From assembly GCF_024347575.1 (NCBI RefSeq), contig NZ_AP025505.1, forward strand, positions 186,001-250,000: a stretch of 64,000 bases of DNA, in the 5' to 3' direction. The notes beneath the pieces are model-generated. The model did no database searches, was not told the origin of the DNA, and saw only the letters and a list, made by a program, of their open reading frames with translations. The position numbers and the translations under genes are program-made. Source of the DNA: Vibrio pelagius (GTDB lineage Bacteria > Pseudomonadota > Gammaproteobacteria > Enterobacterales > Vibrionaceae). This document shows, piece by piece, positions 1-64,000 of this stretch (within the stretch, counting starts at the first letter, position 1; the number at the start of each line of letters is the position of its first letter).

Positions 1-248
1 GTACATTGAAGTTCTTCCCTGCAGAACCATCTGGTGGTGTGGGCATGCTAAAGGCACTAACCGCTGTTTATCCAGTAAAGTTCATGCCAACAGGTGGTGT
101 AAGCCTTAAGAATGTTGATAACTACCTATCTATCAAATCGGTATTGGCTTGTGGCGGTACTTGGATGGTTCCAACCAACCTTATCGACGAAGGTCGCTGG
201 GATGAGCTTGGCCAACTGGTTAAAGACGCGGTTGCTCACGTTAACTAA
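1..248 (+). CDS. eda: KDPG/KHG aldolase Eda, C-terminal part (5' end outside window)
   Basis: The last 81 codons of 2-keto-3-deoxy-6-phosphogluconate aldolase, which splits KDPG into pyruvate and glyceraldehyde 3-phosphate. The frame is open from base 3, so the gene starts before the window. The visible part begins with LKFFPAEPSGG, which holds the Schiff-base lysine of class I KDPG aldolases. It continues through the phosphate-binding stretch MPTGGVSLKN and the CGGTWMVP segment. It is the last step of the uronate pathway whose earlier enzymes (kduD, kdgF) lie just downstream on the other strand. A KDG kinase would be expected upstream, outside the window. Confidence 0.95.
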   Translation, partial: TLKFFPAEPSGGVGMLKALTAVYPVKFMPTGGVSLKNVDNYLSIKSVLACGGTWMVPTNLIDEGRWDELGQLVKDAVAHVN

Positions 249-262
249 TTCGATCTTCGATT

Positions 263-305
263 AAAAAAGTCAGCCCCAACAGCTTTTGCCGTGGGGCTGA
301 ATGCG
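263..305. terminator. Hairpin terminator after eda
   Basis: Inverted repeat CAGCCCCA (271-278) and TGGGGCTG (292-299) with a 13-nt loop, 22 bases after the eda stop codon. The T run is weak on the plus strand (GCGTTTT) and stronger on the minus strand (six T at 263-268), so it may work in both directions. Confidence 0.6.
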
Positions 306-411
306 TTTTAGAGGATCAACATTAATTGGGTTATTAAGGAGCCAGAAACATCTGCTCAAGCTGCTATTTTTTTTACTGTAAAAGAATGGGTATAAGCCTT
401 TGACCAAAAAT

Positions 412-440
412 AAAAAAAAGCCAGTGACAACACTGGCTGG
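412..440 (-). terminator. Terminator of the kduD-ygjV-kdgF-rpiB operon
   Basis: Perfect 7-bp stem GCCAGTG (420-426) and CACTGGC (431-437) with a 4-nt loop, followed on the minus strand by eight T (412-419). It lies about 120 bases past the stop of the last gene of the minus-strand operon. The space between it and the eda hairpin shows no gene. Confidence 0.75.
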
Positions 441-560
441 AAAATCCCGATATGGATAGCAAAATAAAGAATAAAACAGTCAATAAGTAGTGTTACGTTT
501 AATTAAGCAGTGACCTCAAAGGTTAGGGTTTAACAAATTCTGAAGCCACAGCAAATTAAA

Positions 561-1196
561 TTAGTCAATCAGACTGCGAACGTACTCTGCAATCTCAGTA
601 ACTTGACAGTTAGCAAAGAAACACTCTTGGAACTGGGCGCTGCCAACAGCTTGCTTAACTAAGTCTTGATCAATCGCTTTTAGTGAATCAACAACGTCTT
701 TACATACTGCTGCTTTAACGTTGTTTAGGATGGCAGCGTTTGCTTGCTGAGGTGCAGCACGCTCGATTGGGTAGCCTTCGCCACGAGCGCCAGTGAACGC
801 TTTTTCGAAAATGTAACGAACGTTCAGTTCACCAGCCCAACCAAAACCTTTTGCGAACGCTAGAGCAATCGCGTTACCGTTGTTGATTTGGTTGAATAGG
901 AACGCATCAGATGGCTCTAGGCAGTAACCACAAACGACACCTGGGTGTAGGTTGCTTGCCATTAGTGCGCCTTGACCTGTACCACAACCAGTTACGATGA
1001 AATCCACTGCCTTAGAGTTCAGTAAGATGCTCGCTTGGATACCTAGGTGGATGTACGTTAGGTGATGATCGTTTTCGTCAGTCATACCTACATTGAATAC
1101 TTCGTGACCTAGACCACCAGCAACCGTGTTTAGCTCAGCAGCAACCATAGCGTTTTTAGGTGCTTGGCTGTTTTCCATAGTTAGTGCAATTTTCAT
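561..1196 (-). CDS. RpiB/LacAB-family isomerase, candidate 4-deoxy-5-keto-uronate isomerase
   Basis: A 211-residue protein of the RpiB/LacA/LacB sugar isomerase family, longer than RpiB itself (about 150). The active-site loop VTGCGTGQG, with the cysteine general base of the family, is at about residues 68-76. Family knowledge: in streptococci an RpiB-like enzyme (DhuI) replaces KduI and isomerises 4-deoxy-5-keto-uronate before reduction by a KduD-like SDR. Here no kduI is visible, while kdgF and kduD are in the same operon, so the same substitution is the natural reading. That role is inference; a ribose- or galactose-phosphate isomerase is the alternative. The gene is last in the operon, 64 bp after kdgF. 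Confidence 0.7.
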   Translation of the reverse strand: MKIALTMENSQAPKNAMVAAELNTVAGGLGHEVFNVGMTDENDHHLTYIHLGIQASILLNSKAVDFIVTGCGTGQGALMASNLHPGVVCGYCLEPSDAFLFNQINNGNAIALAFAKGFGWAGELNVRYIFEKAFTGARGEGYPIERAAPQQANAAILNNVKAAVCKDVVDSLKAIDQDLVKQAVGSAQFQECFFANCQVTEIAEYVRSLID

Positions 1197-1227
1197 TGAA
1201 TTCTCCTGCGGCGAACCGCGTAACTAA

Positions 1228-1275
1228 TTTTAAAACTTATACGAAATCTTTTTTTAAAACTTATACAAAATCTTT
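1228..1275. repeat. 24-bp tandem duplication spanning the kdgF stop codon
   Basis: Two adjacent 24-bp copies (1228-1251 and 1252-1275) differ at one base (TTATACG versus TTATACA). The right copy contains the last codons and the stop of kdgF, and the left copy is a non-coding duplicate just after the stop. It looks like a recent slippage duplication in the kdgF/rpiB-like spacer. Confidence 0.85.
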
Positions 1276-1581
1276 GCGCATTGGCGTGAAGTTATCGATT
1301 AACACACCTGCTTCTAGACACACACAGCCGTGCTCAATATTTGGCTCTTTGTACATAGTGTCGCCCGCTTCAACAATTTTCTTCTCATCGCCGATAGTGA
1401 ATTCGAACTTACCAGACAGTACGTAAGTCAACTGCTCATGTGGGTGGTTGTGCATAGAACCAATGGCACCTTTTTCAAAGTGCACTTCAACGGCCATCAT
1501 GTTGTCACTGTGCGCAAGCACTTTACGTGAGATACCGTCGCCTAAGTCTTCTAGTTTGATGTCTTTGTTGTATACAAACAT
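1261..1581 (-). CDS. kdgF: KdgF cupin, unsaturated uronate ring-opening enzyme
   Basis: A 106-residue single-domain cupin. KdgF converts the 4,5-unsaturated monouronates made by pectate, alginate and related lyases into the linear ketonised form. The metal-binding signature HNHPHEQ is at residues 44-50, with a further histidine at about 84 (NIEHG). Size and motif fit KdgF well. Its start lies 31 bp inside the 3' end of the upstream ygjV-like gene, suggesting translational coupling. Operon order in transcription is kduD, ygjV, kdgF, rpiB-like. Confidence 0.93.
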   Translation of the reverse strand: MFVYNKDIKLEDLGDGISRKVLAHSDNMMAVEVHFEKGAIGSMHNHPHEQLTYVLSGKFEFTIGDEKKIVEAGDTMYKEPNIEHGCVCLEAGVLIDNFTPMRKDFV

Positions 1582-2111
1582 GGGTCTTCTTTCTCTTCGT
1601 TATCGACGAGCTTCACTTTCTTTTGCTCTCTGAGCAATTTTGCTGTGGTCATTAAGTTAACGCTTATTAGCGTCATCTCCAGCAGAGTTCCACCAATCGA
1701 TCCTATGATGAAATTATTGGTCAGCCAGCATAACGCCCCGACCAAAAAACCGATTCTCATCGCAACGCCTTTGAGAACAAACACCGAGAACGTCCCGATG
1801 ACAGTGCCCAATATTGGCCAGATGTCCTGTGGCGATTCCATAATATAGAAGCCACTGGCTATACTGATGACGATGAATATTGCTGCGACTCTTTTCGATG
1901 AAATATAAATCGCGGTAGCAGTTCGAAGTGCTGAAAGCCCTGAACTGACTACCGACACTAAAGAACCTAGCAAGAAAAAATGCAGTAGATGGTTTAGATG
2001 AAAAACCAACATCAAAATCTTCAGCTTCTTATCGTCTTTTTGATAAAAGGTGCACACACCTAAAAAGAAACTCAAGAATCCGAGGATTTGTGCAATTGTA
2101 TTTTTTTCCAC
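1551..2111 (-). CDS. ygjV: YgjV-family inner membrane protein
   Basis: A hydrophobic protein of 186 residues with about six predicted membrane segments and the N-terminal pattern AQILGFLSFFLGVCTFYQ typical of YgjV. The frame can open at a TTG at 2138, but the GTG at 2111 puts the N-terminus in line with YgjV and was chosen. In E. coli ygjV lies beside the uxaCA uronate genes, and here it sits inside the kduD-kdgF operon. A link with uronate metabolism is therefore plausible, but no function is established. Its 3' end overlaps kdgF by 31 bp. Confidence 0.8.
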   Translation of the reverse strand: MEKNTIAQILGFLSFFLGVCTFYQKDDKKLKILMLVFHLNHLLHFFLLGSLVSVVSSGLSALRTATAIYISSKRVAAIFIVISIASGFYIMESPQDIWPILGTVIGTFSVFVLKGVAMRIGFLVGALCWLTNNFIIGSIGGTLLEMTLISVNLMTTAKLLREQKKVKLVDNEEKEDPCLYTTKTSN

Positions 2112-2163
2112 ACCATCTACTCTTTTGTCAGCGCCCAACCAAGGTTAAACGCTAGATTCCAAA

Positions 2164-2925
2164 TTAGCGCGCCAACCAGCCACCATCTACAGCAACAGTG
2201 TAACCATTGATGTAAGACGCAGCGTCAGACGCTAGGAATACACATGGGCCAGCAACATCTTCTGGAGTACCCCAGCGGTCAGCAGGAATACGCTCTAGGA
2301 TAGCTGCGTTACGATCTTCATCTGCACGCAGTGCCGCAGTGTTGTTGGTTGCCATGTAGCCAGGTGCAATTGCGTTGACATTTATGTTATGACGAGCCCA
2401 CTCGTTTGCCATTGCACGAGTGATGCCCATAACCGCACTCTTAGATGCAGTGTAAGAAGGTACACGGATGCCGCCTTGGAAAGAAAGCATAGAGGCGATG
2501 TTGATGATCTTACCGCCAGTGCCTTGAGCAATAAACTGACGTGCTACTGCTTGAGACATGAAGTAAACGGTTTTCGAATTGATGTTCATCACGTCATCCC
2601 AGTTTTGCTCTGAGAAATCGATTGCATCTTCACGACGAATGATACCTGCGTTGTTTACTAGGATATCCACTTTACCGAATTCAGTCACAGTGCTGTCGAT
2701 GATATGAGGGATATCGTCTTGTTTTAGTAGGTTAGCGCGAACATCTAGGAACGTGTAGCCTGCCGCATTCATTTTTTCGATGGTTTCAGTTGGTTCAACG
2801 TAGTTGACACCAACAACTTTACAACCTGCCGCTGCAAGACCTAATGCCATACCTTGACCTAGACCAGTATCACAACCAGTTACCACTGCTACTTTGCCTT
2901 CAAGGCTAAATGAATCAAGAATCAT
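2164..2925 (-). CDS. kduD: 2-deoxy-D-gluconate 3-dehydrogenase / 2,5-diketo-3-deoxygluconate reductase KduD
   Basis: A 253-residue short-chain dehydrogenase, the exact family length. The Rossmann motif TGCDTGLG is at about residues 17-24, NNAG at about 90, and the YTASK catalytic pair at about 158. The start MILDSFSLEGKVAVVTG and the end YTVAVDGGWLAR match the KduD pattern closely. It reduces 2,5-diketo-3-deoxygluconate to 2-keto-3-deoxygluconate with NADH in the cytoplasm. It is first in its operon; the divergent kdgR starts 260 bp away and two KdgR-like boxes lie between them, so KdgR repression is likely. Confidence 0.96.
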   Translation of the reverse strand: MILDSFSLEGKVAVVTGCDTGLGQGMALGLAAAGCKVVGVNYVEPTETIEKMNAAGYTFLDVRANLLKQDDIPHIIDSTVTEFGKVDILVNNAGIIRREDAIDFSEQNWDDVMNINSKTVYFMSQAVARQFIAQGTGGKIINIASMLSFQGGIRVPSYTASKSAVMGITRAMANEWARHNINVNAIAPGYMATNNTAALRADEDRNAAILERIPADRWGTPEDVAGPCVFLASDAASYINGYTVAVDGGWLAR

Positions 2926-3026
2926 AGTCTGTTCCTTTGTAGTGAATGTGTGGTGAACAAATAAAAGGGGCTGCTCACTCTGTTAAAACCAACATTACAC
3001 AAAAAATGACAATACTGAAAGTTATT

Positions 3027-3045
3027 TTTGAAATTGCGTTTTATT
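3027..3045 (+). promoter_or_regulatory. Candidate KdgR operator (kduD/kdgR spacer, site 1)
   Basis: TTTGAAATTGCGTTTTATT matches 16 of 19 positions of the known KdgR consensus AATRAAAYRNYRTTTYATT (the N counted as a match). It is placed to control the kduD operon promoter. Confidence 0.6.
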
Positions 3046-3100
3046 TTTTTAGGTTCGCCATCTCAAATGTGATTGATGTCTCAAATGTTGGTTTTAAATA

Positions 3101-3119
3101 AATGAAATGGCTTTTCGAA
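3101..3119 (+). promoter_or_regulatory. Candidate KdgR operator (kduD/kdgR spacer, site 2)
   Basis: AATGAAATGGCTTTTCGAA keeps a perfect left half and the central TTT of the KdgR consensus, about 15 of 19 positions. It lies 66 bp before the kdgR start codon, so it could serve autoregulation. Confidence 0.5.
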
Positions 3120-3184
3120 ACTACTGACTCGTCCAAGTATGTCAGGTATAATTTGGCGTTATCAACAATGACTCAGAGCGTGAA

Positions 3185-3967
3185 ATGGAAAAATCAACTC
3201 AACCGGAAGCTGTATCGTCAGTATTAAAAGTGTTCAACATTCTCTCAGCGCTAGCTGACCAAAAAGAGATTGGTGTATCAGAACTTTCTCAACGCTTGAT
3301 GATGTCAAAGGCGACGACTTATCGTTTTTTGCAAACCATGAAGACACTCGGGTTTGTTGAGCAAGAAGGGGAAGCCGATAAATACTCCCTAACTCTAAAA
3401 TTGTTTGAGCTGGGCTCAAAAGCTCTAGAGCATGTCGATCTGGTTGATCTCGCCAATGCTGAAATGGCGAAAATCTCAAAGATCATCAATGAAACTGTTC
3501 ACTTAGGCTCCATTGACGAAGACTCTATCATCTATCTGCACAAGATAGACTCCAGTTACCATCTACGTATGCACTCACGCATTGGGCGTCGAAACCCGCT
3601 CTACAGCACAGCAATTGGTAAGGTATTGATGTCTCATATGGAAGACCAAGACGTGCGAGATCTTTTGGCTAATGTTGAATTTAAAAAGCACACACAGCGC
3701 ACGCATGAGAATGTAGACCAACTACTTGAAGAGTTAGACCTTGTTCGTGAGCAGCACTTTGGTGAAGACAATGAAGAGCAAGAACCAGGTTTGCGTTGTA
3801 TCGCCGTACCAATTTACGATCGTTTTGGTGATCCTATTGCAGCCATCTCCGTTTCGTTTCCTACTATTCGATTTGAAGAGAGCCGCAAGCGCGAGTACAT
3901 CGCTCTTCTCCACGCAGCTGGTCGCAATGTATCGGAGCACCTGGGCTACCACAATTACCCTGTCTAA
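3185..3967 (+). CDS. kdgR: KdgR, IclR-family repressor of uronate catabolism
   Basis: A 260-residue IclR-family regulator: N-terminal winged helix-turn-helix (about residues 12-75, with SELSQRLMMSKATTYRFLQ) and a C-terminal effector domain with SRIGRRNPLYSTAIGKVL and EDNEEQEPGLRCIAVP. These stretches match the enterobacterial KdgR pattern very closely, so orthology is likely. KdgR is released from DNA by 2-keto-3-deoxygluconate. Boxes fitting its consensus lie here and at 4023, 10222, 15598, 15944 and 16014, supporting a local regulon. Confidence 0.95.
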   Translation: MEKSTQPEAVSSVLKVFNILSALADQKEIGVSELSQRLMMSKATTYRFLQTMKTLGFVEQEGEADKYSLTLKLFELGSKALEHVDLVDLANAEMAKISKIINETVHLGSIDEDSIIYLHKIDSSYHLRMHSRIGRRNPLYSTAIGKVLMSHMEDQDVRDLLANVEFKKHTQRTHENVDQLLEELDLVREQHFGEDNEEQEPGLRCIAVPIYDRFGDPIAAISVSFPTIRFEESRKREYIALLHAAGRNVSEHLGYHNYPV

Positions 3968-3978
3968 AAGTAATAAAG

Positions 3979-4007
3979 AAAAAAGCAGCATTCGTGCTGC
4001 TTTTTTT
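3979..4007 (+). terminator. kdgR terminator
   Basis: Stem GCAGCA (3985-3990) and TGCTGC (3995-4000) with loop TTCG, followed by seven T. It has the classic rho-independent form. Confidence 0.85.
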
Positions 4008-4022
4008 ACCACCCAATAATTT

Positions 4023-4041
4023 AATGAAACACCGTTTCAAC
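4023..4041 (+). promoter_or_regulatory. Strong candidate KdgR operator upstream of the DUF294 gene
   Basis: AATGAAACACCGTTTCAAC matches about 17 of 19 KdgR consensus positions and contains the perfect inverted repeat TGAAAC-ACC-GTTTCA. It ends 11 bp before the ATG of the nucleotidyltransferase gene, so repression would be direct. Confidence 0.7.
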
Positions 4042-4052
4042 TAAGGATTTAT

Positions 4053-5921
4053 ATGGGCAATTCAGCTTCAAATAATATTTTCGACTTTTTGATTCATCTT
4101 GATCCCTTCGACCTTCTTCCAAGACAGGTAGTCAAATCACTGGCAAGCTCCGTAACGGTCAAATATCTCGCTAAGGGAGAATGTATTGAGTTTCACTCGA
4201 TGTGCCAAAAAAGGTATCTATATGTAATCCGAAAAGGTGCAATCGAACAGCGAACCCAAATTAATAAACTAAGGGCTCGTCTTGGAGAAGAGGATCAATT
4301 TGGGTTTACTTTTCTGGAACCACTCAAAGAAGCAGAAGATGGCTATCGAGCAGAAGCTATTGAAGACTCACTACTTTACTTGATACCTCACGCAAACATT
4401 CAAGAAACGTGCGAGCTGCACCCAGAGTTCAAAGATTACTTTGCCGCTACAGCAAAAACGAGATTGAACTCTGCAATACGTTCGATCGTCAATAAAGAAG
4501 AGAAAAGCCTGTTCTTCCGAACGGTTGGCGAAGTTGCCAGCGAAAACATCACTGTTTCTGACTATTGCGAATCCATCATGGACGTCGCTAAAGCCATGTG
4601 TGGCAAACGGCGCAGTTCGTGTGCCGTCGTACTAAAAGGGCGAGAAATCGTCGGCTTGGTTACCGATCGAGATATGACACAACACGTCGTCGCTCGAGGG
4701 GTAGACACCCAGCGCCCTATTCATGAAGTCATGACGCGCAATCCCATCTTGATTAACAGCGAAGATAAAGTAATTCAAGCGATTTCACTGATGCTGCAAT
4801 ACAACATTCGCTGCCTACCAGTCATTGCCAAGCACGAAGTGAAGGGCTTATTGACCACCACTCACCTAGTTCACAATCATCGAACGCAGTCGTTATTTTT
4901 AATTGAAAAGATCAAGTATGCGAACTCGATAAGTGATCTCGCGAATCTTCGAGACGAAAGGGAAACCATTTTCCAGGCCTTAGTCGAAAGTGGCGTGAGT
5001 GCCGAGATTCATGGCCAAGTGATGTCGATGATCATGGATGCGTTCAATAGACGAATAATTCAACTAACCGAAGAGGTGCTCGGTCCGCCGCCTTGTGACT
5101 ATGCATGGATGGTAGCTGGTTCACATGCGCGGAACGAAGTGCACATGCTATCGGATCAAGACAATGCTCTGGTTCTCGCGGAAGATGCCACTGAGGATGA
5201 CCGATTCTACTTCGCCTACTTTGCGATGCGCGTTTGTAATGGATTAGCGGCCGTGGGCTACCCTTTATGCAGCGGTAAATACATGGCCGCGACAGCCAAA
5301 TGGAATCAGAACGTCGGTCGCTGGAAGGACTACTACACGAAATGGGTGGCGAGTCCTGAGTACAACAAACTGCTTAGTATCAGTGTCTTTATGGAGATAC
5401 GCTGCGTCTACGGAAACGCGGAGCTAGTCGATACGCTTCAAAACCACCTGCACGAAACCATTCATGCAAATCCTCGCTTTATCCCAGCACTGACACGCGA
5501 TGCCATCGAAACGTCCCCCCCACTTGGCATTTTCAACAGTCTGGTTCTTGAGAAAAGCGGAGACAATACCAAATCACTCAATATCAAAAAGTTTGCCTTG
5601 AACCTAATTATCGACCTCGCTCGCATATACAGCCTATCAGCTGGAGGCTCTTTAACAGGCACGGAAGAGCGTTTTCGATATGCCGTCGAGCAAGGCACCT
5701 TGTCTCAAGACAGCTGCGATAACATTATTGGCGCTTACCGTTTTCTTATGCAGGTGCGATTTAGACACCAACTCAACGCGCAGCTTCGTGGTGATTCTCC
5801 TGACAACAATATACGTCCGGACGAGTTCAGCAGTTTTGAACGCAAACACCTTAAAGAAGCCTTCAAGATCATTAGCGAACTGCAAGACGTCGCTAAACTC
5901 AAGTTCATGAGTGGGTTCTAA
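4053..5921 (+). CDS. cNMP-binding/CBS/DUF294 nucleotidyltransferase signalling protein
   Basis: A 622-residue multidomain protein without membrane segments: cyclic-nucleotide-binding-like domain (about 10-140), paired CBS domains (about 155-275, with TDRDMTQHVVARG and EVMTRNP), a GlnD-like nucleotidyltransferase domain with GSHARNE at 356-362 and SDQDNAL at 367-373, and a C-terminal substrate-binding domain. The architecture is that of COG2905-type proteins. Family knowledge: such proteins often sit with an exonuclease gene beside acetate-type SSS symporters, and their substrate is unknown. Here the gene follows a strong KdgR-like operator in a locus with two SSS symporters. A role in controlling those symporters is inference. 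RBS AAGGA is at about 4043. Confidence 0.88.
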   Translation: MGNSASNNIFDFLIHLDPFDLLPRQVVKSLASSVTVKYLAKGECIEFHSMCQKRYLYVIRKGAIEQRTQINKLRARLGEEDQFGFTFLEPLKEAEDGYRAEAIEDSLLYLIPHANIQETCELHPEFKDYFAATAKTRLNSAIRSIVNKEEKSLFFRTVGEVASENITVSDYCESIMDVAKAMCGKRRSSCAVVLKGREIVGLVTDRDMTQHVVARGVDTQRPIHEVMTRNPILINSEDKVIQAISLMLQYNIRCLPVIAKHEVKGLLTTTHLVHNHRTQSLFLIEKIKYANSISDLANLRDERETIFQALVESGVSAEIHGQVMSMIMDAFNRRIIQLTEEVLGPPPCDYAWMVAGSHARNEVHMLSDQDNALVLAEDATEDDRFYFAYFAMRVCNGLAAVGYPLCSGKYMAATAKWNQNVGRWKDYYTKWVASPEYNKLLSISVFMEIRCVYGNAELVDTLQNHLHETIHANPRFIPALTRDAIETSPPLGIFNSLVLEKSGDNTKSLNIKKFALNLIIDLARIYSLSAGGSLTGTEERFRYAVEQGTLSQDSCDNIIGAYRFLMQVRFRHQLNAQLRGDSPDNNIRPDEFSSFERKHLKEAFKIISELQDVAKLKFMSGF

Positions 5922-5922
5922 C

Positions 5923-6645
5923 ATGCTGGCCAAAACGTTACATAAGCTATTTTCTAATGGCGACAACATCGAAGATTTGCACCAGTCCATGAGGGCCAAG
6001 CGTTGGCCATCTCGTGCACTAGAGCACTACTTTGCCCACCCGCTTCCCAATGCAGAGCGCCCAGTTTCCGAGCAACAGTTCGTCGCTCTCGATTTTGAAA
6101 CAACGGGGCTGGAACCAGACTCAGATAGAATCCTGTCTATTGGAACGGTGGAGTTGAGCTACGAAGAGATAGAACTAACCAGTGTCAGCGAAGTGATTTT
6201 GCGCCAAGATGTCACTATCCGACCGGAAAGCGCGGTCGTTCATGAAATTATGCCAATGCAAGTTCAAGAACAAGGAATTGAGGCTGAGCTTGCGCTCGAT
6301 AGCTTGATCGAGCATCTTGCAGGTAAAATTATCATCGCTCATAGTGCATGCATTGAATATAGCTTTTTGTCGTCGTATCTAAAAAGGCGCTACCAACTGC
6401 AAAAACTGCCGTGCTATATGATAGACACTCTATTGCTTGAGAAGCGATTTAGCTACTTGGGTAAGAATCGCGGCCATACCAGCTTCCAACTTGATGACCT
6501 GCGCCAACACTATAACCTTCCCGATTATCAAGCTCATTCAGCAGCCAGTGATGCACTCGGTTGCGCTGAGCTCTTTTTGGCACAAGTAAAAAGACTTAAA
6601 CTCTGCCATCGCCCACTCACCGACGTGATATATAAGCCTTGTTAA
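5923..6645 (+). CDS. DEDDh-family 3'-5' exonuclease (DnaQ-like)
   Basis: A 240-residue DnaQ-like exonuclease. ExoI motif ALDFETTGLEP carries the D and E pair (about D57 and E59), and ExoIII HSAASDA carries the histidine and aspartate (about 205 and 210). ExoII reads AHSACIEYSFL, with Glu where the classic Asp stands. The ATG at 5923, one base after the previous stop, was chosen over an in-frame GTG at 5911 that would overlap it. The tight spacing implies co-translation with the nucleotidyltransferase. Family knowledge: this pair recurs as a unit, perhaps acting on a nucleotide-modified product, but the true substrate is not known. Confidence 0.85.
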   Translation: MLAKTLHKLFSNGDNIEDLHQSMRAKRWPSRALEHYFAHPLPNAERPVSEQQFVALDFETTGLEPDSDRILSIGTVELSYEEIELTSVSEVILRQDVTIRPESAVVHEIMPMQVQEQGIEAELALDSLIEHLAGKIIIAHSACIEYSFLSSYLKRRYQLQKLPCYMIDTLLLEKRFSYLGKNRGHTSFQLDDLRQHYNLPDYQAHSAASDALGCAELFLAQVKRLKLCHRPLTDVIYKPC

Positions 6646-6646
6646 G

Positions 6647-6680
6647 TGTGGCAACTTGAGCTGCCACATGCTGTTATTTT
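6647..6680. terminator. Hairpin between convergent genes
   Basis: TGTGGCA (6647-6653) and TGCCACA (6662-6668) with an 8-nt loop, then TGCTGTTATTTTT on the plus strand. It is a likely terminator of the exonuclease gene and overlaps the 3' end of the chemoreceptor gene. Confidence 0.6.
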
Positions 6681-8245
6681 TCAAAGCCATGGCTATTGGA
6701 TTGTAGATCTTCCGATAGCTGTTTAAGCTCACTTGAGCTCAAAGAAAACTGTTCTATTCGACTCAAGTTTGCCTCTTGAATCTTGAGAAGTTGCTCAATA
6801 GAAAGATAAACCTGCTCAGAAATAGCCAGCTCAGTCTTTGTTGACCGTTTTAAGTCAGAAACAATGCTCTGAACGTCACTCGCACCTTGCTTCACTTGAC
6901 TAAAAATCACACCTACTTGTTCCGATTTCTCTTCGCTTTGAGAGATTTTTTCGAGAAGCGATCTCAATTCATTGGAAACATGTTCAGACTCCGACAAGAT
7001 ATGCGCGCTCATATTAGATATTTCTACCGTTGCATCGGATGTTCTGGCGGCAAGACTTCGCACTTCATCAGCAACGACAGCAAAGCCACGCCCCTGTTCG
7101 CCAGCTCTCGCGGCTTCGATCGCAGCGTTTAGGGCAAGCAAGTTTGTCTGTTCAGCGATGCCTTGGATCACCTCAACAACCCCGGTTATCTGTTCATACT
7201 TTGCTGCCAACAGGCCAAAGCTTTGTAGTGAACTATCAAGGCTAGTGCGAATGTCCTCGACAGAACCCTCCATCAGTTGAATAGCCTCTACTCCTTCTTC
7301 AGACAGTGATTGAGACTGCAAACTATTCGATTGTGCTTTATCAATGCCTGTATTGATTTCGTCTATACTCAGTTCAAGCGCTTTCATAGAATTGAGCGTA
7401 TCATCCGAAATCGAGCGTATTTGCCCTAGGCTTTGCGTCGTCGCAACAACATTTCGATCTAGACTGTCTGTAGACTGATTAACCATTGATGAAACCGAGG
7501 CGATTTTATCAACAAACTCTTTGAGGGAAGTTTGCATCTGGCCTACGGATTCTAAAATACTTCCCTGCGGAGCGGATTTCGTCACAGAGTGAGTTAACTG
7601 CCCATTTGCAATACGCTTCGTCAAAGAAACAACAACGCTTGGCTCTCCACCCACCGAGCGAAAAATACTGCGCGCAATAAGACTGATAATCAGCAACATT
7701 ACCGCTAGAATCCCACCACTGTAGATTAGAAGGCGCATCACGAGTTGTTGATAACTCTCTTCAACATCGTCCATGTAGATCCCAAGCCCCATAACCCATT
7801 TAAGCTCGGGAATCATGGTGATCGCACTCACCTTGGTCACCTTTTCCGACGAGTTAGGCTTACTCACTTCACCGATTACGTAATTGAACTCATTATCTTT
7901 AAGCAGATTTACATGGCGAGCGTAGGAGCTTTGAAACGTCCCCAGTTTTTCGCTACGTACATGCACGCGAGCAATGGCATTGTGATCATTCGCCCAAATG
8001 TAAGCATTTCCCAGACGATAGGTAGACAACACAGTAATTACACGCTGCTCAGCTTCTTCCGGAGAACGACTTTGTAAAATAGCATCTGATGCTTGTTTCT
8101 TTGCAAATGAAAGTAACGAAGCAACTTCATGCTTTTTAGTCTCAACCAATGACGTTTTGATTGAGTCCAAGCTTACAAAAACAATCAGCGCGATACCCAA
8201 CATGGCTGTTACCAACAGCAGTGCACCTCTTTTTATTAGTGTCAT
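6674..8245 (-). CDS. Methyl-accepting chemotaxis protein with a Cache sensor domain
   Basis: A 523-residue inner-membrane chemoreceptor: N-terminal membrane helix (about 7-26), periplasmic sCache_2-type sensor (about 30-165, with AYIWANDH and [15 protein letters not shown]), second membrane helix (about 170-192), HAMP-like linker, and a coiled-coil signalling domain with the conserved hairpin tip [20 protein letters not shown]. No C-terminal CheR pentapeptide is seen. Its position next to the KdgM porin and lyase genes suggests it senses oligouronates or monomers, which is inference. A strong terminator separates it from kdgM, so it is probably transcribed alone. Confidence 0.92.
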
Positions 8246-8257
8246 AATCCCTCACTA

Positions 8258-8291
8258 TAAAAATGGCCACACTAACAACCTAGTGTGGCCA
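8258..8291 (-). terminator. Terminator of the lyase-kdgM operon
   Basis: An 11-bp perfect stem, TGGCCACACTA (8264-8274) and TAGTGTGGCCA (8281-8291), followed on the minus strand by TTTTTATA. It lies between kdgM and the chemoreceptor gene. Confidence 0.85.
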
Positions 8292-8317
8292 AACGGACAG
8301 TCAATTACAGTAAACGC

Positions 8318-8992
8318 CTAGAAGCTATAAGTAATGCCGATACGGCTTCGAAGTTGACGATCGCTTGAAGAGCTCGAAACTGAAACATTGGCGAACTCCA
8401 CATATGGACGCCAGCTCCAGTCTTCGCCTTTGTAGCCAAGTTTGAAAAGTGCATCCCAATTGGTGTCGCCGTTATCAAAGAATACTTGGTCATCCAAACC
8501 TTTCTCGTAGTTCGCCTCTAGGCCAAACTGAAAACCGTTGTATTTGTAATCGAGGTTGGCCGTGACTTTGCTTTTTTGCTCGGCAGAGCGATCATCAGAG
8601 AAGTTACGGAACTCATGGCGGTAGCGAAGCTTAGTAACAACCCCTGAATCAAAAGAGTACTGAGCGCGAAGCTGAGGTTTATAGGTCACGTGACCAGGGA
8701 AGAAGGTAATTGGCATACCTGGAATCAGCATCCAATTATCATCAATTTTATATTTATAGCCGAAGTCAAATTCATTGCCTTTCGATTCCCATTCTGAAAA
8801 CGGCTTACCTTGCTGCATTGCTTCAACACCAAAGTACATATTTCCTACGCCCGCACCAAGTTTAACGCGGCTCGCATAAGTTTCACTTTCGTGTTTGTAT
8901 TCTTGACGGAAATCAAGAGATGCAGCAGAAACAGAGGCACTCGAAACTAATGCCAAAACCGTAATTGAAGCTATTTTATAAAACTTAGACAC
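8318..8992 (-). CDS. kdgM: KdgM-family oligouronate-specific outer membrane porin
   Basis: A 224-residue protein with signal peptide (about 1-23, ending ASVSA) and alternating beta-strand pattern ending in phenylalanine (ITYSF), as expected for a 12-stranded outer membrane barrel. The start SLDFRQEYKHES and repeated YKY/RYRHEFRNF strands fit the KdgM family, which lets acidic oligosaccharides across the outer membrane. It lies 14 bp downstream of the lyase gene, so both are probably one operon. The substrate could be oligogalacturonate, oligoalginate or oligoglucuronate. Confidence 0.9.
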   Translation of the reverse strand: MSKFYKIASITVLALVSSASVSAASLDFRQEYKHESETYASRVKLGAGVGNMYFGVEAMQQGKPFSEWESKGNEFDFGYKYKIDDNWMLIPGMPITFFPGHVTYKPQLRAQYSFDSGVVTKLRYRHEFRNFSDDRSAEQKSKVTANLDYKYNGFQFGLEANYEKGLDDQVFFDNGDTNWDALFKLGYKGEDWSWRPYVEFANVSVSSSSSDRQLRSRIGITYSF

Positions 8993-9006
8993 AGTATAAT
9001 TCCTTT

Positions 9007-10188
9007 TTATTTAAACAATAGATTAGCTACTTTTTTGCTATTTACCTTCTCTTTACTTAATTCAGAGATCGCATCGGTAAATAACGGCTCACCGTATGCT
9101 TTTTGCGCATAAAGTAAATTTACGAAAGCTTTAGAACCATCAAATCCTTTTAGTTCTTTGTATTGCCATTTATCAGGTTGATTGGCATGCTTTGCAATAT
9201 ATTGATAACCTTTCGCTAGAGAATGTTTATCAATTTCATAATTCCAAACATCAACACCGAGCTTATCTCCGAAGTGCCCTAGGTGATTGTAGGCTTCAAG
9301 ATTGAAGTTTGAATAATGCCAAGGACGCGTGCGTTCTAGCTCTCCATGCTGACGACCATTCATATCAAACTGACTACCAATTCGGCGCATTTGTGTGATT
9401 CTCAGACGCTGCTTAGCAATATCTTCGTTACCCACAAAGATGGCAAAGGCAGCGACTTGTGCGTCATACCATGTGCCATGATTGTTATGCCAATTGTCCT
9501 CTTCAAAACCATGATTACTGGTTAGCAACCAGTGATTAAAATCACTAAACCAATCAACCATAGCCTGATAATCTTGTGGGGTAAGCTGTTGTTTTAAAAT
9601 ATTGATACTATCTAAAACTGGTATCAGCAAGCGGCTATCAATAATGCCGATACCACGCCCATCAACAATTCCAGGTATCGCTTGTGCATGGTTTAAGTTT
9701 GGATTCATTCGTGTATTCGGGTCGACAAACCAGGCGATAAGCTGAGCTTTCGCTTTGTCAGCGTAAGCTTGATTATCAGTGAAGTAATAAGCAAGGCTCA
9801 AGTCTGTCACGTCTTTGGTAAAACGGATAAAGCGCTGTTTGTCCGTTGCTGCGCTTTTGGTCGCCATATTATATTCACCGTCGCGGCGGACATAAGGTAG
9901 ACCATCTTTGGTATCAGGGTTCGGCCACCAATAAGGTCCGAAGCTGAAATAGTCATGCTTGTCGCCACTCGCCGGTAATAACGTTTTATTAGTCACAGGA
10001 TCTATTGATGCATCCAATGCTTTATCAGCCTTTGCGATTAACTCGTCAATTGAATCTTGCTTCACCGTTACATTTTGCTTGTTATATTCAAGTGCGACTT
10101 CATCGTATGAGATGAAATCTATATTCCCAGCTATTGCCCCCCAAGAAAGAACAAGAGAAACAGCAATCATACTTTTCTTGATAATCAT
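9007..10188 (-). CDS. Secreted alginate-lyase-superfamily enzyme (PF05426; PL38/PL5-like)
   Basis: A 393-residue protein with a signal peptide (about 1-20) and no lipobox. Motifs of the PF05426 alpha-toroid lyases are clear: YWWPNP at 86-91, NNHGTWYD at 235-242 carrying the Asn/His pair, and RPWHYSNFNLEAY at about 288-300. The YWWPNP and NNHGTW forms resemble PL38 more than the PL5 AlgL type. PL38 contains alginate and glucuronan lyases, so the substrate is open. It probably acts in the periplasm or outside the cell, supplying oligomers to KdgM, which follows it in the operon. A KdgR-like box lies about 35 bp upstream of the start. Confidence 0.85.
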   Translation of the reverse strand: MIIKKSMIAVSLVLSWGAIAGNIDFISYDEVALEYNKQNVTVKQDSIDELIAKADKALDASIDPVTNKTLLPASGDKHDYFSFGPYWWPNPDTKDGLPYVRRDGEYNMATKSAATDKQRFIRFTKDVTDLSLAYYFTDNQAYADKAKAQLIAWFVDPNTRMNPNLNHAQAIPGIVDGRGIGIIDSRLLIPVLDSINILKQQLTPQDYQAMVDWFSDFNHWLLTSNHGFEEDNWHNNHGTWYDAQVAAFAIFVGNEDIAKQRLRITQMRRIGSQFDMNGRQHGELERTRPWHYSNFNLEAYNHLGHFGDKLGVDVWNYEIDKHSLAKGYQYIAKHANQPDKWQYKELKGFDGSKAFVNLLYAQKAYGEPLFTDAISELSKEKVNSKKVANLLFK

Positions 10189-10221
10189 AAAAACTCCTTA
10201 ATGAAATTAAATTCAATATTA

Positions 10222-10240
10222 ATTGAAACAACGGTTTAAA
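10222..10240 (-). promoter_or_regulatory. Candidate KdgR operator upstream of the PF05426 lyase
   Basis: ATTGAAACAACGGTTTAAA (read on the plus strand; the box is near-symmetric) keeps about 15 of 19 consensus positions, including GAAAC and ACG. It lies 34 bp before the lyase start codon. Confidence 0.5.
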
Positions 10241-10340
10241 AACAAGATCAAGATCATTTAATTACATAGATGTTATATGCACGCTAGTAATTGTGATTTT
10301 TATCAAACTTTTTAAATCTTATGAGTGAGGGTTATTAAAT

Positions 10341-10371
10341 AAAAAAGGAGCTCTCGATGAGCTCCTTTTTT
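10341..10371. terminator. Bidirectional terminator, formerly behind the beta-helix gene
   Basis: GGAGCTC (10347-10353) and GAGCTCC (10359-10365) with a 5-nt loop, flanked by A6 on the left and T6 on the right. It would end minus-strand transcripts of the beta-helix gene, but the IS3-family element now lies between the gene and this hairpin. Confidence 0.8.
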
Positions 10372-10433
10372 ATATTTAATTGACCCGTCCTAAATAAGGT
10401 TGACACTCCCCAAGCAGAAAATTGGAGAGTGTT

Positions 10434-10826
10434 ATGAAATCAATAACTAGACGAACTCAATGTGATTACTCCCTCGCTTTTAAATTGGATGTTGTTGATC
10501 AAGTCGAGCGAGGTGAACTGACTTACAAACAAGCACAAGACAAGTACGGCATACAAGGTTGTTCTACAGTATTAGTGTGGCTCCGAAAGCACGGTCGACT
10601 TGATTGGTCTGGGGGCACACCTCGATTCATGAAGAAAGGTTTACCTATGTCTGAATTCAATTCACCACCTACACCAGAGCAACGTATCAAAGAGTTAGAA
10701 AAGAAACTCGAGGATACCAAACTGAGGGCCGACTTCTTTGAAGAAGTAGTAAAAGTTATGGAACGAGACCATGGTGTCCGCGTCGTAAAAAAGCACAAAG
10801 GTGCGTCGTCCAAGAGCAAAACATAG
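10434..10826 (+). CDS. IS3-family transposase OrfA (helix-turn-helix subunit)
   Basis: 130 residues starting at the ATG at 10434, preceded by GGAG at 10424-10427. The N-terminal helix-turn-helix binds the IS ends (YSLAFKLDVVDQVE, then LTYKQAQDKYGIQG and STVLVWLRKHG). A C-terminal coiled coil follows (QRIKELEKKLEDTKLRADFFEEV). The frame ends at 10826, and orfB is read in the -1 frame. Confidence 0.92.
   Translation: MKSITRRTQCDYSLAFKLDVVDQVERGELTYKQAQDKYGIQGCSTVLVWLRKHGRLDWSGGTPRFMKKGLPMSEFNSPPTPEQRIKELEKKLEDTKLRADFFEEVVKVMERDHGVRVVKKHKGASSKSKT
10787..10793 (+). other. Programmed -1 ribosomal frameshift site (A AAA AAG)
   Basis: The heptamer A-AAA-AAG lies with zero-frame codons AAA (10788-10790) and AAG (10791-10793), exactly the X XXY YYZ phasing. 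The -1 frame is open from here into orfB, so a slip yields the full OrfAB transposase. Confidence 0.8.
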
Positions 10827-10837
10827 CTCAGCTCACG

Positions 10838-11638
10838 GTGACTAGATTTTGCCAAATCATCAATATATCTAGGCAAGCATATTATAAACAGTGTCTTATT
10901 GACGATCGTAACAGGCAGCGTGACAAAGCTCTTCTGAGCTTTGTTCGTGAAACTCGCATCAAACAGGCTCGAATAGGAACGAGAAAGCTTAAGTACATGA
11001 TGGAAAAAGCTGGAATGAAAGTAGGTCGGGATTATCTATTTTCTCTGCTTAAACATCATCGGCTGCTTGTGAAGGTTAAACGTGCTTACCATCGAACAAC
11101 GGATAGCCATCATAGGTTTTACTGCCACCCAAATAAAATAAAGGATGGCTTTAAGCCCGAAAGACCGGAACAGTTGTGGGTTGCTGATATTACTTACCTT
11201 CCAACCTATGAGGGAAACAGTTACGTCAGTCTTATCACTGATGCCTATTCCAGAAAGATCGTCGGATACAGCGTGGATGACAACATGCAGACGAAGGCCG
11301 TAAAACAAGCTTTTATAAGAGCTTTGAGAGAACGTCGAAATCAGGAAAGCTTAATCCATCACTCAGATAGAGGCTCACAGTACTGTTCAAAGGAGTACCA
11401 AGACTTACACTCTAGGCACAAGATCGTGTGTTCCATGACTGATGGATATGACTGCTATCAAAATGCCTTGGCAGAGAGAGTAAATGGTATTTTGAAAATG
11501 GAATACTTGTTGAAGAAACCTAAAGATGTTGCTCAGGCGAGAAAAATGGTCGCCGAGTCAGTAGAAATCTATAATCAGATGAGGCCACATACGGCCTTAA
11601 AATACAAAACGCCCGATGAAGTACATCGAGCGTTTTGA
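10838..11638 (+). CDS. IS3-family transposase OrfB (DDE integrase domain)
   Basis: The 266-codon open part from a GTG at 10838; the natural product is probably the OrfAB fusion made by the frameshift at 10787. An HTH_21-like N-terminus is followed by the rve catalytic core with the three acidic residues in WVADITYLP, IHHSDRGSQYCS and NALAERVNGILKMEYL. The end RPHTALKYKTPDEVH is typical of the family. Confidence 0.93.
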   Translation: MTRFCQIINISRQAYYKQCLIDDRNRQRDKALLSFVRETRIKQARIGTRKLKYMMEKAGMKVGRDYLFSLLKHHRLLVKVKRAYHRTTDSHHRFYCHPNKIKDGFKPERPEQLWVADITYLPTYEGNSYVSLITDAYSRKIVGYSVDDNMQTKAVKQAFIRALRERRNQESLIHHSDRGSQYCSKEYQDLHSRHKIVCSMTDGYDCYQNALAERVNGILKMEYLLKKPKDVAQARKMVAESVEIYNQMRPHTALKYKTPDEVHRAF

Positions 11639-11686
11639 CTAAAAAGTGTCAACCCATATCAGGACGGGTCAAATACCCATTTAAAA

Positions 11687-13687
11687 TCAATAGGACCTAA
11701 ACTTAACATACTGACAATTATTATTTTCTGTCATTTTAATCAGCTTACCTGTAAGAGCATTGCTGCTCACATAGTTTGACGTCACGCTAATTGAGCCAGT
11801 ACCATCCACACTGGATAACGTACCTCTGAAGTCACAACTGCTGTTTGCATCACTATCCCAAACTTGTACCGTTTTCCCAGAGAGATCTCTATCAATCGCT
11901 ATACAATTGGCTTGAGAAAGGTCTATTTCCATTTGCTGCTTCCAACTATATTGGGTCACCGAATCACACCCCTCAGAAACCGGCGGATCGACCGGATCAA
12001 CAGGCTCTTCCGGATCTACACCTTCTGGTGGCCATGATCCGCCTGCAACAGTAACACCAGACTGCGGGATCTGCTGATGAACGCCCTCTGCCAATGTTTG
12101 ACTCCAAGTCGCTATTGGCTCCCCGTTGATATTCAGGTGTTTATATTGGCTACCATCCCAGTTGAGCGCGTACTCGACATCCGGTTCATCAAACAGCCCC
12201 CATCGAATAATGCTGTCACCCGAGTTCTTTGCTTTCTTCAGCGTGTTATTAACTAGGACGTTATTTGGTCCAGTTGGTCCTGACCACTTGCTTGCATGAT
12301 CGCCAGAACCGACCCAAATAGGTTGCCACGTTGCTCCAGACTCTGGCGCTCCATTTGACCAACTGCGATGCTCAAACGGCACTGCAATATAATTAGAACG
12401 AACCAAATTGTTACGCTCCCAGCCACCGTGGAAGTTCATATCAACATTCAGTGTATTGTTCTCAACGATATTTCCTGTTGCAGACCACTGTAGAGCAAGG
12501 TGTCGAATGTTTCGAATATCGTTATTGTGGATCCAGCTATTGTATAACTTTGAACCACGTACATAACCATTACCACCAGCACCCTTGTTCCATGAACCGT
12601 CGATAGTATTGTTGGAAATGGTGACTGCTTTAGCAAACTCACTAACAATAGGGTGCGAGCCAATCATGTCGATACGGACATTATCGACCCAGCCGTTATA
12701 CGCCCACTTGAGTATGATGCCGTGAATCGCATCTTGTGCACATACGTTCTCATAACGATACAAGACACCATTAGGGTTACTCTCCGAGAATTGGTTGCGG
12801 TTGTACCCTTCACAGTGACTACCTTCTATGTCCATAGTTAGAAAGAAATCTTGTAAACCAAAATTTTCTATTGCACGCACTGGCATAACACGGCTGTTAT
12901 AACCACCCTCATTGTTTAGCGGAATATCAAATTCAAGCGCGCCATCAAGGGTGACTGTATTACTGCTGGTATTTACCTCCGTTACTTTAAAAATCTGTGT
13001 GCGCATGTGGCCAGTTTTAATGTGACTAGCACTTCTTCTCGATTCCGGCACTTGTCCTTCATCCAAAAACGCTCGGTCAGTAGCGGCGCCAACATATATA
13101 AGATCACCCTGACTAAATTCGCCAGCTTTTCCTGATTCTAAGACAATTTTGGTATCACCCATTTTCGCCGGCTGTGCAAACTCAATGCTATGTTTCCAAT
13201 GAAAGTTAACACTCCCCTCGTAAGCAGGCTCTTTGGCATGTTTTTCTCGAGTCTCGACACGGAATACGCCAAAACCAGGCCAATATTTCTTATCAAAATC
13301 AGGCGCATTGCTGGCATCCACTCCGTAAGGGGACCAAGATTTGACGACAATTTGCGTACCCGTATCGGGATCGCTGCCCGCCCCTTTGATTACCACCCCT
13401 GACTTGTCGATATGGATTTCATCGCTCAGGTTGATAGTGCCCTTTGGCAGTACAATCAAAGTATTGTTACTCGTCGAGGCAGTAACCTCATTATCAATGA
13501 TGGCTTGCAGTGCTGCAGAATCATCGATCCCGTCATCTGCGATAATGCCATGGTCAACAGCATAAATAGTGTTTGGAAATGTCGTAGGTAACGTTGCACC
13601 TTGTTTATAACCTGGAGCAGAAAGACCAGGGGCACTATATAGAATAAGAGGTATAAGTATGGCGAGTGTGTTCACGTTCATTTTCAC
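11687..13687 (-). CDS. Secreted right-handed beta-helix protein, candidate polysaccharide lyase
   Basis: 666 residues with a signal peptide (about 1-23). The N-terminal pattern IYAVDHGIIADDGIDDSAALQ is that of the pectate-lyase-3 superfamily, followed by a long beta-helix with asparagine-rich turns (VTISNNTIDG, NIVENNTLN, NVLVNNTLKK). A linker rich in P, E, V and D (PEEPVDPVDPPVSEG) at about 555-570 joins a C-terminal domain of about 95 residues with four cysteines, probably a binding or sorting module. It lacks the chondroitinase-B/PL6 look, and I cannot place it in a named PL family. The uronate locus suggests uronan cleavage, which is inference. Confidence 0.75.
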   Translation of the reverse strand: MKMNVNTLAILIPLILYSAPGLSAPGYKQGATLPTTFPNTIYAVDHGIIADDGIDDSAALQAIIDNEVTASTSNNTLIVLPKGTINLSDEIHIDKSGVVIKGAGSDPDTGTQIVVKSWSPYGVDASNAPDFDKKYWPGFGVFRVETREKHAKEPAYEGSVNFHWKHSIEFAQPAKMGDTKIVLESGKAGEFSQGDLIYVGAATDRAFLDEGQVPESRRSASHIKTGHMRTQIFKVTEVNTSSNTVTLDGALEFDIPLNNEGGYNSRVMPVRAIENFGLQDFFLTMDIEGSHCEGYNRNQFSESNPNGVLYRYENVCAQDAIHGIILKWAYNGWVDNVRIDMIGSHPIVSEFAKAVTISNNTIDGSWNKGAGGNGYVRGSKLYNSWIHNNDIRNIRHLALQWSATGNIVENNTLNVDMNFHGGWERNNLVRSNYIAVPFEHRSWSNGAPESGATWQPIWVGSGDHASKWSGPTGPNNVLVNNTLKKAKNSGDSIIRWGLFDEPDVEYALNWDGSQYKHLNINGEPIATWSQTLAEGVHQQIPQSGVTVAGGSWPPEGVDPEEPVDPVDPPVSEGCDSVTQYSWKQQMEIDLSQANCIAIDRDLSGKTVQVWDSDANSSCDFRGTLSSVDGTGSISVTSNYVSSNALTGKLIKMTENNNCQYVKFRSY

Positions 13688-13737
13688 GTTTGGATCTCCC
13701 TTCCGTGTTTAAGGTGTACTTCGTTTCATTACTGGTT

Positions 13738-13769
13738 AAAAAAGGAGCTACTGTGAACTGCGTAGCTCC
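13738..13769 (-). terminator. Terminator of the minus-strand SSS symporter gene
   Basis: GGAGCTAC (13744-13751) and GTAGCTCC (13762-13769) with a 10-nt loop, followed on the minus strand by six T. It separates the symporter from the beta-helix gene, whose promoter must lie in the remaining 50 bp. Confidence 0.8.
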
Positions 13770-13788
13770 TCAATCGGGGTTAATCAGG

Positions 13789-15555
13789 CTATGTAGCACT
13801 ACTTGCTGTTAGCTTATCCGCCTGTTTGGCACTCTTAAGAAGCAAACTACCTACGGTCACAATGACCGCACCACAGAAGACAAAGGCCATTCGTCCCCAG
13901 AATGGATTAGGGATAAGTACCATTAGTGTCACTAGAAGGCCAAATACAAGAATCAATTTACCTAGCATATTGCGTTGTTGACGATCTAGCTCGTCTTGAC
14001 CAGCTTCTTCTACAACTGGAGTCGCAACATCATTCCAGAACTCCGTCAGTTCAGACTTACGCTCACCCACTGGCTCTTTGTAGAATCGAGTTGTGAGGCA
14101 GAAGAAACCACCAGTGATGAATAGGTGACCCATAATGCCTAGTAGCACCTTAAGATCTTTCGCTTCACGACCGGTAAATGGTGTTTCTAGGTTCAGCCAG
14201 TTTGCCACCACATCAGCCGTAATCACAAAGCTAACTAGGTAAGAGACCACGATACCGACGGCCAGTGTTGCCCATGCAGCCCAATCTGGTGTCTTCTTAA
14301 TGAAGATACCGAAGAATAGTGGTACGAGAATTGGCATCTGAAGCAATGTACTCACGTACATCATGGCATCAAATAGGCTCAATCCACGAAGCGAGTTGAT
14401 AAACAGTGCGACGAGAATAATGAGACCACCAAAACACATAGTGACAATTTGGCTTACGCGCATCAGTTTTTTGTCGTCAGCCTTTTTATCAAGGATTGGC
14501 GCATAGAAGTTGCGAACAAAGATGCCAGAGTTGCGGTTAAGACCTGAATCCATTGACGACATGGTCGCTGCAAATACCGCAGACATAAGCAGGCCAACCA
14601 TACCAACAGGCATTGCGTTCTCTACGAACACTAGATATACCGCATCCGCAGCTTTTTTACCCAGTTCTGCAGCATGAACAGTAGCTGCATCTGGGTACAT
14701 GACTGCCGTTACCCAAGGTGGTAGGAACCAAATTGCGGGACCGATTAGCATAAGAACAAACGCCAGTAGTGCGGCTTTACGCGCATTGGTCGAGTCTTTC
14801 GCAGTTAGGAAACGATATGAGTCTTGCATGTTGTTGATGTTTTGAAGCTGTTTAACAAACATGAAGATGAACCATGCCACGAACAGTAGTGGATAATTCA
14901 TATCTGAACCCATAATTGAATCAGCGGGGAACTGCTCAATAAGGTTTGTTGGACCGCCAATCTTAACTAAAGCAGCAACGGCACAAACGACGGTGACCGC
15001 CATAATGACGACCATTTGCACAAAGTCGGACGCAACCACACCCCAAGCACCGCCAATTACAGAAATGAATAGAACGATAAGGCCGGTCACAACAATGGTT
15101 GTCTCGATGTCCACTTTAAATACCGCGCTTACGAAAAGCGCTAGACCGTTGAGCCAAATACCCGTGTAAACGATGCTGGTTGGCATGGTCGCCCAAGTAA
15201 ATACCTGTTCATTGGTGCCACCAAAGCGACGACGGACCCCCTCTATAGGGGTTACAACGCGCATTTGACGGAAACGGTAGGAGAAAAACAACCAAGAAAG
15301 TAGGAAGCCGAATGCGTTGGCCATAAAAACAACCATGATAGGAAAACCATCGGTAAAGGCTTTGCCTGCTGCTCCAGTGAACGTCCATGCACTGAATTGG
15401 GTCATAAAGGCTGTGGAGCCCACCATCCACCACAGCATTTTACCGCCGCCTCGGAAATAGTCGCTGGTGGAACTACCCGCAAAGCGTTTAAAGATGACGC
15501 CTATCGCTATCATGAAGATAAAGTAAACGCCCACGACGAGCATATCGACATTCAT
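13789..15555 (-). CDS. Sodium:solute symporter (SSS family), paralogue A
   Basis: 588 residues with about 13-14 hydrophobic segments, an inner-membrane Na+-coupled symporter of the SGLT/SSS type. Conserved stretches include DYFRGGGKMLWWMVGSTAF and TMSSMDSGLNRNSGIF. It is nearly the same length and sequence as the plus-strand gene at 16071; the two are divergent around a 515-bp spacer. Family knowledge: SSS symporters near alginate or pectin lyases import oligouronates or the unsaturated monomer. A KdgR-like box lies 43 bp upstream of its start. Confidence 0.9.
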   Translation of the reverse strand: MNVDMLVVGVYFIFMIAIGVIFKRFAGSSTSDYFRGGGKMLWWMVGSTAFMTQFSAWTFTGAAGKAFTDGFPIMVVFMANAFGFLLSWLFFSYRFRQMRVVTPIEGVRRRFGGTNEQVFTWATMPTSIVYTGIWLNGLALFVSAVFKVDIETTIVVTGLIVLFISVIGGAWGVVASDFVQMVVIMAVTVVCAVAALVKIGGPTNLIEQFPADSIMGSDMNYPLLFVAWFIFMFVKQLQNINNMQDSYRFLTAKDSTNARKAALLAFVLMLIGPAIWFLPPWVTAVMYPDAATVHAAELGKKAADAVYLVFVENAMPVGMVGLLMSAVFAATMSSMDSGLNRNSGIFVRNFYAPILDKKADDKKLMRVSQIVTMCFGGLIILVALFINSLRGLSLFDAMMYVSTLLQMPILVPLFFGIFIKKTPDWAAWATLAVGIVVSYLVSFVITADVVANWLNLETPFTGREAKDLKVLLGIMGHLFITGGFFCLTTRFYKEPVGERKSELTEFWNDVATPVVEEAGQDELDRQQRNMLGKLILVFGLLVTLMVLIPNPFWGRMAFVFCGAVIVTVGSLLLKSAKQADKLTASSAT

Positions 15556-15597
15556 TCTGAACTCCTTTTACATTTCTTTATTTTTCAAGATTAATTT

Positions 15598-15616
15598 TTC
15601 AAAACTCCGTTTCATT
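15598..15616 (-). promoter_or_regulatory. Candidate KdgR operator for symporter A
   Basis: On the minus strand AATGAAACGGAGTTTTGAA keeps the whole left half and the central TTT of the KdgR consensus, about 15 of 19 positions. It lies 43 bp before the start codon. Confidence 0.6.
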
Positions 15617-15943
15617 ATTTGGTAAATGACGTTTTTATAAAGCGCGTTTAGGTCATTATGTGACTTGTGTAACTAATTATTTCTGGTCGTGTTGTTTTAT
15701 GTTAACGCGGTCAAAGAATGTGCAACATGCACAACCAGGCGTTACTGATACAGTTGTAAAAAGGTCAAATAGGCGTCCACAAATGAGTCCGTACTGTGTA
15801 GTTAACGAGCAACATAAAAGAAAAGTACGAGTCTGTTACTGCCTATGTAATAACCACACCCAAGACTCATTGAGGGCAAAATTGGAGGATCTCTTTAAGT
15901 TAGATATAAACCATGAAAGAAAAAGCACCAATCCGAATAAAAA

Positions 15944-15962
15944 AATGAAAAACCGTTTCATT
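15944..15962 (+). promoter_or_regulatory. Best KdgR-like operator in the window (symporter B, distal)
   Basis: AATGAAAAACCGTTTCATT differs from AATRAAAYRNYRTTTYATT at one position only. It lies 109 bp before the start of the plus-strand symporter. Confidence 0.75.
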
Positions 15963-16013
15963 CATCACAAAAGCGCACAGTTTTTTTGGTAATCAACACC
16001 TATTTAAAGCAAT

Positions 16014-16032
16014 ATTGAACCATCGTTTTATT
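16014..16032 (+). promoter_or_regulatory. KdgR-like operator (symporter B, proximal)
   Basis: ATTGAACCATCGTTTTATT matches 17 of 19 consensus positions. Its start is 70 bp after that of the box at 15944, which would suit joint binding. It lies 39 bp before the ATG. Confidence 0.65.
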
Positions 16033-16070
16033 TTTTCGAATTAGTCAATTTAACTTTAGAGGTAAGTGTT

Positions 16071-17837
16071 ATGAATATTGACATTATTGTTGTCGGTGTC
16101 TACTTCGTCTTCATGATCGCTGTAGGTGTCATATTCAAGCGTCTAGCAGGCAACTCAACCAGCGATTACTTTCGTGGGGGAGGCAAAATGCTGTGGTGGA
16201 TGGTGGGCTCCACAGCCTTTATGACCCAATTCAGTGCATGGACGTTCACTGGAGCAGCAGGCAAAGCCTTTACCGATGGTTTCCCTATCATGGTCATTTT
16301 CATGGCCAACGCATTCGGCTTCCTACTTTCTTGGTTGTTTTTCTCCTACCGTTTCCGTCAAATGCGCGTTGTAACCCCAGTAGAAGGTGTACGACGTCGA
16401 TTTGGCACGACAAACGAGCAAGTCTTTACTTGGGCAACCATGCCAACCAGCATCGTTTACACGGGTATTTGGCTCAACGGTCTAGCGCTATTCGTTAGTG
16501 CAGTATTCAAAATCGATATTGAGACAACCATTGTTGTGACCGGTCTGATTGTTCTGTTTATTTCCGTTATAGGCGGCTCTTGGGGTGTGGTTGCGTCCGA
16601 CTTTGTGCAAATGGTCGTCATTATGGCGGTCACCGTCGTGTGTGCCGTTGCAGCCCTTATAAAAATTGGAGGCCCGAGTAATCTAATTGAACAGTTCCCA
16701 GCAGACTCAATTATGGGTGCGAACATGAACTACCCGTTACTGTTCGTGGCATGGTTCATTTTCATGTTTGTTAAACAGCTTCAAAACATCAACAACATGC
16801 AAGACTCATACAGATTCTTGACGGCCAAAGACTCGACCAATGCGCGTAAAGCGGCGCTGCTAGCCTTCGTTCTTATGCTAATCGGTCCTGCGATTTGGTT
16901 CATGCCGCCATGGGTGACAGCGGTTCTTTACCCTGATGCTGCACTAGCCCACGCTGACGCGCTTGGCGGCAAAGCAGCAGATGCGGTTTATCTGGTATTC
17001 GTTGAACGTGTGATGCCTGTCGGTATGGTCGGTCTGCTTATGTCAGCGGTATTTGCGGCAACCATGTCGTCAATGGACTCAGGCCTTAATCGTAACGCGG
17101 GTGTTTTTGTTCGTAACTTCTACAGTCCAATCATCAACAAGAAAGCATCTGAGAAAAAACTGATGCGTGTCAGCCAGGGCGTCACCATGGTGTTTGGCGC
17201 TCTGATTATCGCGGTAGCTCTATTCATCAACTCGCTTCGTGGATTGAGCCTATTTGATGCCATGATGTACGTAAGTACATTGCTACAAATGCCTATCCTA
17301 GTTCCTCTGTTCTTCGGCATGTTCATTAAGAAGACACCAGATTGGGCAGCTTGGGCAACGCTAGCTGTCGGTATGGTGGTCTCTTACATGGTGAGCTTTG
17401 TCATCACACCAGATGTCATCGCGAACCTACTCGGTATCGAGGGCGGCTTCACCAGTCGCGAGGCATCAGACCTAACGGTAATGAATGGCATCATTGGTCA
17501 CCTTGTGTTCACTGGCGGTTTCTTCTGCCTAACCACTAAGTTCTACAAAGAGCCACAAGGCGAACGTAAAACAGAACTTAACGAGTTTTGGACTGATGTG
17601 GCAACCCCTGTTATCGAGGAAGAGGGACAAGATGCGGTCGACCGCCAGCAGCGCAGCATGCTTGGTAAGCTCATCTTAATCTTCGGTGTTTTGGTTGTCG
17701 CTATGGTACTGATACCAAATCCATTCTGGGGTCGCATGGCATTCTTGTTCTGTGGCGGCGTGGTACTAACCGTAGGCGCTTTACTGTTAAAAAGCGCCAA
17801 AGAGACCAAAGTGCTCAAGGTGCAAACTCAAAGTTAA
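16071..17837 (+). CDS. Sodium:solute symporter (SSS family), paralogue B
   Basis: 588 residues, same length as paralogue A and aligned without obvious gaps; differences cluster in short loops and the C-terminal tail. It has the same membrane layout and the same conserved TMSSMDSGLNRNAGVF stretch. The RBS GAGGT lies just before the ATG. Two KdgR-like boxes precede it. It is likely an importer of uronate oligomers or monomers. Long identical DNA stretches shared with paralogue A (for example around 16190-16260) point to recent duplication or gene conversion. Confidence 0.9.
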   Translation: MNIDIIVVGVYFVFMIAVGVIFKRLAGNSTSDYFRGGGKMLWWMVGSTAFMTQFSAWTFTGAAGKAFTDGFPIMVIFMANAFGFLLSWLFFSYRFRQMRVVTPVEGVRRRFGTTNEQVFTWATMPTSIVYTGIWLNGLALFVSAVFKIDIETTIVVTGLIVLFISVIGGSWGVVASDFVQMVVIMAVTVVCAVAALIKIGGPSNLIEQFPADSIMGANMNYPLLFVAWFIFMFVKQLQNINNMQDSYRFLTAKDSTNARKAALLAFVLMLIGPAIWFMPPWVTAVLYPDAALAHADALGGKAADAVYLVFVERVMPVGMVGLLMSAVFAATMSSMDSGLNRNAGVFVRNFYSPIINKKASEKKLMRVSQGVTMVFGALIIAVALFINSLRGLSLFDAMMYVSTLLQMPILVPLFFGMFIKKTPDWAAWATLAVGMVVSYMVSFVITPDVIANLLGIEGGFTSREASDLTVMNGIIGHLVFTGGFFCLTTKFYKEPQGERKTELNEFWTDVATPVIEEEGQDAVDRQQRSMLGKLILIFGVLVVAMVLIPNPFWGRMAFLFCGGVVLTVGALLLKSAKETKVLKVQTQS

Positions 17838-17847
17838 CGTAACGACA

Positions 17848-17875
17848 AGGGGCTGGCCACCAGCCCCTATTTTGC
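17848..17875 (+). terminator. Terminator after symporter B
   Basis: AGGGGCTG (17848-17855) and CAGCCCCT (17861-17868) form an 8-bp stem with a 5-nt loop, followed by ATTTTG. A GC-rich stem with a modest T run; uxaC then needs its own promoter in the next 80 bp. Confidence 0.7.
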
Positions 17876-17957
17876 GTTTAGCAAACCGTTAGCGACCAGT
17901 GACCTATTTCATCATTGTAACCAATGTCACTGTTGAGTTTTCAAAAAATATTTCGAG

Positions 17958-19400
17958 ATGAAACCCATGAACCAATACATCCATGACGATTTTCTTCTAA
18001 CCTCAGATTTGGCTCGCCGCTTGTTTCATGACTATGCCAAAGCCATGCCGATTATTGATTATCACAATCACCTAGATGCAAAGCAGATCTGGGAAAACCA
18101 CCGTCCGAGTAACATCGCTGAATGCTGGCTGCATAGTGATCATTATTTATGGCGAGCGATGCGCAGCAATGGAATTGAAGAACACTATATAACTGGCGAC
18201 GCTTCCGATATGGAAAAGTTCGCAAAGTGGTGTCAAACGGCCCCTTACCTACTCGGCAACCCGCTTTACCAGTGGTCTCACCTAGAGCTAGAGCGATTCT
18301 TCAATTGTTCACTAATATTGAATCCAGACAATTGCGATGCTATTTGGTCACACTGTGAAGCCGAGCTTGCTACATCCAGACTCACAACTCAGAATGTCTT
18401 AAAGCAGTGCAACGTCACCGCCCTTTGCACGACAGACTCACCGCTCTCCGATCTTCGCTATCACCAACTGATTGCCGAGTCCGACTTTGACGTTGAGGTG
18501 CTTCCTACATTTAGAGCAGACGAACTCTTTGCGTTTGACTCGCCAACTGCATTTCTCAATATGATTGATACATTGAGCACAATCACTGCTCTTCATATTG
18601 CCTCCATCAATGACTTCCTCAACGCGATTTCAAAGCGAGTCGAAGCATTTCATGACGCTGGCTGCCGGTTGTCCGATCTTGGGCTCACTCAGGTGAATTT
18701 TGCTCCTTGCTCAGACAATACGGCTCAGAAACTGTTTGAGAAACTGCTATCCGGGCAAGTCCTCAAAGATACCGAAAGCACACAGCTTAGCTCTTATCTA
18801 TTCAACCAATTAGGTCAACACTATCACAGCCGTGGCTGGGCAATGCAGCTCCATATAGGCGTTCTGGTTAATGTCAACGAACGCAGAAAACAGGAGCTTG
18901 GCGGTGGCACCGGATTTAGCGTTATGAATGATCGCCTCATTGCCGAAAACCTAACCCAACTTCTCAGTCAATTAGATTTAACCAACCAGCTACCGAAGAC
19001 GGTATTGTACAGCATCAATCCGAATCACAATGCGTTACTCAGTTGTATTGCCGGAGCTTTTCAAGACAGTGACTCCCCCGCTGGAAAAATCCAATTTGGC
19101 GCAGCATGGTGGTTTAACGACCACAAAGACGGCATGGAAGCGCAGCTCACCACATTAAAGAACTTAGGAACTCTAGGGCGATTCATCGGTATGTTGACCG
19201 ATTCTCGCAATGTATTTTCCATGAGTCGTCACGAATATTTCCGCCGTGTACTCTGCAACCAACTCGCCTCATGGGTTGAAAATGGCGAGCTTCCAAATAA
19301 TGACGCTCTGCTCAAAGAAACCATCGAAAACATCTGTTATTACAACGCAGAGCGCTACTTTAATTTTCCTCAATCCGAACTCACAGGGGATGCTCAATGA
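17958..19400 (+). CDS. uxaC: Uronate isomerase UxaC
   Basis: 480 residues of the UxaC amidohydrolase-fold family, which interconverts D-glucuronate with D-fructuronate and D-galacturonate with D-tagaturonate. The metal-binding start IIDYHNHLDAKQI and the late motifs WWFNDHKDGMEAQL and LTDSRNVFSMSRHEYFRR are clear. An in-frame ATG nine bases later (17967) has better RBS spacing and may be the real start. Its stop overlaps the next gene by ATGA, so both are co-translated. Its presence means the locus must produce free saturated GlcA or GalA; the following reductase (uxuB/uxaB) is not in the window. Confidence 0.95.
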   Translation: MKPMNQYIHDDFLLTSDLARRLFHDYAKAMPIIDYHNHLDAKQIWENHRPSNIAECWLHSDHYLWRAMRSNGIEEHYITGDASDMEKFAKWCQTAPYLLGNPLYQWSHLELERFFNCSLILNPDNCDAIWSHCEAELATSRLTTQNVLKQCNVTALCTTDSPLSDLRYHQLIAESDFDVEVLPTFRADELFAFDSPTAFLNMIDTLSTITALHIASINDFLNAISKRVEAFHDAGCRLSDLGLTQVNFAPCSDNTAQKLFEKLLSGQVLKDTESTQLSSYLFNQLGQHYHSRGWAMQLHIGVLVNVNERRKQELGGGTGFSVMNDRLIAENLTQLLSQLDLTNQLPKTVLYSINPNHNALLSCIAGAFQDSDSPAGKIQFGAAWWFNDHKDGMEAQLTTLKNLGTLGRFIGMLTDSRNVFSMSRHEYFRRVLCNQLASWVENGELPNNDALLKETIENICYYNAERYFNFPQSELTGDAQ

Positions 19401-21433
19401 TCCAGTTTAGCGAACAACAAATCCAATCCATCAAACAGCGCGCTTCTGAGCAAACCATCGCCCAACTAATAGAAGACAATCGTGTTGTGCTTAATAGCGA
19501 CACCTTGGTTCCCCCTGATGGTCGTGCGACTTGGAACCTCTATTACTTTTGCCCTGAACATGGCGTCCGCCTAACGTGGGATCGTGAAAAACCCCTCTCA
19601 CACTGCTGCCCTGTTGACGGCAAAGAGTTTACAGGTGAACCTTATGACGGCGCTTGGTGGCGATGGCTAAATGGCCTGAATGCAAAAGCGTGCTACGACC
19701 TTGGCTTACTGTGGAATCTAACCGGTGAGCAACGTTTCTTTGACAAGGTAAAAGACATCCTACTCCAATCCGCTAAATACTATCCGGATTACGAGGTTCA
19801 TGGCGGTATCCCGTACAACGGCCCCGGTAAAGCCAATGCGCAAACCCTATGCGAGGCAAACTGTCACCTAGATCTTGCTCGCGGTTATGACTTCATTCGT
19901 GAGCAACTGACCTCGGACGAGCAGTCGTACATCGAACAGCGCCTATTGCGTGAAGGGGCTGAGTTTTTAATGGAGTACCGAACTGACCAGCTCCACAACC
20001 ATGAGATGAAAATCAACGCCACGATTGGTGTCATTGGGCTTATCTTAGAAGAGAGCCGCTACATCGATTTTGCTCTGAATACTGACTACGGAATCCATTA
20101 TCAACTTAACCATGGCTGCTCAGAAGAGGGAATGTGGTTTGAAGGTTCGATTCACTATCACTACTACGCCTTACAAGCGCTGTTGAACTTTGAAAAGATT
20201 GCCTACTCGACGCCTCATTCAGTAAGCTCAAATCCTAACTTTCTGAAGATGCTCAAGTTCCCTCTCAACTTAGTGCTTAATACGGGTGATTTCCCTCGTC
20301 TCAATGACTGTATCGCCGGCCAAGAGCGCATTACTCATTCACACCTGTTTGAGTTTGCCTACGCGCAGTACCCTTGTGATGAGTTTGCGAGTGTTCTAAC
20401 CAACATCTATCACAACATCTCTAGGGATAACATCGATGCGCTACTTTACGGTGTTGATGAACTGCCAAAGGCGGTGCCATTGCAATGTCAATCTATCCAT
20501 ACCGCTCAAGCAGGCGTGACGATTCATTACGACCAGAGCAATGATCATTCGCTACTTCTCAAGCACAGTCCGTATGGCGGTGAACACGATCACTACGATC
20601 GATTGGGCTTAATCATTGTTCGCAATGGCAAGGAGATCCTGCCCGATCTCGGCACCACCGGGTATGGCGCAGAGCTGCACTACGGCTACTACAAGAATAC
20701 CGCTACGCATAACACTCTCGTCGTGAATCAACAGAATCAATCGCCAATCGACCCTATACTGCTTCATTTCTCGGACTCACCGATTTGCAAAGTTATAGAT
20801 ACGCTTGCTGATTGGAACCAACCACCAGCGGAAGTCGATAGTCACACCATTGAGCAATGGGATAGTCAGGCATATCAGAACGTTATGTTCAGACGTATCT
20901 TATTCTGTGTTGGTGAAGCCTATGTTGAAGCCAACCTGATCGCCAATCCACATCAGCAACAGTTGGATTTGACCTACCACGTTCGCGGTGAGCATACCGA
21001 CACGGATAACTTTGAGAACTGCTCTAACCCGTTGCCGGGCGCACTCAACCGGATGACAAATACACGTCAGTTAAGCTCGGTTTCAGCACACTCCCATCAC
21101 TATACCATTGAAGGACAAACACCATTTAGCCAGAGAATGGTATTCAGTTCGCCATGTGATGTCTTGATTGGTGAAGCGCCAGATAACCCTGCGACTTCAA
21201 ACCTTGCATACACCTTGATTCGCTCTAATGCGACCGCGTTAAACACCTTGGTGCTACACGACCTATCGGAAAGCGCAGAGCTTCTACTTGAAGACGTCTC
21301 TTGGAACGACACTGAAATCACATTCAGTATCAATCAAGATGGTAACAAAACGACCATCACCTATAACTTGCATTCGCATTCATTGCGAACTCGCAGTTGG
21401 CGCCCTGAACACGAGAAACTGACATTCAGTTAA
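19397..21433 (+). CDS. Cytoplasmic heparinase II/III-family lyase (oligouronate exolyase candidate)
   Basis: 678 residues without a signal peptide. An alpha-toroid N-terminal half (HNHEMKINATIG, EGMWFEGSIHYHYYALQAL) is followed by a heparinase II/III-like beta-sandwich with HSPYGGEHDHYDRLG and LPDLGTTGYG. This layout is shared by PL15, PL17 and related families, several of which are exo-acting oligouronide lyases. It has no export signal and is coupled to uxaC by a 4-bp overlap, so it probably splits imported oligomers to unsaturated monomer plus saturated GlcA or GalA. The exact PL family cannot be fixed by eye. Confidence 0.82.
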   Translation: MIQFSEQQIQSIKQRASEQTIAQLIEDNRVVLNSDTLVPPDGRATWNLYYFCPEHGVRLTWDREKPLSHCCPVDGKEFTGEPYDGAWWRWLNGLNAKACYDLGLLWNLTGEQRFFDKVKDILLQSAKYYPDYEVHGGIPYNGPGKANAQTLCEANCHLDLARGYDFIREQLTSDEQSYIEQRLLREGAEFLMEYRTDQLHNHEMKINATIGVIGLILEESRYIDFALNTDYGIHYQLNHGCSEEGMWFEGSIHYHYYALQALLNFEKIAYSTPHSVSSNPNFLKMLKFPLNLVLNTGDFPRLNDCIAGQERITHSHLFEFAYAQYPCDEFASVLTNIYHNISRDNIDALLYGVDELPKAVPLQCQSIHTAQAGVTIHYDQSNDHSLLLKHSPYGGEHDHYDRLGLIIVRNGKEILPDLGTTGYGAELHYGYYKNTATHNTLVVNQQNQSPIDPILLHFSDSPICKVIDTLADWNQPPAEVDSHTIEQWDSQAYQNVMFRRILFCVGEAYVEANLIANPHQQQLDLTYHVRGEHTDTDNFENCSNPLPGALNRMTNTRQLSSVSAHSHHYTIEGQTPFSQRMVFSSPCDVLIGEAPDNPATSNLAYTLIRSNATALNTLVLHDLSESAELLLEDVSWNDTEITFSINQDGNKTTITYNLHSHSLRTRSWRPEHEKLTFS

Positions 21434-21439
21434 TTGATA

Positions 21440-21475
21440 AAGCCAGCTCTTTCCACAGAGAGCTGGCTTCAGTTC
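21440..21475 (+). terminator. Terminator of uxaC-lyase operon
   Basis: A 10-bp stem AGCCAGCTCT (21441-21450) and AGAGCTGGCT (21459-21468) with an 8-nt loop; the T run after it is weak. The remaining 260 bp to the next gene are AT-rich and hold no other recognisable feature. Confidence 0.6.
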
Positions 21476-21736
21476 TATGAAAACCTTATGTAACTTGGAA
21501 CTCCAATCGAGAGTTTGAGTCTATTGGGATGATTTCAAACATATAAAATTACTGCGACCTCAGTTTTTACAATGAGATAATCTTCAGAAAAACATTAGTT
21601 AAAAGGAGCTAAAACTCTTAGGATATCTACGAAAGCGGACAAACTCCCTTACATTCGTTTAGTGTTATAACCTCTATTCTAAAGCCTCTAAGCTAAAGTC
21701 AGATATAATCACAGCGATAACGCAAGTCGCGAAGAG

Positions 21737-22456
21737 TTGTTTAAAAGGCCAAATCATATCGTGAATAATACACGCAACATTCAGTCAGTAGAGCGCACTT
21801 TCTTAATACTCGAGACTCTATCTCTAAGCCCAACAGAACTATCCCTTCATGAGATCAGTGTAAGTGTCGGCCTTAACAAAACCACAGCTCATGGCTTACT
21901 CGCGACACTGCACTCGCTCGGTTATGTCACAAAAAACAAAGCGGGGTATGGTTTAGGTTTACGCTTTAGAGAGCTCTCAAAGCCATTGGAACAAAAAGAC
22001 GAGGCGATCCGTTCACACTTCTATCCTTTAATTGAACGTATGGCAAAAATGACAGACAACACTGCTTATCTCGCTGTCCAAAGCGGCGCGCAAGAGTATC
22101 TGTACATCGATGCTGTTGAGAAGAACAACCCGTTAACCATTCGCAGCCCCCGTGGTAAACGAGAGGGGCTCATATCGTCGGCAATAGGAAAGGTATTCCT
22201 GTCGTTCGACGACTCTCTACTTCGTCACCTAAGACTCAAAGGACAGGTATCGTCGCAACTCGAAAAAGAGCTAGCAAAAGTCAAAAAACGAGGCTTCGCA
22301 CTCGACTTGGAGCAAGCGGAACCAAATCTACACTGTCTGGCAATTCCTTTGTACCAAGAAGGTGAACTCGTTGCTGTAGCTGGTGTCAGTGGCGATGCTA
22401 AAGAACTCACTCAAGCTCGGTTGGAACACTTCGCTAACCTGTTTCTAAGTAAATGA
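21737..22456 (+). CDS. IclR-family transcriptional regulator (second of the locus)
   Basis: About 239 residues: N-terminal winged HTH (SVERTFLILETLSLSPTELS, then VGLNKTTAHGLLATLHSLGY) and a C-terminal IclR effector domain (SAIGKVFLSF, LHCLAIPLY). It is distinct from KdgR, more compact and without the GRRNPLYST stretch. The start is uncertain: TTG at 21737 or GTG at 21761 (MNNTRNIQSVERT). Lying just after the uxaC-lyase operon, it may answer to a different uronate such as glucuronate; this is inference. Confidence 0.85.
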   Translation: MFKRPNHIVNNTRNIQSVERTFLILETLSLSPTELSLHEISVSVGLNKTTAHGLLATLHSLGYVTKNKAGYGLGLRFRELSKPLEQKDEAIRSHFYPLIERMAKMTDNTAYLAVQSGAQEYLYIDAVEKNNPLTIRSPRGKREGLISSAIGKVFLSFDDSLLRHLRLKGQVSSQLEKELAKVKKRGFALDLEQAEPNLHCLAIPLYQEGELVAVAGVSGDAKELTQARLEHFANLFLSK

Positions 22457-22594
22457 TCAAGGCAAGATTGTTCGCTCGCTTACCTCTCCGTTCGACATTA
22501 TCGAATATATAGGCGTTAATTGTTACCTTGACGCCTGTTGGTATCGACGTCCAATAGAATAATCGACATCAAAGCAATAAATTGAGGAGAAGAA

Positions 22595-23284
22595 ATGTCG
22601 ACTGTTTTAATTACCGGCGCAAATCGTGGGCTAGGACTGGAATTTGTACAACAGTATCTAAACAAAGGGTGGGATGTTATTGCCACCTGTCGTTCGCCAG
22701 AGAGTGCTGAGAATTTAGTAGAGCTGTCACACACGGCCAACGTTGAATTGATAAAGCTCGATGTGACTATAGAGGAAGATATCAATCAGTTGGGCAAGTC
22801 CCTCCAAAATAGAGCCATTGACCACCTAGTTCTTAATGCAGGCGTATTGGGAGAAAACTGCTCAACACTTGGCGAAATGACACAATCTAAGTGGCTAGAA
22901 GTGTTGAACATTAACACCGTCGCCCCTGCACTGATCATTCAAGCATTGAGAAACAATGTCGCTTCAAGCGAGCTAAAAACTATCGTAGGAATTTCCAGCC
23001 GAGTGGCCAGTATTGGCGACAATGGTTCTGGTAACATGTATAGCTACAGAACGTCTAAAGCTGCGCTCAACCAGATCCTAGTCTCTGCAGCGAGAAACCT
23101 TGCAGAGTACGGAGTAAAAACACTCGCGGTCCACCCAGGCTGGGTTCAAACAGACATGGGTGGAACAGACGCTACTTTTACCGCTCAAGAGAGCGTCTCA
23201 GGGATTATCGCTGTTGCGGAATCCCTGCCGTTCGAAGAGTCTGGTAGTTTCAAAGTATTCGATGGTTCAGAGGTTGAATGGTAA
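22595..23284 (+). CDS. Short-chain dehydrogenase/reductase (SDR)
   Basis: 229 residues, single SDR domain: cofactor motif TGANRGLG at 7-14, LNAGVLG at about 83-89, catalytic serine in GISSRVAS and YRTSK. The pattern resembles the sniffer/CsgA-like carbonyl reductases. The substrate is unknown. RBS GAGGAG lies 7-12 bases before the ATG. A hairpin follows the gene. No clear link to the uronate locus. Confidence 0.88.
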   Translation: MSTVLITGANRGLGLEFVQQYLNKGWDVIATCRSPESAENLVELSHTANVELIKLDVTIEEDINQLGKSLQNRAIDHLVLNAGVLGENCSTLGEMTQSKWLEVLNINTVAPALIIQALRNNVASSELKTIVGISSRVASIGDNGSGNMYSYRTSKAALNQILVSAARNLAEYGVKTLAVHPGWVQTDMGGTDATFTAQESVSGIIAVAESLPFEESGSFKVFDGSEVEW

Positions 23285-23304
23285 TCCTCCAACCTTTTAA
23301 AACG

Positions 23305-23345
23305 AAAACAGCCCCAAACTGTTGAGTTCTGGGGCTACTTTTGTC
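23305..23345. terminator. Hairpin between convergent SDR and pirin genes
   Basis: AGCCCCA (23310-23316) and TGGGGCT (23330-23336) with a 13-nt loop, then ACTTTTGT on the plus strand and TGTTTTCGTTTT on the minus strand. Confidence 0.65.
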
Positions 23346-23371
23346 AATTAGGCAGGAGGGTTAGAGCTTCA

Positions 23372-24067
23372 CTACGGCAGATCAAACACCAGTGCCGTTA
23401 CTGATTCATTTGATTGGTTAGCAAAACTCAATTGGCTCTGAGCTTCGATTTTCGCACCATCTCCAGAGGTGAGAAGTACGTCATCAACCGATAGCTGCCC
23501 TGTTACTTGATGAACATACACCTTCCGGTCATTGGCAATCGGCAGTTCAATACTCTGTCCCGGTTCAAGGATAAGTTGGAACAGTGAAGCATCTTGTTTT
23601 ATATGTAAGGTACCATCGCGACCATCGGGAGTTACTATAGCCGTAAGGCCAGTGTTCTTACCAAAATATTTCTGTTGGTAACCCGGCTTGTTACCAGAGG
23701 TATTTGGTTGAATCCAAATTTGTAGGAATTTTAAGTCCTCACTTTGTGAACCGTTGTATTCACTGTGATAAATACCACTGCCGGCAGACATAAGTTGGAA
23801 CTCTCCAGCAGGTAGCGTTTGTACATTACCTTCGCTGTCTTTATGCTCAATCACACCCTCTAGGACGTAACTAATGATCTCCATGTCACGGTGTCCATGG
23901 GTATCGAAGCCCGCGCCCGGCTTGACTAAGTCATCATTGATCACACGCAAAGCCGAAAACCCCATGTGTTTTGGATCGTAGTAGTGACCAAATGAGAATG
24001 TATGTTTGCTATCTAACCAACCGAAGTTTGCTGTTCCTCGATCGTTTGCATGACGTAATGTGATCAT
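23372..24067 (-). CDS. Pirin family protein (YhhW-like quercetinase)
   Basis: 231 residues of the pirin/bicupin family. The N-terminal cupin carries the metal ligands in FDTHGHRDMEIISY (about 55-68) and IYHSEYN (about 98-104). Family members such as YhhW oxidise quercetin in vitro, but the physiological role is unclear. It is preceded, 25 bp upstream, by the DoxX gene, so the two are probably one operon, as is common for pirin and DoxX. Confidence 0.9.
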   Translation of the reverse strand: MITLRHANDRGTANFGWLDSKHTFSFGHYYDPKHMGFSALRVINDDLVKPGAGFDTHGHRDMEIISYVLEGVIEHKDSEGNVQTLPAGEFQLMSAGSGIYHSEYNGSQSEDLKFLQIWIQPNTSGNKPGYQQKYFGKNTGLTAIVTPDGRDGTLHIKQDASLFQLILEPGQSIELPIANDRKVYVHQVTGQLSVDDVLLTSGDGAKIEAQSQLSFANQSNESVTALVFDLP

Positions 24068-24092
24068 AATGGTTTCCCCTTCAGCTTCCGGC

Positions 24093-24536
24093 TTAAGCCA
24101 ATTTTTTAGCTAATATTTCGTCAATTGCTGCTTTCCCTGCGCCCGAGAACGCCAAAGAGACACTTGCGGCAAGCAGTGCTAAGCCAAACTCGTAACCATT
24201 ATTTGACATGAACAGACCGTTTTCAAAATGGACCGAGAAAATAGCCACTAACATGGTTACCGCTAGTACCGCCGCAGCCGGACGTGTAAGCAACCCTAAA
24301 AAAATAAATAGGCCACCGAAGAACTCTGCGCTGCCTGCCAAGAAGGCCATCAACATCCCAGGGCCAAGTCCAATTGATGCCATCCATTGTCCTGTGCCCT
24401 CAAGGCCATAACCACCAAACCAGCCAAATAGTTTCTGAGCACCGTGTGCCATAAAGATAACACCAACGGGGACTCGAAGTGCCAGTGCACCAAAGCCAGC
24501 GTTAGATTGTGCGAGTTTTTGAAGAAGTGCTTTCAT
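24093..24536 (-). CDS. DoxX family membrane protein
   Basis: 147 residues with four membrane segments and the DoxX start LALRVPVGVIFMAHGAQKLFGWFGG. It belongs to the DoxX/YphA group of small inner membrane proteins, with proposed redox roles. It is first in an operon with pirin. Upstream are 287 bp of AT-rich spacer shared with the divergent VOC gene. Confidence 0.9.
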   Translation of the reverse strand: MKALLQKLAQSNAGFGALALRVPVGVIFMAHGAQKLFGWFGGYGLEGTGQWMASIGLGPGMLMAFLAGSAEFFGGLFIFLGLLTRPAAAVLAVTMLVAIFSVHFENGLFMSNNGYEFGLALLAASVSLAFSGAGKAAIDEILAKKLA

Positions 24537-24835
24537 AGTTGTGTCCTTAAAGTTATTCGATCAATGTGAGGTCGCTTAACTGCTCTCCCTCAGCTGTTGA
24601 TGAACAGTCTAGGCGGCACGGCTAACAGAAAGAATCCGGTAGTTTTGATGCATTAATTCAAATTTTTCGAACAAGATTCATTGAACTATTTCTCGAATCA
24701 AATTGATAACATAAAATTATTATTAATATAAATTATGATAATTTCATTTAATTAAAGTAAGCCCCTATTATTCTCTCCATCGAAGCGAAACGCTGAAAAC
24801 AAGACAATTTATCTAGACAGATTTTGGAGCAGAAT

Positions 24836-25327
24836 ATGAAAATGAATCACGTTGGTATCATGGTTGGCGATATGGACAAAGCGGTAGAGTTCTACACGAA
24901 AGCCCTAGGTCTTCGCGTTGTAATGAACAACACCAAAGTGATGGAAGAGCGTGAGTCAGCAATTGGCCGTATGTGTATTGCTGTGTTTGGTGAAGGTTTC
25001 AAAGGTTTCAACATTGCTCACCTAGTAACATCAGATGGTATTGGCGTAGAGCTGTTCGAAATGGTTGACCGTGAAGAGCGTCATAACGTTGACTTCTCTC
25101 GTCTAGGTATCTTCCACTTCTGTTTGCAGCTACCAAAAGAGCAGTTTGAATCAGCGATCCAACGTGTTGAAGAGTTTGGCGGTAAAGTACGTATGGATAT
25201 CATGCGCTACCACCCAGAAGACGACGCTAAGCAAGCACAAATGGTTTACCTAGAAGACCCGTTTGGTAACTTATTTGAGTTCTACTCACACTCTTACGAA
25301 GATACCTACGCTTCAGATTACGAGTAA
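24836..25327 (+). CDS. VOC-superfamily (glyoxalase/bleomycin resistance) protein
   Basis: 163 residues with one vicinal-oxygen-chelate domain: start MNHVGIMVGDMDKAVEFYTKALG, and end VYLEDPFGNLFEFYSHSYE with the glutamate ligand. The ATG at 24836 has GGAG six bases upstream and was preferred over a TTG at 24824. The second half retains FHFCLQLPKEQ, where a metal histidine is expected. The reaction is not known. A strong hairpin follows. Confidence 0.88.
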   Translation: MKMNHVGIMVGDMDKAVEFYTKALGLRVVMNNTKVMEERESAIGRMCIAVFGEGFKGFNIAHLVTSDGIGVELFEMVDREERHNVDFSRLGIFHFCLQLPKEQFESAIQRVEEFGGKVRMDIMRYHPEDDAKQAQMVYLEDPFGNLFEFYSHSYEDTYASDYE

Positions 25328-25356
25328 TTTCCTAACTCAGAAATGAACGACTTTTC

Positions 25357-25396
25357 AATGCCCTTTAGCGACTATTGCTAATGGGCATTTTCGATC
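25357..25396 (+). terminator. Terminator after the VOC gene
   Basis: A long stem AATGCCC-T-TTAGC (25357-25369) and GCTAA-T-GGGCATT (25377-25389) with a 7-nt loop and one T-T mismatch, followed by TTCGATCTTTT. Confidence 0.75.
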
Positions 25397-25521
25397 TTTT
25401 GATGACACTTTAAGTCATCAATGGGTTAGTCGTATTTAAGCGCAATAGATTGATAGTTATCGCGTCACTTCCTCGCCCAAGGTGGCATCCCGCAACAATG
25501 CCATTGACATAGAATCCAAAA

Positions 25522-26571
25522 TCACATCGTAAAGACAGGCGACATGCCACTCTGTTGTCCGTTGAGAAGCAGAGTTCCGATAACGATTAGTAGCATTCCA
25601 CCAAACAGCTGCAAGTAATGGCCGGCAACTTTCCATGTTTCGCTACCGTTTTTATTACCTGCCGATAGATAACGTTTTACTAAGTGTTTTCCAGTAAGCG
25701 TCATTATGGCGATCAGCGAAGTGGTCAACGCGGTGCCGACAGCCATCGCCAACGCACTCAATACGCCCATCCAATACATACCAACAACATTGGCAAACAG
25801 CAGTACCATAACCGCACCAGTACACGGTCTTACGCCAATGGTCACAATAATCCCAGCATATTCTCGTAAGGTTGACGCTTTATTAATTGCCTCTGCGTCT
25901 GCTACATGTTGATGGCCACATCCACAGTCTGCGTGATGCGTATGAGCAGCTGGCTTTTGAATGCTTATCGAGTTTATGGTTGGTGCTTGCATTGTTAGCG
26001 GTGACTGTCCACTCGTCGCGAAGCCAGTAATGGCTTTCACTTTAAGTTTAGGTTTTCGCATAGTTTGATAGATGTTGCGCAGCGCTTTCCAACAGATCAA
26101 AGCACCAACAGCAGCAACCAAACCAAAACTCAATAAAACAAACATATTTGCTTTATCATTCACCACGCGCATTGATGCGTTGAAGCCCCAGATCAAAACA
26201 CTAACCAGCATTATCGCAACCAATGCCTGCAATAATGCAGAAACGACAGTAAGCACCAAACTCGCTTTAGCTTTTGTGGGATGGGTTGCTAAGTAAGTCG
26301 AAACAATCACTTTGCCGTGTCCAGGTCCCAGTGAATGAAGCATACCGTAAACAAAACTAAAACCAATTAAGTAACTCCCTGCAGCCCATGGTGAAGACTT
26401 TGCTTCATAGAGTAAATCAGCAAGTTGAGCGTTTACTTCTCTTTGCCACTGAATACTTGATAAAACCAAAGACGGCCACATTGTCCAAAGCTGGTAGAGA
26501 CCAACAATCACAAGTAGCGCTGCGCCGGCCCCGATCAGGCAGTGGTTTGTTTTAAATTGACTTTTCTGCAT
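25522..26571 (-). CDS. NicO/RcnA-family metal transporter
   Basis: 349 residues with about six to seven membrane segments. The family signature HSLGPGHGKVIVSTYLATHP is at about 81-100 and IGVRPCTGAVMVL at about 254-266. A histidine- and cysteine-rich cytoplasmic loop, HTHHADCGCGHQH, lies between. Families of this type move Ni2+ or Co2+, but here the upstream DUF1007 gene has a Zur-type palindrome, so zinc is the likelier cargo. It lies 40 bp after the DUF1007 gene in the same direction. Confidence 0.88.
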   Translation of the reverse strand: MQKSQFKTNHCLIGAGAALLVIVGLYQLWTMWPSLVLSSIQWQREVNAQLADLLYEAKSSPWAAGSYLIGFSFVYGMLHSLGPGHGKVIVSTYLATHPTKAKASLVLTVVSALLQALVAIMLVSVLIWGFNASMRVVNDKANMFVLLSFGLVAAVGALICWKALRNIYQTMRKPKLKVKAITGFATSGQSPLTMQAPTINSISIQKPAAHTHHADCGCGHQHVADAEAINKASTLREYAGIIVTIGVRPCTGAVMVLLFANVVGMYWMGVLSALAMAVGTALTTSLIAIMTLTGKHLVKRYLSAGNKNGSETWKVAGHYLQLFGGMLLIVIGTLLLNGQQSGMSPVFTM

Positions 26572-26611
26572 TGGATTAGAACCTATAATTCTTCATTTGT
26601 TACCAACAGCA

Positions 26612-27343
26612 TCACTGAGAATCGGTGACTGTTGCACAGTTAAGTTCGATGGATTGAGTAAATAGCTGACCTAACGTGTTATCAGGGTCAGCATCAACTG
26701 ACAACGACATCGCATAACTCATCTGCTCTGGCGTCGGGTTAGGTTCAACCAACTTAAGTGAGCACTGCCTTTCCAAATCAGGTGATAAACTGACGTCGCT
26801 CTTAGAGCTCCACGACATATCAACAAAATAGCTTGGATCAAAAATAAGTAATCGTAGGGCATCTCTCTTCACCGCCTTAGGCTTAGAGAGGGGCAGATCG
26901 AAAGTCATCACGAGTTTCGCTTTATCTCGCTCAAACTTAGCATTCTCGGCTATGGCGTATTTTATTGGCGTTTCACCATCATAGAAGTAAGTGAAGTAGT
27001 GCTCATACATCATGTTGTCTATCACAGATGACGCAAGCTTCTTAAAAGTCTCTTCTTCACTCTCTGCGGCTATGTCTTCACCATCGAGCATATACATAGA
27101 CGTCATGGCATCAAACGACCACTCCATCGATAGGCCAGTGATCATCCCATTCTCCCCTTCTATATGGGTTTTCATTTCGATCCAGGAGTGAGGGTGAGCT
27201 TGTAAGTTAGGAGTCACAAAGAGCAGTGCAAGAGAAGAGAAAGCCAATCTGTTAGGGCGAAGCTGCACCATACAATCGATGAGGCGAGACACAATGTGCA
27301 AAAAGGAATGGATAAATAGAAGTTGAGGTTTCATGGTGAACAT
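26612..27343 (-). CDS. DUF1007 periplasmic protein, metal transporter partner
   Basis: Up to 243 residues with a DUF1007 domain; the mature start reads AHPHSWIEMKTHIEGE. The hydrophobic segment LAFSSLALLFVTPNLQA just before it is a signal peptide. Starts at 27343, 27334 or 27271 are possible; the last gives a normal-length signal peptide. DUF1007 proteins are regularly paired with NicO transporters and are thought to bind metal. A perfect Zur-like palindrome sits 18 bp before the first start. Confidence 0.85.
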   Translation of the reverse strand: MFTMKPQLLFIHSFLHIVSRLIDCMVQLRPNRLAFSSLALLFVTPNLQAHPHSWIEMKTHIEGENGMITGLSMEWSFDAMTSMYMLDGEDIAAESEEETFKKLASSVIDNMMYEHYFTYFYDGETPIKYAIAENAKFERDKAKLVMTFDLPLSKPKAVKRDALRLLIFDPSYFVDMSWSSKSDVSLSPDLERQCSLKLVEPNPTPEQMSYAMSLSVDADPDNTLGQLFTQSIELNCATVTDSQ

Positions 27344-27361
27344 TTACGGCTTTTAGATGAT

Positions 27362-27374
27362 GTTATAATATAAC
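27362..27374. promoter_or_regulatory. Zur-type operator
   Basis: The perfect palindrome GTTATAATATAAC, flanked as ATGTTATAATATAACAAT, equals the core of the proteobacterial Zur consensus. It lies just upstream of the DUF1007-NicO operon, predicting repression when zinc is plentiful. Confidence 0.8.
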
Positions 27375-27449
27375 AATTATCGTGATGTTCACACCACTCA
27401 TTCTCATACGAAACTTAAAGCTATATAGCAAAGCTGTCTTTAACAGAAA

Positions 27450-27508
27450 GACCAAAACTAAAAAAGCCACCGATTTATCGTAATGTCAGATAAATCGGTG
27501 GCTTTTCG
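27450..27508. terminator. Long hairpin terminator
   Basis: An 18-bp perfect stem, AAAAGCCACCGATTTATC (27462-27479) and its complement (27489-27506). Read on the minus strand it follows the 135-residue gene and ends in TTTTTAGTTTTGG, a strong terminator. Confidence 0.85.
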
Positions 27509-27524
27509 AATAACCTAAACGAAA

Positions 27525-27932
27525 CTATCGCTTCTTACCCTGTTGTACTAATTTCTCATGCCATGCCGTACTTCCATCTCGCTTGCTCACTTCATATTCG
27601 GCGCAGAATTGAGAGATGGTCATATTGTTGTCTCCCGTCGCTAACTTGAGCGCCAGTTGAACTTGTTGCAGTTTACTCTGCAATCGCAAAATTTGCCCTG
27701 CATTTGGGCTCTTTTCTTTTGCATACTTTAGTGCTGCGTGCTTACGTTCTGCCGCACCTGCTCTTCGGTCTGCTTCGCCTAACAGAAACTTTAGCTGACC
27801 AATCGTTTTACCTTTTTTAAAAGCTGGTTCAAGCAGCTCTGCACATTCGTCGAAAGTTGGGTTTTCAACGTATGGATCTATTTTACGAGCTTGTTGGCGC
27901 ATCCACTCTAGCGCTAATTCTTCGTCTGACAT
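27525..27932 (-). CDS. Conserved hypothetical protein, 135 residues
   Basis: A soluble, charged, mostly helical protein, with no signal peptide or membrane segment. I do not recognise a named family. The middle is rich in A, K and E (GEADRRAGAAERKHAALKYA), and the end KLVQQGKKR is basic. It has its own strong terminator and a divergent neighbour, so it is a real single-gene unit. A nucleic-acid-linked role is only a guess from the charge. Confidence 0.7.
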   Translation of the reverse strand: MSDEELALEWMRQQARKIDPYVENPTFDECAELLEPAFKKGKTIGQLKFLLGEADRRAGAAERKHAALKYAKEKSPNAGQILRLQSKLQQVQLALKLATGDNNMTISQFCAEYEVSKRDGSTAWHEKLVQQGKKR

Positions 27933-28255
27933 CGTGAAACCTTGGCGAACAAAAGAGGCATATGATATCGCTCATTAAGGACAGGCTGCAACAGCAGATT
28001 CATACCAGGCCAGTAACCTCACGGACAGTTTCAAAGTTTCATTATGAAGTATAGTGACCACGTTTCTTTATCCACCTCTCTTTACAACTTTTAACCCAGT
28101 ATCCTTGCCTGACTCTTCAGTTTATGGCTCAATGGCCGCAAATATTTCATAACTCGTTACACAACGCGACGCATGAACACTTTACATCTGCTGCCATGCA
28201 ATCGAAACTTCTAATGAAGTAACTAGCAGCGATATAACCGAGTCAATACAGCATT
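27933..28255. other. Divergent intergenic region, no recognisable feature
   Basis: 323 bp between the minus-strand 135-residue gene and the plus-strand VC0807-like gene. No convincing ORF, hairpin or known operator was seen; it should hold both promoters. Confidence 0.5.
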
Positions 28256-28951
28256 ATGAACAACACGACCGAAAAAAAGTCGAATCCCCTATTCGAGATC
28301 CTTTTTAACGTATTTATTCCATCTTTCATCTTGATGAAGTTTAGTGGCGAAGAACACTTAGGCACCGCAATGGCGCTAGTTGTTGCCTTGCTATTCCCTG
28401 TCATTTACGGTGGTATGGATCTTATCCGTAACAAGAAATTCAATTTCATCGCAGCGCTTGGTTTCATTAGCGTTTTATTAACGGGGGGGATTGGCCTACT
28501 TGAGCTAGACACTCGTTGGTTAGCACTTAAAGAAGCCTTGATCCCGGGGCTTATCGGCTTAGCAGTCTTGGGCTCAACATTTACTCGTTACCCATTGATG
28601 CAAAAAATGCTTCTTAACGACAGCGTGCTTAACCTACCGCTCATCAATGAACGTCTTGAAGCCAACGGCAAAAAAGAAGCCTTTGATCGTTGCTTAATGT
28701 CTTCAAACTACCTATTCGCAAGTACGTTCGCTTTCTCTTCAGCAATGAACTACTTCTTAGCAACGTGGATTGTAACTAGCCCTGCTGGCACAGCAGCGTT
28801 TAATGAAGAGCTAGGCAAACTCACTCTTTACAGCTACCCAGCGATTGCCATCCCAAGCATGCTGATGATGTTTGGTATTTTTTACTACATCTGGCGTCAA
28901 GTGCGCGCAATGACTCACTTAGAGACCGAGCAAATTTTTCACACTAAGTAA
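28256..28951 (+). CDS. VC0807-family multi-pass membrane protein
   Basis: 231 residues with about six membrane segments (for example ALVVALLFPVIYGGMDLI, LIPGLIGLAVLGSTF) and a charged N-terminus. The pattern fits the VC0807-type integral membrane proteins found across Vibrio and other proteobacteria, of unknown function. It is a single gene followed by a strong terminator. Confidence 0.78.
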   Translation: MNNTTEKKSNPLFEILFNVFIPSFILMKFSGEEHLGTAMALVVALLFPVIYGGMDLIRNKKFNFIAALGFISVLLTGGIGLLELDTRWLALKEALIPGLIGLAVLGSTFTRYPLMQKMLLNDSVLNLPLINERLEANGKKEAFDRCLMSSNYLFASTFAFSSAMNYFLATWIVTSPAGTAAFNEELGKLTLYSYPAIAIPSMLMMFGIFYYIWRQVRAMTHLETEQIFHTK

Positions 28952-28971
28952 CGGTTTAATTTAAACAACAT

Positions 28972-29010
28972 AACGCCTCAAACGGAACAATTCGTTTGAG
29001 GCGTTTTTTT
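28972..29010 (+). terminator. Terminator after the VC0807-like gene
   Basis: A 13-bp perfect stem AACGCCTCAAACG (28972-28984) and CGTTTGAGGCGTT (28993-29005) with an 8-nt loop and seven T. Confidence 0.92.
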
Positions 29011-29062
29011 ATCTTAGTTAAACAACCCAACTCACCTGCCCACCACCCTTCACAACAGATCA

Positions 29063-29099
29063 ATAGGATTTTTCTATCAAAGAAATAGAAATAAGTGAT
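29063..29099 (+). promoter_or_regulatory. OxyR-type binding site upstream of katG
   Basis: ATAG-N7-CTAT-N7-ATAG-N7-TGAT: three of the four elements of the OxyR consensus ATAG-N7-CTAT-N7-ATAG-N7-CTAT are perfect and all spacings are exact. It lies about 175 bp before the katG start. Confidence 0.75.
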
Positions 29100-29248
29100 C
29101 TGCTTTTTTGCCGTTTTGATGCCATTCTTAATGTATAGACATATAACCATAATTATCTTATGGTTATATTTAATTAATAATACAAATACCTCAAACTGGA
29201 TAGATAACCCCCTTTCACGAATCGAGTTTAAGGTTGGTTATTTATTAA

Positions 29249-31474
<2,226 letters not shown>

Positions 31475-31547
31475 GGTTTAGGCTCAGAAAGACAAAGGGC
31501 AGTGAAACACCTGCCCCTTTCGTAAACAAATCCTTAAACAACAGTAA

Positions 31548-31625
31548 ACTGCCCCCGATAGTGGTACACCAACTATTGGGGGTCTTTTTATGTCCAAATA
31601 TAGCCGAGCATTTAACAATTTTTAT
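31548..31625 (+). mobile_element. Probable relic of an insertion sequence end
   Basis: CTGCCCCCGATAGTGGTACA followed by an ATG and the short frame MSKYSRAFNNF looks like the left end and first codons of an IS3-type orfA (MSKYS-type starts). The frame stops after 14 codons, and no transposase body or right end follows. The call rests on pattern memory only. Confidence 0.35.
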
Positions 31626-31691
31626 GATGTATGAGCGGATCATCGAAGCAATGAAAAAGGAGATTATTGAGCAGTAAATACTTCTCGCATT

Positions 31692-31721
31692 AAAAAAGGC
31701 CAACCTAGCTAGTTGTTGGCC
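31692..31721 (-). terminator. Terminator of the chromate transporter operon
   Basis: GGCCAAC (31698-31704) and GTTGGCC (31715-31721) with a 10-nt loop, followed on the minus strand by six T. Confidence 0.75.
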
Positions 31722-31771
31722 TACTTAAAGTTACCCACCTATTTTAGGGCGGGATAATGTGGATCGTGGCA

Positions 31772-32302
31772 TCAACCTAAAACTAACGCTCCATATACTA
31801 AACCCGCACTGATTACCCAAGTTGGATGAAGCTTTAGTTTCTCTAAGGCAACGGCTGCAAAGACAAACAACAAAACAAAATGACCAATCCCGGCCTCTAC
31901 GCCAGACATCACAAGCTTGTAGCTAAGAATAACCATCAGTGCTGCGATAACAGGTAGTACCCACGCACTCAAGGCTTTAACTTTTGGAGAATTACGATAC
32001 TTAAACAAAATACTCATAGCAACGACCATAATAAGAATGGTTGGCGCTGCTGTGGCAAATACCGCAATAAACGCACCCAAAGAGCCACCAACTTCATAGC
32101 CAATATAACCTGCCATCTTAGTCGCAATTGGGCTTGGCAGTGCATTACCTAACGCCAACACTTCTGCGAAACGCGTTGCATCCATCCACCCATAATGACC
32201 CACTACTTGGGCCTCAATCAAAGGGATGATCGCAGGACCGCCACCATAGCCGACAATGTTTGGAATAAAGAAAGCTAAAAAGATATCAATATAAACCTGC
32301 AT
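31772..32302 (-). CDS. Half-size chromate (CHR family) transporter, second subunit
   Basis: 176 residues, about five to six membrane segments, one CHR domain with FFIPNIVGYGGGPAIIPLIE at the N-terminus and NALPSPIATKMAGYIGYEVGG. Half-size CHR proteins work in pairs as membrane transporters of chromate or another oxyanion. It lies 2 bp after the partner gene. The physiological substrate is not known from sequence. Confidence 0.9.
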   Translation of the reverse strand: MQVYIDIFLAFFIPNIVGYGGGPAIIPLIEAQVVGHYGWMDATRFAEVLALGNALPSPIATKMAGYIGYEVGGSLGAFIAVFATAAPTILIMVVAMSILFKYRNSPKVKALSAWVLPVIAALMVILSYKLVMSGVEAGIGHFVLLFVFAAVALEKLKLHPTWVISAGLVYGALVLG

Positions 32303-32304
32303 AA

Positions 32305-32874
32305 TTATCCCTTCTGCTTAGTAGTTTCTAGTTCGGCCTTCTTTTTTGGCTTCACCAAGACAGCAATCAAGACTGCCGCCACAATAAGACCAGGGTGAAC
32401 ACCCAAGCCTAGAATAAGCCCCAATGAACCTAGCGCTAATGTACCCGTTGCCATAGCACCAACGGCTTTATGTCCTTTAAGAAAAAAGTCGTAACACAGC
32501 TTTGTCATCATCCAAGCTACGATTGGCACCACACCTTGTGCCATACCCGCAACCCAAGGAGTGTCACGATATTCGTTTAGTAAGCCAAGTCCCGCAATCA
32601 TCACGATTATCAACGGAACAATAGTCGCCACAACGGCATTGATACAGCCAACAACCCCACCGACTTTGTAGCCTATATAGCCGGCCATCTTGGTCGCGAT
32701 AGGACCAGGGAGTGTATTGCCAATCGCGAGCACGTTGGAAAACTCATCGTCTTCCATCCATTTGTAGTTATCAACCACTTCTTTGTGGACCAACGGAATC
32801 ATGGTCGGGCCGCCACCAAAGCCAAATACGCCAATGCGGAAAAAGGCATTAAACAAATCAATTTGTGTTTTCAT
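32305..32874 (-). CDS. Half-size chromate (CHR family) transporter, first subunit
   Basis: 189 residues with one CHR domain (IGVFGFGGGPTMIPLVHKEVV, then LPGPIATKMAGYIGYKVGG) and a basic C-terminal tail KPKKKAELETTKQKG. It is the partner of the next gene, and the pair probably forms an antiparallel heterodimer. It follows a broken gamma-glutamyltransferase-like gene by 8 bp and is divergent from an FCD-type GntR gene, its probable regulator. Confidence 0.9.
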   Translation of the reverse strand: MKTQIDLFNAFFRIGVFGFGGGPTMIPLVHKEVVDNYKWMEDDEFSNVLAIGNTLPGPIATKMAGYIGYKVGGVVGCINAVVATIVPLIIVMIAGLGLLNEYRDTPWVAGMAQGVVPIVAWMMTKLCYDFFLKGHKAVGAMATGTLALGSLGLILGLGVHPGLIVAAVLIAVLVKPKKKAELETTKQKG

Positions 32875-32882
32875 GATTGCCT

Positions 32883-33092
32883 CTAGAATGCTGCAATTGA
32901 GCCGTCAGTACGTGCTTCTGTGCCACCGCACAATACGCCTGTCTGAGGGTCTTTTACGATAATCTGACCACGTCCGTAAGTGGTGTAATCCGACTTACGG
33001 ATTAGACCACCTGTCTTTTGTGACAAAGCATCAATATTATGTACTTTTTTAAAATAATCGATTATTTTAACATTGTGCAACAAATTAATCAC
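32883..33092 (-). pseudogene. C-terminal remnant of a gamma-glutamyltransferase-family gene
   Basis: The 69-codon frame contains HNIDALSQKTGG and YGRGQIIVKDPQTGVLCGG, followed by TEARTDGSIAAF, the typical C-terminal end of gamma-glutamyltranspeptidase-like proteins (usually over 500 residues). Nothing of the N-terminal nucleophile region is present upstream, where the GntR operator and gene begin. It is probably an internal deletion that fused the promoter region to the last part of the gene. Transcription may still run through it into the chromate transporter pair. Confidence 0.6.
33049..33070. promoter_or_regulatory. Perfect 22-bp palindrome, candidate GntR/FCD operator
   Basis: The half-site TTAAAATAATC is followed directly by its exact complement, centred on CGAT. 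It lies 67 bp before the GntR start and upstream of the remnant and chromate transporter genes. The position suits autoregulation and control of the divergent operon. Confidence 0.6.
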
Positions 33093-33137
33093 ACACCAAT
33101 GATCTAGTCAATAACAAATGTTAAAAGGGACTTACCA

Positions 33138-33800
33138 TTGACACAGACTAAAAGTTCGATAATTTATCAGAAAATAAAACAAGATCTCTCAGAGGGTCGG
33201 CTACCCTCAGGTGAAAAGCTAAAAATATCTAAGCTCAAAGAAGATTATGATGTTAGTTTAACTCCCTTAAGGGAAGCATTAAGTCAATTAGCAGCGCAGG
33301 GGTTATTGGATCAAGAGACTAATAAAGGCTTTTCAGTCCCTAAGTTGAGCTATAGCGATATTCTCGATATCAAACAAACTCGTATATTGATTGAGACGGC
33401 TGCATTGGAGTTATCTCTAAAGAATGGTGACATGGAATGGGAAGCGAGCTTGGTTGCTGCACACCATAAACTTGAGCGATTAAGTCTTTCAGTAAAAGAT
33501 CTAGAGGCGTGGAGCCAAGCTCACGAAAATTTTCATTCAATTTTGCTCTCAGGCAGTGATTCCAAGTATCTGATTCAATTTTCAACACGGCTGAACCTAG
33601 CACTCGATAAATATCGTTGTATTGCGGAACCTAACCCAGAGATCCGCCAAAAGCTTGATGAGCAGCACAGTGAGCTATTACAACTTGCGCTTGATCGAAA
33701 TATCAGCCAAGCGATTGAAACTCTCACCTCGCATATCGACCTCTCTTGCCAATCCGCTATCGAGCTATTAAAAAATAGAGATAAAGAAAACATTCTTTAA
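33138..33800 (+). CDS. GntR-family regulator, FCD (FadR) subfamily
   Basis: 220 residues: N-terminal winged HTH (LPSGEKLKISKLKEDYDVSL, TPLREALSQLAAQGL) and a helical FCD ligand-binding domain with the metal-type histidines in HENFHSILL and LTSHIDLSC. It starts at a TTG at 33138, supported by AAGGGA seven bases upstream. It is divergent from the broken transferase and chromate transporter genes, which it probably regulates. Confidence 0.88.
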   Translation: MTQTKSSIIYQKIKQDLSEGRLPSGEKLKISKLKEDYDVSLTPLREALSQLAAQGLLDQETNKGFSVPKLSYSDILDIKQTRILIETAALELSLKNGDMEWEASLVAAHHKLERLSLSVKDLEAWSQAHENFHSILLSGSDSKYLIQFSTRLNLALDKYRCIAEPNPEIRQKLDEQHSELLQLALDRNISQAIETLTSHIDLSCQSAIELLKNRDKENIL

Positions 33801-33884
33801 ACATCTAAAATTTAATAGCTAGAAGTCGCTATCTCTTAACCACCAGCCTGGCAGTTCTAAGGTCTTGGTAAGTTCATACGCTTC

Positions 33885-33913
33885 AAGGATGGTTTATAAC
33901 CTAAACCATCCTT
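33885..33913. terminator. Hairpin between convergent genes
   Basis: AAGGATGGTTTA (33885-33896) and TAAACCATCCTT (33902-33913) form a 12-bp perfect stem with a 5-nt loop. T runs on either side are weak. Confidence 0.6.
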
Positions 33914-33963
33914 GCTATTACGTTTTTATTAAACTCTTTTACTTTTCTCTCTAATAGCGCTAA

Positions 33964-36273
33964 CTAATCAAAGGACATCTTCGGCGAGTCAAATACCGTT
34001 ATCTCCGGCAAGTCGCCTTCAAATTTCGCTATATTGACCAACGCGCTGTGGGCGGCAGTACTTTGTGACAGCTTCGATGTGCGTTTATCGTGAGTGAGAA
34101 CATTCGGATTACCATGCTTATCAAGGCTGCCTTTTTCACTTGGATTCATCGGATCATACCATGAACCAGTACACAGATATATGGTTCTTTCTCGAATATC
34201 TTCAGTCACAACCGCACCCGCTAGGCAGGCACCTCGTTCATTGAAGACTTTAACGATATCGCCGTCTTCAATGCCTCGAGCCTTCGCATCTACCGGATTG
34301 ATCATCACTGGCTCACGCCCTTTAATCTTAGCATTTCGGCTGTAACTACCTGAGTCGAGTTGGCTATGCAGCTTAGTTTTCGGCTGTCCTGAAATCATAT
34401 GAAGCGGGAAGGTTTCCGCTTGTTTGGATTTCAACCATTCTGTCGGAGGTAACCAGGTAAACTGCCCTGGACAATCATCGTATCCAAACGAAGCAATACG
34501 TTCACTGTAAAGTTCGATCTTACCGCTTGGTGTCGTCAATGGATGCAAATCTGGATCTTGCCTAAAGTCTGCAAGCAATACAGTGTCTGGGTTCGGATCC
34601 GCAAATTCAATAACGTCCCCATTCAAAAACGTTTCAAAATCGGGAAGTTCAACGCCTAAGTTTTTCGATTCAGGGATAAGCTTTTGCCACATGCTCTCAA
34701 GCCATTGACGTGAGGTCTTGTTTTGCGTGAAGTCCTCTTCAATATCTAAGCGCTTTGCTATCTCTGTGAAAATATCAAACTCGTCACGAGCTTCGCCAAC
34801 CGGCTCAACGACTCTAGGCATAGGGATCAAGCTATTGTCACGAGAGCCAGCACCGATATCTTCTCGTTCGAGTGTTGTTGTTACAGGTAATACAATGTCG
34901 GCAAATCTTGCTGTTGATGTCCAGTTAATTTCATTAACAATAATAGTTTCTGGCTGTTGGAATGCCTCTATCAAGCGGTTAATGTCTTGATGGTGGTGGA
35001 ATGGGTTGCCGCCGGCCCACCAAACCATACGAATGTCCGGATAAGTGAGATCCATACCGTTGTATTGGTATTCAGCCCCAGGGTTGAGCAACATGTCAGA
35101 GACACACGCCACCGGAATAAACGCGTCAACGTCGTTTTTGCGTTGTGGAAATGCTGGCCAGCGAATAGGACGATGCATCAGTCCAATCCCACCATCAGAA
35201 CCGTATGCAATAGCGTAGCCACCACCAGGTAAGCCAATTTGGCCAAGCATAGAAGCTAGGGTGATCGTTCCCCAAAGCGTCTGTTCGCCATGCTCCGTTC
35301 TTTGAACCCCTGCTGCGGTACAGATAAAGGTGCGTGACTTTGCCATCTGGCGAGCAAGCTGTTTAATGCGTTCAGCTGGAATCTCCGATAAAGCACTCGC
35401 CCACTCTGCCGTTTTAGCGATGCCGTCTTTCTCACCAAGCAGATAAGCCTTAACTTCGTCAAACCCAACCGTGTATTTGTCGAGGAATGCGCTGTCATGA
35501 AGGTCTTCAACAAGTAAGGTATGTGCAAGTCCAAGCATGATCGCGGAATCAGATCCCGGTACTGCAGCCAGCCATTCTGCTTCAATTTCTGCCGGAGAAT
35601 CTGAACGACACGGATTGATGTCGATAAACTCCACACCCGCTTTGCGACATGCCAGTAGCTCGTCTTTCAATCGGTGACGTGTACAACCGCCAGGAGACAC
35701 TTGAGCGCTCTTAAGTGGTACCCCACCAAACATAACGACCAACTCCCCCTCTTTGGCGATCGTAGACCAGCGAGTTGCAGTCGATGTCATTTTGTTAAAG
35801 TCACCGACAATATGTGGCAACAGGATAAGTGCCGTGTTGTAGCTGTAGTTACCTTCACTACTTACAAATCCACCAGCGCAGGTTAAGAATCGTTTAAGCT
35901 GACTTTGTGCATGATGAAAGCGACCCGCACTGCCCCAACCATAAGAGCCGCCGAATATCGCTTCGTTACCGTGCTCATTACGAGTGGACTTAACCGCTTT
36001 ACTGATGAGGCCGAAGGCTGTTTCCCAAGAAACCTCGACAAAAGGCTCTTGACCCCTTGTGTTATTTTTGTGCTGTGGACCATTCTCAAGATAGCTTTTA
36101 CGAACAGCCGGTTTCTTTATTCTGGCTGAGCCATAAAGAGAGCTATGCATATTGTCATTGATAGGAGAAGGATCCGTATCAAGTGGATGTGCACTGACGC
36201 GAACTAATTTGCCGTCCTTGACCTCTGCAATCCCTGCCCCCCAGTGACTGGAGGTTGTGTACTTTTTCGTCAT
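33964..36273 (-). CDS. Molybdopterin oxidoreductase of the BisC/TorZ/DmsA type
   Basis: 769 residues, one polypeptide of the DMSO reductase family. The start (SSHWGAGIAEVKDGKLV) lacks both a twin-arginine signal and the N-terminal [4Fe-4S] cysteines, as in cytoplasmic biotin sulfoxide reductase BisC. GNYSYNTALILLPHIVG carries the serine expected to bind molybdenum. Later stretches such as RMVWWAGGNPFHHHQDINRL and MISGQPKTKLHSQLDSG are typical of BisC/TorA. Likely role: reduction of methionine- or biotin-type sulfoxides or of N-oxides in the cytoplasm. No partner subunit genes lie nearby. Confidence 0.85.
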   Translation of the reverse strand: MTKKYTTSSHWGAGIAEVKDGKLVRVSAHPLDTDPSPINDNMHSSLYGSARIKKPAVRKSYLENGPQHKNNTRGQEPFVEVSWETAFGLISKAVKSTRNEHGNEAIFGGSYGWGSAGRFHHAQSQLKRFLTCAGGFVSSEGNYSYNTALILLPHIVGDFNKMTSTATRWSTIAKEGELVVMFGGVPLKSAQVSPGGCTRHRLKDELLACRKAGVEFIDINPCRSDSPAEIEAEWLAAVPGSDSAIMLGLAHTLLVEDLHDSAFLDKYTVGFDEVKAYLLGEKDGIAKTAEWASALSEIPAERIKQLARQMAKSRTFICTAAGVQRTEHGEQTLWGTITLASMLGQIGLPGGGYAIAYGSDGGIGLMHRPIRWPAFPQRKNDVDAFIPVACVSDMLLNPGAEYQYNGMDLTYPDIRMVWWAGGNPFHHHQDINRLIEAFQQPETIIVNEINWTSTARFADIVLPVTTTLEREDIGAGSRDNSLIPMPRVVEPVGEARDEFDIFTEIAKRLDIEEDFTQNKTSRQWLESMWQKLIPESKNLGVELPDFETFLNGDVIEFADPNPDTVLLADFRQDPDLHPLTTPSGKIELYSERIASFGYDDCPGQFTWLPPTEWLKSKQAETFPLHMISGQPKTKLHSQLDSGSYSRNAKIKGREPVMINPVDAKARGIEDGDIVKVFNERGACLAGAVVTEDIRERTIYLCTGSWYDPMNPSEKGSLDKHGNPNVLTHDKRTSKLSQSTAAHSALVNIAKFEGDLPEITVFDSPKMSFD

Positions 36274-36586
36274 ATTGTTACTTAGTTAAGTGATAAGAAC
36301 GTCGCTTCACCAATGTGGTGGCGAACAACGCTTGTCATAGATGCCTAGCAAAAGGCTTTGGCTGAAAGTGTACCCTTGTGAAACACGATTGTTCCAGACC
36401 TCATTCAGGATATTTAAGAATACATTATTACCAACAGACCATTGAGTAAAGATAAGACCCAAGCAAGGTGTTTTTAATTACAACGGTGCTTCGTTTTCTT
36501 TGAGCCTACAGGCACTAAGAGACACACACCTGATCTTAACTACGAAATGAAACGTAACTGGTTGCCTAAAAAGGGAAGAAAATTCT
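36274..36586. other. Divergent intergenic region
   Basis: 313 bp between the molybdoenzyme gene and folK. A small palindrome CACCA-ATG-TGGTG (36308-36320) near the molybdoenzyme start could be an operator; nothing else is recognisable. Confidence 0.4.
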
Positions 36587-37084
36587 ATGGCAACCGTTTA
36601 TGTAAGCATCGGCAGCAACATCAATCGCGAATATCACGTCACACAGTCTCTTGAGGCACTGGAAACTCGCTTCGCCCCTCTTCATATTTCCAGGTTCTAC
36701 GATTGTGTGCCGGTTGGTTTTGAAGGGGACAATTTCCTTAACCTAGTCGTCGGCTTTGAATGCGATCTTTCGGTTGCCGACTTGTCGAAGATACTTCATC
36801 AGATCGAATTAGATAATGGTCGTGAGCGTCAAACCAAAGCATTTGCAGCACGGACGATGGATATCGACATCCTTCTTTACGATGATCTAGTCGGAGTTAT
36901 TGACGGAGTAGAACTGCCTAGAGGTGAAATCACCGAATACGCTTTCGTGCTGCGACCACTTGTCGATATCGCTGCTCAAAAACGCCACCCTACTCTCGAC
37001 ATTTCCTATCAGCAGCTATGGGACAACTTCGACCAATCGAGTCAAAAAACTCAGCCCATCTCTTTTACTCGGCATGTTACCTAG
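36587..37084 (+). CDS. folK: 6-hydroxymethyl-7,8-dihydropterin pyrophosphokinase (FolK)
   Basis: 165 residues of the HPPK family, which transfers pyrophosphate from ATP to hydroxymethyl-dihydropterin in folate synthesis. Start YVSIGSNINRE, then the catalytic stretch ARTMDIDILLYDD with the two magnesium-binding aspartates. It is first in a pterin cluster with folX, folE and folM, so it may be a second, pathway-specific copy. The RBS-like GGGAAG lies before the ATG. Confidence 0.92.
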   Translation: MATVYVSIGSNINREYHVTQSLEALETRFAPLHISRFYDCVPVGFEGDNFLNLVVGFECDLSVADLSKILHQIELDNGRERQTKAFAARTMDIDILLYDDLVGVIDGVELPRGEITEYAFVLRPLVDIAAQKRHPTLDISYQQLWDNFDQSSQKTQPISFTRHVT

Positions 37085-37197
37085 GCCGCTCTACACGAAG
37101 AAAGGTAGCAGGCAAGCTCTGTATCTCTTCACCCTTACTGATCTTTTCCTGAAAAAAGCACGTAACTGACTTCACTTTCAAAGGACGGGAAACTTTT

Positions 37198-37575
37198 ATG
37201 AATCACAACGCCATTATCACCATTACAAATCTCAGACTACGAACCTACATTGGCTTCAACGAAGAAGAGAAAACCAAGCAGCAAGACATCGTTATCAACG
37301 CGGAAATCCACTACCCCGCCAACAACTTGTGCCTAGCTGATGATGTGGACAATGCGCTTAACTACAAAAACATTTGCAAGAAAATCATTCAGCACGTCGA
37401 ATCCGGACGATTTTTGCTCCTAGAAAAATTAACCAGCGATGTGCTTGGAATCTGTATCGACCATTCATGGGTTCGTTACGCGCAAGTGAGAATTGACAAG
37501 CCTCACGCACTGCGTTTTGCGGATTCCGTTTCGCTTACCCTGAGCTATGAAGCAGACCAAGACAACAATGCATAA
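37198..37575 (+). CDS. folX: Dihydroneopterin triphosphate 2'-epimerase FolX
   Basis: 125 residues of the FolB/FolX fold. The stretches [33 protein letters not shown] and [11 protein letters not shown] follow the FolX pattern rather than FolB. FolX epimerises dihydroneopterin triphosphate to dihydromonapterin triphosphate. It lies 113 bp after folK and 11 bp before folE, and with folM forms the tetrahydromonapterin set. Confidence 0.9.
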
Positions 37576-37586
37576 GGATCGAGGCT

Positions 37587-38225
37587 ATGTTAACTAAAGA
37601 AGCAGAAAAAGTAAGAGAAGCTTTGTTGGCGAAAGGGCTTGAAACGCCAATGACACCGAGCGAAATGAACAGCGATCAGAAGTACAACCGTATCAAAGGG
37701 CTGCTAACTGAAGTAGTGAGCACACTAGGATTGGACTTGACCGATGACAGCCTCGCTGAGACACCACACCGAATTGCCAAGATGTATGTACACGAGATAT
37801 TTTCTGGGCTCGACTACAATAACTTCCCAAAAATCAGCGTTATAGACAACAAAATGTCGGTTGATGAGATAGTTAAAGTATCCGACATCGACTTAACTTC
37901 AACGTGCGAGCATCACTTCATCACCATCGATGGCCTAGCACAAGTCGCCTATATCCCTGAATCTAAAATACTGGGGTTATCGAAAATCAATCGTATTGTT
38001 CGATTCTTTGCTCAGCGCCCTCAAGTTCAAGAGCGTCTGACACAACAAATCTTAGTCGCAATACAGGCGCTGGTTGAAACAGAAAACGTTGCCGTAACCA
38101 TCAAAGCCACTCACTACTGCGTGAAATCGAGAGGCGTTATGGATGCCAACTCTGAAACCACGACGACCGCGTTGGGTGGTATCTTCAAAACTAACCCTCA
38201 AACCAGAGCTGAGTTTTTACGATGA
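37587..38225 (+). CDS. folE: GTP cyclohydrolase I FolE
   Basis: 212 residues of the type IA enzyme, making dihydroneopterin triphosphate from GTP. Zinc and catalytic motifs are present: [13 protein letters not shown] (Cys, His, His) and [13 protein letters not shown] with the second cysteine. Its stop overlaps the folM start by ATGA, implying coupling. It starts the branch that FolX and FolM continue. Confidence 0.95.
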
Positions 38226-38938
38226 GTGAGACGATTCTAATAACCGGTGTGGGCAAAAGACTAGGGTTCGCGCTGGCGCAGCAGCTTCTGTCAGATGGGT
38301 ATAAAGTGATCGGCACTTACCGAAGCGACTACCCTCAACTGCAACAGCTTCGCGACTGTGGAGCGGACCTGCAGCAGGTAGACTTTTATCAACAAAGCAG
38401 CCTAGAGAGTTTTCTTCATTACGTTGCTCGAGAGTACAGGACACTTCGAGCAGTGATACATAATGCCTCCGATTGGAAGCCAGAAAACAAACAAAACCCG
38501 AGTGAAAACGCCTCTCAAATCATCAGCCAGATGATGACGGTACATGCGAGCGTGCCCTATCTGATCAATTTAACACTCAAAGAGCAACTAGTGGCTAGTG
38601 ACGAAACTTCAGACATCATCCATATCAGTGATTATGTCGCGGAGAAAGGCAGTAAAAAACATATCGCTTATGCCGCCAGTAAAGCCGCGCTCAATAACCT
38701 AACGCTCTCGTTTTCTGCCATGTTGGCTCCCAAGGTCAAAGTAAACACCGTCTCTCCGGCTATGATCAAGTTCAATGATCATGATGACGATGCTTACAAG
38801 GCGAAAGCTCTGCAAAAAGCTTTGATTCCTGCGGAGGCCGGCTTTAAAGAAGTGATAGATGGGATTAAATATGTGTTGGCCAGTCACTACATGACAGGAA
38901 GAACACTACACCTTGATGGTGGAAGGCATTTGAAATGA
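38222..38938 (+). CDS. folM: Dihydromonapterin reductase FolM
   Basis: 238 residues, an SDR with [16 protein letters not shown] at the N-terminus, the [10 protein letters not shown] catalytic pair, and the end [21 protein letters not shown] and HNASDW are features of FolM/pteridine reductases. It reduces dihydromonapterin to tetrahydromonapterin. It is last in the folK-folX-folE-folM cluster. Confidence 0.9.
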
Positions 38939-38972
38939 TGCGTTTGCCAAGGAAGTTTTAAAGAAAGAGGTA

Positions 38973-39001
38973 ACATAAGTGCCTGAAGCAGACACTTATG
39001 G
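38973..39001. terminator. Hairpin between convergent folM and proX
   Basis: CATAAGTG (38974-38981) and CACTTATG (38993-39000) form an 8-bp stem with an 11-nt loop; T runs are absent, so termination may be weak. Confidence 0.4.
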
Positions 39002-39018
39002 GAGGTATTTACGATCGC

Positions 39019-40026
39019 TTACAAGGCGGCTTTTTTCGCTTCAGAGATCCAGGCATCAAATTGTGCTTGGTTAGCCTTAATCCAGCCGTTAACATGAGAT
39101 TCGATATCGTCTGAGCTATTCTTACCTTGGCTCATCATCATATTTTGCGCGCTTACATCGTTAATGTTGAGCTTGATGATCTCAAATAACTTTGCTGCGG
39201 CTGGGTTCTGCTCTGCGAACGCTTTGTTAGCGACAATGCGCATTGAGTTCATTTCAAAGCCGTAGTTCTTACCATTTGGTAGAGTAGTGTCGACATTTTC
39301 TCGCTCACCAGGTAATGCGGAAAACGGTACTTCCAACCAAACTACATCTTTACCAGGAACAAGCTCACCACTTACCCAGTATGGAGTCCACGTGTAATAC
39401 AAGATAGGGTCGCCTTTTTTGTAACGAGAAATCGTGTCGGCAATAATCGCGGCATAATTGCCTTGGTTGTGCGTGACATTATCTCTCAATTCAAAGGCAC
39501 TAAGTTGCTCCTCAATGACCATTTCACAACCCCATCCAGGGTTACACCCCGTCAAGTCTGCTTTACCGTCACCGTTGGCATCAAACAGCTTGGCTAGTCT
39601 GGGATCTTTGAGCTGGCCGATGTTGGTAATGCCGTATTTTTCGGCTGTTTTTTTGTCAATCAGGTAACCTTGTGCCGCACTACTTACATAGTTGCCATGA
39701 CGGTAGAACTTTTCATCGCCTCCTGACATGGCGTATTTGTCTGCGTGAAGCGGGAACCAACCAACTGCTAGAAACGTCGCGTCGCCCTTAGCAATCGATG
39801 TGTATGCCACATTGTAGTCTACTTCTTTGGTGTCTTTGACGTCATACCCCAAAGCCTCAAGTGCTCGGTTCACAATCAAAGTTTGAAAGGTCTCTTCCGC
39901 AACAGTCGATTGAACGGGTTGAACAGAGACGCCCTCTCCTGGAAGTGTGCTCGCCGATACTGAGTAGGACAATGCAATACTTGATAACGCACTGATTGAA
40001 ATTGCTTTCTTCCATGAATCGCTCAT
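39019..40026 (-). CDS. proX: Glycine betaine/proline ABC transporter substrate-binding protein ProX
   Basis: 335 residues with a signal peptide (about 1-25). The mature part starts [21 protein letters not shown], like E. coli ProX, and has the aromatic-rich binding stretches [11 protein letters not shown] and [15 protein letters not shown]. It binds glycine betaine or proline betaine in the periplasm. It is the last gene of proV-proW-proX, with a 4-bp overlap with proW. Confidence 0.95.
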
Positions 40027-41105
40027 TTTAAATTCTCCTTAAGTAATGCTTTTGAAGGTTTAGATTGCTTGATTATTTTTGATACAAAGGCGATTGGCCC
40101 CGTTTGATACCAGCGCGTCTTGGTGTCTCCCACGTTTTGACCGAGCTCTTGAGTAATGCGATCCAATAAAATGGCGAGTACAACAATACCCAATCCACCC
40201 ACGGCAGCTAAACCCATATCGAGCCTACCGATACCTCGCAGAACCATTTGTCCCAAACCGCCTACAGCAATCATTGACGCGATGACAACCATAGATAAAG
40301 ACAACATTAAGGTCTGATTCACACCAGCCATGATGGTCGGTAGAGCAAGAGGCAATTGAATGCGGTAAAGCATTTGTTTGTCATTGGCACCAAAAGCATG
40401 CCCTGCTTCAATGAGCTCTTCTGGTACTTGTTGTATACCTAGAATGGTGAGTCTCACCACTGGCGGTAAGGCGAATATGATTGTCACAACGACACCCGGC
40501 ACATTACCGATGCCAAACAACATGACTATTGGTACTAAATAGACAAAAGCAGGTGTTGTTTGCATGGCGTCAAGAATGGGACGAATAAACTTGGCGGCAG
40601 TATGACTACGCGCCAGCCAAATGCCGAGCGGGAGGCCGATTAACAAACAGAAAAACACCGATGTCATGACCAGAGAAAGTGTTGTCATGGCTTGCGACCA
40701 TGCTCCAATCAAACCTATAAACGTCAACGATAGCAATGTCGCAACACCAAGACGTAAACTTGAAAACTGCCACGCAAGCAGAAACAAAATCATAATCATG
40801 AAAGGTGCTGGTGTAGATACCAACGCGGTTTCAAACGACGTTAAAATAAAATCGATTGGGACACGAATCGCTTGAAAAAGTGGTCGACCATGTTCAACCA
40901 ACCAGTTGAGCCCTGATTCCACCCATGAGTCCAGTGGTAAAACTGATTCTTCAAAAGGGTTTAGAACATCGAAAGGCTTTTGCTCGACCGTTTCGCTGCT
41001 TAACCAATCCGCGGACGTGCTAGCTTGACTTGCCCCCCACGGATCGCTGCTCGCCGTTTCACTACTTTGTGACCACGGGTCATTTTGAGCTTGTTCTGAT
41101 GACAT
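40023..41105 (-). CDS. proW: Glycine betaine/proline ABC transporter permease ProW
   Basis: 360 residues: a long hydrophilic N-terminus (about 70 residues), then a permease domain with about six to seven membrane segments and the EAA loop [20 protein letters not shown]. The N-terminal tail repeats DPW and similar motifs ([22 protein letters not shown]), an unusual low-complexity stretch. It works with ProV and ProX in osmoprotectant uptake. The gap to proV is 4 bp. Confidence 0.94.
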
Positions 41106-41109
41106 GGTG

Positions 41110-42297
41110 CTACTCCTTATCCAAAGTTTGAAGCAATCTTGACTTACTGATCATCCCAAAGTACTTGCCTGAATCATCAACCACAGGGACTGGATAAGGG
41201 GCTTCTGCCACAGAGCCTAAAATGTCATTGATCGATTGTTCTGGATCGAGCGTGATTGTCGAATCCAGCTCAGCACTTGATAGGGAACGGTTTTCTTTGT
41301 ATGCCAAACGGAGGGAGTCGAGTGAAACGATACCTGAGTAACGGTTACTCTTATCGACAATGATGCCGAACTCGCGGTCATTATCGGTCAGTAGTTGCAA
41401 TGCGGAGGCGGGCCCATCATGTTCTGACTTCTTAAATACAGCTGCAGGTGTTTTCTTCGCGATGTCTTTGGCTGTCAAAGCACTCGAAATGTTTACCCCT
41501 TTGAAAAAAGCGGCAACATAGTCATTAGCTGGCTTATGAAGAATTTCATCCGGTGTACCCACCTGCACCACATCGCCGTCTTGCATAATGGCAATACGAT
41601 CGCCAATACGCATCGCTTCGTCTAGGTCATGAGAAATGAATACGATCGTACGTTTATCTTCGTTTTGCAGGCGAATAAGCTCATCTTGCATTTCGGTTCG
41701 AATCAATGGATCGAGCGCAGAAAACGCTTCATCCATCAATAAAATATCAGGGTCGCAAGCCAACGCTCGCGCTAAACCGACTCGTTGTTTCATACCTCCA
41801 GATAATTCATCTGGAAAGGATTCGTTGTAAGCACTCAACCCAACGCTTTCGAGAGCTTGTGACGCGTAGGTTTGACGTGTTGCCAAGTCCATCCCCGCCA
41901 ACTCCAACCCAAATGCGGCATTCTCTAACACCGTCATGTGTGGCATTAACGCGAAATTCTGAAACACCATGGAGATGTTGTTACGTCGAACAGCTCTGAG
42001 CTCTTCTGCGGAGATCGTGGCAATATCTCGCCCTCGAAACAGAACACTACCCTTTGTTGGCTCGATGAGACGGTTGAGCAGGCGGACTAGTGTCGACTTG
42101 CCTGAACCGGATAGTCCCATGATGACGAATATCTCACCTTCATTAATCGAAAGAGAGGCATCGTTGACACCTATCGTAAGTCCTGTTTTGGCGAACACTT
42201 GGTCTTTATCTGCGCCAGATTCCATCATAGAAAAAGCGCGTTCGGTGTCTTCTCCAAACACCTTATAGAGTCCCTTAACTTCCAGTATGGGAGCCAT
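41110..42297 (-). CDS. proV: Glycine betaine/proline ABC transporter ATPase ProV
   Basis: 395 residues from the ATG at 42297 ([15 protein letters not shown]), chosen because AGGAGG lies 9 bases upstream; the frame stays open further. Walker [10 protein letters not shown], signature LSGGMKQR, Walker [16 protein letters not shown], and a C-terminal pair of CBS domains (about 280-395) that in this family sense ionic strength. It is first in the proVWX operon and divergent from ectA. Confidence 0.95.
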
Positions 42298-42737
42298 GAA
42301 AATAATCCTCCTTTGGATGCACATTTGCACTCATATTTTGTACTCTAAACAAAATTTGAACCTAATTCAAACAAATTGGCGTTGAGCCTTCTTGCAACTC
42401 AGCAACTGTTTTAGATTCTCGATTTATAACCCAAGCCACAAAAAGACATTAAAATATTGATATTGAACAAAAAAAACAAACAACCTTCAGAATAAACGCC
42501 TATCAAAAGTAAAACATAGCAATATGGGTTTTCATTTTCAGTATCTAACTCAACTCAGTTACGCCATATTTAAATATTACTGAACTAAACATTAGACATC
42601 AAACAAAAATCAACCCCAACGAACCCACCAAAGTGTGACTTAAATCACAAATAAACAGCTAAACCCGCGCATTACTTGCTTTTTACAGCGATTTACGTGT
42701 GATAATAGATTTAGAAATTAATTAGAACTCAAAGTAA
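42298..42737. promoter_or_regulatory. Divergent osmoregulated promoter region (proV / ectA)
   Basis: About 440 bp, AT-rich, with no ORF. Near ectA a TTGCTT (42676-42681) and an extended -10-like TGTGATAAT (42698-42706) form a candidate sigma-70 promoter. The proV RBS AGGAGG is at 42307-42312. Both flanking operons answer osmotic stress in related bacteria, so shared control is expected; I cannot identify a specific operator. Confidence 0.45.
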
Positions 42738-43301
42738 ATGCATATCCCTATGATCGTATCAGCACCTTGGGTGGCTTACCCAGAAATCGAAGAGCAGCGC
42801 CTTGCTCACAGTTCGTTTAACGAACCCAAAGCAGAAGATGGCGACGAGATTTTCAATTTAATCGCCCAGTGCCCTCCGCTCGACACGAACTCCTCCTACT
42901 GTAACTTTTTACAGTCAACACACTTTAGCCAAACCTGTGTGCTTGCTCGCTGTGACAATGAGGTGTCAGGTTTTGTTTCGGCGTACATCAAGCCCGACGA
43001 TCCAACGACACTGTTCATTTGGCAGGTTGCAGTTTCTCCCAATCACCGTGGTAAAGGCTTGGCCTATCAGATGATTAAGTCACTGCTCACAAGGGAAGTT
43101 TTAAGAAGCATAGAAGCGGTTGAAACAACGATTACTCAAGATAACAGCGCATCTTGGGCGCTGTTTAAAAAAATTGATCAAGAAAATGATCAGAAGGGGC
43201 GTGTTTCGACCTTTCTTGACCACGCAACACATTTTAAGGGAAAGCACGATACTGAGTATTTGTATCGCATCCCACTAAAACCCACTCAAACCAAAGGATA
43301 G
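42738..43301 (+). CDS. ectA: Diaminobutyrate acetyltransferase EctA
   Basis: 187 residues, a GNAT-fold acetyltransferase. The acetyl-CoA loop VSPNHRGKGLAYQMIK is clear, and the early CPPLDTNSSYCNFL stretch is an EctA hallmark. It acetylates L-2,4-diaminobutyrate for ectoine synthesis. First gene of ectABC-ask; ectB follows after 15 bp. Confidence 0.96.
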   Translation: MHIPMIVSAPWVAYPEIEEQRLAHSSFNEPKAEDGDEIFNLIAQCPPLDTNSSYCNFLQSTHFSQTCVLARCDNEVSGFVSAYIKPDDPTTLFIWQVAVSPNHRGKGLAYQMIKSLLTREVLRSIEAVETTITQDNSASWALFKKIDQENDQKGRVSTFLDHATHFKGKHDTEYLYRIPLKPTQTKG

Positions 43302-43316
43302 ATAAACGGTTTAATC

Positions 43317-44585
43317 ATGGACATTTTTGACAAACAAGAATCACAAGTACGTTCTTACTGTAATAGCTTCCCAGTCATATTTACTAAAGCAAAAGGGTGT
43401 TGGCTAGAAACAGAATCAGGAGAAAAATACTTAGACTTTCTTGCTGGTGCTGGGTCACTCAACTACGGCCACAACAACCCGATTTTTAAAGAAGCGTTGC
43501 TTAACTACATTGAGAGTGACGGTATTACACATGGGTTGGACATGCACTCGAGCGCGAAAGCAGATTTCTTGAAGGCACTGTACAAGCATATCCTTCAACC
43601 ACGAGGCTTGAGCTACAAGGTCCAATTCACTGGCCCTACAGGGACGAACGCTGTAGAAGCCGCACTCAAACTCGCGAGAAAAGCCAAAGGGCGTAGCTCT
43701 ATCGTCGCCTTTACCAATGGTTTTCACGGCTGCACCGCAGGCGCTCTCGCTGCCACAGGTAACCAGCACCACCGCCAAGGCGCGGGGACCAGTTTAAACG
43801 ATGTGACTCGCATTCCATTTGAAGGGTATGCCGACGTTGATGGATTGAAATTATTCGAAACCATGTTGAATGACAACTCTGCAGGCATGGACAAACCTGC
43901 TGCCGTCCTTATTGAAACGGTGCAAGGTGAAGGTGGTTTGAATGCAGCTTCTGATGCTTGGTTAAAGCGATTGAGTAACATCTGTTCGAAGCACGACATC
44001 CTACTGATTGTGGATGATATTCAAGCGGGTTGCGGGCGCACAGGCACCTTCTTCAGCTTCGAATCTGCGGGCATCAAACCAGATATGGTAACACTATCAA
44101 AATCCATTGGCGGTTATGGCTCTCCGATGGCGCTTGTTCTGATGAAACCAGAGCTTGATATTTGGAATCCGGGTGAACACAACGGCACATTCCGCGGTAA
44201 CAATCACGCATTTGTGACGGCGACAAAGGCAATTGAGGCGTATTGGACCGACAGCGCCCCTTTCGAGGAGCACATCTCAAACTGTTCAGCACTGGTTTCT
44301 GAAGTGATCCAGTCTACGCTGCTCCAATACCCGGATAAGTTCGTCGCTCGCAAAGGTCGCGGAATGATGATGGGGATTGAGTGTCATAGTGGTGAGTTGG
44401 CAAGCGATATCGTCAAGCACTGCTTTGACAATGGCTTAGTCATTGAAACCGCGGGACCAAACGATGAAGTGGTCAAATTTTTTGCTCCACTAACGATCAC
44501 CGAGTCTGAGCTACAACAAGGCCTAGATATCTTTAAAAATGCCGTTGAATCTATCATCGAGCAACAATTTAAAAAAGCGTCGTAA
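43317..44585 (+). CDS. ectB: Diaminobutyrate-2-oxoglutarate aminotransferase EctB
   Basis: 422 residues of the class III PLP aminotransferases. [35 protein letters not shown] and the PLP lysine in [12 protein letters not shown] are visible. It makes 2,4-diaminobutyrate from aspartate semialdehyde and glutamate. Confidence 0.96.
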
Positions 44586-44599
44586 CTGGGAGAAACAAG

Positions 44600-44986
44600 A
44601 TGATTGTACGTACATTAGAAGAGTGCCGTGACAGCGAGCGTAGGGTTGCTTCTGAAACATGGGAAAGTGTTCGCATGTTATTGAAAGATGACAAAATGGG
44701 CTTTTCCTTTCATATCACTACCATTTTTGAAAACACAGAAACGCACATCCACTATCAAAATCATCTAGAGTCCGTCTATTGCATGAGTGGTGAGGGCGAA
44801 ATTGAAGTGGTAGGCGGTAAGACTTACCCAATTAAACCAGGGACACTCTACATTTTAGATAAACATGATGAACACTATCTTCGTGCCTATAAAGGAAAAG
44901 AGATGGTGATGGCATGTGTGTTCAACCCACCTATTACAGGTAAAGAAACGCACGATGAAAATGGCGTTTACCCACTCATCGACTAA
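44600..44986 (+). CDS. ectC: Ectoine synthase EctC
   Basis: 128 residues, a cupin that closes N-acetyl-diaminobutyrate into ectoine. The start [16 protein letters not shown] and [21 protein letters not shown] fit the family well. It ends 76 bp before the aspartokinase gene, with a strong stem-loop between them. Confidence 0.96.
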
Positions 44987-44997
44987 AAAACGTTTCC

Positions 44998-45022
44998 TGG
45001 CTAGGTCATAACGACCTAGCCA
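44998..45022. other. Stem-loop between ectC and the aspartokinase gene
   Basis: A 10-bp perfect stem TGGCTAGGTC (44998-45007) and GACCTAGCCA (45013-45022) with a 5-nt loop and no T run. It is more likely an mRNA processing or stability element that sets the ectC/ask ratio than a full terminator. Confidence 0.5.
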
Positions 45023-45062
45023 CCACACCTGCACAACTCACAATCAAACAAAAGGCTTTAAC

Positions 45063-46487
45063 ATGATTTATACCGTAGAGAAAATCGGCGGTACTTCCAT
45101 GACCGCATTCGATGCTGTTCTAGATAATATTTTAATCAAAGATAGCGAGGAGGAAATGTATAACCGAGTGTTTGTCGTATCGGCTTACTCTGGCATTACT
45201 GACGCCCTACTCGAATGCAAAAAAACCAGTAAACCCGGCGTCTATCAATTGGTTGCTAAGCGAGAAGATAACTGGCAGCAAGCGCTAGACTACGTTGAGC
45301 AGCAAATGTTACTCACCAATGAACATATGTTTGCAGATCCGATGAATCGCATGCGTGCGGACAAGTTTATTCGTTCTCGTATTTCAGAAGCGAAAGTGTG
45401 CATTTCGAATATATTAGAAACCTGCCAATATGGACAGTTTTCACTTCGTCATTACTTGCCCCAGGTTCGAGAATTTCTTGCTTCCATTGGTGAAGCGCAC
45501 AGTGCGTACAACACGGCGTTGAAGCTAAAAAATATGGGCTACAATGCTCGTTTTGTAGATTTATCTGGCTGGGACACACAAGTGCCAGCGAGTTTGGACG
45601 AATGTATTCTCCAAGCATTTTCAGACATCGATACAAGTAAAGAACTTCCTATTGTCACTGGATATGCGTCATGTAAAGAAGGGCTCATGTCCACTTATGA
45701 CCGCGGCTACAGCGAAATGACATTCAGTCGAATTGCTTCATTAACTCATGCTGACTTGGCCATCATCCATAAAGAGTATCACCTGAGTTCGGCAGATCCT
45801 CGTGTCGTCGGAGCTGAAAAAGTACTCCCATTGGGAGAAACAAATTACGACGTTGCCGATCAACTTGCCAACCTCGGCATGGAAGCGATTCATCCCAACG
45901 CAGCGGCCGGCCTGAGAGAGAGTGGCATCGAACTACAAATTAAAAACACGTTCGAACCTCTTCACCCTGGCACACTGATCTCAGGGGAATACCGCCCCAC
46001 TATGGATAAAGTGGAGATCATCGCAGGTAAAGAGAAAGTATTCGCTCTACATCTATTTGATCAAGCGATGGTTGGCTGTGTCGATAATGTCAGCTATGAC
46101 TTAATGGAGATCATCACAGATACTCGCGTTAGGCTTGTCGGAAAAGAGATGAACGCCAACTCGATGACGTACTACCTAACAGGAAGTACTGATGCGTTAA
46201 ATAAAGTGCTTTATAAGACGGAGAAACGTTTCCCGCAGGCCAACATTAAAGGTCGAATGGTTGCCCTGATCTCTGTTATTGGTTCTCAGTTTGATACCAA
46301 TGAGGCACTGGCTAAAGGCGTCTTGGCTTTAATGGAAAAAGATATCACTCCAATCGCCGTTCATTCATCAATACGTAATGTCAATGTTCAGTTTGTCGTT
46401 GATGACAACGAGTATCAAATGTCTATATGTGCGCTGCATGACGTATTTTTCTGTCAGCAGAGCCAGATACATAGCGTGGCTATTTAA
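45063..46487 (+). CDS. ask: Ectoine-pathway aspartokinase (Ask_ect)
   Basis: 474 residues: aspartate kinase domain starting IYTVEKIGGTSMTAFDAV, and C-terminal ACT-like domains (VALISVIGSQFDTNEALAKG). It is the dedicated aspartokinase of ectoine clusters, which is insensitive to the usual amino-acid feedback and feeds aspartyl phosphate to ectoine. Position after ectC and the sequence pattern agree. Aspartate semialdehyde dehydrogenase must be encoded elsewhere. Confidence 0.93.
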   Translation: MIYTVEKIGGTSMTAFDAVLDNILIKDSEEEMYNRVFVVSAYSGITDALLECKKTSKPGVYQLVAKREDNWQQALDYVEQQMLLTNEHMFADPMNRMRADKFIRSRISEAKVCISNILETCQYGQFSLRHYLPQVREFLASIGEAHSAYNTALKLKNMGYNARFVDLSGWDTQVPASLDECILQAFSDIDTSKELPIVTGYASCKEGLMSTYDRGYSEMTFSRIASLTHADLAIIHKEYHLSSADPRVVGAEKVLPLGETNYDVADQLANLGMEAIHPNAAAGLRESGIELQIKNTFEPLHPGTLISGEYRPTMDKVEIIAGKEKVFALHLFDQAMVGCVDNVSYDLMEIITDTRVRLVGKEMNANSMTYYLTGSTDALNKVLYKTEKRFPQANIKGRMVALISVIGSQFDTNEALAKGVLALMEKDITPIAVHSSIRNVNVQFVVDDNEYQMSICALHDVFFCQQSQIHSVAI

Positions 46488-46508
46488 TTGATTAGCAATA
46501 CTCCCCTT

Positions 46509-46540
46509 AGAGCTAACTTCAACAGTTAGCTCTATTTATA
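46509..46540 (+). terminator. Terminator of the ectABC-ask operon
   Basis: AGAGCTAAC (46509-46517) and GTTAGCTCT (46525-46533) with a 7-nt loop, followed by ATTTATA. Confidence 0.7.
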
Positions 46541-46579
46541 TCTATCAACGTCACAGCCTGAATTTTTCCGTTTTGAAAC

Positions 46580-47380
46580 TTATCGAATCATTTGACGTAA
46601 CTTTGCCGACATAATGTCAGTAGAGAACACCAACGCCAGAATAACCAGTACACAAGCCGCTGTATCGCTGTATTCGAACATCTTCATAGAAGTCATCAGT
46701 TCAAAGCCAATCCCGCCAGCGCCAATCATTCCTAGTACTGCTGAGATTCGGATGTTCGCTTCAAGGCGATACAAGATGACGCTGATCCAGTTCGGAAATA
46801 CTTGTGGAAGCACTGCAAATAGAATGATTTGTAACTTGGAGCAACCCGAAGCTTTCATTGCTTCAATTGGGCCTTGGTCCATCTCTTCTATGGCTTCAGC
46901 AAAGAATTTCCCTACCATGCCCGTGCCGTGCAGAGATAGTGCTAGTACGCCAGCAAAAGGCCCAAGCCCCACGGCCGCCACAAAGATCAGTGCCAGAATC
47001 AGCTCGTTAATACCACGCAGTACATTCAGTATTTGGCGTGATAAGTGGTATATCGCTATATTGGGTGTGACGTTTTTAGCCGCAAGAAAGCTAGTCGGTA
47101 GCGCCAGCACAACCGCAAGTACTGTTCCCCATAAGGCGATTTGCAGAGTTTGAATGGCTGGGTCAATTAGACTATCGCTAATGTAACCTAGGTTTGGTGG
47201 CAACATGCGAGAGAGAAAATCCCAAATCCAAGGCAAGCCTTTCACCAACGAAGATACATCCATGCGGGCACCGATGGCCGACCAATGCAGCAGCGCATAA
47301 ATAGCTGCCACGATTGGGATCAAAACCCACCAGCCTTTCTTTGGAGGGTTGGCAATAAACTGTAAGTTGCTAGATTTCAT
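46580..47380 (-). CDS. phnE: Phosphonate ABC transporter permease PhnE
   Basis: 266 residues from the ATG at 47380 (MKSSNLQFIANPP), which lies 1 base after the phnC stop; a longer frame would overlap phnC. About six membrane segments and the EAA loop EEMDQGPIEAMKASGCSKLQ. It forms the channel of a phosphonate (or phosphite) importer with PhnC and PhnD. Confidence 0.92.
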   Translation of the reverse strand: MKSSNLQFIANPPKKGWWVLIPIVAAIYALLHWSAIGARMDVSSLVKGLPWIWDFLSRMLPPNLGYISDSLIDPAIQTLQIALWGTVLAVVLALPTSFLAAKNVTPNIAIYHLSRQILNVLRGINELILALIFVAAVGLGPFAGVLALSLHGTGMVGKFFAEAIEEMDQGPIEAMKASGCSKLQIILFAVLPQVFPNWISVILYRLEANIRISAVLGMIGAGGIGFELMTSMKMFEYSDTAACVLVILALVFSTDIMSAKLRQMIR

Positions 47381-47381
47381 T

Positions 47382-48197
47382 TCAAGCCACCTTGTCTTGT
47401 TGGATGCGTTGCTGACGGCGTTTTTCAGCCATGCGTAATACAAGCTGACTAATGCTGTCGTCTTCTAGGCCGGAGTAGATTTTGCTCACGATGTCTGGTG
47501 TTAAGTCTTCTGGCAGTCCATCAAAAATGACTTTGCCTTCCGATAAGCCCACAATCCGCTCGCCAAACTCCATCGCATAATCAATTTGGTGCAAGTTACA
47601 CAGCACGGCGATGTTACGCTGCTTACAGCTGTTTTGGATGTAAGTCAGCACCTTACGTGACGATTTAGGGTCGAGGCTCGCAACTGGCTCATCGGCCAAC
47701 ATCAATGCTGGGTTTTGCGCCAGTGCTCGCGCGATACCTACGCGCTGCTGCTGGCCGCCACTTAGGCTATCGGCACGAGCGTTTTGCTTATCGGCAAGGC
47801 CAACTTGATCTAAACACTCTTTGGCAATGTCGATGTCTTGTTTAGGAAATAGCTGCAATGCACAGCTCCAAAACGGTAAGTTAGACATACGTCCAACTAA
47901 CACATTTTTAAGCACCGACAAACGCTTAGTGAGGTTGTGGTGCTGGAATATCATCCCGACGGATTGGCGAATTTTGATCAGATCTTTGCCTTTCACATGA
48001 GCAATATTGTGGCCGTTCAGTTCAATTTCGCCGTCCGTCGCTTCGGTGAGCCTGTTGATGCAACGTAGCAGTGTGGATTTACCCGCACCCGATGGGCCCA
48101 AAATCACCACAAACTCCCCTTCGTTGATCGTTAAGTCGATGCCTCGCAGTACCTGATTATCACCATAAGACTTATGTAACTTATTAATTTTTAACAT
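47382..48197 (-). CDS. phnC: Phosphonate ABC transporter ATPase PhnC
   Basis: 271 residues from the second of two adjacent ATGs, whose spacing from AAGGA is better. Walker A LGPSGAGKSTLLR, signature LSGGQQQRVG, Walker B ALMLADEPVASLDP, H-loop LCNLHQIDYA. It powers phosphonate uptake. Gene order is phnD, phnC, phnE in transcription. Confidence 0.94.
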   Translation of the reverse strand: MLKINKLHKSYGDNQVLRGIDLTINEGEFVVILGPSGAGKSTLLRCINRLTEATDGEIELNGHNIAHVKGKDLIKIRQSVGMIFQHHNLTKRLSVLKNVLVGRMSNLPFWSCALQLFPKQDIDIAKECLDQVGLADKQNARADSLSGGQQQRVGIARALAQNPALMLADEPVASLDPKSSRKVLTYIQNSCKQRNIAVLCNLHQIDYAMEFGERIVGLSEGKVIFDGLPEDLTPDIVSKIYSGLEDDSISQLVLRMAEKRRQQRIQQDKVA

Positions 48198-48218
48198 CAT
48201 GGTTCCTTAGCAACTCAG

Positions 48219-49064
48219 TTACTTAAATTTAGCCGCTTCGCGCACTGGGTCGTATGCTGCATCATTGGTTTCGACATAGCGGTTCACAATGCCTTGGTCG
48301 CCAAATTGCACGGATTTCATTGATAGAAACGCCTGTTTAATACGCTCTTTATCAGCTTCTGGAATATCGTTACGCCACACCATTGGCGACTCTGGAATCG
48401 ATTCCGAACGCCAAATCACTTTGTACTCATCTTTGCCAATAATGCCCTTCTCAACTGCAGAGTTAAGAATACGGTCTGCAACCGTAGCGGCATCCACTCG
48501 GCCATGTTTCACAGCAAGAATGTTGGCATCGTGTGCGCCGGTGTACACCACGTTGGCAAAGAATTGGCGAGGCTCTATCCCCTCACTGCGTAACCCAACA
48601 TATGGAAACACGTAGCCAGAAGTCGAAGTCGGAGAAACAAACGCAAAGTCCTTACCTTTGAGATCAGACAATTGATTGATATTGTCTGCATTCGCTGGTG
48701 CAATAATTTGGCTGTGGTACGCCACGTCACCCGCTTTAACCGTTTCTGCCACAACAAACGCTTCAACATCGGCAACTTCCGCAGCTTTCACGTACGAAAA
48801 TGGACCAAGATAAGCAATATCGACGTGGCCTGCTCGCAAAGCTTCAATCACACCGTTGTAATCGGTCGCGACAAAACCTTCGACTTCAACGCCCAGCTGT
48901 TCACTCAAACTATTAATCAGCACTTCGCTTTGTTTGATCATCGCGCGTGAATCTTCTGAAGGAATCAGCGCTATTTTGAGATCATCTAACGCCTGTACCG
49001 ACAAAGAAGCGAATACAGTACTGGCCGCAATAGACCATTTCAGTAGTGATTTTTTGGTGTTCAT
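48219..49064 (-). CDS. phnD: Phosphonate ABC transporter periplasmic binding protein PhnD
   Basis: 281 residues with a signal peptide (about 1-25, ending VQA). The mature stretch ALIPSEDSRAM, then GHVDIAYLGPFSYVKA, and FVSPTSTSGYVFPYVGL are PhnD signatures binding the phosphonate group. It sits between the iron-dependent dehydrogenase gene (12 bp upstream) and phnC. Confidence 0.94.
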   Translation of the reverse strand: MNTKKSLLKWSIAASTVFASLSVQALDDLKIALIPSEDSRAMIKQSEVLINSLSEQLGVEVEGFVATDYNGVIEALRAGHVDIAYLGPFSYVKAAEVADVEAFVVAETVKAGDVAYHSQIIAPANADNINQLSDLKGKDFAFVSPTSTSGYVFPYVGLRSEGIEPRQFFANVVYTGAHDANILAVKHGRVDAATVADRILNSAVEKGIIGKDEYKVIWRSESIPESPMVWRNDIPEADKERIKQAFLSMKSVQFGDQGIVNRYVETNDAAYDPVREAAKFK

Positions 49065-49076
49065 AATCCGTTACCT

Positions 49077-50168
49077 TTAAAAGAAAATATTCATTAGTTG
49101 TTTGGAACAACCAGAAAAGTTTTTGCCACGCTCTCCTTGCAGGGCGTCTTCCACCACTTGCTTCCACTCTGAGCGTGTAAAACCATAATCTTCTGGTTGA
49201 GTTTGTACGTTTAATGCATGAATCCATGTTTCGAGTTCTTCCGCCGCTGCGTTAAGATCTGCGCCAAAAATCGTTCGCAGGTGCATCGAAGTTTCACAAT
49301 CCGAATCAGAGAACGAGGTTAGAACCGCAGGCAAAGTAAATGAGCAAGCAATGCCATGAGGTAGCCCTTTGCTTAGTGTGACCGCATAAGAAAGGTTATG
49401 AGAGATGGATGTTTTGGTATTCGAAAATGCCAAGCCAGCGTTGAGTGAGCCCTGCATCATCAAGCTACGTAGCTGCAGGTTGTTTGGTGTCTTAACGAGC
49501 TCTGGGAGTGTTGAAAGAATCGTCTTGATCGCTTGCTGAGCAAACATCAGTGACACTGGGTTACAGTTACAATTCCAGATACTCTCCATTGCATGGGAAA
49601 GTGCATCTAACCCAGTTTGTACTGTTAACGAAACAGGCAGTTCTAGGGTTAATTTCGGGTCGCAAATCGCTGTTTCTGGATACAAGCTTGGGTCACTCAG
49701 AGAAAATTTCTTACTTGACGCATTGTCCCAGATCGTCGCCCAGCAGGTGACTTCGCTGCCAGTACCTGTGGTCGTCGGCAACACAATCATGGGTAGTGCG
49801 TTAGCAACATCCTCACCTTCCACCAGAACATTGTGAATTACCCAAGCATTCGACTTGGAGACCGCCAATGACTTAGTGGTATCAATCACCGAGCCACCAC
49901 CGATGGCGACTAACACTTCTACATCTGATTCGTGCGCTGAAAAGGCTTCGCAGATCACAGGCAAGTCGGCGATATCTGGGTTTTCGGAGACTTGATTAAA
50001 TACAGCTTGGCCACCCGCAATAGAGCTTAGAATCTTTCCCGCTAACTCATCAAAATAGGGATGATCATAAGTCACAATTGCGTAGTTACGTCCATTTAGC
50101 GCAGCGTCCAAAGCAGGTAGCGCGTCTTGCCCAAAGCTAATACTGACTGGGTTGTGAAATTGCCACAT
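49077..50168 (-). CDS. Phosphonate-associated iron-containing alcohol dehydrogenase
   Basis: 363 residues of the group III Fe-ADH family. NAD-binding GGGSVIDTTK and LPTTTGTGSEVT; metal ligands in GLDALSHAMES (Asp, His) and SHNLSYAVTLSKGLPHG (two His 14 apart). Similar enzymes occur in phosphonate operons and some reduce phosphonoacetaldehyde to 2-hydroxyethylphosphonate or do the reverse. It is first in the phn operon. No C-P hydrolase or transaminase (phnX, phnW, phnA) is seen here, so the exact reaction is open. Confidence 0.85.
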   Translation of the reverse strand: MWQFHNPVSISFGQDALPALDAALNGRNYAIVTYDHPYFDELAGKILSSIAGGQAVFNQVSENPDIADLPVICEAFSAHESDVEVLVAIGGGSVIDTTKSLAVSKSNAWVIHNVLVEGEDVANALPMIVLPTTTGTGSEVTCWATIWDNASSKKFSLSDPSLYPETAICDPKLTLELPVSLTVQTGLDALSHAMESIWNCNCNPVSLMFAQQAIKTILSTLPELVKTPNNLQLRSLMMQGSLNAGLAFSNTKTSISHNLSYAVTLSKGLPHGIACSFTLPAVLTSFSDSDCETSMHLRTIFGADLNAAAEELETWIHALNVQTQPEDYGFTRSEWKQVVEDALQGERGKNFSGCSKQLMNIFF

Positions 50169-50364
50169 CGTTGTGTCTCTCGTGTCTTGTTCGTTTCGAT
50201 GTGCAAACTTTAATTTATGAAAATGACACTAATGTTTAATGAAAATACTATTTAATCACTCCTAACATAGAAAAAACCGAAGCTCAGTTCTGTGCGTGTA
50301 AGGCACAGCAATAGACCGCTAGATACCGACATATGCGCGGCAACGTCAGTAGTTAGGAAACGAA

Positions 50365-51222
50365 ATGAAACACACACAATTACGCTCTTTTCACACCGTG
50401 GCAAAACTCGGCAGCTTCGCTAAAGCGGCAGAGGCACTCAACATTTCTCAGCCGACTATTACGGCGCAAGTTCGTGAGCTGGAAGAGCAATACAACGTAG
50501 TCCTGCTGCATAGACAACGAAATAACAACCGGCTGACCTACACAGGCAAAGAGTTGTATGAACAAACTCGACTGATCTTTTCACTGCAAGAACGAGCCAA
50601 AAAGCTATTGGAAGCTCGCGGCTTACTGAAGATTGGGCAATTTAACGTGGGAGCAGTTAGCCCTGCGGCAGTGCTATCACTGATTGAACGATTCAAACGT
50701 TATTACCCTGATATTGATGTAAAGATTCGTACCGGTGGCTCAGATCAGATCCGCAATAGTGTTTTAAGCGGAGAGCTAGAAATAGGCATGCTGGCTTATC
50801 GTGACCCAAACCCCAAACTGGTTTCAACCAAAGTGGCAGAGCAGCCGGTGGTACTGGTTGTCCCTAACACTCACAAGCTAGCTGAACGTAAATCGATAAC
50901 ACTAGCAGAGTTAGAAGGAGTCAAACTTGTCCATAGAGAGCCAGGCTCAACAACCCGAAAAATCATTGAGGATGAATTAATACGAAATAGCGTTGTCATC
51001 CACAATGAACTTGAGATCGACAGCCGCGAAGGTGTGAGAGAAGCGAGTATTTATGGGCTTGGCATTAGTTATGTCGGGCTACATGAGTTTCAGCCACATC
51101 CAAACATTACAATGGTCAAAATTTCTGACCTCGAGATAAAATCAAAGTCCTATTTAATCTACTTAAAAGAGCTAGAACAACTTCCGGTGATAAAAGTGAT
51201 CCGACAATTGGTGGATGAGTAG
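50365..51222 (+). CDS. LysR-family regulator, probably of the phn operon
   Basis: 285 residues: N-terminal HTH (TVAKLGSFAKAAEALNISQP, TITAQVRELE) and a C-terminal substrate-binding domain. It is divergent from the Fe-ADH-phnDCE operon across 196 bp, the usual LysR arrangement, so it probably activates that operon in response to a phosphonate. A strong terminator follows. Confidence 0.9.
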   Translation: MKHTQLRSFHTVAKLGSFAKAAEALNISQPTITAQVRELEEQYNVVLLHRQRNNNRLTYTGKELYEQTRLIFSLQERAKKLLEARGLLKIGQFNVGAVSPAAVLSLIERFKRYYPDIDVKIRTGGSDQIRNSVLSGELEIGMLAYRDPNPKLVSTKVAEQPVVLVVPNTHKLAERKSITLAELEGVKLVHREPGSTTRKIIEDELIRNSVVIHNELEIDSREGVREASIYGLGISYVGLHEFQPHPNITMVKISDLEIKSKSYLIYLKELEQLPVIKVIRQLVDE

Positions 51223-51308
51223 TTGGATTAGCTTTGTTAACTAACCATCGTTATCACCACATTAATTACTCAATATAACTCGACTACGCATACTTCAAGA
51301 CTTTTGAT

Positions 51309-51342
51309 GCGCTCTTACACTGTCAGTAAGAGCGCTCTTTTC
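51309..51342 (+). terminator. Terminator after the LysR gene
   Basis: GCGCTCTTAC (51309-51318) and GTAAGAGCGC (51326-51335) with a 7-nt loop, followed by TCTTTTC. It may also serve the convergent AEC gene. Confidence 0.85.
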
Positions 51343-51426
51343 ACTACCTCTTTATTAGAACCAGCTCGGTATCATCATGCAAAACTGCCAATACGTATGC
51401 TTATTTTAATCTCGTTCGAATGATTA

Positions 51427-52383
51427 CTAATTAACCTCCAGTAACATTAAAACCAACATCCCCAAACATACTGTGAGGCTAGATAGCAAGGTTGTCAGAC
51501 CGATTATATTGGCGCATAAAGTAGTATTACCGCCCAATGCCAGTACCATTGCATAGCTTGCGGCCGCAACTGGAGCTGCGTTCATAAAGAACAATACCCC
51601 CAATTCAATACCGCGAAAGCCAAAATAGTAAGCAAAAAAGGTGAACAACAGCGGAGCAACTATCAATTTATAGGATGACGCAAACCAAGTTGGCCCTTGA
51701 TTATTGCGTAACATCTTTAAATTCAAGCTCCCTCCTGTACAGATGAGCGCGAGAGGCAAGGTCATTTTCGCTAAATAATTACCTGTATCTACCATCACGT
51801 TCGGTAAACTAATAGGAAAGAGCGCAACAAGTAAGCCCAAGACAATTGAAATAATTAGTGGATTTTTGCCTAAGTTCGTTACAAGGGTTGTTATATTGAT
51901 AGACTGAGAGCCCTGCTTACGAGGTGATAAACAGATAACCGCTTGAATATTATATACCACTGTAATCACAGCGATATATAGAGCAGCAAGTGCAACACCT
52001 TGACTACCAAATGCATTGTCGACATAAGCAACACCGATAATAGACGTATTGGCTCTAAAGCAGCCCTGTATCAATACACCATGATCTTCCGAATGTTTAA
52101 AGATCAACTTGGTCGATAGAGTGCAAACAATAAAAAACGCCACAGTCAAAATAACGGAAAACAATATAAAATCAAAAGCTTGAGTAAAGTCATGCTCCGA
52201 AGTAGCAATACTAATAAACAACATCGCAGGTAAACCAACTCGAAAAACAAGTTTCGAGGCAATGTCGATAAAATTTGCATCAATCCAATTGACACGCCGA
52301 AAGGCGTAGCCTAGCAAAATGATTAAAAAAATCGGCGTAACAATGGAAAGGGAGAAGGACAGCTGATTTAGAAGGTCCAACAT
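51427..52383 (-). CDS. AEC-family (auxin efflux carrier-like) transporter
   Basis: 318 residues with about ten membrane segments: VTPIFLIILLGYAFRRVNW at the start, repeated GxxP-type kinks, and SIIGVAYVDNAFG in the middle. AEC proteins export small organic acids such as malonate or malate. It lies 56 bp after the DeoR regulator in the same direction, so it may belong to the acid-sugar regulon, but a link is inference. Confidence 0.88.
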   Translation of the reverse strand: MLDLLNQLSFSLSIVTPIFLIILLGYAFRRVNWIDANFIDIASKLVFRVGLPAMLFISIATSEHDFTQAFDFILFSVILTVAFFIVCTLSTKLIFKHSEDHGVLIQGCFRANTSIIGVAYVDNAFGSQGVALAALYIAVITVVYNIQAVICLSPRKQGSQSINITTLVTNLGKNPLIISIVLGLLVALFPISLPNVMVDTGNYLAKMTLPLALICTGGSLNLKMLRNNQGPTWFASSYKLIVAPLLFTFFAYYFGFRGIELGVLFFMNAAPVAAASYAMVLALGGNTTLCANIIGLTTLLSSLTVCLGMLVLMLLEVN

Positions 52384-52439
52384 AATTGTTCTTCATATCC
52401 AAATTAAAGCTGGGGGTCAATTTTAACAACACAGCCCTA

Positions 52440-53249
52440 TCAATCGGGCATCGTTACCTTGTTATTCAAAGAAGAGATAGGTTCATCAAGATGGGCAGTT
52501 AAAACTTTAATACCTTTATCTTCAAGCTCATTTTGAACATGAACTGGAAACTCAGTGTCTGTAACAATTGTGTCAAAGCATTTGATGCCTATTGCATGAA
52601 ACGTCGCAACTCGCCCATATTTAGATGAGTCACTGACAAGAATGTTCTTTTGTGCGGCTCTGGCTATCGCTTTTTTAACAACAACCTTAGGTTCACTCGG
52701 TGTCGAAATTCCATTGAGATTCCATGAAGATGTTGAAATAAAGGCAATATCGATATTCATCGAGGCTAAAAATTCCGCGACTTTACCTCCAATACTGGAT
52801 TGGTTGGCTTTATCCACACGCCCACCAGTATGGTATAACTCACATTCACCATGGCGTGACAGGTAAGCTGAAATTACAAAATCGTTAGTGATCACCAGCA
52901 AATCATCTCGCTGAGCAATATGATGAGCAATCTCGAGTGTAGTTGTACCCGCATCAAGGTATATTGTGCTCTTCTTCGGAATCAATTGACTTGCAATATA
53001 GCCTATGACTGATTTTTCATTCGATTTTAGAACCGACTTAACATCATGAGATGGCTCACTCTCGAGTATCTGAGTGAGTTGCACACCGCCAGAAACTGAA
53101 GTCACTTTTTCCAGCTCTTCGAGTTTGGCGATATCACGACGAATTGTCATATGTGAGACTTGCAGCCGATCTGCTAGCTCATTAATACTTATAACCTCAT
53201 GGGTTGAAAGTAGAGAAAGTATAGTTCTGTGACGCTCTGCTGGGATCAT
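52440..53249 (-). CDS. DeoR/GlpR-family repressor of the acid-sugar locus
   Basis: 269 residues: N-terminal DeoR HTH (RHRTILSLLSTHEVISINEL, ADRLQVSHMTIRRDI) and a C-terminal sensor domain with YLDAGTTTLEIAHHI and ISTSSWNLNGIST. It senses phosphorylated sugars in this family. It lies downstream of the TRAP genes and probably controls the divergent promoters at 56203-56537, where three direct repeats are found. Confidence 0.92.
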   Translation of the reverse strand: MIPAERHRTILSLLSTHEVISINELADRLQVSHMTIRRDIAKLEELEKVTSVSGGVQLTQILESEPSHDVKSVLKSNEKSVIGYIASQLIPKKSTIYLDAGTTTLEIAHHIAQRDDLLVITNDFVISAYLSRHGECELYHTGGRVDKANQSSIGGKVAEFLASMNIDIAFISTSSWNLNGISTPSEPKVVVKKAIARAAQKNILVSDSSKYGRVATFHAIGIKCFDTIVTDTEFPVHVQNELEDKGIKVLTAHLDEPISSLNNKVTMPD

Positions 53250-53317
53250 AGTTGTTTCCGATATTCGTAAGCACCGTCATATTAACAGCACTAGATAGTC
53301 TAAGGAATATTAGGTTT

Positions 53318-53352
53318 GCCCTTGTTTTTATTTATAATTTTAGAACAAGGGC
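53318..53352 (-). terminator. Hairpin after the TRAP operon
   Basis: GCCCTTGTT (53318-53326) and AACAAGGGC (53344-53352) with a 17-nt AT-rich loop, just past the DctM stop. The T run is poor, so it may act as a partial terminator before the DeoR gene. Confidence 0.4.
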
Positions 53353-53363
53353 ACGAGATAAAT

Positions 53364-54647
53364 TTACTTTGCCATTACGCTAGGTAGCCACAGCGAGATT
53401 TCAGGCACGAAAGTAATTAACATAAGAGCTGCAATCATGCTAGCGATCCAACCCATGACGGCTCGTGAGAGATCTTCAAACCGAATATCGCCAACTTGCG
53501 ATGCCATAAACAGGTTTGCACCCAATGGTGGAGTCACAAAACCAATGGCTAGGTTGACCACCATAACAATACCGAAGTGAACCGGATCCATACCGATAGA
53601 TGCAGTCACTGGCAATAGGATAGGCGTCAAAATAACGATGGCGGCCAGAGTTTCTAAGAAAGTGCCGATTAATAATAAAAGCAAGTTGATACACAGTAGG
53701 ATGAGAATCTTGTTTTCAGTAATCCCTAAGATAAATTCCGTGATCATACTTGGGATACGCTCAATGGTTAAGATACGCCCAAATGCCACGGATGCACCAA
53801 CAATCACCAGTACAGTTGAAACAAGAAGAGCAGACTCAAGAGTCATCTTAGCTAACCCCTTTAGTGTTAGCTCTTTGTAGTAGAACATACTAAGTACAAT
53901 GCCATAAGCCACTGCAACCGCTGCTGACTCAGTAGGCGTAAACAGACCACTGTAAATACCACCTAAAATGATCATTGGCAGAAGCAATGCTTCTTTTGCC
54001 TCACTGAATGCTTGCCAACGCTCAGACCATGTCGCTTTTCGTGGCGTGCCCACATAACCATGTTTCTTTGATTGATACAGGTTGTACCCAAGCAAAAACA
54101 GACCAACAACAATACCCGGAACAATACCCGCCATGAACATCGCAGATACTGATTGCCCAGAAACAATAGCATACACAATCATAACTACACTCGGTGGAAT
54201 AATGACACCAATACCACCAGCTGTCGCAATCATAGCGCCTGCATAGGCTTTGTCATAGCCACTTTTAACCATCATCGGGATCATAGTAAGACCAATAGCC
54301 GCAACGGTTGCCGAGCCCGTACCTGACACAGAAGCAAAAAATATACACGACATAATTGCTACTACACCAAGACCGCCAGTGTAATGGCCGAAAAAGCTCT
54401 GACAAAGTGCAAGTAGGCGGTTCGAAATACCGCCATGGCTCATAATGCTTGCCGCCAGTGTAAAGAGCAAAATAGCGATGAGTGGGAATGAATCTAGCCC
54501 AGATACTAGCCCTTGAACATAGAAATCTATATTAAGAAACGGGAGATTCAAAATGGCGAGAATACTTGCAGAGCCAAGTGCAATACCAATAGGAACCCCA
54601 ATTGCGACCAGCAAAGTGAGAGAAAAAAATAGAATTGGCGTAGTCAT
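53364..54647 (-). CDS. TRAP transporter large membrane subunit (DctM)
   Basis: 427 residues with about twelve membrane segments, typical of DctM: FTLAASIMSHGGISNRL, GIGVIIPPSVVMIVYAI and the C-terminal PPLGANLFMASQVGD. It forms the Na+-driven channel of a tripartite importer for an acid sugar or related carboxylate. It is last in the dctP-dctQ-dctM order. Confidence 0.94.
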   Translation of the reverse strand: MTTPILFFSLTLLVAIGVPIGIALGSASILAILNLPFLNIDFYVQGLVSGLDSFPLIAILLFTLAASIMSHGGISNRLLALCQSFFGHYTGGLGVVAIMSCIFFASVSGTGSATVAAIGLTMIPMMVKSGYDKAYAGAMIATAGGIGVIIPPSVVMIVYAIVSGQSVSAMFMAGIVPGIVVGLFLLGYNLYQSKKHGYVGTPRKATWSERWQAFSEAKEALLLPMIILGGIYSGLFTPTESAAVAVAYGIVLSMFYYKELTLKGLAKMTLESALLVSTVLVIVGASVAFGRILTIERIPSMITEFILGITENKILILLCINLLLLLIGTFLETLAAIVILTPILLPVTASIGMDPVHFGIVMVVNLAIGFVTPPLGANLFMASQVGDIRFEDLSRAVMGWIASMIAALMLITFVPEISLWLPSVMAK

Positions 54648-54660
54648 AGTTATTATCCAG

Positions 54661-55173
54661 TTAGGCTTGTTTCGTTACTGCGTTGTTTGCTGAAATATTG
54701 AAAAGGATCGATATATCGCGTTTAATGGTGATAGATAATCTAATAATTGAAAGAGCAGCACTGACCACAAGGCAGACGTAAAGGAATGCGAGTGGTATTT
54801 CCATTGCGGGTGCAAGTTGCCCCAGACGAAAACTCTTTTCGGTAATTTTTATCGCATAATAAAGCACGATGCCTTGATAGCTAAGAAAGACTAAATTGCT
54901 AACTAAATTCAAAAACTGTTGAGTTTTAACCGGTAGTAATTTGACCAGTGCTAAGACACGAATATGGCGTCCGTCACGGATCGCATAACTAATTCCAAGA
55001 TAAATCACCCACACAAATAAAAAGCGAGCCGCTTCACCGGACCAAGCAATTGAGATATTGAATGGACGTAAAACAATCTCTAAGAAAATAAAAGTAAACA
55101 AACCAAGAGTAAAGGTGACAATAATGCTCGGTTCAAAGTATTTATCCAATAGGTTAAACGTTTTTTTCAACAT
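54661..55173 (-). CDS. TRAP transporter small membrane subunit (DctQ)
   Basis: 170 residues with four membrane segments and the DctQ pattern SGEAARFLFVWVIYLGISYAI followed by RDGRHIRV. It lies between dctP (39 bp) and dctM (13 bp). Confidence 0.9.
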   Translation of the reverse strand: MLKKTFNLLDKYFEPSIIVTFTLGLFTFIFLEIVLRPFNISIAWSGEAARFLFVWVIYLGISYAIRDGRHIRVLALVKLLPVKTQQFLNLVSNLVFLSYQGIVLYYAIKITEKSFRLGQLAPAMEIPLAFLYVCLVVSAALSIIRLSITIKRDISILFNISANNAVTKQA

Positions 55174-55212
55174 AACTTAATTAGGGCACTGTCGTGCCCT
55201 CTCCATGATTTT

Positions 55213-56202
55213 CTAACGTAGAGATTCGGTCTTCTGCATAACGAATGTGTACAGTTCATCACCTGTCTTCGCTTTGATTTCTTCCATCACAGCCGAATTG
55301 AGAGCTTGTTTCAGTTGCTCACGAGTCTCAGTTGGAACAGAATTAATGTTGACGCCCGCGTCTTTTAATGTTGCGAGTGTCGCTTGGTTTTGTTCCTCTG
55401 CTAGCGTACGTTGATTCGCTATGAATGTTTCGATCGATTGTTCAACCAAGGCTTTGTCTGAATCGGAAAGTTGCTCCCAAAACGCTGTATTCGTAAACAG
55501 AACGTGGTTACTGTACATGTGCTCTGTCAAAGATAGATATTTTTGTACTTCATAGAAGCGCTGAGTATAGATAGAATCAATCGCACTTTCTTGGCCTCCA
55601 ATTAACCCTTGTTGAAGAGAGGTGTAGATCTCACCCCATGCCAATGGCATTGGAGACAGCCCTGCCGATCTCCATGCTTGTATCTGACTTGGATTTGCTG
55701 CTGAGCGAATCTTTAGGTTTTTGAAATCTTCAAGGTTTTTCAATGGCTTTTCATTATTAGTAAAGCTACGAAAGCCAAGCTCTAGATAGCCAAGGCCTTT
55801 AAACCCTTTTTCATCCATGCTGCTAAGCAGGGCTTGACCAGCATCACTATCTAGAACGCGGTGAGCATGGGCGCGATCCTCGAACATATAGAAAGTATCA
55901 AGCACGTTAAATTGTGGAATGATAGGGGAAAGCAGTACTGATGCTGCCGTTGTCATTTGAAGGTTATTTGCTTGAACCATTTCAGTGGTTTCACGTACCC
56001 CACCAAGTTGGCCTGCACCATAAATCTCAACCTGAATATCGCCATTTGAACGGGTTTCAATATCTTTTTCAAACGCTTCAAACGCAACAAACAGTGGAGA
56101 GCCTGGTTGGCTATCGTGTGCAATACGAATCGTAGTTTCCGCTAAGCTAGATAGGGAAACCATACAGGTTAAAGCAGCGGATAGTGTGGCAATCTTTCTC
56201 AT
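55213..56202 (-). CDS. TRAP transporter substrate-binding protein (DctP)
   Basis: 329 residues with a signal peptide (about 1-21). The DctP motifs are clear: GQLGGVRETTEMVQANNLQM, and NLKIRSAANPSQIQAWRSAG with the conserved arginine that binds the ligand carboxylate. It starts the TRAP operon and is divergent from otnK, suggesting that the imported acid sugar feeds OtnK/OtnC. Confidence 0.94.
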   Translation of the reverse strand: MRKIATLSAALTCMVSLSSLAETTIRIAHDSQPGSPLFVAFEAFEKDIETRSNGDIQVEIYGAGQLGGVRETTEMVQANNLQMTTAASVLLSPIIPQFNVLDTFYMFEDRAHAHRVLDSDAGQALLSSMDEKGFKGLGYLELGFRSFTNNEKPLKNLEDFKNLKIRSAANPSQIQAWRSAGLSPMPLAWGEIYTSLQQGLIGGQESAIDSIYTQRFYEVQKYLSLTEHMYSNHVLFTNTAFWEQLSDSDKALVEQSIETFIANQRTLAEEQNQATLATLKDAGVNINSVPTETREQLKQALNSAVMEEIKAKTGDELYTFVMQKTESLR

Positions 56203-56282
56203 GGTAGGGTCCTTTTCAATCTATTTCAGATAGTTTTATTTTATTTATGTCTTATGAGCATGTGCTTACGCCTTTCATAATT

Positions 56283-56368
56283 TATCAATTATTAACAATT
56301 TACAAGTTTATCATGACAATTATTAACACAAACTCGCGTTATCTTGATTATCATCACAAATATTAACA
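56283..56368. promoter_or_regulatory. Three direct repeats, candidate DeoR-type operators
   Basis: In the 335-bp spacer between dctP and otnK the element ATTATTAACA or AATATTAACA occurs at about 56288, 56319 and 56359, each preceded by TATCA, TCATGACA or TCATCACA. Starts are 31 and 40 bp apart, near three and four helical turns. The position between divergent operons suits binding by the local DeoR protein. Confidence 0.5.
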
Positions 56369-56537
56369 AGGACACCCTTCACCAAAAATGAACATATCCA
56401 CTTGTTATTTATCAACTTTTACTAAAAAAACCTGTATTTTCGTTTTAAGTTAACAAAATTACAGGGTGTTAAAAAATGTTATATGCGGTTATTGTAGAGC
56501 CTGTACCGAACATAATGCTGATGATATGGAGTAAATA

Positions 56538-57788
56538 ATGCGAATAGGGGTTATTGCTGATGACTTTACTGGGGGCACTGATATTGCCAGTTTCTTAGTA
56601 AAGGGCGGGCTAAACACAGTGCAATTAAGTGGCGTACCGCAAAGCCCAATCGAAACCGATGCTGATGCGATTGTAATCAGCTTGAAATCTCGCTCATGTG
56701 CACATTCGGAGGCAATTGAGCAATCACTTAATGCTTTAGCGTATTTACAGCAGAACGACTGTACACATGTTTACTTTAAATACTGTTCTACGTTTGATAG
56801 TACCGAGAAGGGCAATATCGGCCCAGTAACAGATGCATTAATGGCAGCATTAAAAACCAAATTTACCGTTGTTTGTCCATCATTACCTTTGAATGGACGT
56901 TGCGTATTCAATGGTAATTTGTATGTCAATGGAGTGTTGCTCAATGAATCTGGTATGCGAGATCATCCAATCACACCAATGCGCGACTCAAACCTTGCAC
57001 GCTTGATGGATGCCCAAGCAAATGGGACAACAACACTCGTCAACTACCAAACGGTAGAACAAGGTTGCGATGCCATCTTAAAAGCGTACGCCGTCGCTCA
57101 GCAAGAAGGGCATAAATATGCTGTAGTGGACGCATTCAACGAGCAGCAATTATCTCTAATTGCACAGTCTTTGGTCGATATGCCTCTTATTACTGGTGGT
57201 TCGGGTTTGGCTTATCATATCGCAGCCGTTGCCTCTCAACATAAGAAGCAAGACTCAGAGATGAAAGTACCGAACAAAGTACCGGGTGTCGTTCTGTCTG
57301 GTTCATGTTCACAAATGACCAACCTTCAAGTTGCAGCATACCAAGACAAAGCACCTACCTATGCTATTGAAGCTGAGCGTTGCCTCACTGATGACTATTA
57401 TGCCCAACAAGTATCTGAATGGGTAATGGAGCAGCAAGGTCTTGACTATGCTCCGATGGTGTATGCAACCGCCAATGTTGAAAAGCTGAAGCAGATCCAG
57501 CAGCAATACGGCGCAGAAAAAGCCAGCACCGCTGTTGAAGCTTTCTTTGCCAAACTAACAGAAATACTCTCTGATCGTGGTATTCGAAACTTTATTGTTG
57601 CGGGCGGCGAAACCTCTGGAGTGGTTACTCAACACCTCAACTTAGCGGCGCTCAATATTGGTAAAGAGATTGCCCCAGGCGTACCTTGGGTATTCTCACT
57701 CGACGGTCACTTTGCCTTAGCACTTAAATCAGGTAACTTCGGTAGTGAGCAGTTCTTTTCTCAAGCTCAGGAGATGTTTCATGTTTAA
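56538..57788 (+). CDS. otnK: 3-oxo-tetronate kinase OtnK (DUF1537 family)
   Basis: 416 residues with the two-domain DUF1537 kinase fold: start IGVIADDFTGGTDIASFLVK, VLSGSCSQMTNLQVAAY in the middle, and the ATP-site glycines VAGGETSGVVTQHL near the end. OtnK phosphorylates 3-oxo-tetronate (3-dehydro-threonate or -erythronate) at C4. It is first in the plus-strand operon. RBS GGAG precedes the ATG. Confidence 0.92.
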   Translation: MRIGVIADDFTGGTDIASFLVKGGLNTVQLSGVPQSPIETDADAIVISLKSRSCAHSEAIEQSLNALAYLQQNDCTHVYFKYCSTFDSTEKGNIGPVTDALMAALKTKFTVVCPSLPLNGRCVFNGNLYVNGVLLNESGMRDHPITPMRDSNLARLMDAQANGTTTLVNYQTVEQGCDAILKAYAVAQQEGHKYAVVDAFNEQQLSLIAQSLVDMPLITGGSGLAYHIAAVASQHKKQDSEMKVPNKVPGVVLSGSCSQMTNLQVAAYQDKAPTYAIEAERCLTDDYYAQQVSEWVMEQQGLDYAPMVYATANVEKLKQIQQQYGAEKASTAVEAFFAKLTEILSDRGIRNFIVAGGETSGVVTQHLNLAALNIGKEIAPGVPWVFSLDGHFALALKSGNFGSEQFFSQAQEMFHV

Positions 57789-58419
57789 ATCTGAGGCAGA
57801 GCTAAGAAAAGAATTTGTGAACTTGTGTCAGTCTTTGTTTGAACGTGGCTACGCGACAGGTGGGGCTGGTAATATCTCACTGCGGTTGCCTAATGGCAAT
57901 ATCTTAACCACTCCAACAGGTTCATCTCTAGGCCGACTCAATATGGATCGTCTCTCTGTTGTGAGTATGGACGGTGAACATTTAAGTGGTGATAAGCCTT
58001 CAAAAGAAGCAGAGTTTCACCTGGCGATTTATCGCGAGAAGCCTGACTGTGGTGCTATTGTTCACCTTCACTGTACGGCATTAACAGCAGTTTCCTGTTT
58101 GAAAGACTTGGATTACACCAATGCACTTAAGGCTTGCACACCCTACTACATCATGCGTATCGGTCAATTACCTGTTGTACCCTATTACAAGCCGGGGGAT
58201 CCCCGTATTGCACAAGACTTGGCTCGTCTAGCCGCCAATAACAGAGCCTTTTTGCTTGCTAATCATGGTCCTGTTGTCTGTGGTACGGATCTCTATGATG
58301 CGGTCGATAACGCTGAAGAGCTTGAAGAAACAGCCAAGTTGGCGCTGATGCTCAAAGGGCATGACGTGCGTTACTTAAATGAACAAGAGCAACAAGAGCT
58401 CCGCGAGATGAAAAAATAA
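57781..58419 (+). CDS. otnC: 3-oxo-tetronate 4-phosphate decarboxylase OtnC
   Basis: 212 residues of the class II aldolase/adducin fold. Metal histidines are seen in GAIVHLHCTALTAVS and FLLANHGPVV, and the phosphate loop GGAGNISLR near the start. It splits CO2 from 3-oxo-tetronate 4-phosphate to give dihydroxyacetone phosphate. The ATG at 57781 overlaps otnK by 8 bp and has AGGAG seven bases upstream; a longer frame upstream was not used. Confidence 0.92.
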   Translation: MFKSEAELRKEFVNLCQSLFERGYATGGAGNISLRLPNGNILTTPTGSSLGRLNMDRLSVVSMDGEHLSGDKPSKEAEFHLAIYREKPDCGAIVHLHCTALTAVSCLKDLDYTNALKACTPYYIMRIGQLPVVPYYKPGDPRIAQDLARLAANNRAFLLANHGPVVCGTDLYDAVDNAEELEETAKLALMLKGHDVRYLNEQEQQELREMKK

Positions 58420-59207
58420 TGGCCACATTTTCTGCAAATTTGTCAATGCTGTTCCAAGAGTTCCCCTTTGAGCAGCGCTTTGAGCAAGCGAGCGCATCAG
58501 GCTTTGACTATGTTGAGTGCTTGTTCCCCTACTCACTGCCGATAGAAACGCTGCAACAAACACTTGAAAAGCATCAACTTGAGTTTTCACTGTTTAATGC
58601 TCCCGCTGGCGAATGGGAACAAGGCGAGCGAGGCTTTGCTGCCATTGCCGAGTATCAAGAGCGTTTTCAACAAAGTATTGCCAAGGCTCTTGATTACGCG
58701 GTTGGCCTAGAATGTCGTAAAGTGCATGTGATGGCAGGCAGTCTTCCTGAGGGAAACGAGTTATCGTTCAGTGATGAAATCTTTATCGATAACATTCGCT
58801 ATGCTGCCGATCTGTTTGCCGAGCACCAGATTGATGTTTTGATTGAGCCGCTAAACCGCCGTGACAACCCGCACTACTATCTGTGCGATTTTCATAAAGC
58901 GGTCGCGTTAATTGAGCAAATCAATCGGAACAACGTGAAATTACAGTTCGATATCTATCACGCTCAAATCGTGCATGGGGATGTAACCAAACTCTATGAA
59001 CGATACATGAATTATGTCGGCCACATTCAAACGGCCTCAGTCCCTCATCGCAATGAACCCAATAGTGGTGAGCTAAATGATAACTATCTATTCCGCTTGA
59101 TCGATAACAACGGCTATCAAGGTCAGATTGGCTGTGAATATCGACCAGCAAGCACAACCCAAGCCGGATTGGCATGGATCAATCATTACAATAATACCCA
59201 GAAATAA
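58419..59207 (+). CDS. otnI: 2-oxo-tetronate isomerase OtnI (hydroxypyruvate isomerase family)
   Basis: 262 residues, a TIM-barrel of the xylose-isomerase-like Hyi/OtnI family. Metal ligands appear in LIEPLNRRDNPHYYL, LQFDIYHAQIVHGD, HIQTASVPHRNEP and IGCEYRPA. It interconverts 2-oxo- and 3-oxo-tetronate. The start ATG overlaps the otnC stop by one base. Confidence 0.9.
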   Translation: MATFSANLSMLFQEFPFEQRFEQASASGFDYVECLFPYSLPIETLQQTLEKHQLEFSLFNAPAGEWEQGERGFAAIAEYQERFQQSIAKALDYAVGLECRKVHVMAGSLPEGNELSFSDEIFIDNIRYAADLFAEHQIDVLIEPLNRRDNPHYYLCDFHKAVALIEQINRNNVKLQFDIYHAQIVHGDVTKLYERYMNYVGHIQTASVPHRNEPNSGELNDNYLFRLIDNNGYQGQIGCEYRPASTTQAGLAWINHYNNTQK

Positions 59208-59217
59208 GGAAATCCCT

Positions 59218-60354
59218 ATGAACGTAACTCAACGTGAAGCACAAGAACGCCTAATCAAAAGTGAAGAATATGTATCTTGTACCGAAGCCTTTCTTGATTG
59301 CCGTCTACCAGGTTCCATTCCAAAAGGTAACTACTCACTCATTGGTCCGGGCGTAACGCAAAGTGAAAACCAAGTTGTTAACCTAAAAGAGAAACATGGC
59401 TTTAATATTGGTGCGGCATCAATGCCAAATGGTGTAACGAATAACCTACATATCCACTTTAGTGCTGAGGTATTCATGTGTACTTATGGTGAGTACACCT
59501 TCCGTTGGGGATCAAAAGGTGAATACGAGTACACGGCAAAAGAAGGCGATATTCTTTCAGTACCAACGTGGCTATTCCGTGGCTTTACTAATACTGGGCC
59601 TGATGGCAGCTGGTTGTTCACATGCCTTGGCGAAGATGACACGGGTGGTGTTATTTGGCACCCAGGCATCATGCAAGCTGCGAATGAATCTGGTATGTAC
59701 TTAACGAAGAAAAATGTTCTAATCGATCTTGAAGCAGGCGGGACGCTTCCAGAAGACAAATCAGAATTAATGCCCGCTTTCCCAGAAGAAGAATTTGCGA
59801 ACCTACGCCAAGTGGATCTAGAAGGAATGTCACAGCGTATCAGTAGCCGCGAAAACCGCCAATTCTACTCAAATGCGTTAATCGATTCTGTACTACCGGG
59901 TCATGGTTGTTCAATTGCACCTGTGATTGGCTTTGGTATTACCCAAAATCGTAATTCTCAACCCAATATTACTAATCCACACAACTTCACGATGGAAGTA
60001 GTTAAAGTGCCAGCTGGCAATAAAGTTGGTCCTTTCAAGATTGATGAGAAAATGGTCATCATCCAGACTCACGGTCAGATCGAGCTTGGTTTGAATGAAC
60101 AGCAAGATGTGACAGTCGCGATTGAAGCTAACGATACTTACTCAGTACTAGCGGATGCATGGCGTACTATTAACAACAACTCTGAGCAAGAAGCGGAATT
60201 CATTATGATCACGGCAGGTGATGCGAGAAAACGTCCTCAGTTTAGCAATAAAATCCTAGCGGACGTATACGAGCTAGGTTACACACTGGATGCGAGTGGC
60301 TACATTGTTAAGCGTAACCTCATCGTTGAAGAAAGCACACTACTGGCAGACTAA
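59218..60354 (+). CDS. Bicupin protein of unknown function in the otn operon
   Basis: 378 residues from the ATG at 59218, which has AAGGA upstream; a frame open further upstream runs inside otnI and was rejected. The first cupin (about 60-160) holds NNLHIHFSAEVFMCTYGEY, matching the HxH...E...G metal motif. The second (about 265-345) has lost the histidines (GPFKIDEKMVIIQTHG) and looks structural only. It could be a metal-dependent isomerase, hydrolase or dioxygenase. It lies 10 bp after otnI and 2 bp before the aldolase gene. Confidence 0.8.
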   Translation: MNVTQREAQERLIKSEEYVSCTEAFLDCRLPGSIPKGNYSLIGPGVTQSENQVVNLKEKHGFNIGAASMPNGVTNNLHIHFSAEVFMCTYGEYTFRWGSKGEYEYTAKEGDILSVPTWLFRGFTNTGPDGSWLFTCLGEDDTGGVIWHPGIMQAANESGMYLTKKNVLIDLEAGGTLPEDKSELMPAFPEEEFANLRQVDLEGMSQRISSRENRQFYSNALIDSVLPGHGCSIAPVIGFGITQNRNSQPNITNPHNFTMEVVKVPAGNKVGPFKIDEKMVIIQTHGQIELGLNEQQDVTVAIEANDTYSVLADAWRTINNNSEQEAEFIMITAGDARKRPQFSNKILADVYELGYTLDASGYIVKRNLIVEESTLLAD

Positions 60355-60356
60355 TC

Positions 60357-61142
60357 ATGAGAAAAAATCGACTACTAGAAAAATTTGCCGCAGAACAGGT
60401 AATGGTCAATAGCTGGATTTCGATCCCAAGTAGCTATGGTGCTGAAGTTATTGCTCACACGGGTGTCGATAGCGTCACTGTGGACATGCAGCATGGCATG
60501 ATTGGATTTAGTGATCTGGTTCATATTTTTCAAGCAGTGTCAGGCTCACCAGCGGTACCTCTGGTGAGGGTACCATCCAGCGAACCAAGTATGGTAATGA
60601 AGGTATTGGATGCAGGCGCTTACGGCATCATTTGCCCGAGTGTCGATACTCCTGAGATCTGCCGTGAGCTCGTCTCAGCTTGTCGCTACCCTCCTCTAGG
60701 TACTCGATCATTTGGTCCAACCCGTGGTCTCACCTATGGTGGCAAGGATTACACTGAGCATGCTGACAATGAAATCATGGTTCTTGCGATGATTGAATCT
60801 CAGCAGGCGTTGGATAACCTTGAAGCGATCCTCGATACTCCAGGGCTAACCGGAATCTATATCGGCCCGAATGATCTGGCGTATAGCCTTGGCGAAAAGC
60901 CAGGTACAACCAGTGACAAAGTGGAAGACGCTATTGCACATGTGTTGCGCCAAGCGAAACAACGTGGCTTGTTTACCGGCATTTTCTGCTCTGGTCTGGA
61001 GAATGCTCTACAGCGTAAAGAGCAAGGCTTTGATTTAGTGACTCCGGGCAATGATGCTGGCGCATTAAGAAATGCCTATCAGCAGTTTGTCGGCAAAATC
61101 GGCAACATTGAGAAAGAAACTGTCTCTGCGGGTGGTTATTAA
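60357..61142 (+). CDS. HpcH/HpaI-family aldolase
   Basis: 261 residues, a class II pyruvate aldolase of the HpaI/YfaU type. VDMQHGMIGFSDL carries the catalytic histidine; VRVPSSEPSMVMKVLDAGA, the metal-binding glutamate in AMIESQQAL, and IGPNDLAYSLG with the metal aspartate follow. Such enzymes cleave 2-keto-3-deoxy acid sugars to pyruvate and an aldehyde. Its stop overlaps the next start by one base. It does not fit the plain OtnKCI route, so a second branch of the pathway is likely. Confidence 0.88.
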   Translation: MRKNRLLEKFAAEQVMVNSWISIPSSYGAEVIAHTGVDSVTVDMQHGMIGFSDLVHIFQAVSGSPAVPLVRVPSSEPSMVMKVLDAGAYGIICPSVDTPEICRELVSACRYPPLGTRSFGPTRGLTYGGKDYTEHADNEIMVLAMIESQQALDNLEAILDTPGLTGIYIGPNDLAYSLGEKPGTTSDKVEDAIAHVLRQAKQRGLFTGIFCSGLENALQRKEQGFDLVTPGNDAGALRNAYQQFVGKIGNIEKETVSAGGY

Positions 61143-61825
61143 TGGCATTACCCATTGTACTGCTACCAGGAACACTATGTGATGAGCAAGTATGGGATAA
61201 AGTGATCGCTGAGTTGAGCCCTACTCAACCGGTGATCACCAAACCCCTAGGCGCGCATCGCAACTGGGATGATGAACTAGCAAACCTAGTCGCAGATTTA
61301 CCAGAAGAGTTTCTTCTGGTCGGCTTTTCACTTGGAGGGATCGCGGCACTGGCATTACTCACCCAATATCCTGAGCGAGTCAAACGCCTAGTATTAGTGG
61401 CGTCTACAGCTTTAGCGGATCCCGAAGAGTCACAAGCGCGTCGCCGAGAATTACTAGCCTTGGCCGAGCAAAAGGGTGATTTTAAGGCATTAGCTTTGAT
61501 GCAGATCTCACCTTGTGATCAGCAAAATCTTGGAGAGCGTGGCGTAGACTTCGCTGTGCAAATGGCTGAGCGCTTTAGTGTTGAGCAATATGCTTGTCAG
61601 ACAGAGCTAGCTTGTTCACGTCAAGACACTAGAGCCACACTTACACAATCCACATTACCTGTTGATCTTATTTACGGTAGTGAAGATCAGGCTTGTGGTG
61701 AAAATAAGCAGCGGTTGATCGTGCAATCTTGCGACCAAGCCCAATTGCATCGCGTTGAAGGCGCAGGGCATTGGTTGCCACTAAGTCATCCTGAAAAGGT
61801 AGCGGCCATCATCAGTGCATCATAG
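61142..61825 (+). CDS. Alpha/beta hydrolase
   Basis: 227 residues, a compact alpha/beta hydrolase. LLPGTLCDEQVWD near the start, nucleophile elbow LVGFSLGGIAAL, acid in LIYGSEDQACG and histidine in GAGHWLPLSHPEKV. In an acid-sugar operon it may open a lactone or ester substrate before kinase action; that is inference. It is the last gene of the operon, overlapping the aldolase stop by one base, and is followed at once by the IS66 element. Confidence 0.85.
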   Translation: MALPIVLLPGTLCDEQVWDKVIAELSPTQPVITKPLGAHRNWDDELANLVADLPEEFLLVGFSLGGIAALALLTQYPERVKRLVLVASTALADPEESQARRRELLALAEQKGDFKALALMQISPCDQQNLGERGVDFAVQMAERFSVEQYACQTELACSRQDTRATLTQSTLPVDLIYGSEDQACGENKQRLIVQSCDQAQLHRVEGAGHWLPLSHPEKVAAIISAS

Positions 61826-61940
61826 TTGTTCTTTAAAGGTATTAGGCCATGATGTGTGGGTAAGACTGCATATCATGGCTCTTGTCTGCGGCTAACCTAT
61901 CTTCATTGTATCCGCCCCATGAACCCACGGGGCGATATGA

Positions 61941-63407
61941 CTAATGTTTGAAGTTCCAAGGTAGGATTGCATCGATATCTAGCTCCGCTTTCGCCAGCTC
62001 TTTCATGCACTTGACCATGTAGTCGTAAAGGATAAGGCCGTTGGCTTTTGCTGTCTCGACGATACTGTAAAGCATCGCACTCGCGTCAGCACCATTTGCA
62101 GTGGTCGAGAATAACCAATTTTTTCTGCCAATGACCAACGGTTTTATTGCACGTTCAGCACGGTTATTGTCTATCGATAAGTGGCCGTCATCGATATAGC
62201 GGATGAGCTTCGGCCATTGACCGAGCGTGTATTTTATCGGTTTACCCAACGGGCTGGACGCTATCACTTGTTGAGTCGTCATCCATTCGTACAACTCATC
62301 CAGTATCGGCTTGGCATGCTGTTGGCGTTCTGCTTTTCGTGTCTCGACAGACGCCCCTTTTAAGCGGGATTCTATTCCATACAGCTTCTGGATTTTGGCG
62401 AGCGCCTTATCTGCTTTGCCTGACTTACCTTTACCTAGAAGCTTCTTCGCATCCATGAACTTGCGACGTGCATGCGCCATGCAACCAACATTGGTCACTT
62501 GGTGAAGCCCATCATAGGCTCCATAGCCATCGGTTTGCAGATAACCACGGTAATCTCTCAGGAAGGCAACAGGGCACGCCCTCGCGCGACTGTTTTGATA
62601 GTCGTACAAGGCGATATTTTTCACGTTGGGAAGTGCGGCTTCTGGCGAGTCTGCGCCCGAGCAGTAGAGCCACATGTAGCATTGCTTATCTTCCTTGAGG
62701 ACATTGAGCGGCGTTTCATCCGCCTGAACCACCACTTGCTCGAGTAGATGTGTTTTCAAAGCAGCATAAAGCGGTGCGAACTTCTCACTGACTTGGATAA
62801 CCCACCTTGCCATAGTCGTGCGCGATAGTTCGATACCCGATTGGGTAAACAGTGACTCTTGGCGATACAGTGGCATCGCGTATTGGTATTTGCCAAGGAT
62901 GATATTGGCCAGCAAGCTTTCTGTCGCGAAGCTTTTAGGGATAATGCTTTGCGGCGCTGGATTTTGAACGATGTGGCTTTTGTCTTCAGTTTGCTCACAC
63001 TGACGACAAGCATACTTAGGACGAACATATTCCAGCACTTTAAGTACCGCTGGCGAGAACTCTAGCTTTTCAGAGCGGTCTTCACCGATTTTATGCAGGC
63101 TATGCTTGCAGCACGCGCACTGCTTTTCATGGTCGTCTAAATCGAGTTCGATAACCTCACGAGGCAAGGTTTTTGGAAGTGGCTGACGTTTACCACGCTT
63201 CTTCGTTGTGGTGGTGGTTGTGACCTCTTCTTCCTTAGCAGCTTCACATTCCACTTCGTTGAAGAGGTCACCTTGAGATTCATCGTAAGGCTTTAACGCC
63301 TCCGAACGTTTAGCGAACTGGCGGTCGAAGGCAAGCTTGAGTTGTTCAAGTAGCGACTGGCGCTCTTGTTTCCACTCTGTTTTCTCCGACATCAAGGCTT
63401 TCACCAT
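61941..63407 (-). pseudogene. tnpC: IS66 transposase TnpC with in-frame stop near its N-terminus
   Basis: The main frame, 488 codons from an internal ATG, has the IS66 layout: leucine-rich start, zinc-finger cysteines (EKQCACCKHSLH, KYACRQCEQTED), and the DDE core VVQADETPLNVL, GYLQTDGYGAYDGL, NRAERAIKPLVIGRKNW. Upstream in the same frame an ATG at 63464 reads MKKTPNINPES, then TAA (63429-63431), then DVAELQAMVKALMSEK. The stop thus breaks the normal N-terminus. Translation may restart at 63407, leaving a mostly complete protein. Confidence 0.85.
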
Positions 63408-63522
63408 CGCTTGTAGCTCGGCAACATCTTAACTTTCTGGGTTGATATTTGGCGTCTTTTTCATGGCATTCATTATACTAAATCATGCCGCTAACGCTTG
63501 GTAGATAAGGCTTTTTTATCGT

Positions 63523-63621
63523 TTAAGTCATTGTAAAATCGTTTATTCTTACGGGTTTATGGCCGATAATCGTGAAGCCTGAAAGCAGTCTATCCAGCTC
63601 AAATTGAGTCAGGGTAAACAC
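63523..63621 (-). pseudogene. tnpB: 3' remnant of IS66 tnpB
   Basis: On the minus strand the last codons read LTQFELDRLLSGFTIIGHK, then PVRINDFTMT and a stop at 63523-63525. This is the C-terminal pattern of the IS66 accessory protein TnpB. Upstream codons are lost where the IS4-family element begins. Confidence 0.6.
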
Positions 63622-64000
63622 TAATGCCGTTCACTTAAGGTGAGCGGCGTTGTTTTTTCTCGGGTATCGGCTTGGCTTTTTCTTCACTACTCTTGGGAAG
63701 GATCTTTCTCGTCTAGGCTCAAGTATTAGGCTCTCGCTCATTGAGTAGAAGTTTTGGAGTTGCCTTGGTATTGCTCCTGGTGACGAGTATGGAAGCCCCA
63801 CTATCAAGCGCATGATGTGAGCTAATGCTCCATTGAAGCTAAGTTGGTATGGTAAGTAGTCACCACTCAATGTGTTACACATCTGAACCATTTGATACCT
63901 AACCAAGTTGTATGTCAGTAATATCCCCCAGAGTTCTTGTTTAACGAGCTCTGGGAGTCGACTGCGCAGCGTAAGGCGGTTACCGATCATGTATTGTTTT
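63622..64000 (-). mobile_element. IS4-family transposase, C-terminal part, running off the window
   Basis: The minus-strand frame is open through the window edge and reads KQYMIGNRLTLRSRLPELVK, QELWGILLTYNLVRYQM, then PRVVKKKPSRYPRK, the C-terminal end of an IS4-family transposase (about 122 codons visible, stop at 63631). The element end is taken at AATGCCGTTCACTTAAGG (63622), likely its inverted repeat. The rest, including the catalytic core, lies outside the window. Confidence 0.75.

Follow-up and report, generated by a model that had tools for sequence, protein, structure and literature searches.

Why should the gene for a repressor of uronate catabolism be followed by genes for a nucleotidyltransferase and an exonuclease, and what might these two products do for uronate uptake? 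The question is raised by a 64,000-nucleotide stretch of Vibrio pelagius DNA, here called the window, in which such a pair lies downstream of kdgR. The first protein combines a cyclic-nucleotide-binding (cNMP) fold and a CBS pair with DUF294, a domain of unknown function; we take such cNMP/CBS/DUF294 signalling proteins to be of the COG2905 type. Our working hypothesis is that a nucleotide mark may be added to, and removed from, a transporter. On this view the pair would control SSS transporters, or a close partner of theirs, by reversible nucleotidylation; the exonuclease would be the eraser, and KdgR would couple the switch to uronate catabolism. We give this reading a probability of roughly 0.45.

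Organisation of the locus

The features on which the argument turns are the following (coordinates of the window).

3029..3043: KdgR-like site between kduD and kdgR, 2 mismatches
3185..3967, + strand: kdgR, IclR-family repressor of uronate catabolism (NF011671 equivalog, 443 bits, cut-off 275; IclR_C and HTH_IclR)
3979..4006, + strand: intrinsic terminator of kdgR (12-pair stem, listed on the - strand; T run read on the + strand)
4023..4041: KdgR operator-like palindrome AATGAAACACCGTTTCAAC; its core TGAAACaccGTTTCA, at 4025-4039, is a perfect palindrome and the sole exact match in the window
4053..5921, + strand: 622-residue cNMP-fold/CBS-pair/DUF294/DUF294_C protein, the proposed writer (PF00571, PF03445, PF10335)
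4071..4481, + strand: cyclic-nucleotide-binding fold, residues 7-143
4506..4883, + strand: CBS pair, residues 152-277
4872..5912, + strand: nucleotidyltransferase and helical substrate domain, residues 274-620
5118..5162, + strand: catalytic motif G356-S357-x2-R360-x-E362-x5-D368-Q369-D370
5923..6645, + strand: DnaQ-like 3'-5' exonuclease, 240 residues, the proposed eraser (PF00929, 64.9 bits, cut-off 24, scanned from codon 5932)
10224..10238: KdgR-like site upstream of the alginate lyase gene (9007-10188), 2 mismatches
13789..15555, - strand: uronate-type SSS symporter 1 (PF00474)
15600, 15946 and 16016 (within 15600..16030): three KdgR-like sites between the divergent symporter genes, with 2, 1 and 2 mismatches
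16071..17837, + strand: uronate-type SSS symporter 2 (TIGR00813, 180.5 bits, cut-off 184; PF00474 over cut-off)

The operator ends 11 nt before the 622-codon gene and a single base separates the latter from the exonuclease gene; the coordinates that an earlier note on this DNA gave for operator, 622-residue gene and exonuclease all agree with the sequence. The terminator separates kdgR from the pair's own promoter region. The same note spoke of a regulon holding two SSS symporters: both are indeed in the window, but they stand about 8 kb from the DUF294-exonuclease pair, in units of their own.

The genome carries four DUF294 genes, namely that of this locus and those of L007, L006 and L005, and all four have an exonuclease gene next. 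L007 is a second alginate locus with a PL7 lyase, a KdgM porin and an SSS gene; at L006 the DUF294 gene lies just upstream of what, from the gene start, is presumably an acs-like gene, and at L005 the pair adjoins genes that we take to be aspC/serC-like. SSS genes occur within 10 kb of three of the four (this locus, L007 and L006). The conserved pair at L005 has no SSS gene alongside, and contig C2 carries two uronate-type SSS genes with no DUF294 gene in their vicinity.

A predicted KdgR operator at the promoter of the pair

The palindrome TGAAACNNNGTTTCA has its one exact occurrence in the window at the promoter of the pair. When up to two mismatches were allowed, 13 sites were observed in the window versus 4.6 expected. 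Five of the other 12 precede kduD/kdgR, the alginate lyase gene or the two symporter genes, which diverge from each other, while the remaining 7, elsewhere in the window, may be due to chance. Given the sites at kduD/kdgR, alginate lyase and symporters, the pair apparently belongs to the KdgR uronate regulon; both an orthologue of kdgR and, in the promoter region, a conserved operator of KdgR type were found, binding by KdgR itself being predicted.

Among 24 relatives from named genomes, kdgR lies immediately upstream of the pair in 11, which comprise Vibrio records and Aliagarivorans taiwanensis, and an operator-like site (up to two mismatches) stands just upstream of the DUF294 gene in all 11 (10 loci plus L020, whose DUF294 frame is broken in that assembly). 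Alignment of the window spacer with these 11 revealed, besides the start codon, two conserved blocks, corresponding to the terminator and the operator. The proposed membership of the pair in a uronate regulon is borne out by these 11 sites. Its recruitment into that regulon, claimed for this DNA, is likewise present but is not special to it, being common to several Vibrio species and Aliagarivorans. Judged from the compared sequences, the operator is under selection, and the linkage and the regulatory site are well supported.

At L012, recorded as Citrobacter amalonaticus S646, no kdgR match was found; an SSS gene of 57% identity runs divergently from the pair, and the space between them holds two sites with one mismatch each; two looser sites arise in 31 of 100 shuffles of this intergenic stretch and could be chance. 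The other 12 of the 24 loci showed no KdgR-like site within 300 nt. Control by KdgR was also considered for the second, PL7-linked pair (L003/L007) and was rejected, no site being found upstream.

The transferase and its protein-modifying relatives

PF03445 and PF10335 scored above cut-off in the 622-residue protein, with an upstream CBS domain (142, 137 and 50.7 bits). The CBS pair is likely to be an adenine-nucleotide sensor; in the alignment of the cNMP-fold domain, no phosphate-binding Glu or Arg, the canonical cyclic-nucleotide-binding residues, is seen to be conserved. The G, S, R, D, Q and D of the catalytic motif are invariant in 63/63 rows of the survey alignment, and in a further alignment (A3, 65 rows) S357 and D368 are kept at 90% or more and the remaining motif residues are invariant.

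The model of the whole protein has a pLDDT of 81 and a pTM of 0.60, the latter making the domain arrangement unsure. By fold comparison, the transferase half resembles GlnE and DrrA/SidM, both protein modifiers. The match to GlnE extends over some 300 residues and takes in the helical domain at the C-terminus as well as the general arrangement; the model holds a GlnD/GlnE-type fold of transferase plus helical domain. These GlnE/DrrA matches, at 11-13% identity, cover residues 274-622 and not the CBS or cNMP-fold parts. When solved structures were searched by sequence, most of the matches were to CBS domains (36 sequences, E up to 0.1), so the relation to GlnE rests on the fold comparison.

The likeness to GlnE bears on the possibility that the transporter is gated by a signal molecule (a small nucleotide or a short oligonucleotide) that is synthesised by the transferase and degraded by the exonuclease. 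Such a second-messenger system would show the same gene pairing, with the CBS and cNMP-fold sensors placed on the synthase, and DnaQ-fold exonucleases do degrade short oligonucleotides; but the helical domain and arrangement are those of GlnE, whose acceptor is a protein, and we regard this account as improbable.

A tree of 98 DUF294 proteins, for which a quick method was used and SH-aLRT was the sole measure of support, places the uronate type in a single group of 28 rows (SH-aLRT 100, stem 1.32); SSS labels on the tree apply to surveyed and own-genome rows, not to named loci, and L020 is absent because of its broken frame. The group splits into 14 rows that include the window protein (11 of them kdgR-linked) and 14 others, with uronate-type neighbours at 9 of 10 named loci and none at L026. 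Position 448 is Glu in the 28 uronate-type rows and Asp in 70/70 others; we suspect that it may be the third metal ligand of the transferase. The idea that the pair is a local curiosity was rejected, the cluster being conserved.

The exonuclease partner and its architectures

The DEDDh motif consists of five catalytic residues, D, E, D, H and D. The window exonuclease, to which this label had been given, has D57, E59, H205 and D210, but its third residue is Glu145, where the motif has Asp. The same replacement is seen in 27/64 aligned exonuclease rows; four of the five residues are kept in 62-63 of these 64, and the fifth is Asp or Glu in 63. A sequence search of solved structures returned one PolC-type exonuclease (E up to 1e-6). 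The DnaQ/RNase T fold of the partner, its class as a 3'-5' exonuclease and the presence of RNA-tailing enzymes in the pol-beta superfamily would also agree with a switch acting on RNA. Transporter synthesis would then be set by nucleotides that the transferase adds to, and the exonuclease trims from, the 3' terminus of one particular RNA, be it symporter mRNA, an sRNA or a tRNA; we consider this unlikely.

The exonuclease gene is located 3' of the DUF294 gene in 24/24 relatives from named genomes. Among the 76 DUF294 ORFs (74 regions) of the survey described below, 60 are accompanied by a same-strand exonuclease no more than 700 bp away (in one case as a fusion), and 16 have no same-strand exonuclease within that distance, some of these lying near contig ends. 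At the level of sequence, transferase and exonuclease are demonstrably a unit. The fusion, a 705-residue ORF beside an SSS gene in G012 (L108), unites exonuclease, CBS, DUF294 and DUF294_C, and these four families occur together in all of the best 120 of its 3637 relatives (the first being the same protein), the named ones among these 120 belonging mostly to what we take to be Hyphomicrobiales. Its model is confident (pLDDT 89, pTM 0.88), and the two halves match DNA polymerase III epsilon and GlnE/DrrA.

Fourteen of the 60 partner exonucleases are long (465-760 residues), and hydropathy indicates two N-terminal TM-like helices in 14/14. Six long ones were scanned: PAS exceeded its cut-off in one, equalled it in another and fell short of it in two; three had a HisKA-like stretch that scored below cut-off, and two had neither. 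Many Magnetococcales copies carry the depositor annotation 'histidine kinase'. For a membrane-bound sensor exonuclease whose gene stands next to that of a symporter, a membrane protein is a natural target, whereas a part in the repair of DNA or RNA is difficult to reconcile with this arrangement.

Conservation and fusion also weigh on a non-enzymatic reading, according to which the first protein would bind nucleotides and dock on the symporter like GlnK on AmtB, catalysis being vestigial and the role of the exonuclease separate. PII does control AmtB by binding, its modification being dispensable (PMC4285133), but the identity of the transferase catalytic residues in all 63 rows, the retention of four of the five exonuclease residues, with Asp or Glu as the fifth, in nearly all of 64 and the natural fusion of both enzymes make such an allosteric regulator improbable as well. 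The nucleotide-mark hypothesis is compatible with the protein-nucleotidyltransferase fold, the kept catalytic residues and the natural fusion.

Association with SSS genes across Pseudomonadota

Clear DUF294 matches (E < 1e-30) were found in 58 of 160 evenly drawn Pseudomonadota genomes. Around the matches outside V. pelagius, whose own four were left out, 80 test regions of up to 20 kb were analysed; 3 of the 83 foreign matches were not fetched separately because they lay within 2.4 kb of another match. Control regions were taken 120 kb away on the same contigs, of which only those long enough could serve, hence 40 controls for 80 test places; two controls on G098:C4 overlap each other, and the same is true of the test regions that correspond to them. 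A local SSS profile alone detected 38/80, missing ActP-type symporters, and together with the Pfam matches listed the number rose to at least 47; the controls were examined by the same two routes. Among the matches listed, an SSS gene was thus present in at least 47/80 test regions and in 0/40 controls (Fisher p 1e-11, too small a value because the genomes are related) and, by genome, in one or more regions of at least 42/57. The link across genomes between DUF294 genes and SSS genes, on which the earlier note had staked its proposal, is thereby supported.

The local profile found no DUF294 ORF in 6/80 regions, the 76 ORFs coming from the other 74. An SSS gene lies within 1 kb of 27/76 ORFs, and NCBIfam typing of ten such symporters gave seven of the VC_2705 type and three of the ActP type. 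Both this proximity and the difference in SSS class argue against the view that pair and SSS genes merely share catabolic islands, with no functional tie to transport, in favour of which it may be said that uronate or acetate loci hold both and may move together, and that 33/80 regions have no SSS gene among the matches listed.

Co-occurrence in the Vibrionaceae

A sharper comparison was obtained in 101 Vibrionaceae genomes, in which the DUF294 gene was counted and the exonuclease was not searched. The 'uronate-type' E-value limits, our own choice and fixed before the results were seen, were up to 1e-170 for uronate-clade DUF294 and up to 1e-120 for uronate-type SSS. The former was found in 27 genomes, the latter in 24 and both in 23 (phi 0.87; p 1e-17, in related genomes). 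With the same DUF294 gene, phi was 0.44 for kdgR, 0.33 for kduD, 0.38 for a PL17-like lyase, 0.58 for PL7 and 0.50 for KdgM, which was counted as present in 38 of the 56 genomes that matched (best E up to 1e-15; the 18 weaker ones were dropped). Four genomes had DUF294 alone, and in three of these (G175, G202, G256) the matches were of no more than 44-45% identity.

Four kdgR-positive genomes lack the DUF294 gene, and the symporter is missing in 4/4; among KdgM-positive genomes, the DUF294 gene is present in 19/19 with the symporter and in 2/19 without it. A uronate SSS gene lies within 15 kb of 24/32 uronate-clade DUF294 genes. It is the contrast between partner genes that carries the weight here, not the p-values. 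In the uronate clade too, the expected tie holds, the uronate DUF294 gene following uronate SSS genes and not kdgR. That the link tracks the regulator instead of the transporter (phi 0.44 versus 0.87), or uronate degradation generally (0.33-0.58 for kduD, KdgM, PL7 and PL17-like lyase), was rejected on these values, and the closer tracking of SSS than of any of these genes leaves shared catabolic islands a very improbable explanation.

Discussion

The switch that we favour might work as follows. When uronate is absent, KdgR would silence the pair and, judging by the similar sites, also the symporters, kduD and alginate lyase; accumulation of KDG would allow the pair to be made. The CBS pair and cNMP-fold domain may then read an adenine-nucleotide or metabolite level, and the GlnE-like transferase would put NMP on the symporter's cytoplasmic face or on a close partner, throttling uptake once uronate entry outruns metabolism. 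By hydrolysing the phosphodiester, the co-encoded exonuclease would restore transport, like the HD domain in GlnD. We hold the genomic facts with high confidence and the mechanism with moderate confidence, and we infer its chemistry, its target and the eraser role.

Published work touches several of these steps. KdgR is described in Dickeya as a repressor relieved by KDG (PMC8688573), and SSS import is described as important for growth of Vibrio sp. C42 on alginate (PMC13390454). As to removal of the mark, RNase Z, a nuclease, is reported to be a deAMPylase (PMC12663964) and snake venom phosphodiesterase to take AMP off Tyr (PMC3612183); the exoribonuclease RNase T showed no deAMPylation in vitro or in cells in the former report (PMC12663964), so that nucleases of this sort cannot in general be expected to remove the mark. 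Deletion of pflu5625 in P. fluorescens is reported to give no acetate phenotype (PMC5715377), which lends the switch no support, yet does not exclude a role in shifts.

A wider proposal, which we put forward tentatively and with more doubt than assent, is that in Pseudomonadota these pairs represent a widespread type of control over membrane transport that has gone unrecognised until now. The writer, a GlnE-like nucleotidyltransferase, would be dedicated to Na+/solute symporters, and an exonuclease of DnaQ type, taken over from a role in nucleic-acid metabolism, would be its eraser. This eraser would come as a small soluble protein (as in the window), fused to the writer (mostly in Hyphomicrobiales), or with two predicted TM helices, in some lineages with PAS in a histidine-kinase-like layout where the exonuclease replaces the kinase. 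Each copy would answer to the regulator of the substrate concerned: KdgR in the case of uronates here, CrbS/R in that of acetate in P. fluorescens.

Comparison with known systems

In the open-licence literature we found no statement of a link between SSS, nucleotidyltransferase and exonuclease; a table footnote in one paper gives a Bacilli operon with a DUF294 gene and dnaQ, and a pol III epsilon subunit appears in a figure legend of a Vibrio alginate paper. The Vibrio alginate loci described (KdgM, ToaA-type SSS, oligo-alginate lyases) resemble the window in having KdgR as regulator and the same kinds of genes around, and we found no function proposed there for the DUF294-exonuclease pair.

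Among the closest counterparts is Pflu5625, a cAMP-binding/CBS/nucleotidyltransferase protein of the CrbS/R acetate regulon of P. fluorescens (PMC5715377), likened to the window protein by its domain description. It is reported to be expressed under the same carbon-source regulator as ActP, an SSS symporter, and nucleotidylation has already been suggested for it, in a main text from which the words exonuclease and dnaQ are absent (PMC5715377). It differs in answering to CrbR and acetate, versus KdgR and uronate in the window.

The chemistry proposed for the pair would be reversible protein nucleotidylation, of which examples are known. In GlnE the eraser is described as a second transferase domain (PMC12663964), unlike that of the window. 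In GlnD the transferase writes UMP on PII, which gates AmtB, and a separate HD domain removes it (PMC4285133). GlnD shares with the window pair a transferase of the nucleotidyltransferase superfamily, ligand sensing, a separate phosphodiesterase domain and action upstream of a membrane transporter, AmtB. Its HD eraser lies in the same chain, in contrast to the DnaQ-type exonuclease of the window, which is a separate protein, and no HD family was among the Pfam matches of either window protein at E 0.001. The GlnD sensors are ACT domains, those of the window a CBS pair and a cNMP fold. If our reading is true, some exonucleases annotated 'DNA polymerase III epsilon' or 'histidine kinase' would erase a protein mark, and SSS transporters would come under reversible covalent control comparable to that of the ammonium channel.

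Clade-specific residues of the transferase

At residue 448 of the window DUF294 nucleotidyltransferase (4053-5921), Glu is found in all proteins of the uronate clade (28/28) vs Asp in all other DUF294 proteins of the tree (70/70). Besides Glu448, the transferase carries the clade-fixed changes H358, H364 and L366.

Further genes of the uronate locus

Two further ORFs were recorded in the window:

10838-11638, IS3-type transposase ORF, between the alginate lyase gene and the pectate-lyase-like gene
11687-13687, 666-aa protein, adjoining SSS symporter 1

The transposase ORF is a sign that the locus is mobile. The sole match of the 666-aa protein is short and pectate-lyase/epimerase-like (PF12708, 29 bits); it is possibly an uncharacterised lyase.

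DUF294-exonuclease pairs in other contexts

Three further pairs, two from the same genome (L005 and L006) and one from another record (L012), were located:

L005:8091-10711, pair with no SSS gene nearby
L006:2807-12381, pair with an SSS gene nearby
L012:7453-12579, uronate-type pair in a record labelled Citrobacter amalonaticus S646; an SSS gene runs divergently from it, and two KdgR-like sites are present

The L005 pair, whose neighbours resemble aspC and serC, may have a different role; DUF294 proteins akin to its own recur in other surveyed Gammaproteobacteria of the 98-protein tree. L006, with an acs-like gene directly downstream of the pair and, nearby, a 1155-aa ORF for a possible CrbS-like SSS-histidine kinase, probably represents the module's acetate counterpart. 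L012 looks as if it was either acquired from Vibrionales by transfer or belongs to a genome that carries the wrong label.

Fused and predicted membrane-associated forms

Two other architectures were seen among the survey loci:

L108:9258-11375, minus strand, 705-aa fusion of exonuclease, CBS pair and DUF294 transferase, adjoining an SSS gene
L111:6688-8817, long exonuclease ORF in which two TM-like helices at the N-terminus precede a C-terminal RNase_T domain

The fusion is common to all 120 relatives among the matches listed. Thirteen ORFs resemble the long exonuclease (L033, L035, L040, L067, L093, L094, L097, L098, L100, L101, L103, L106 and L107). Among six long exonucleases scanned, PAS was detected in four (one above, one at and two below the cut-off) and a weak HisKA-like stretch in three. 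Their predicted layout is that of a histidine kinase, but with a nuclease at the C-terminal end.
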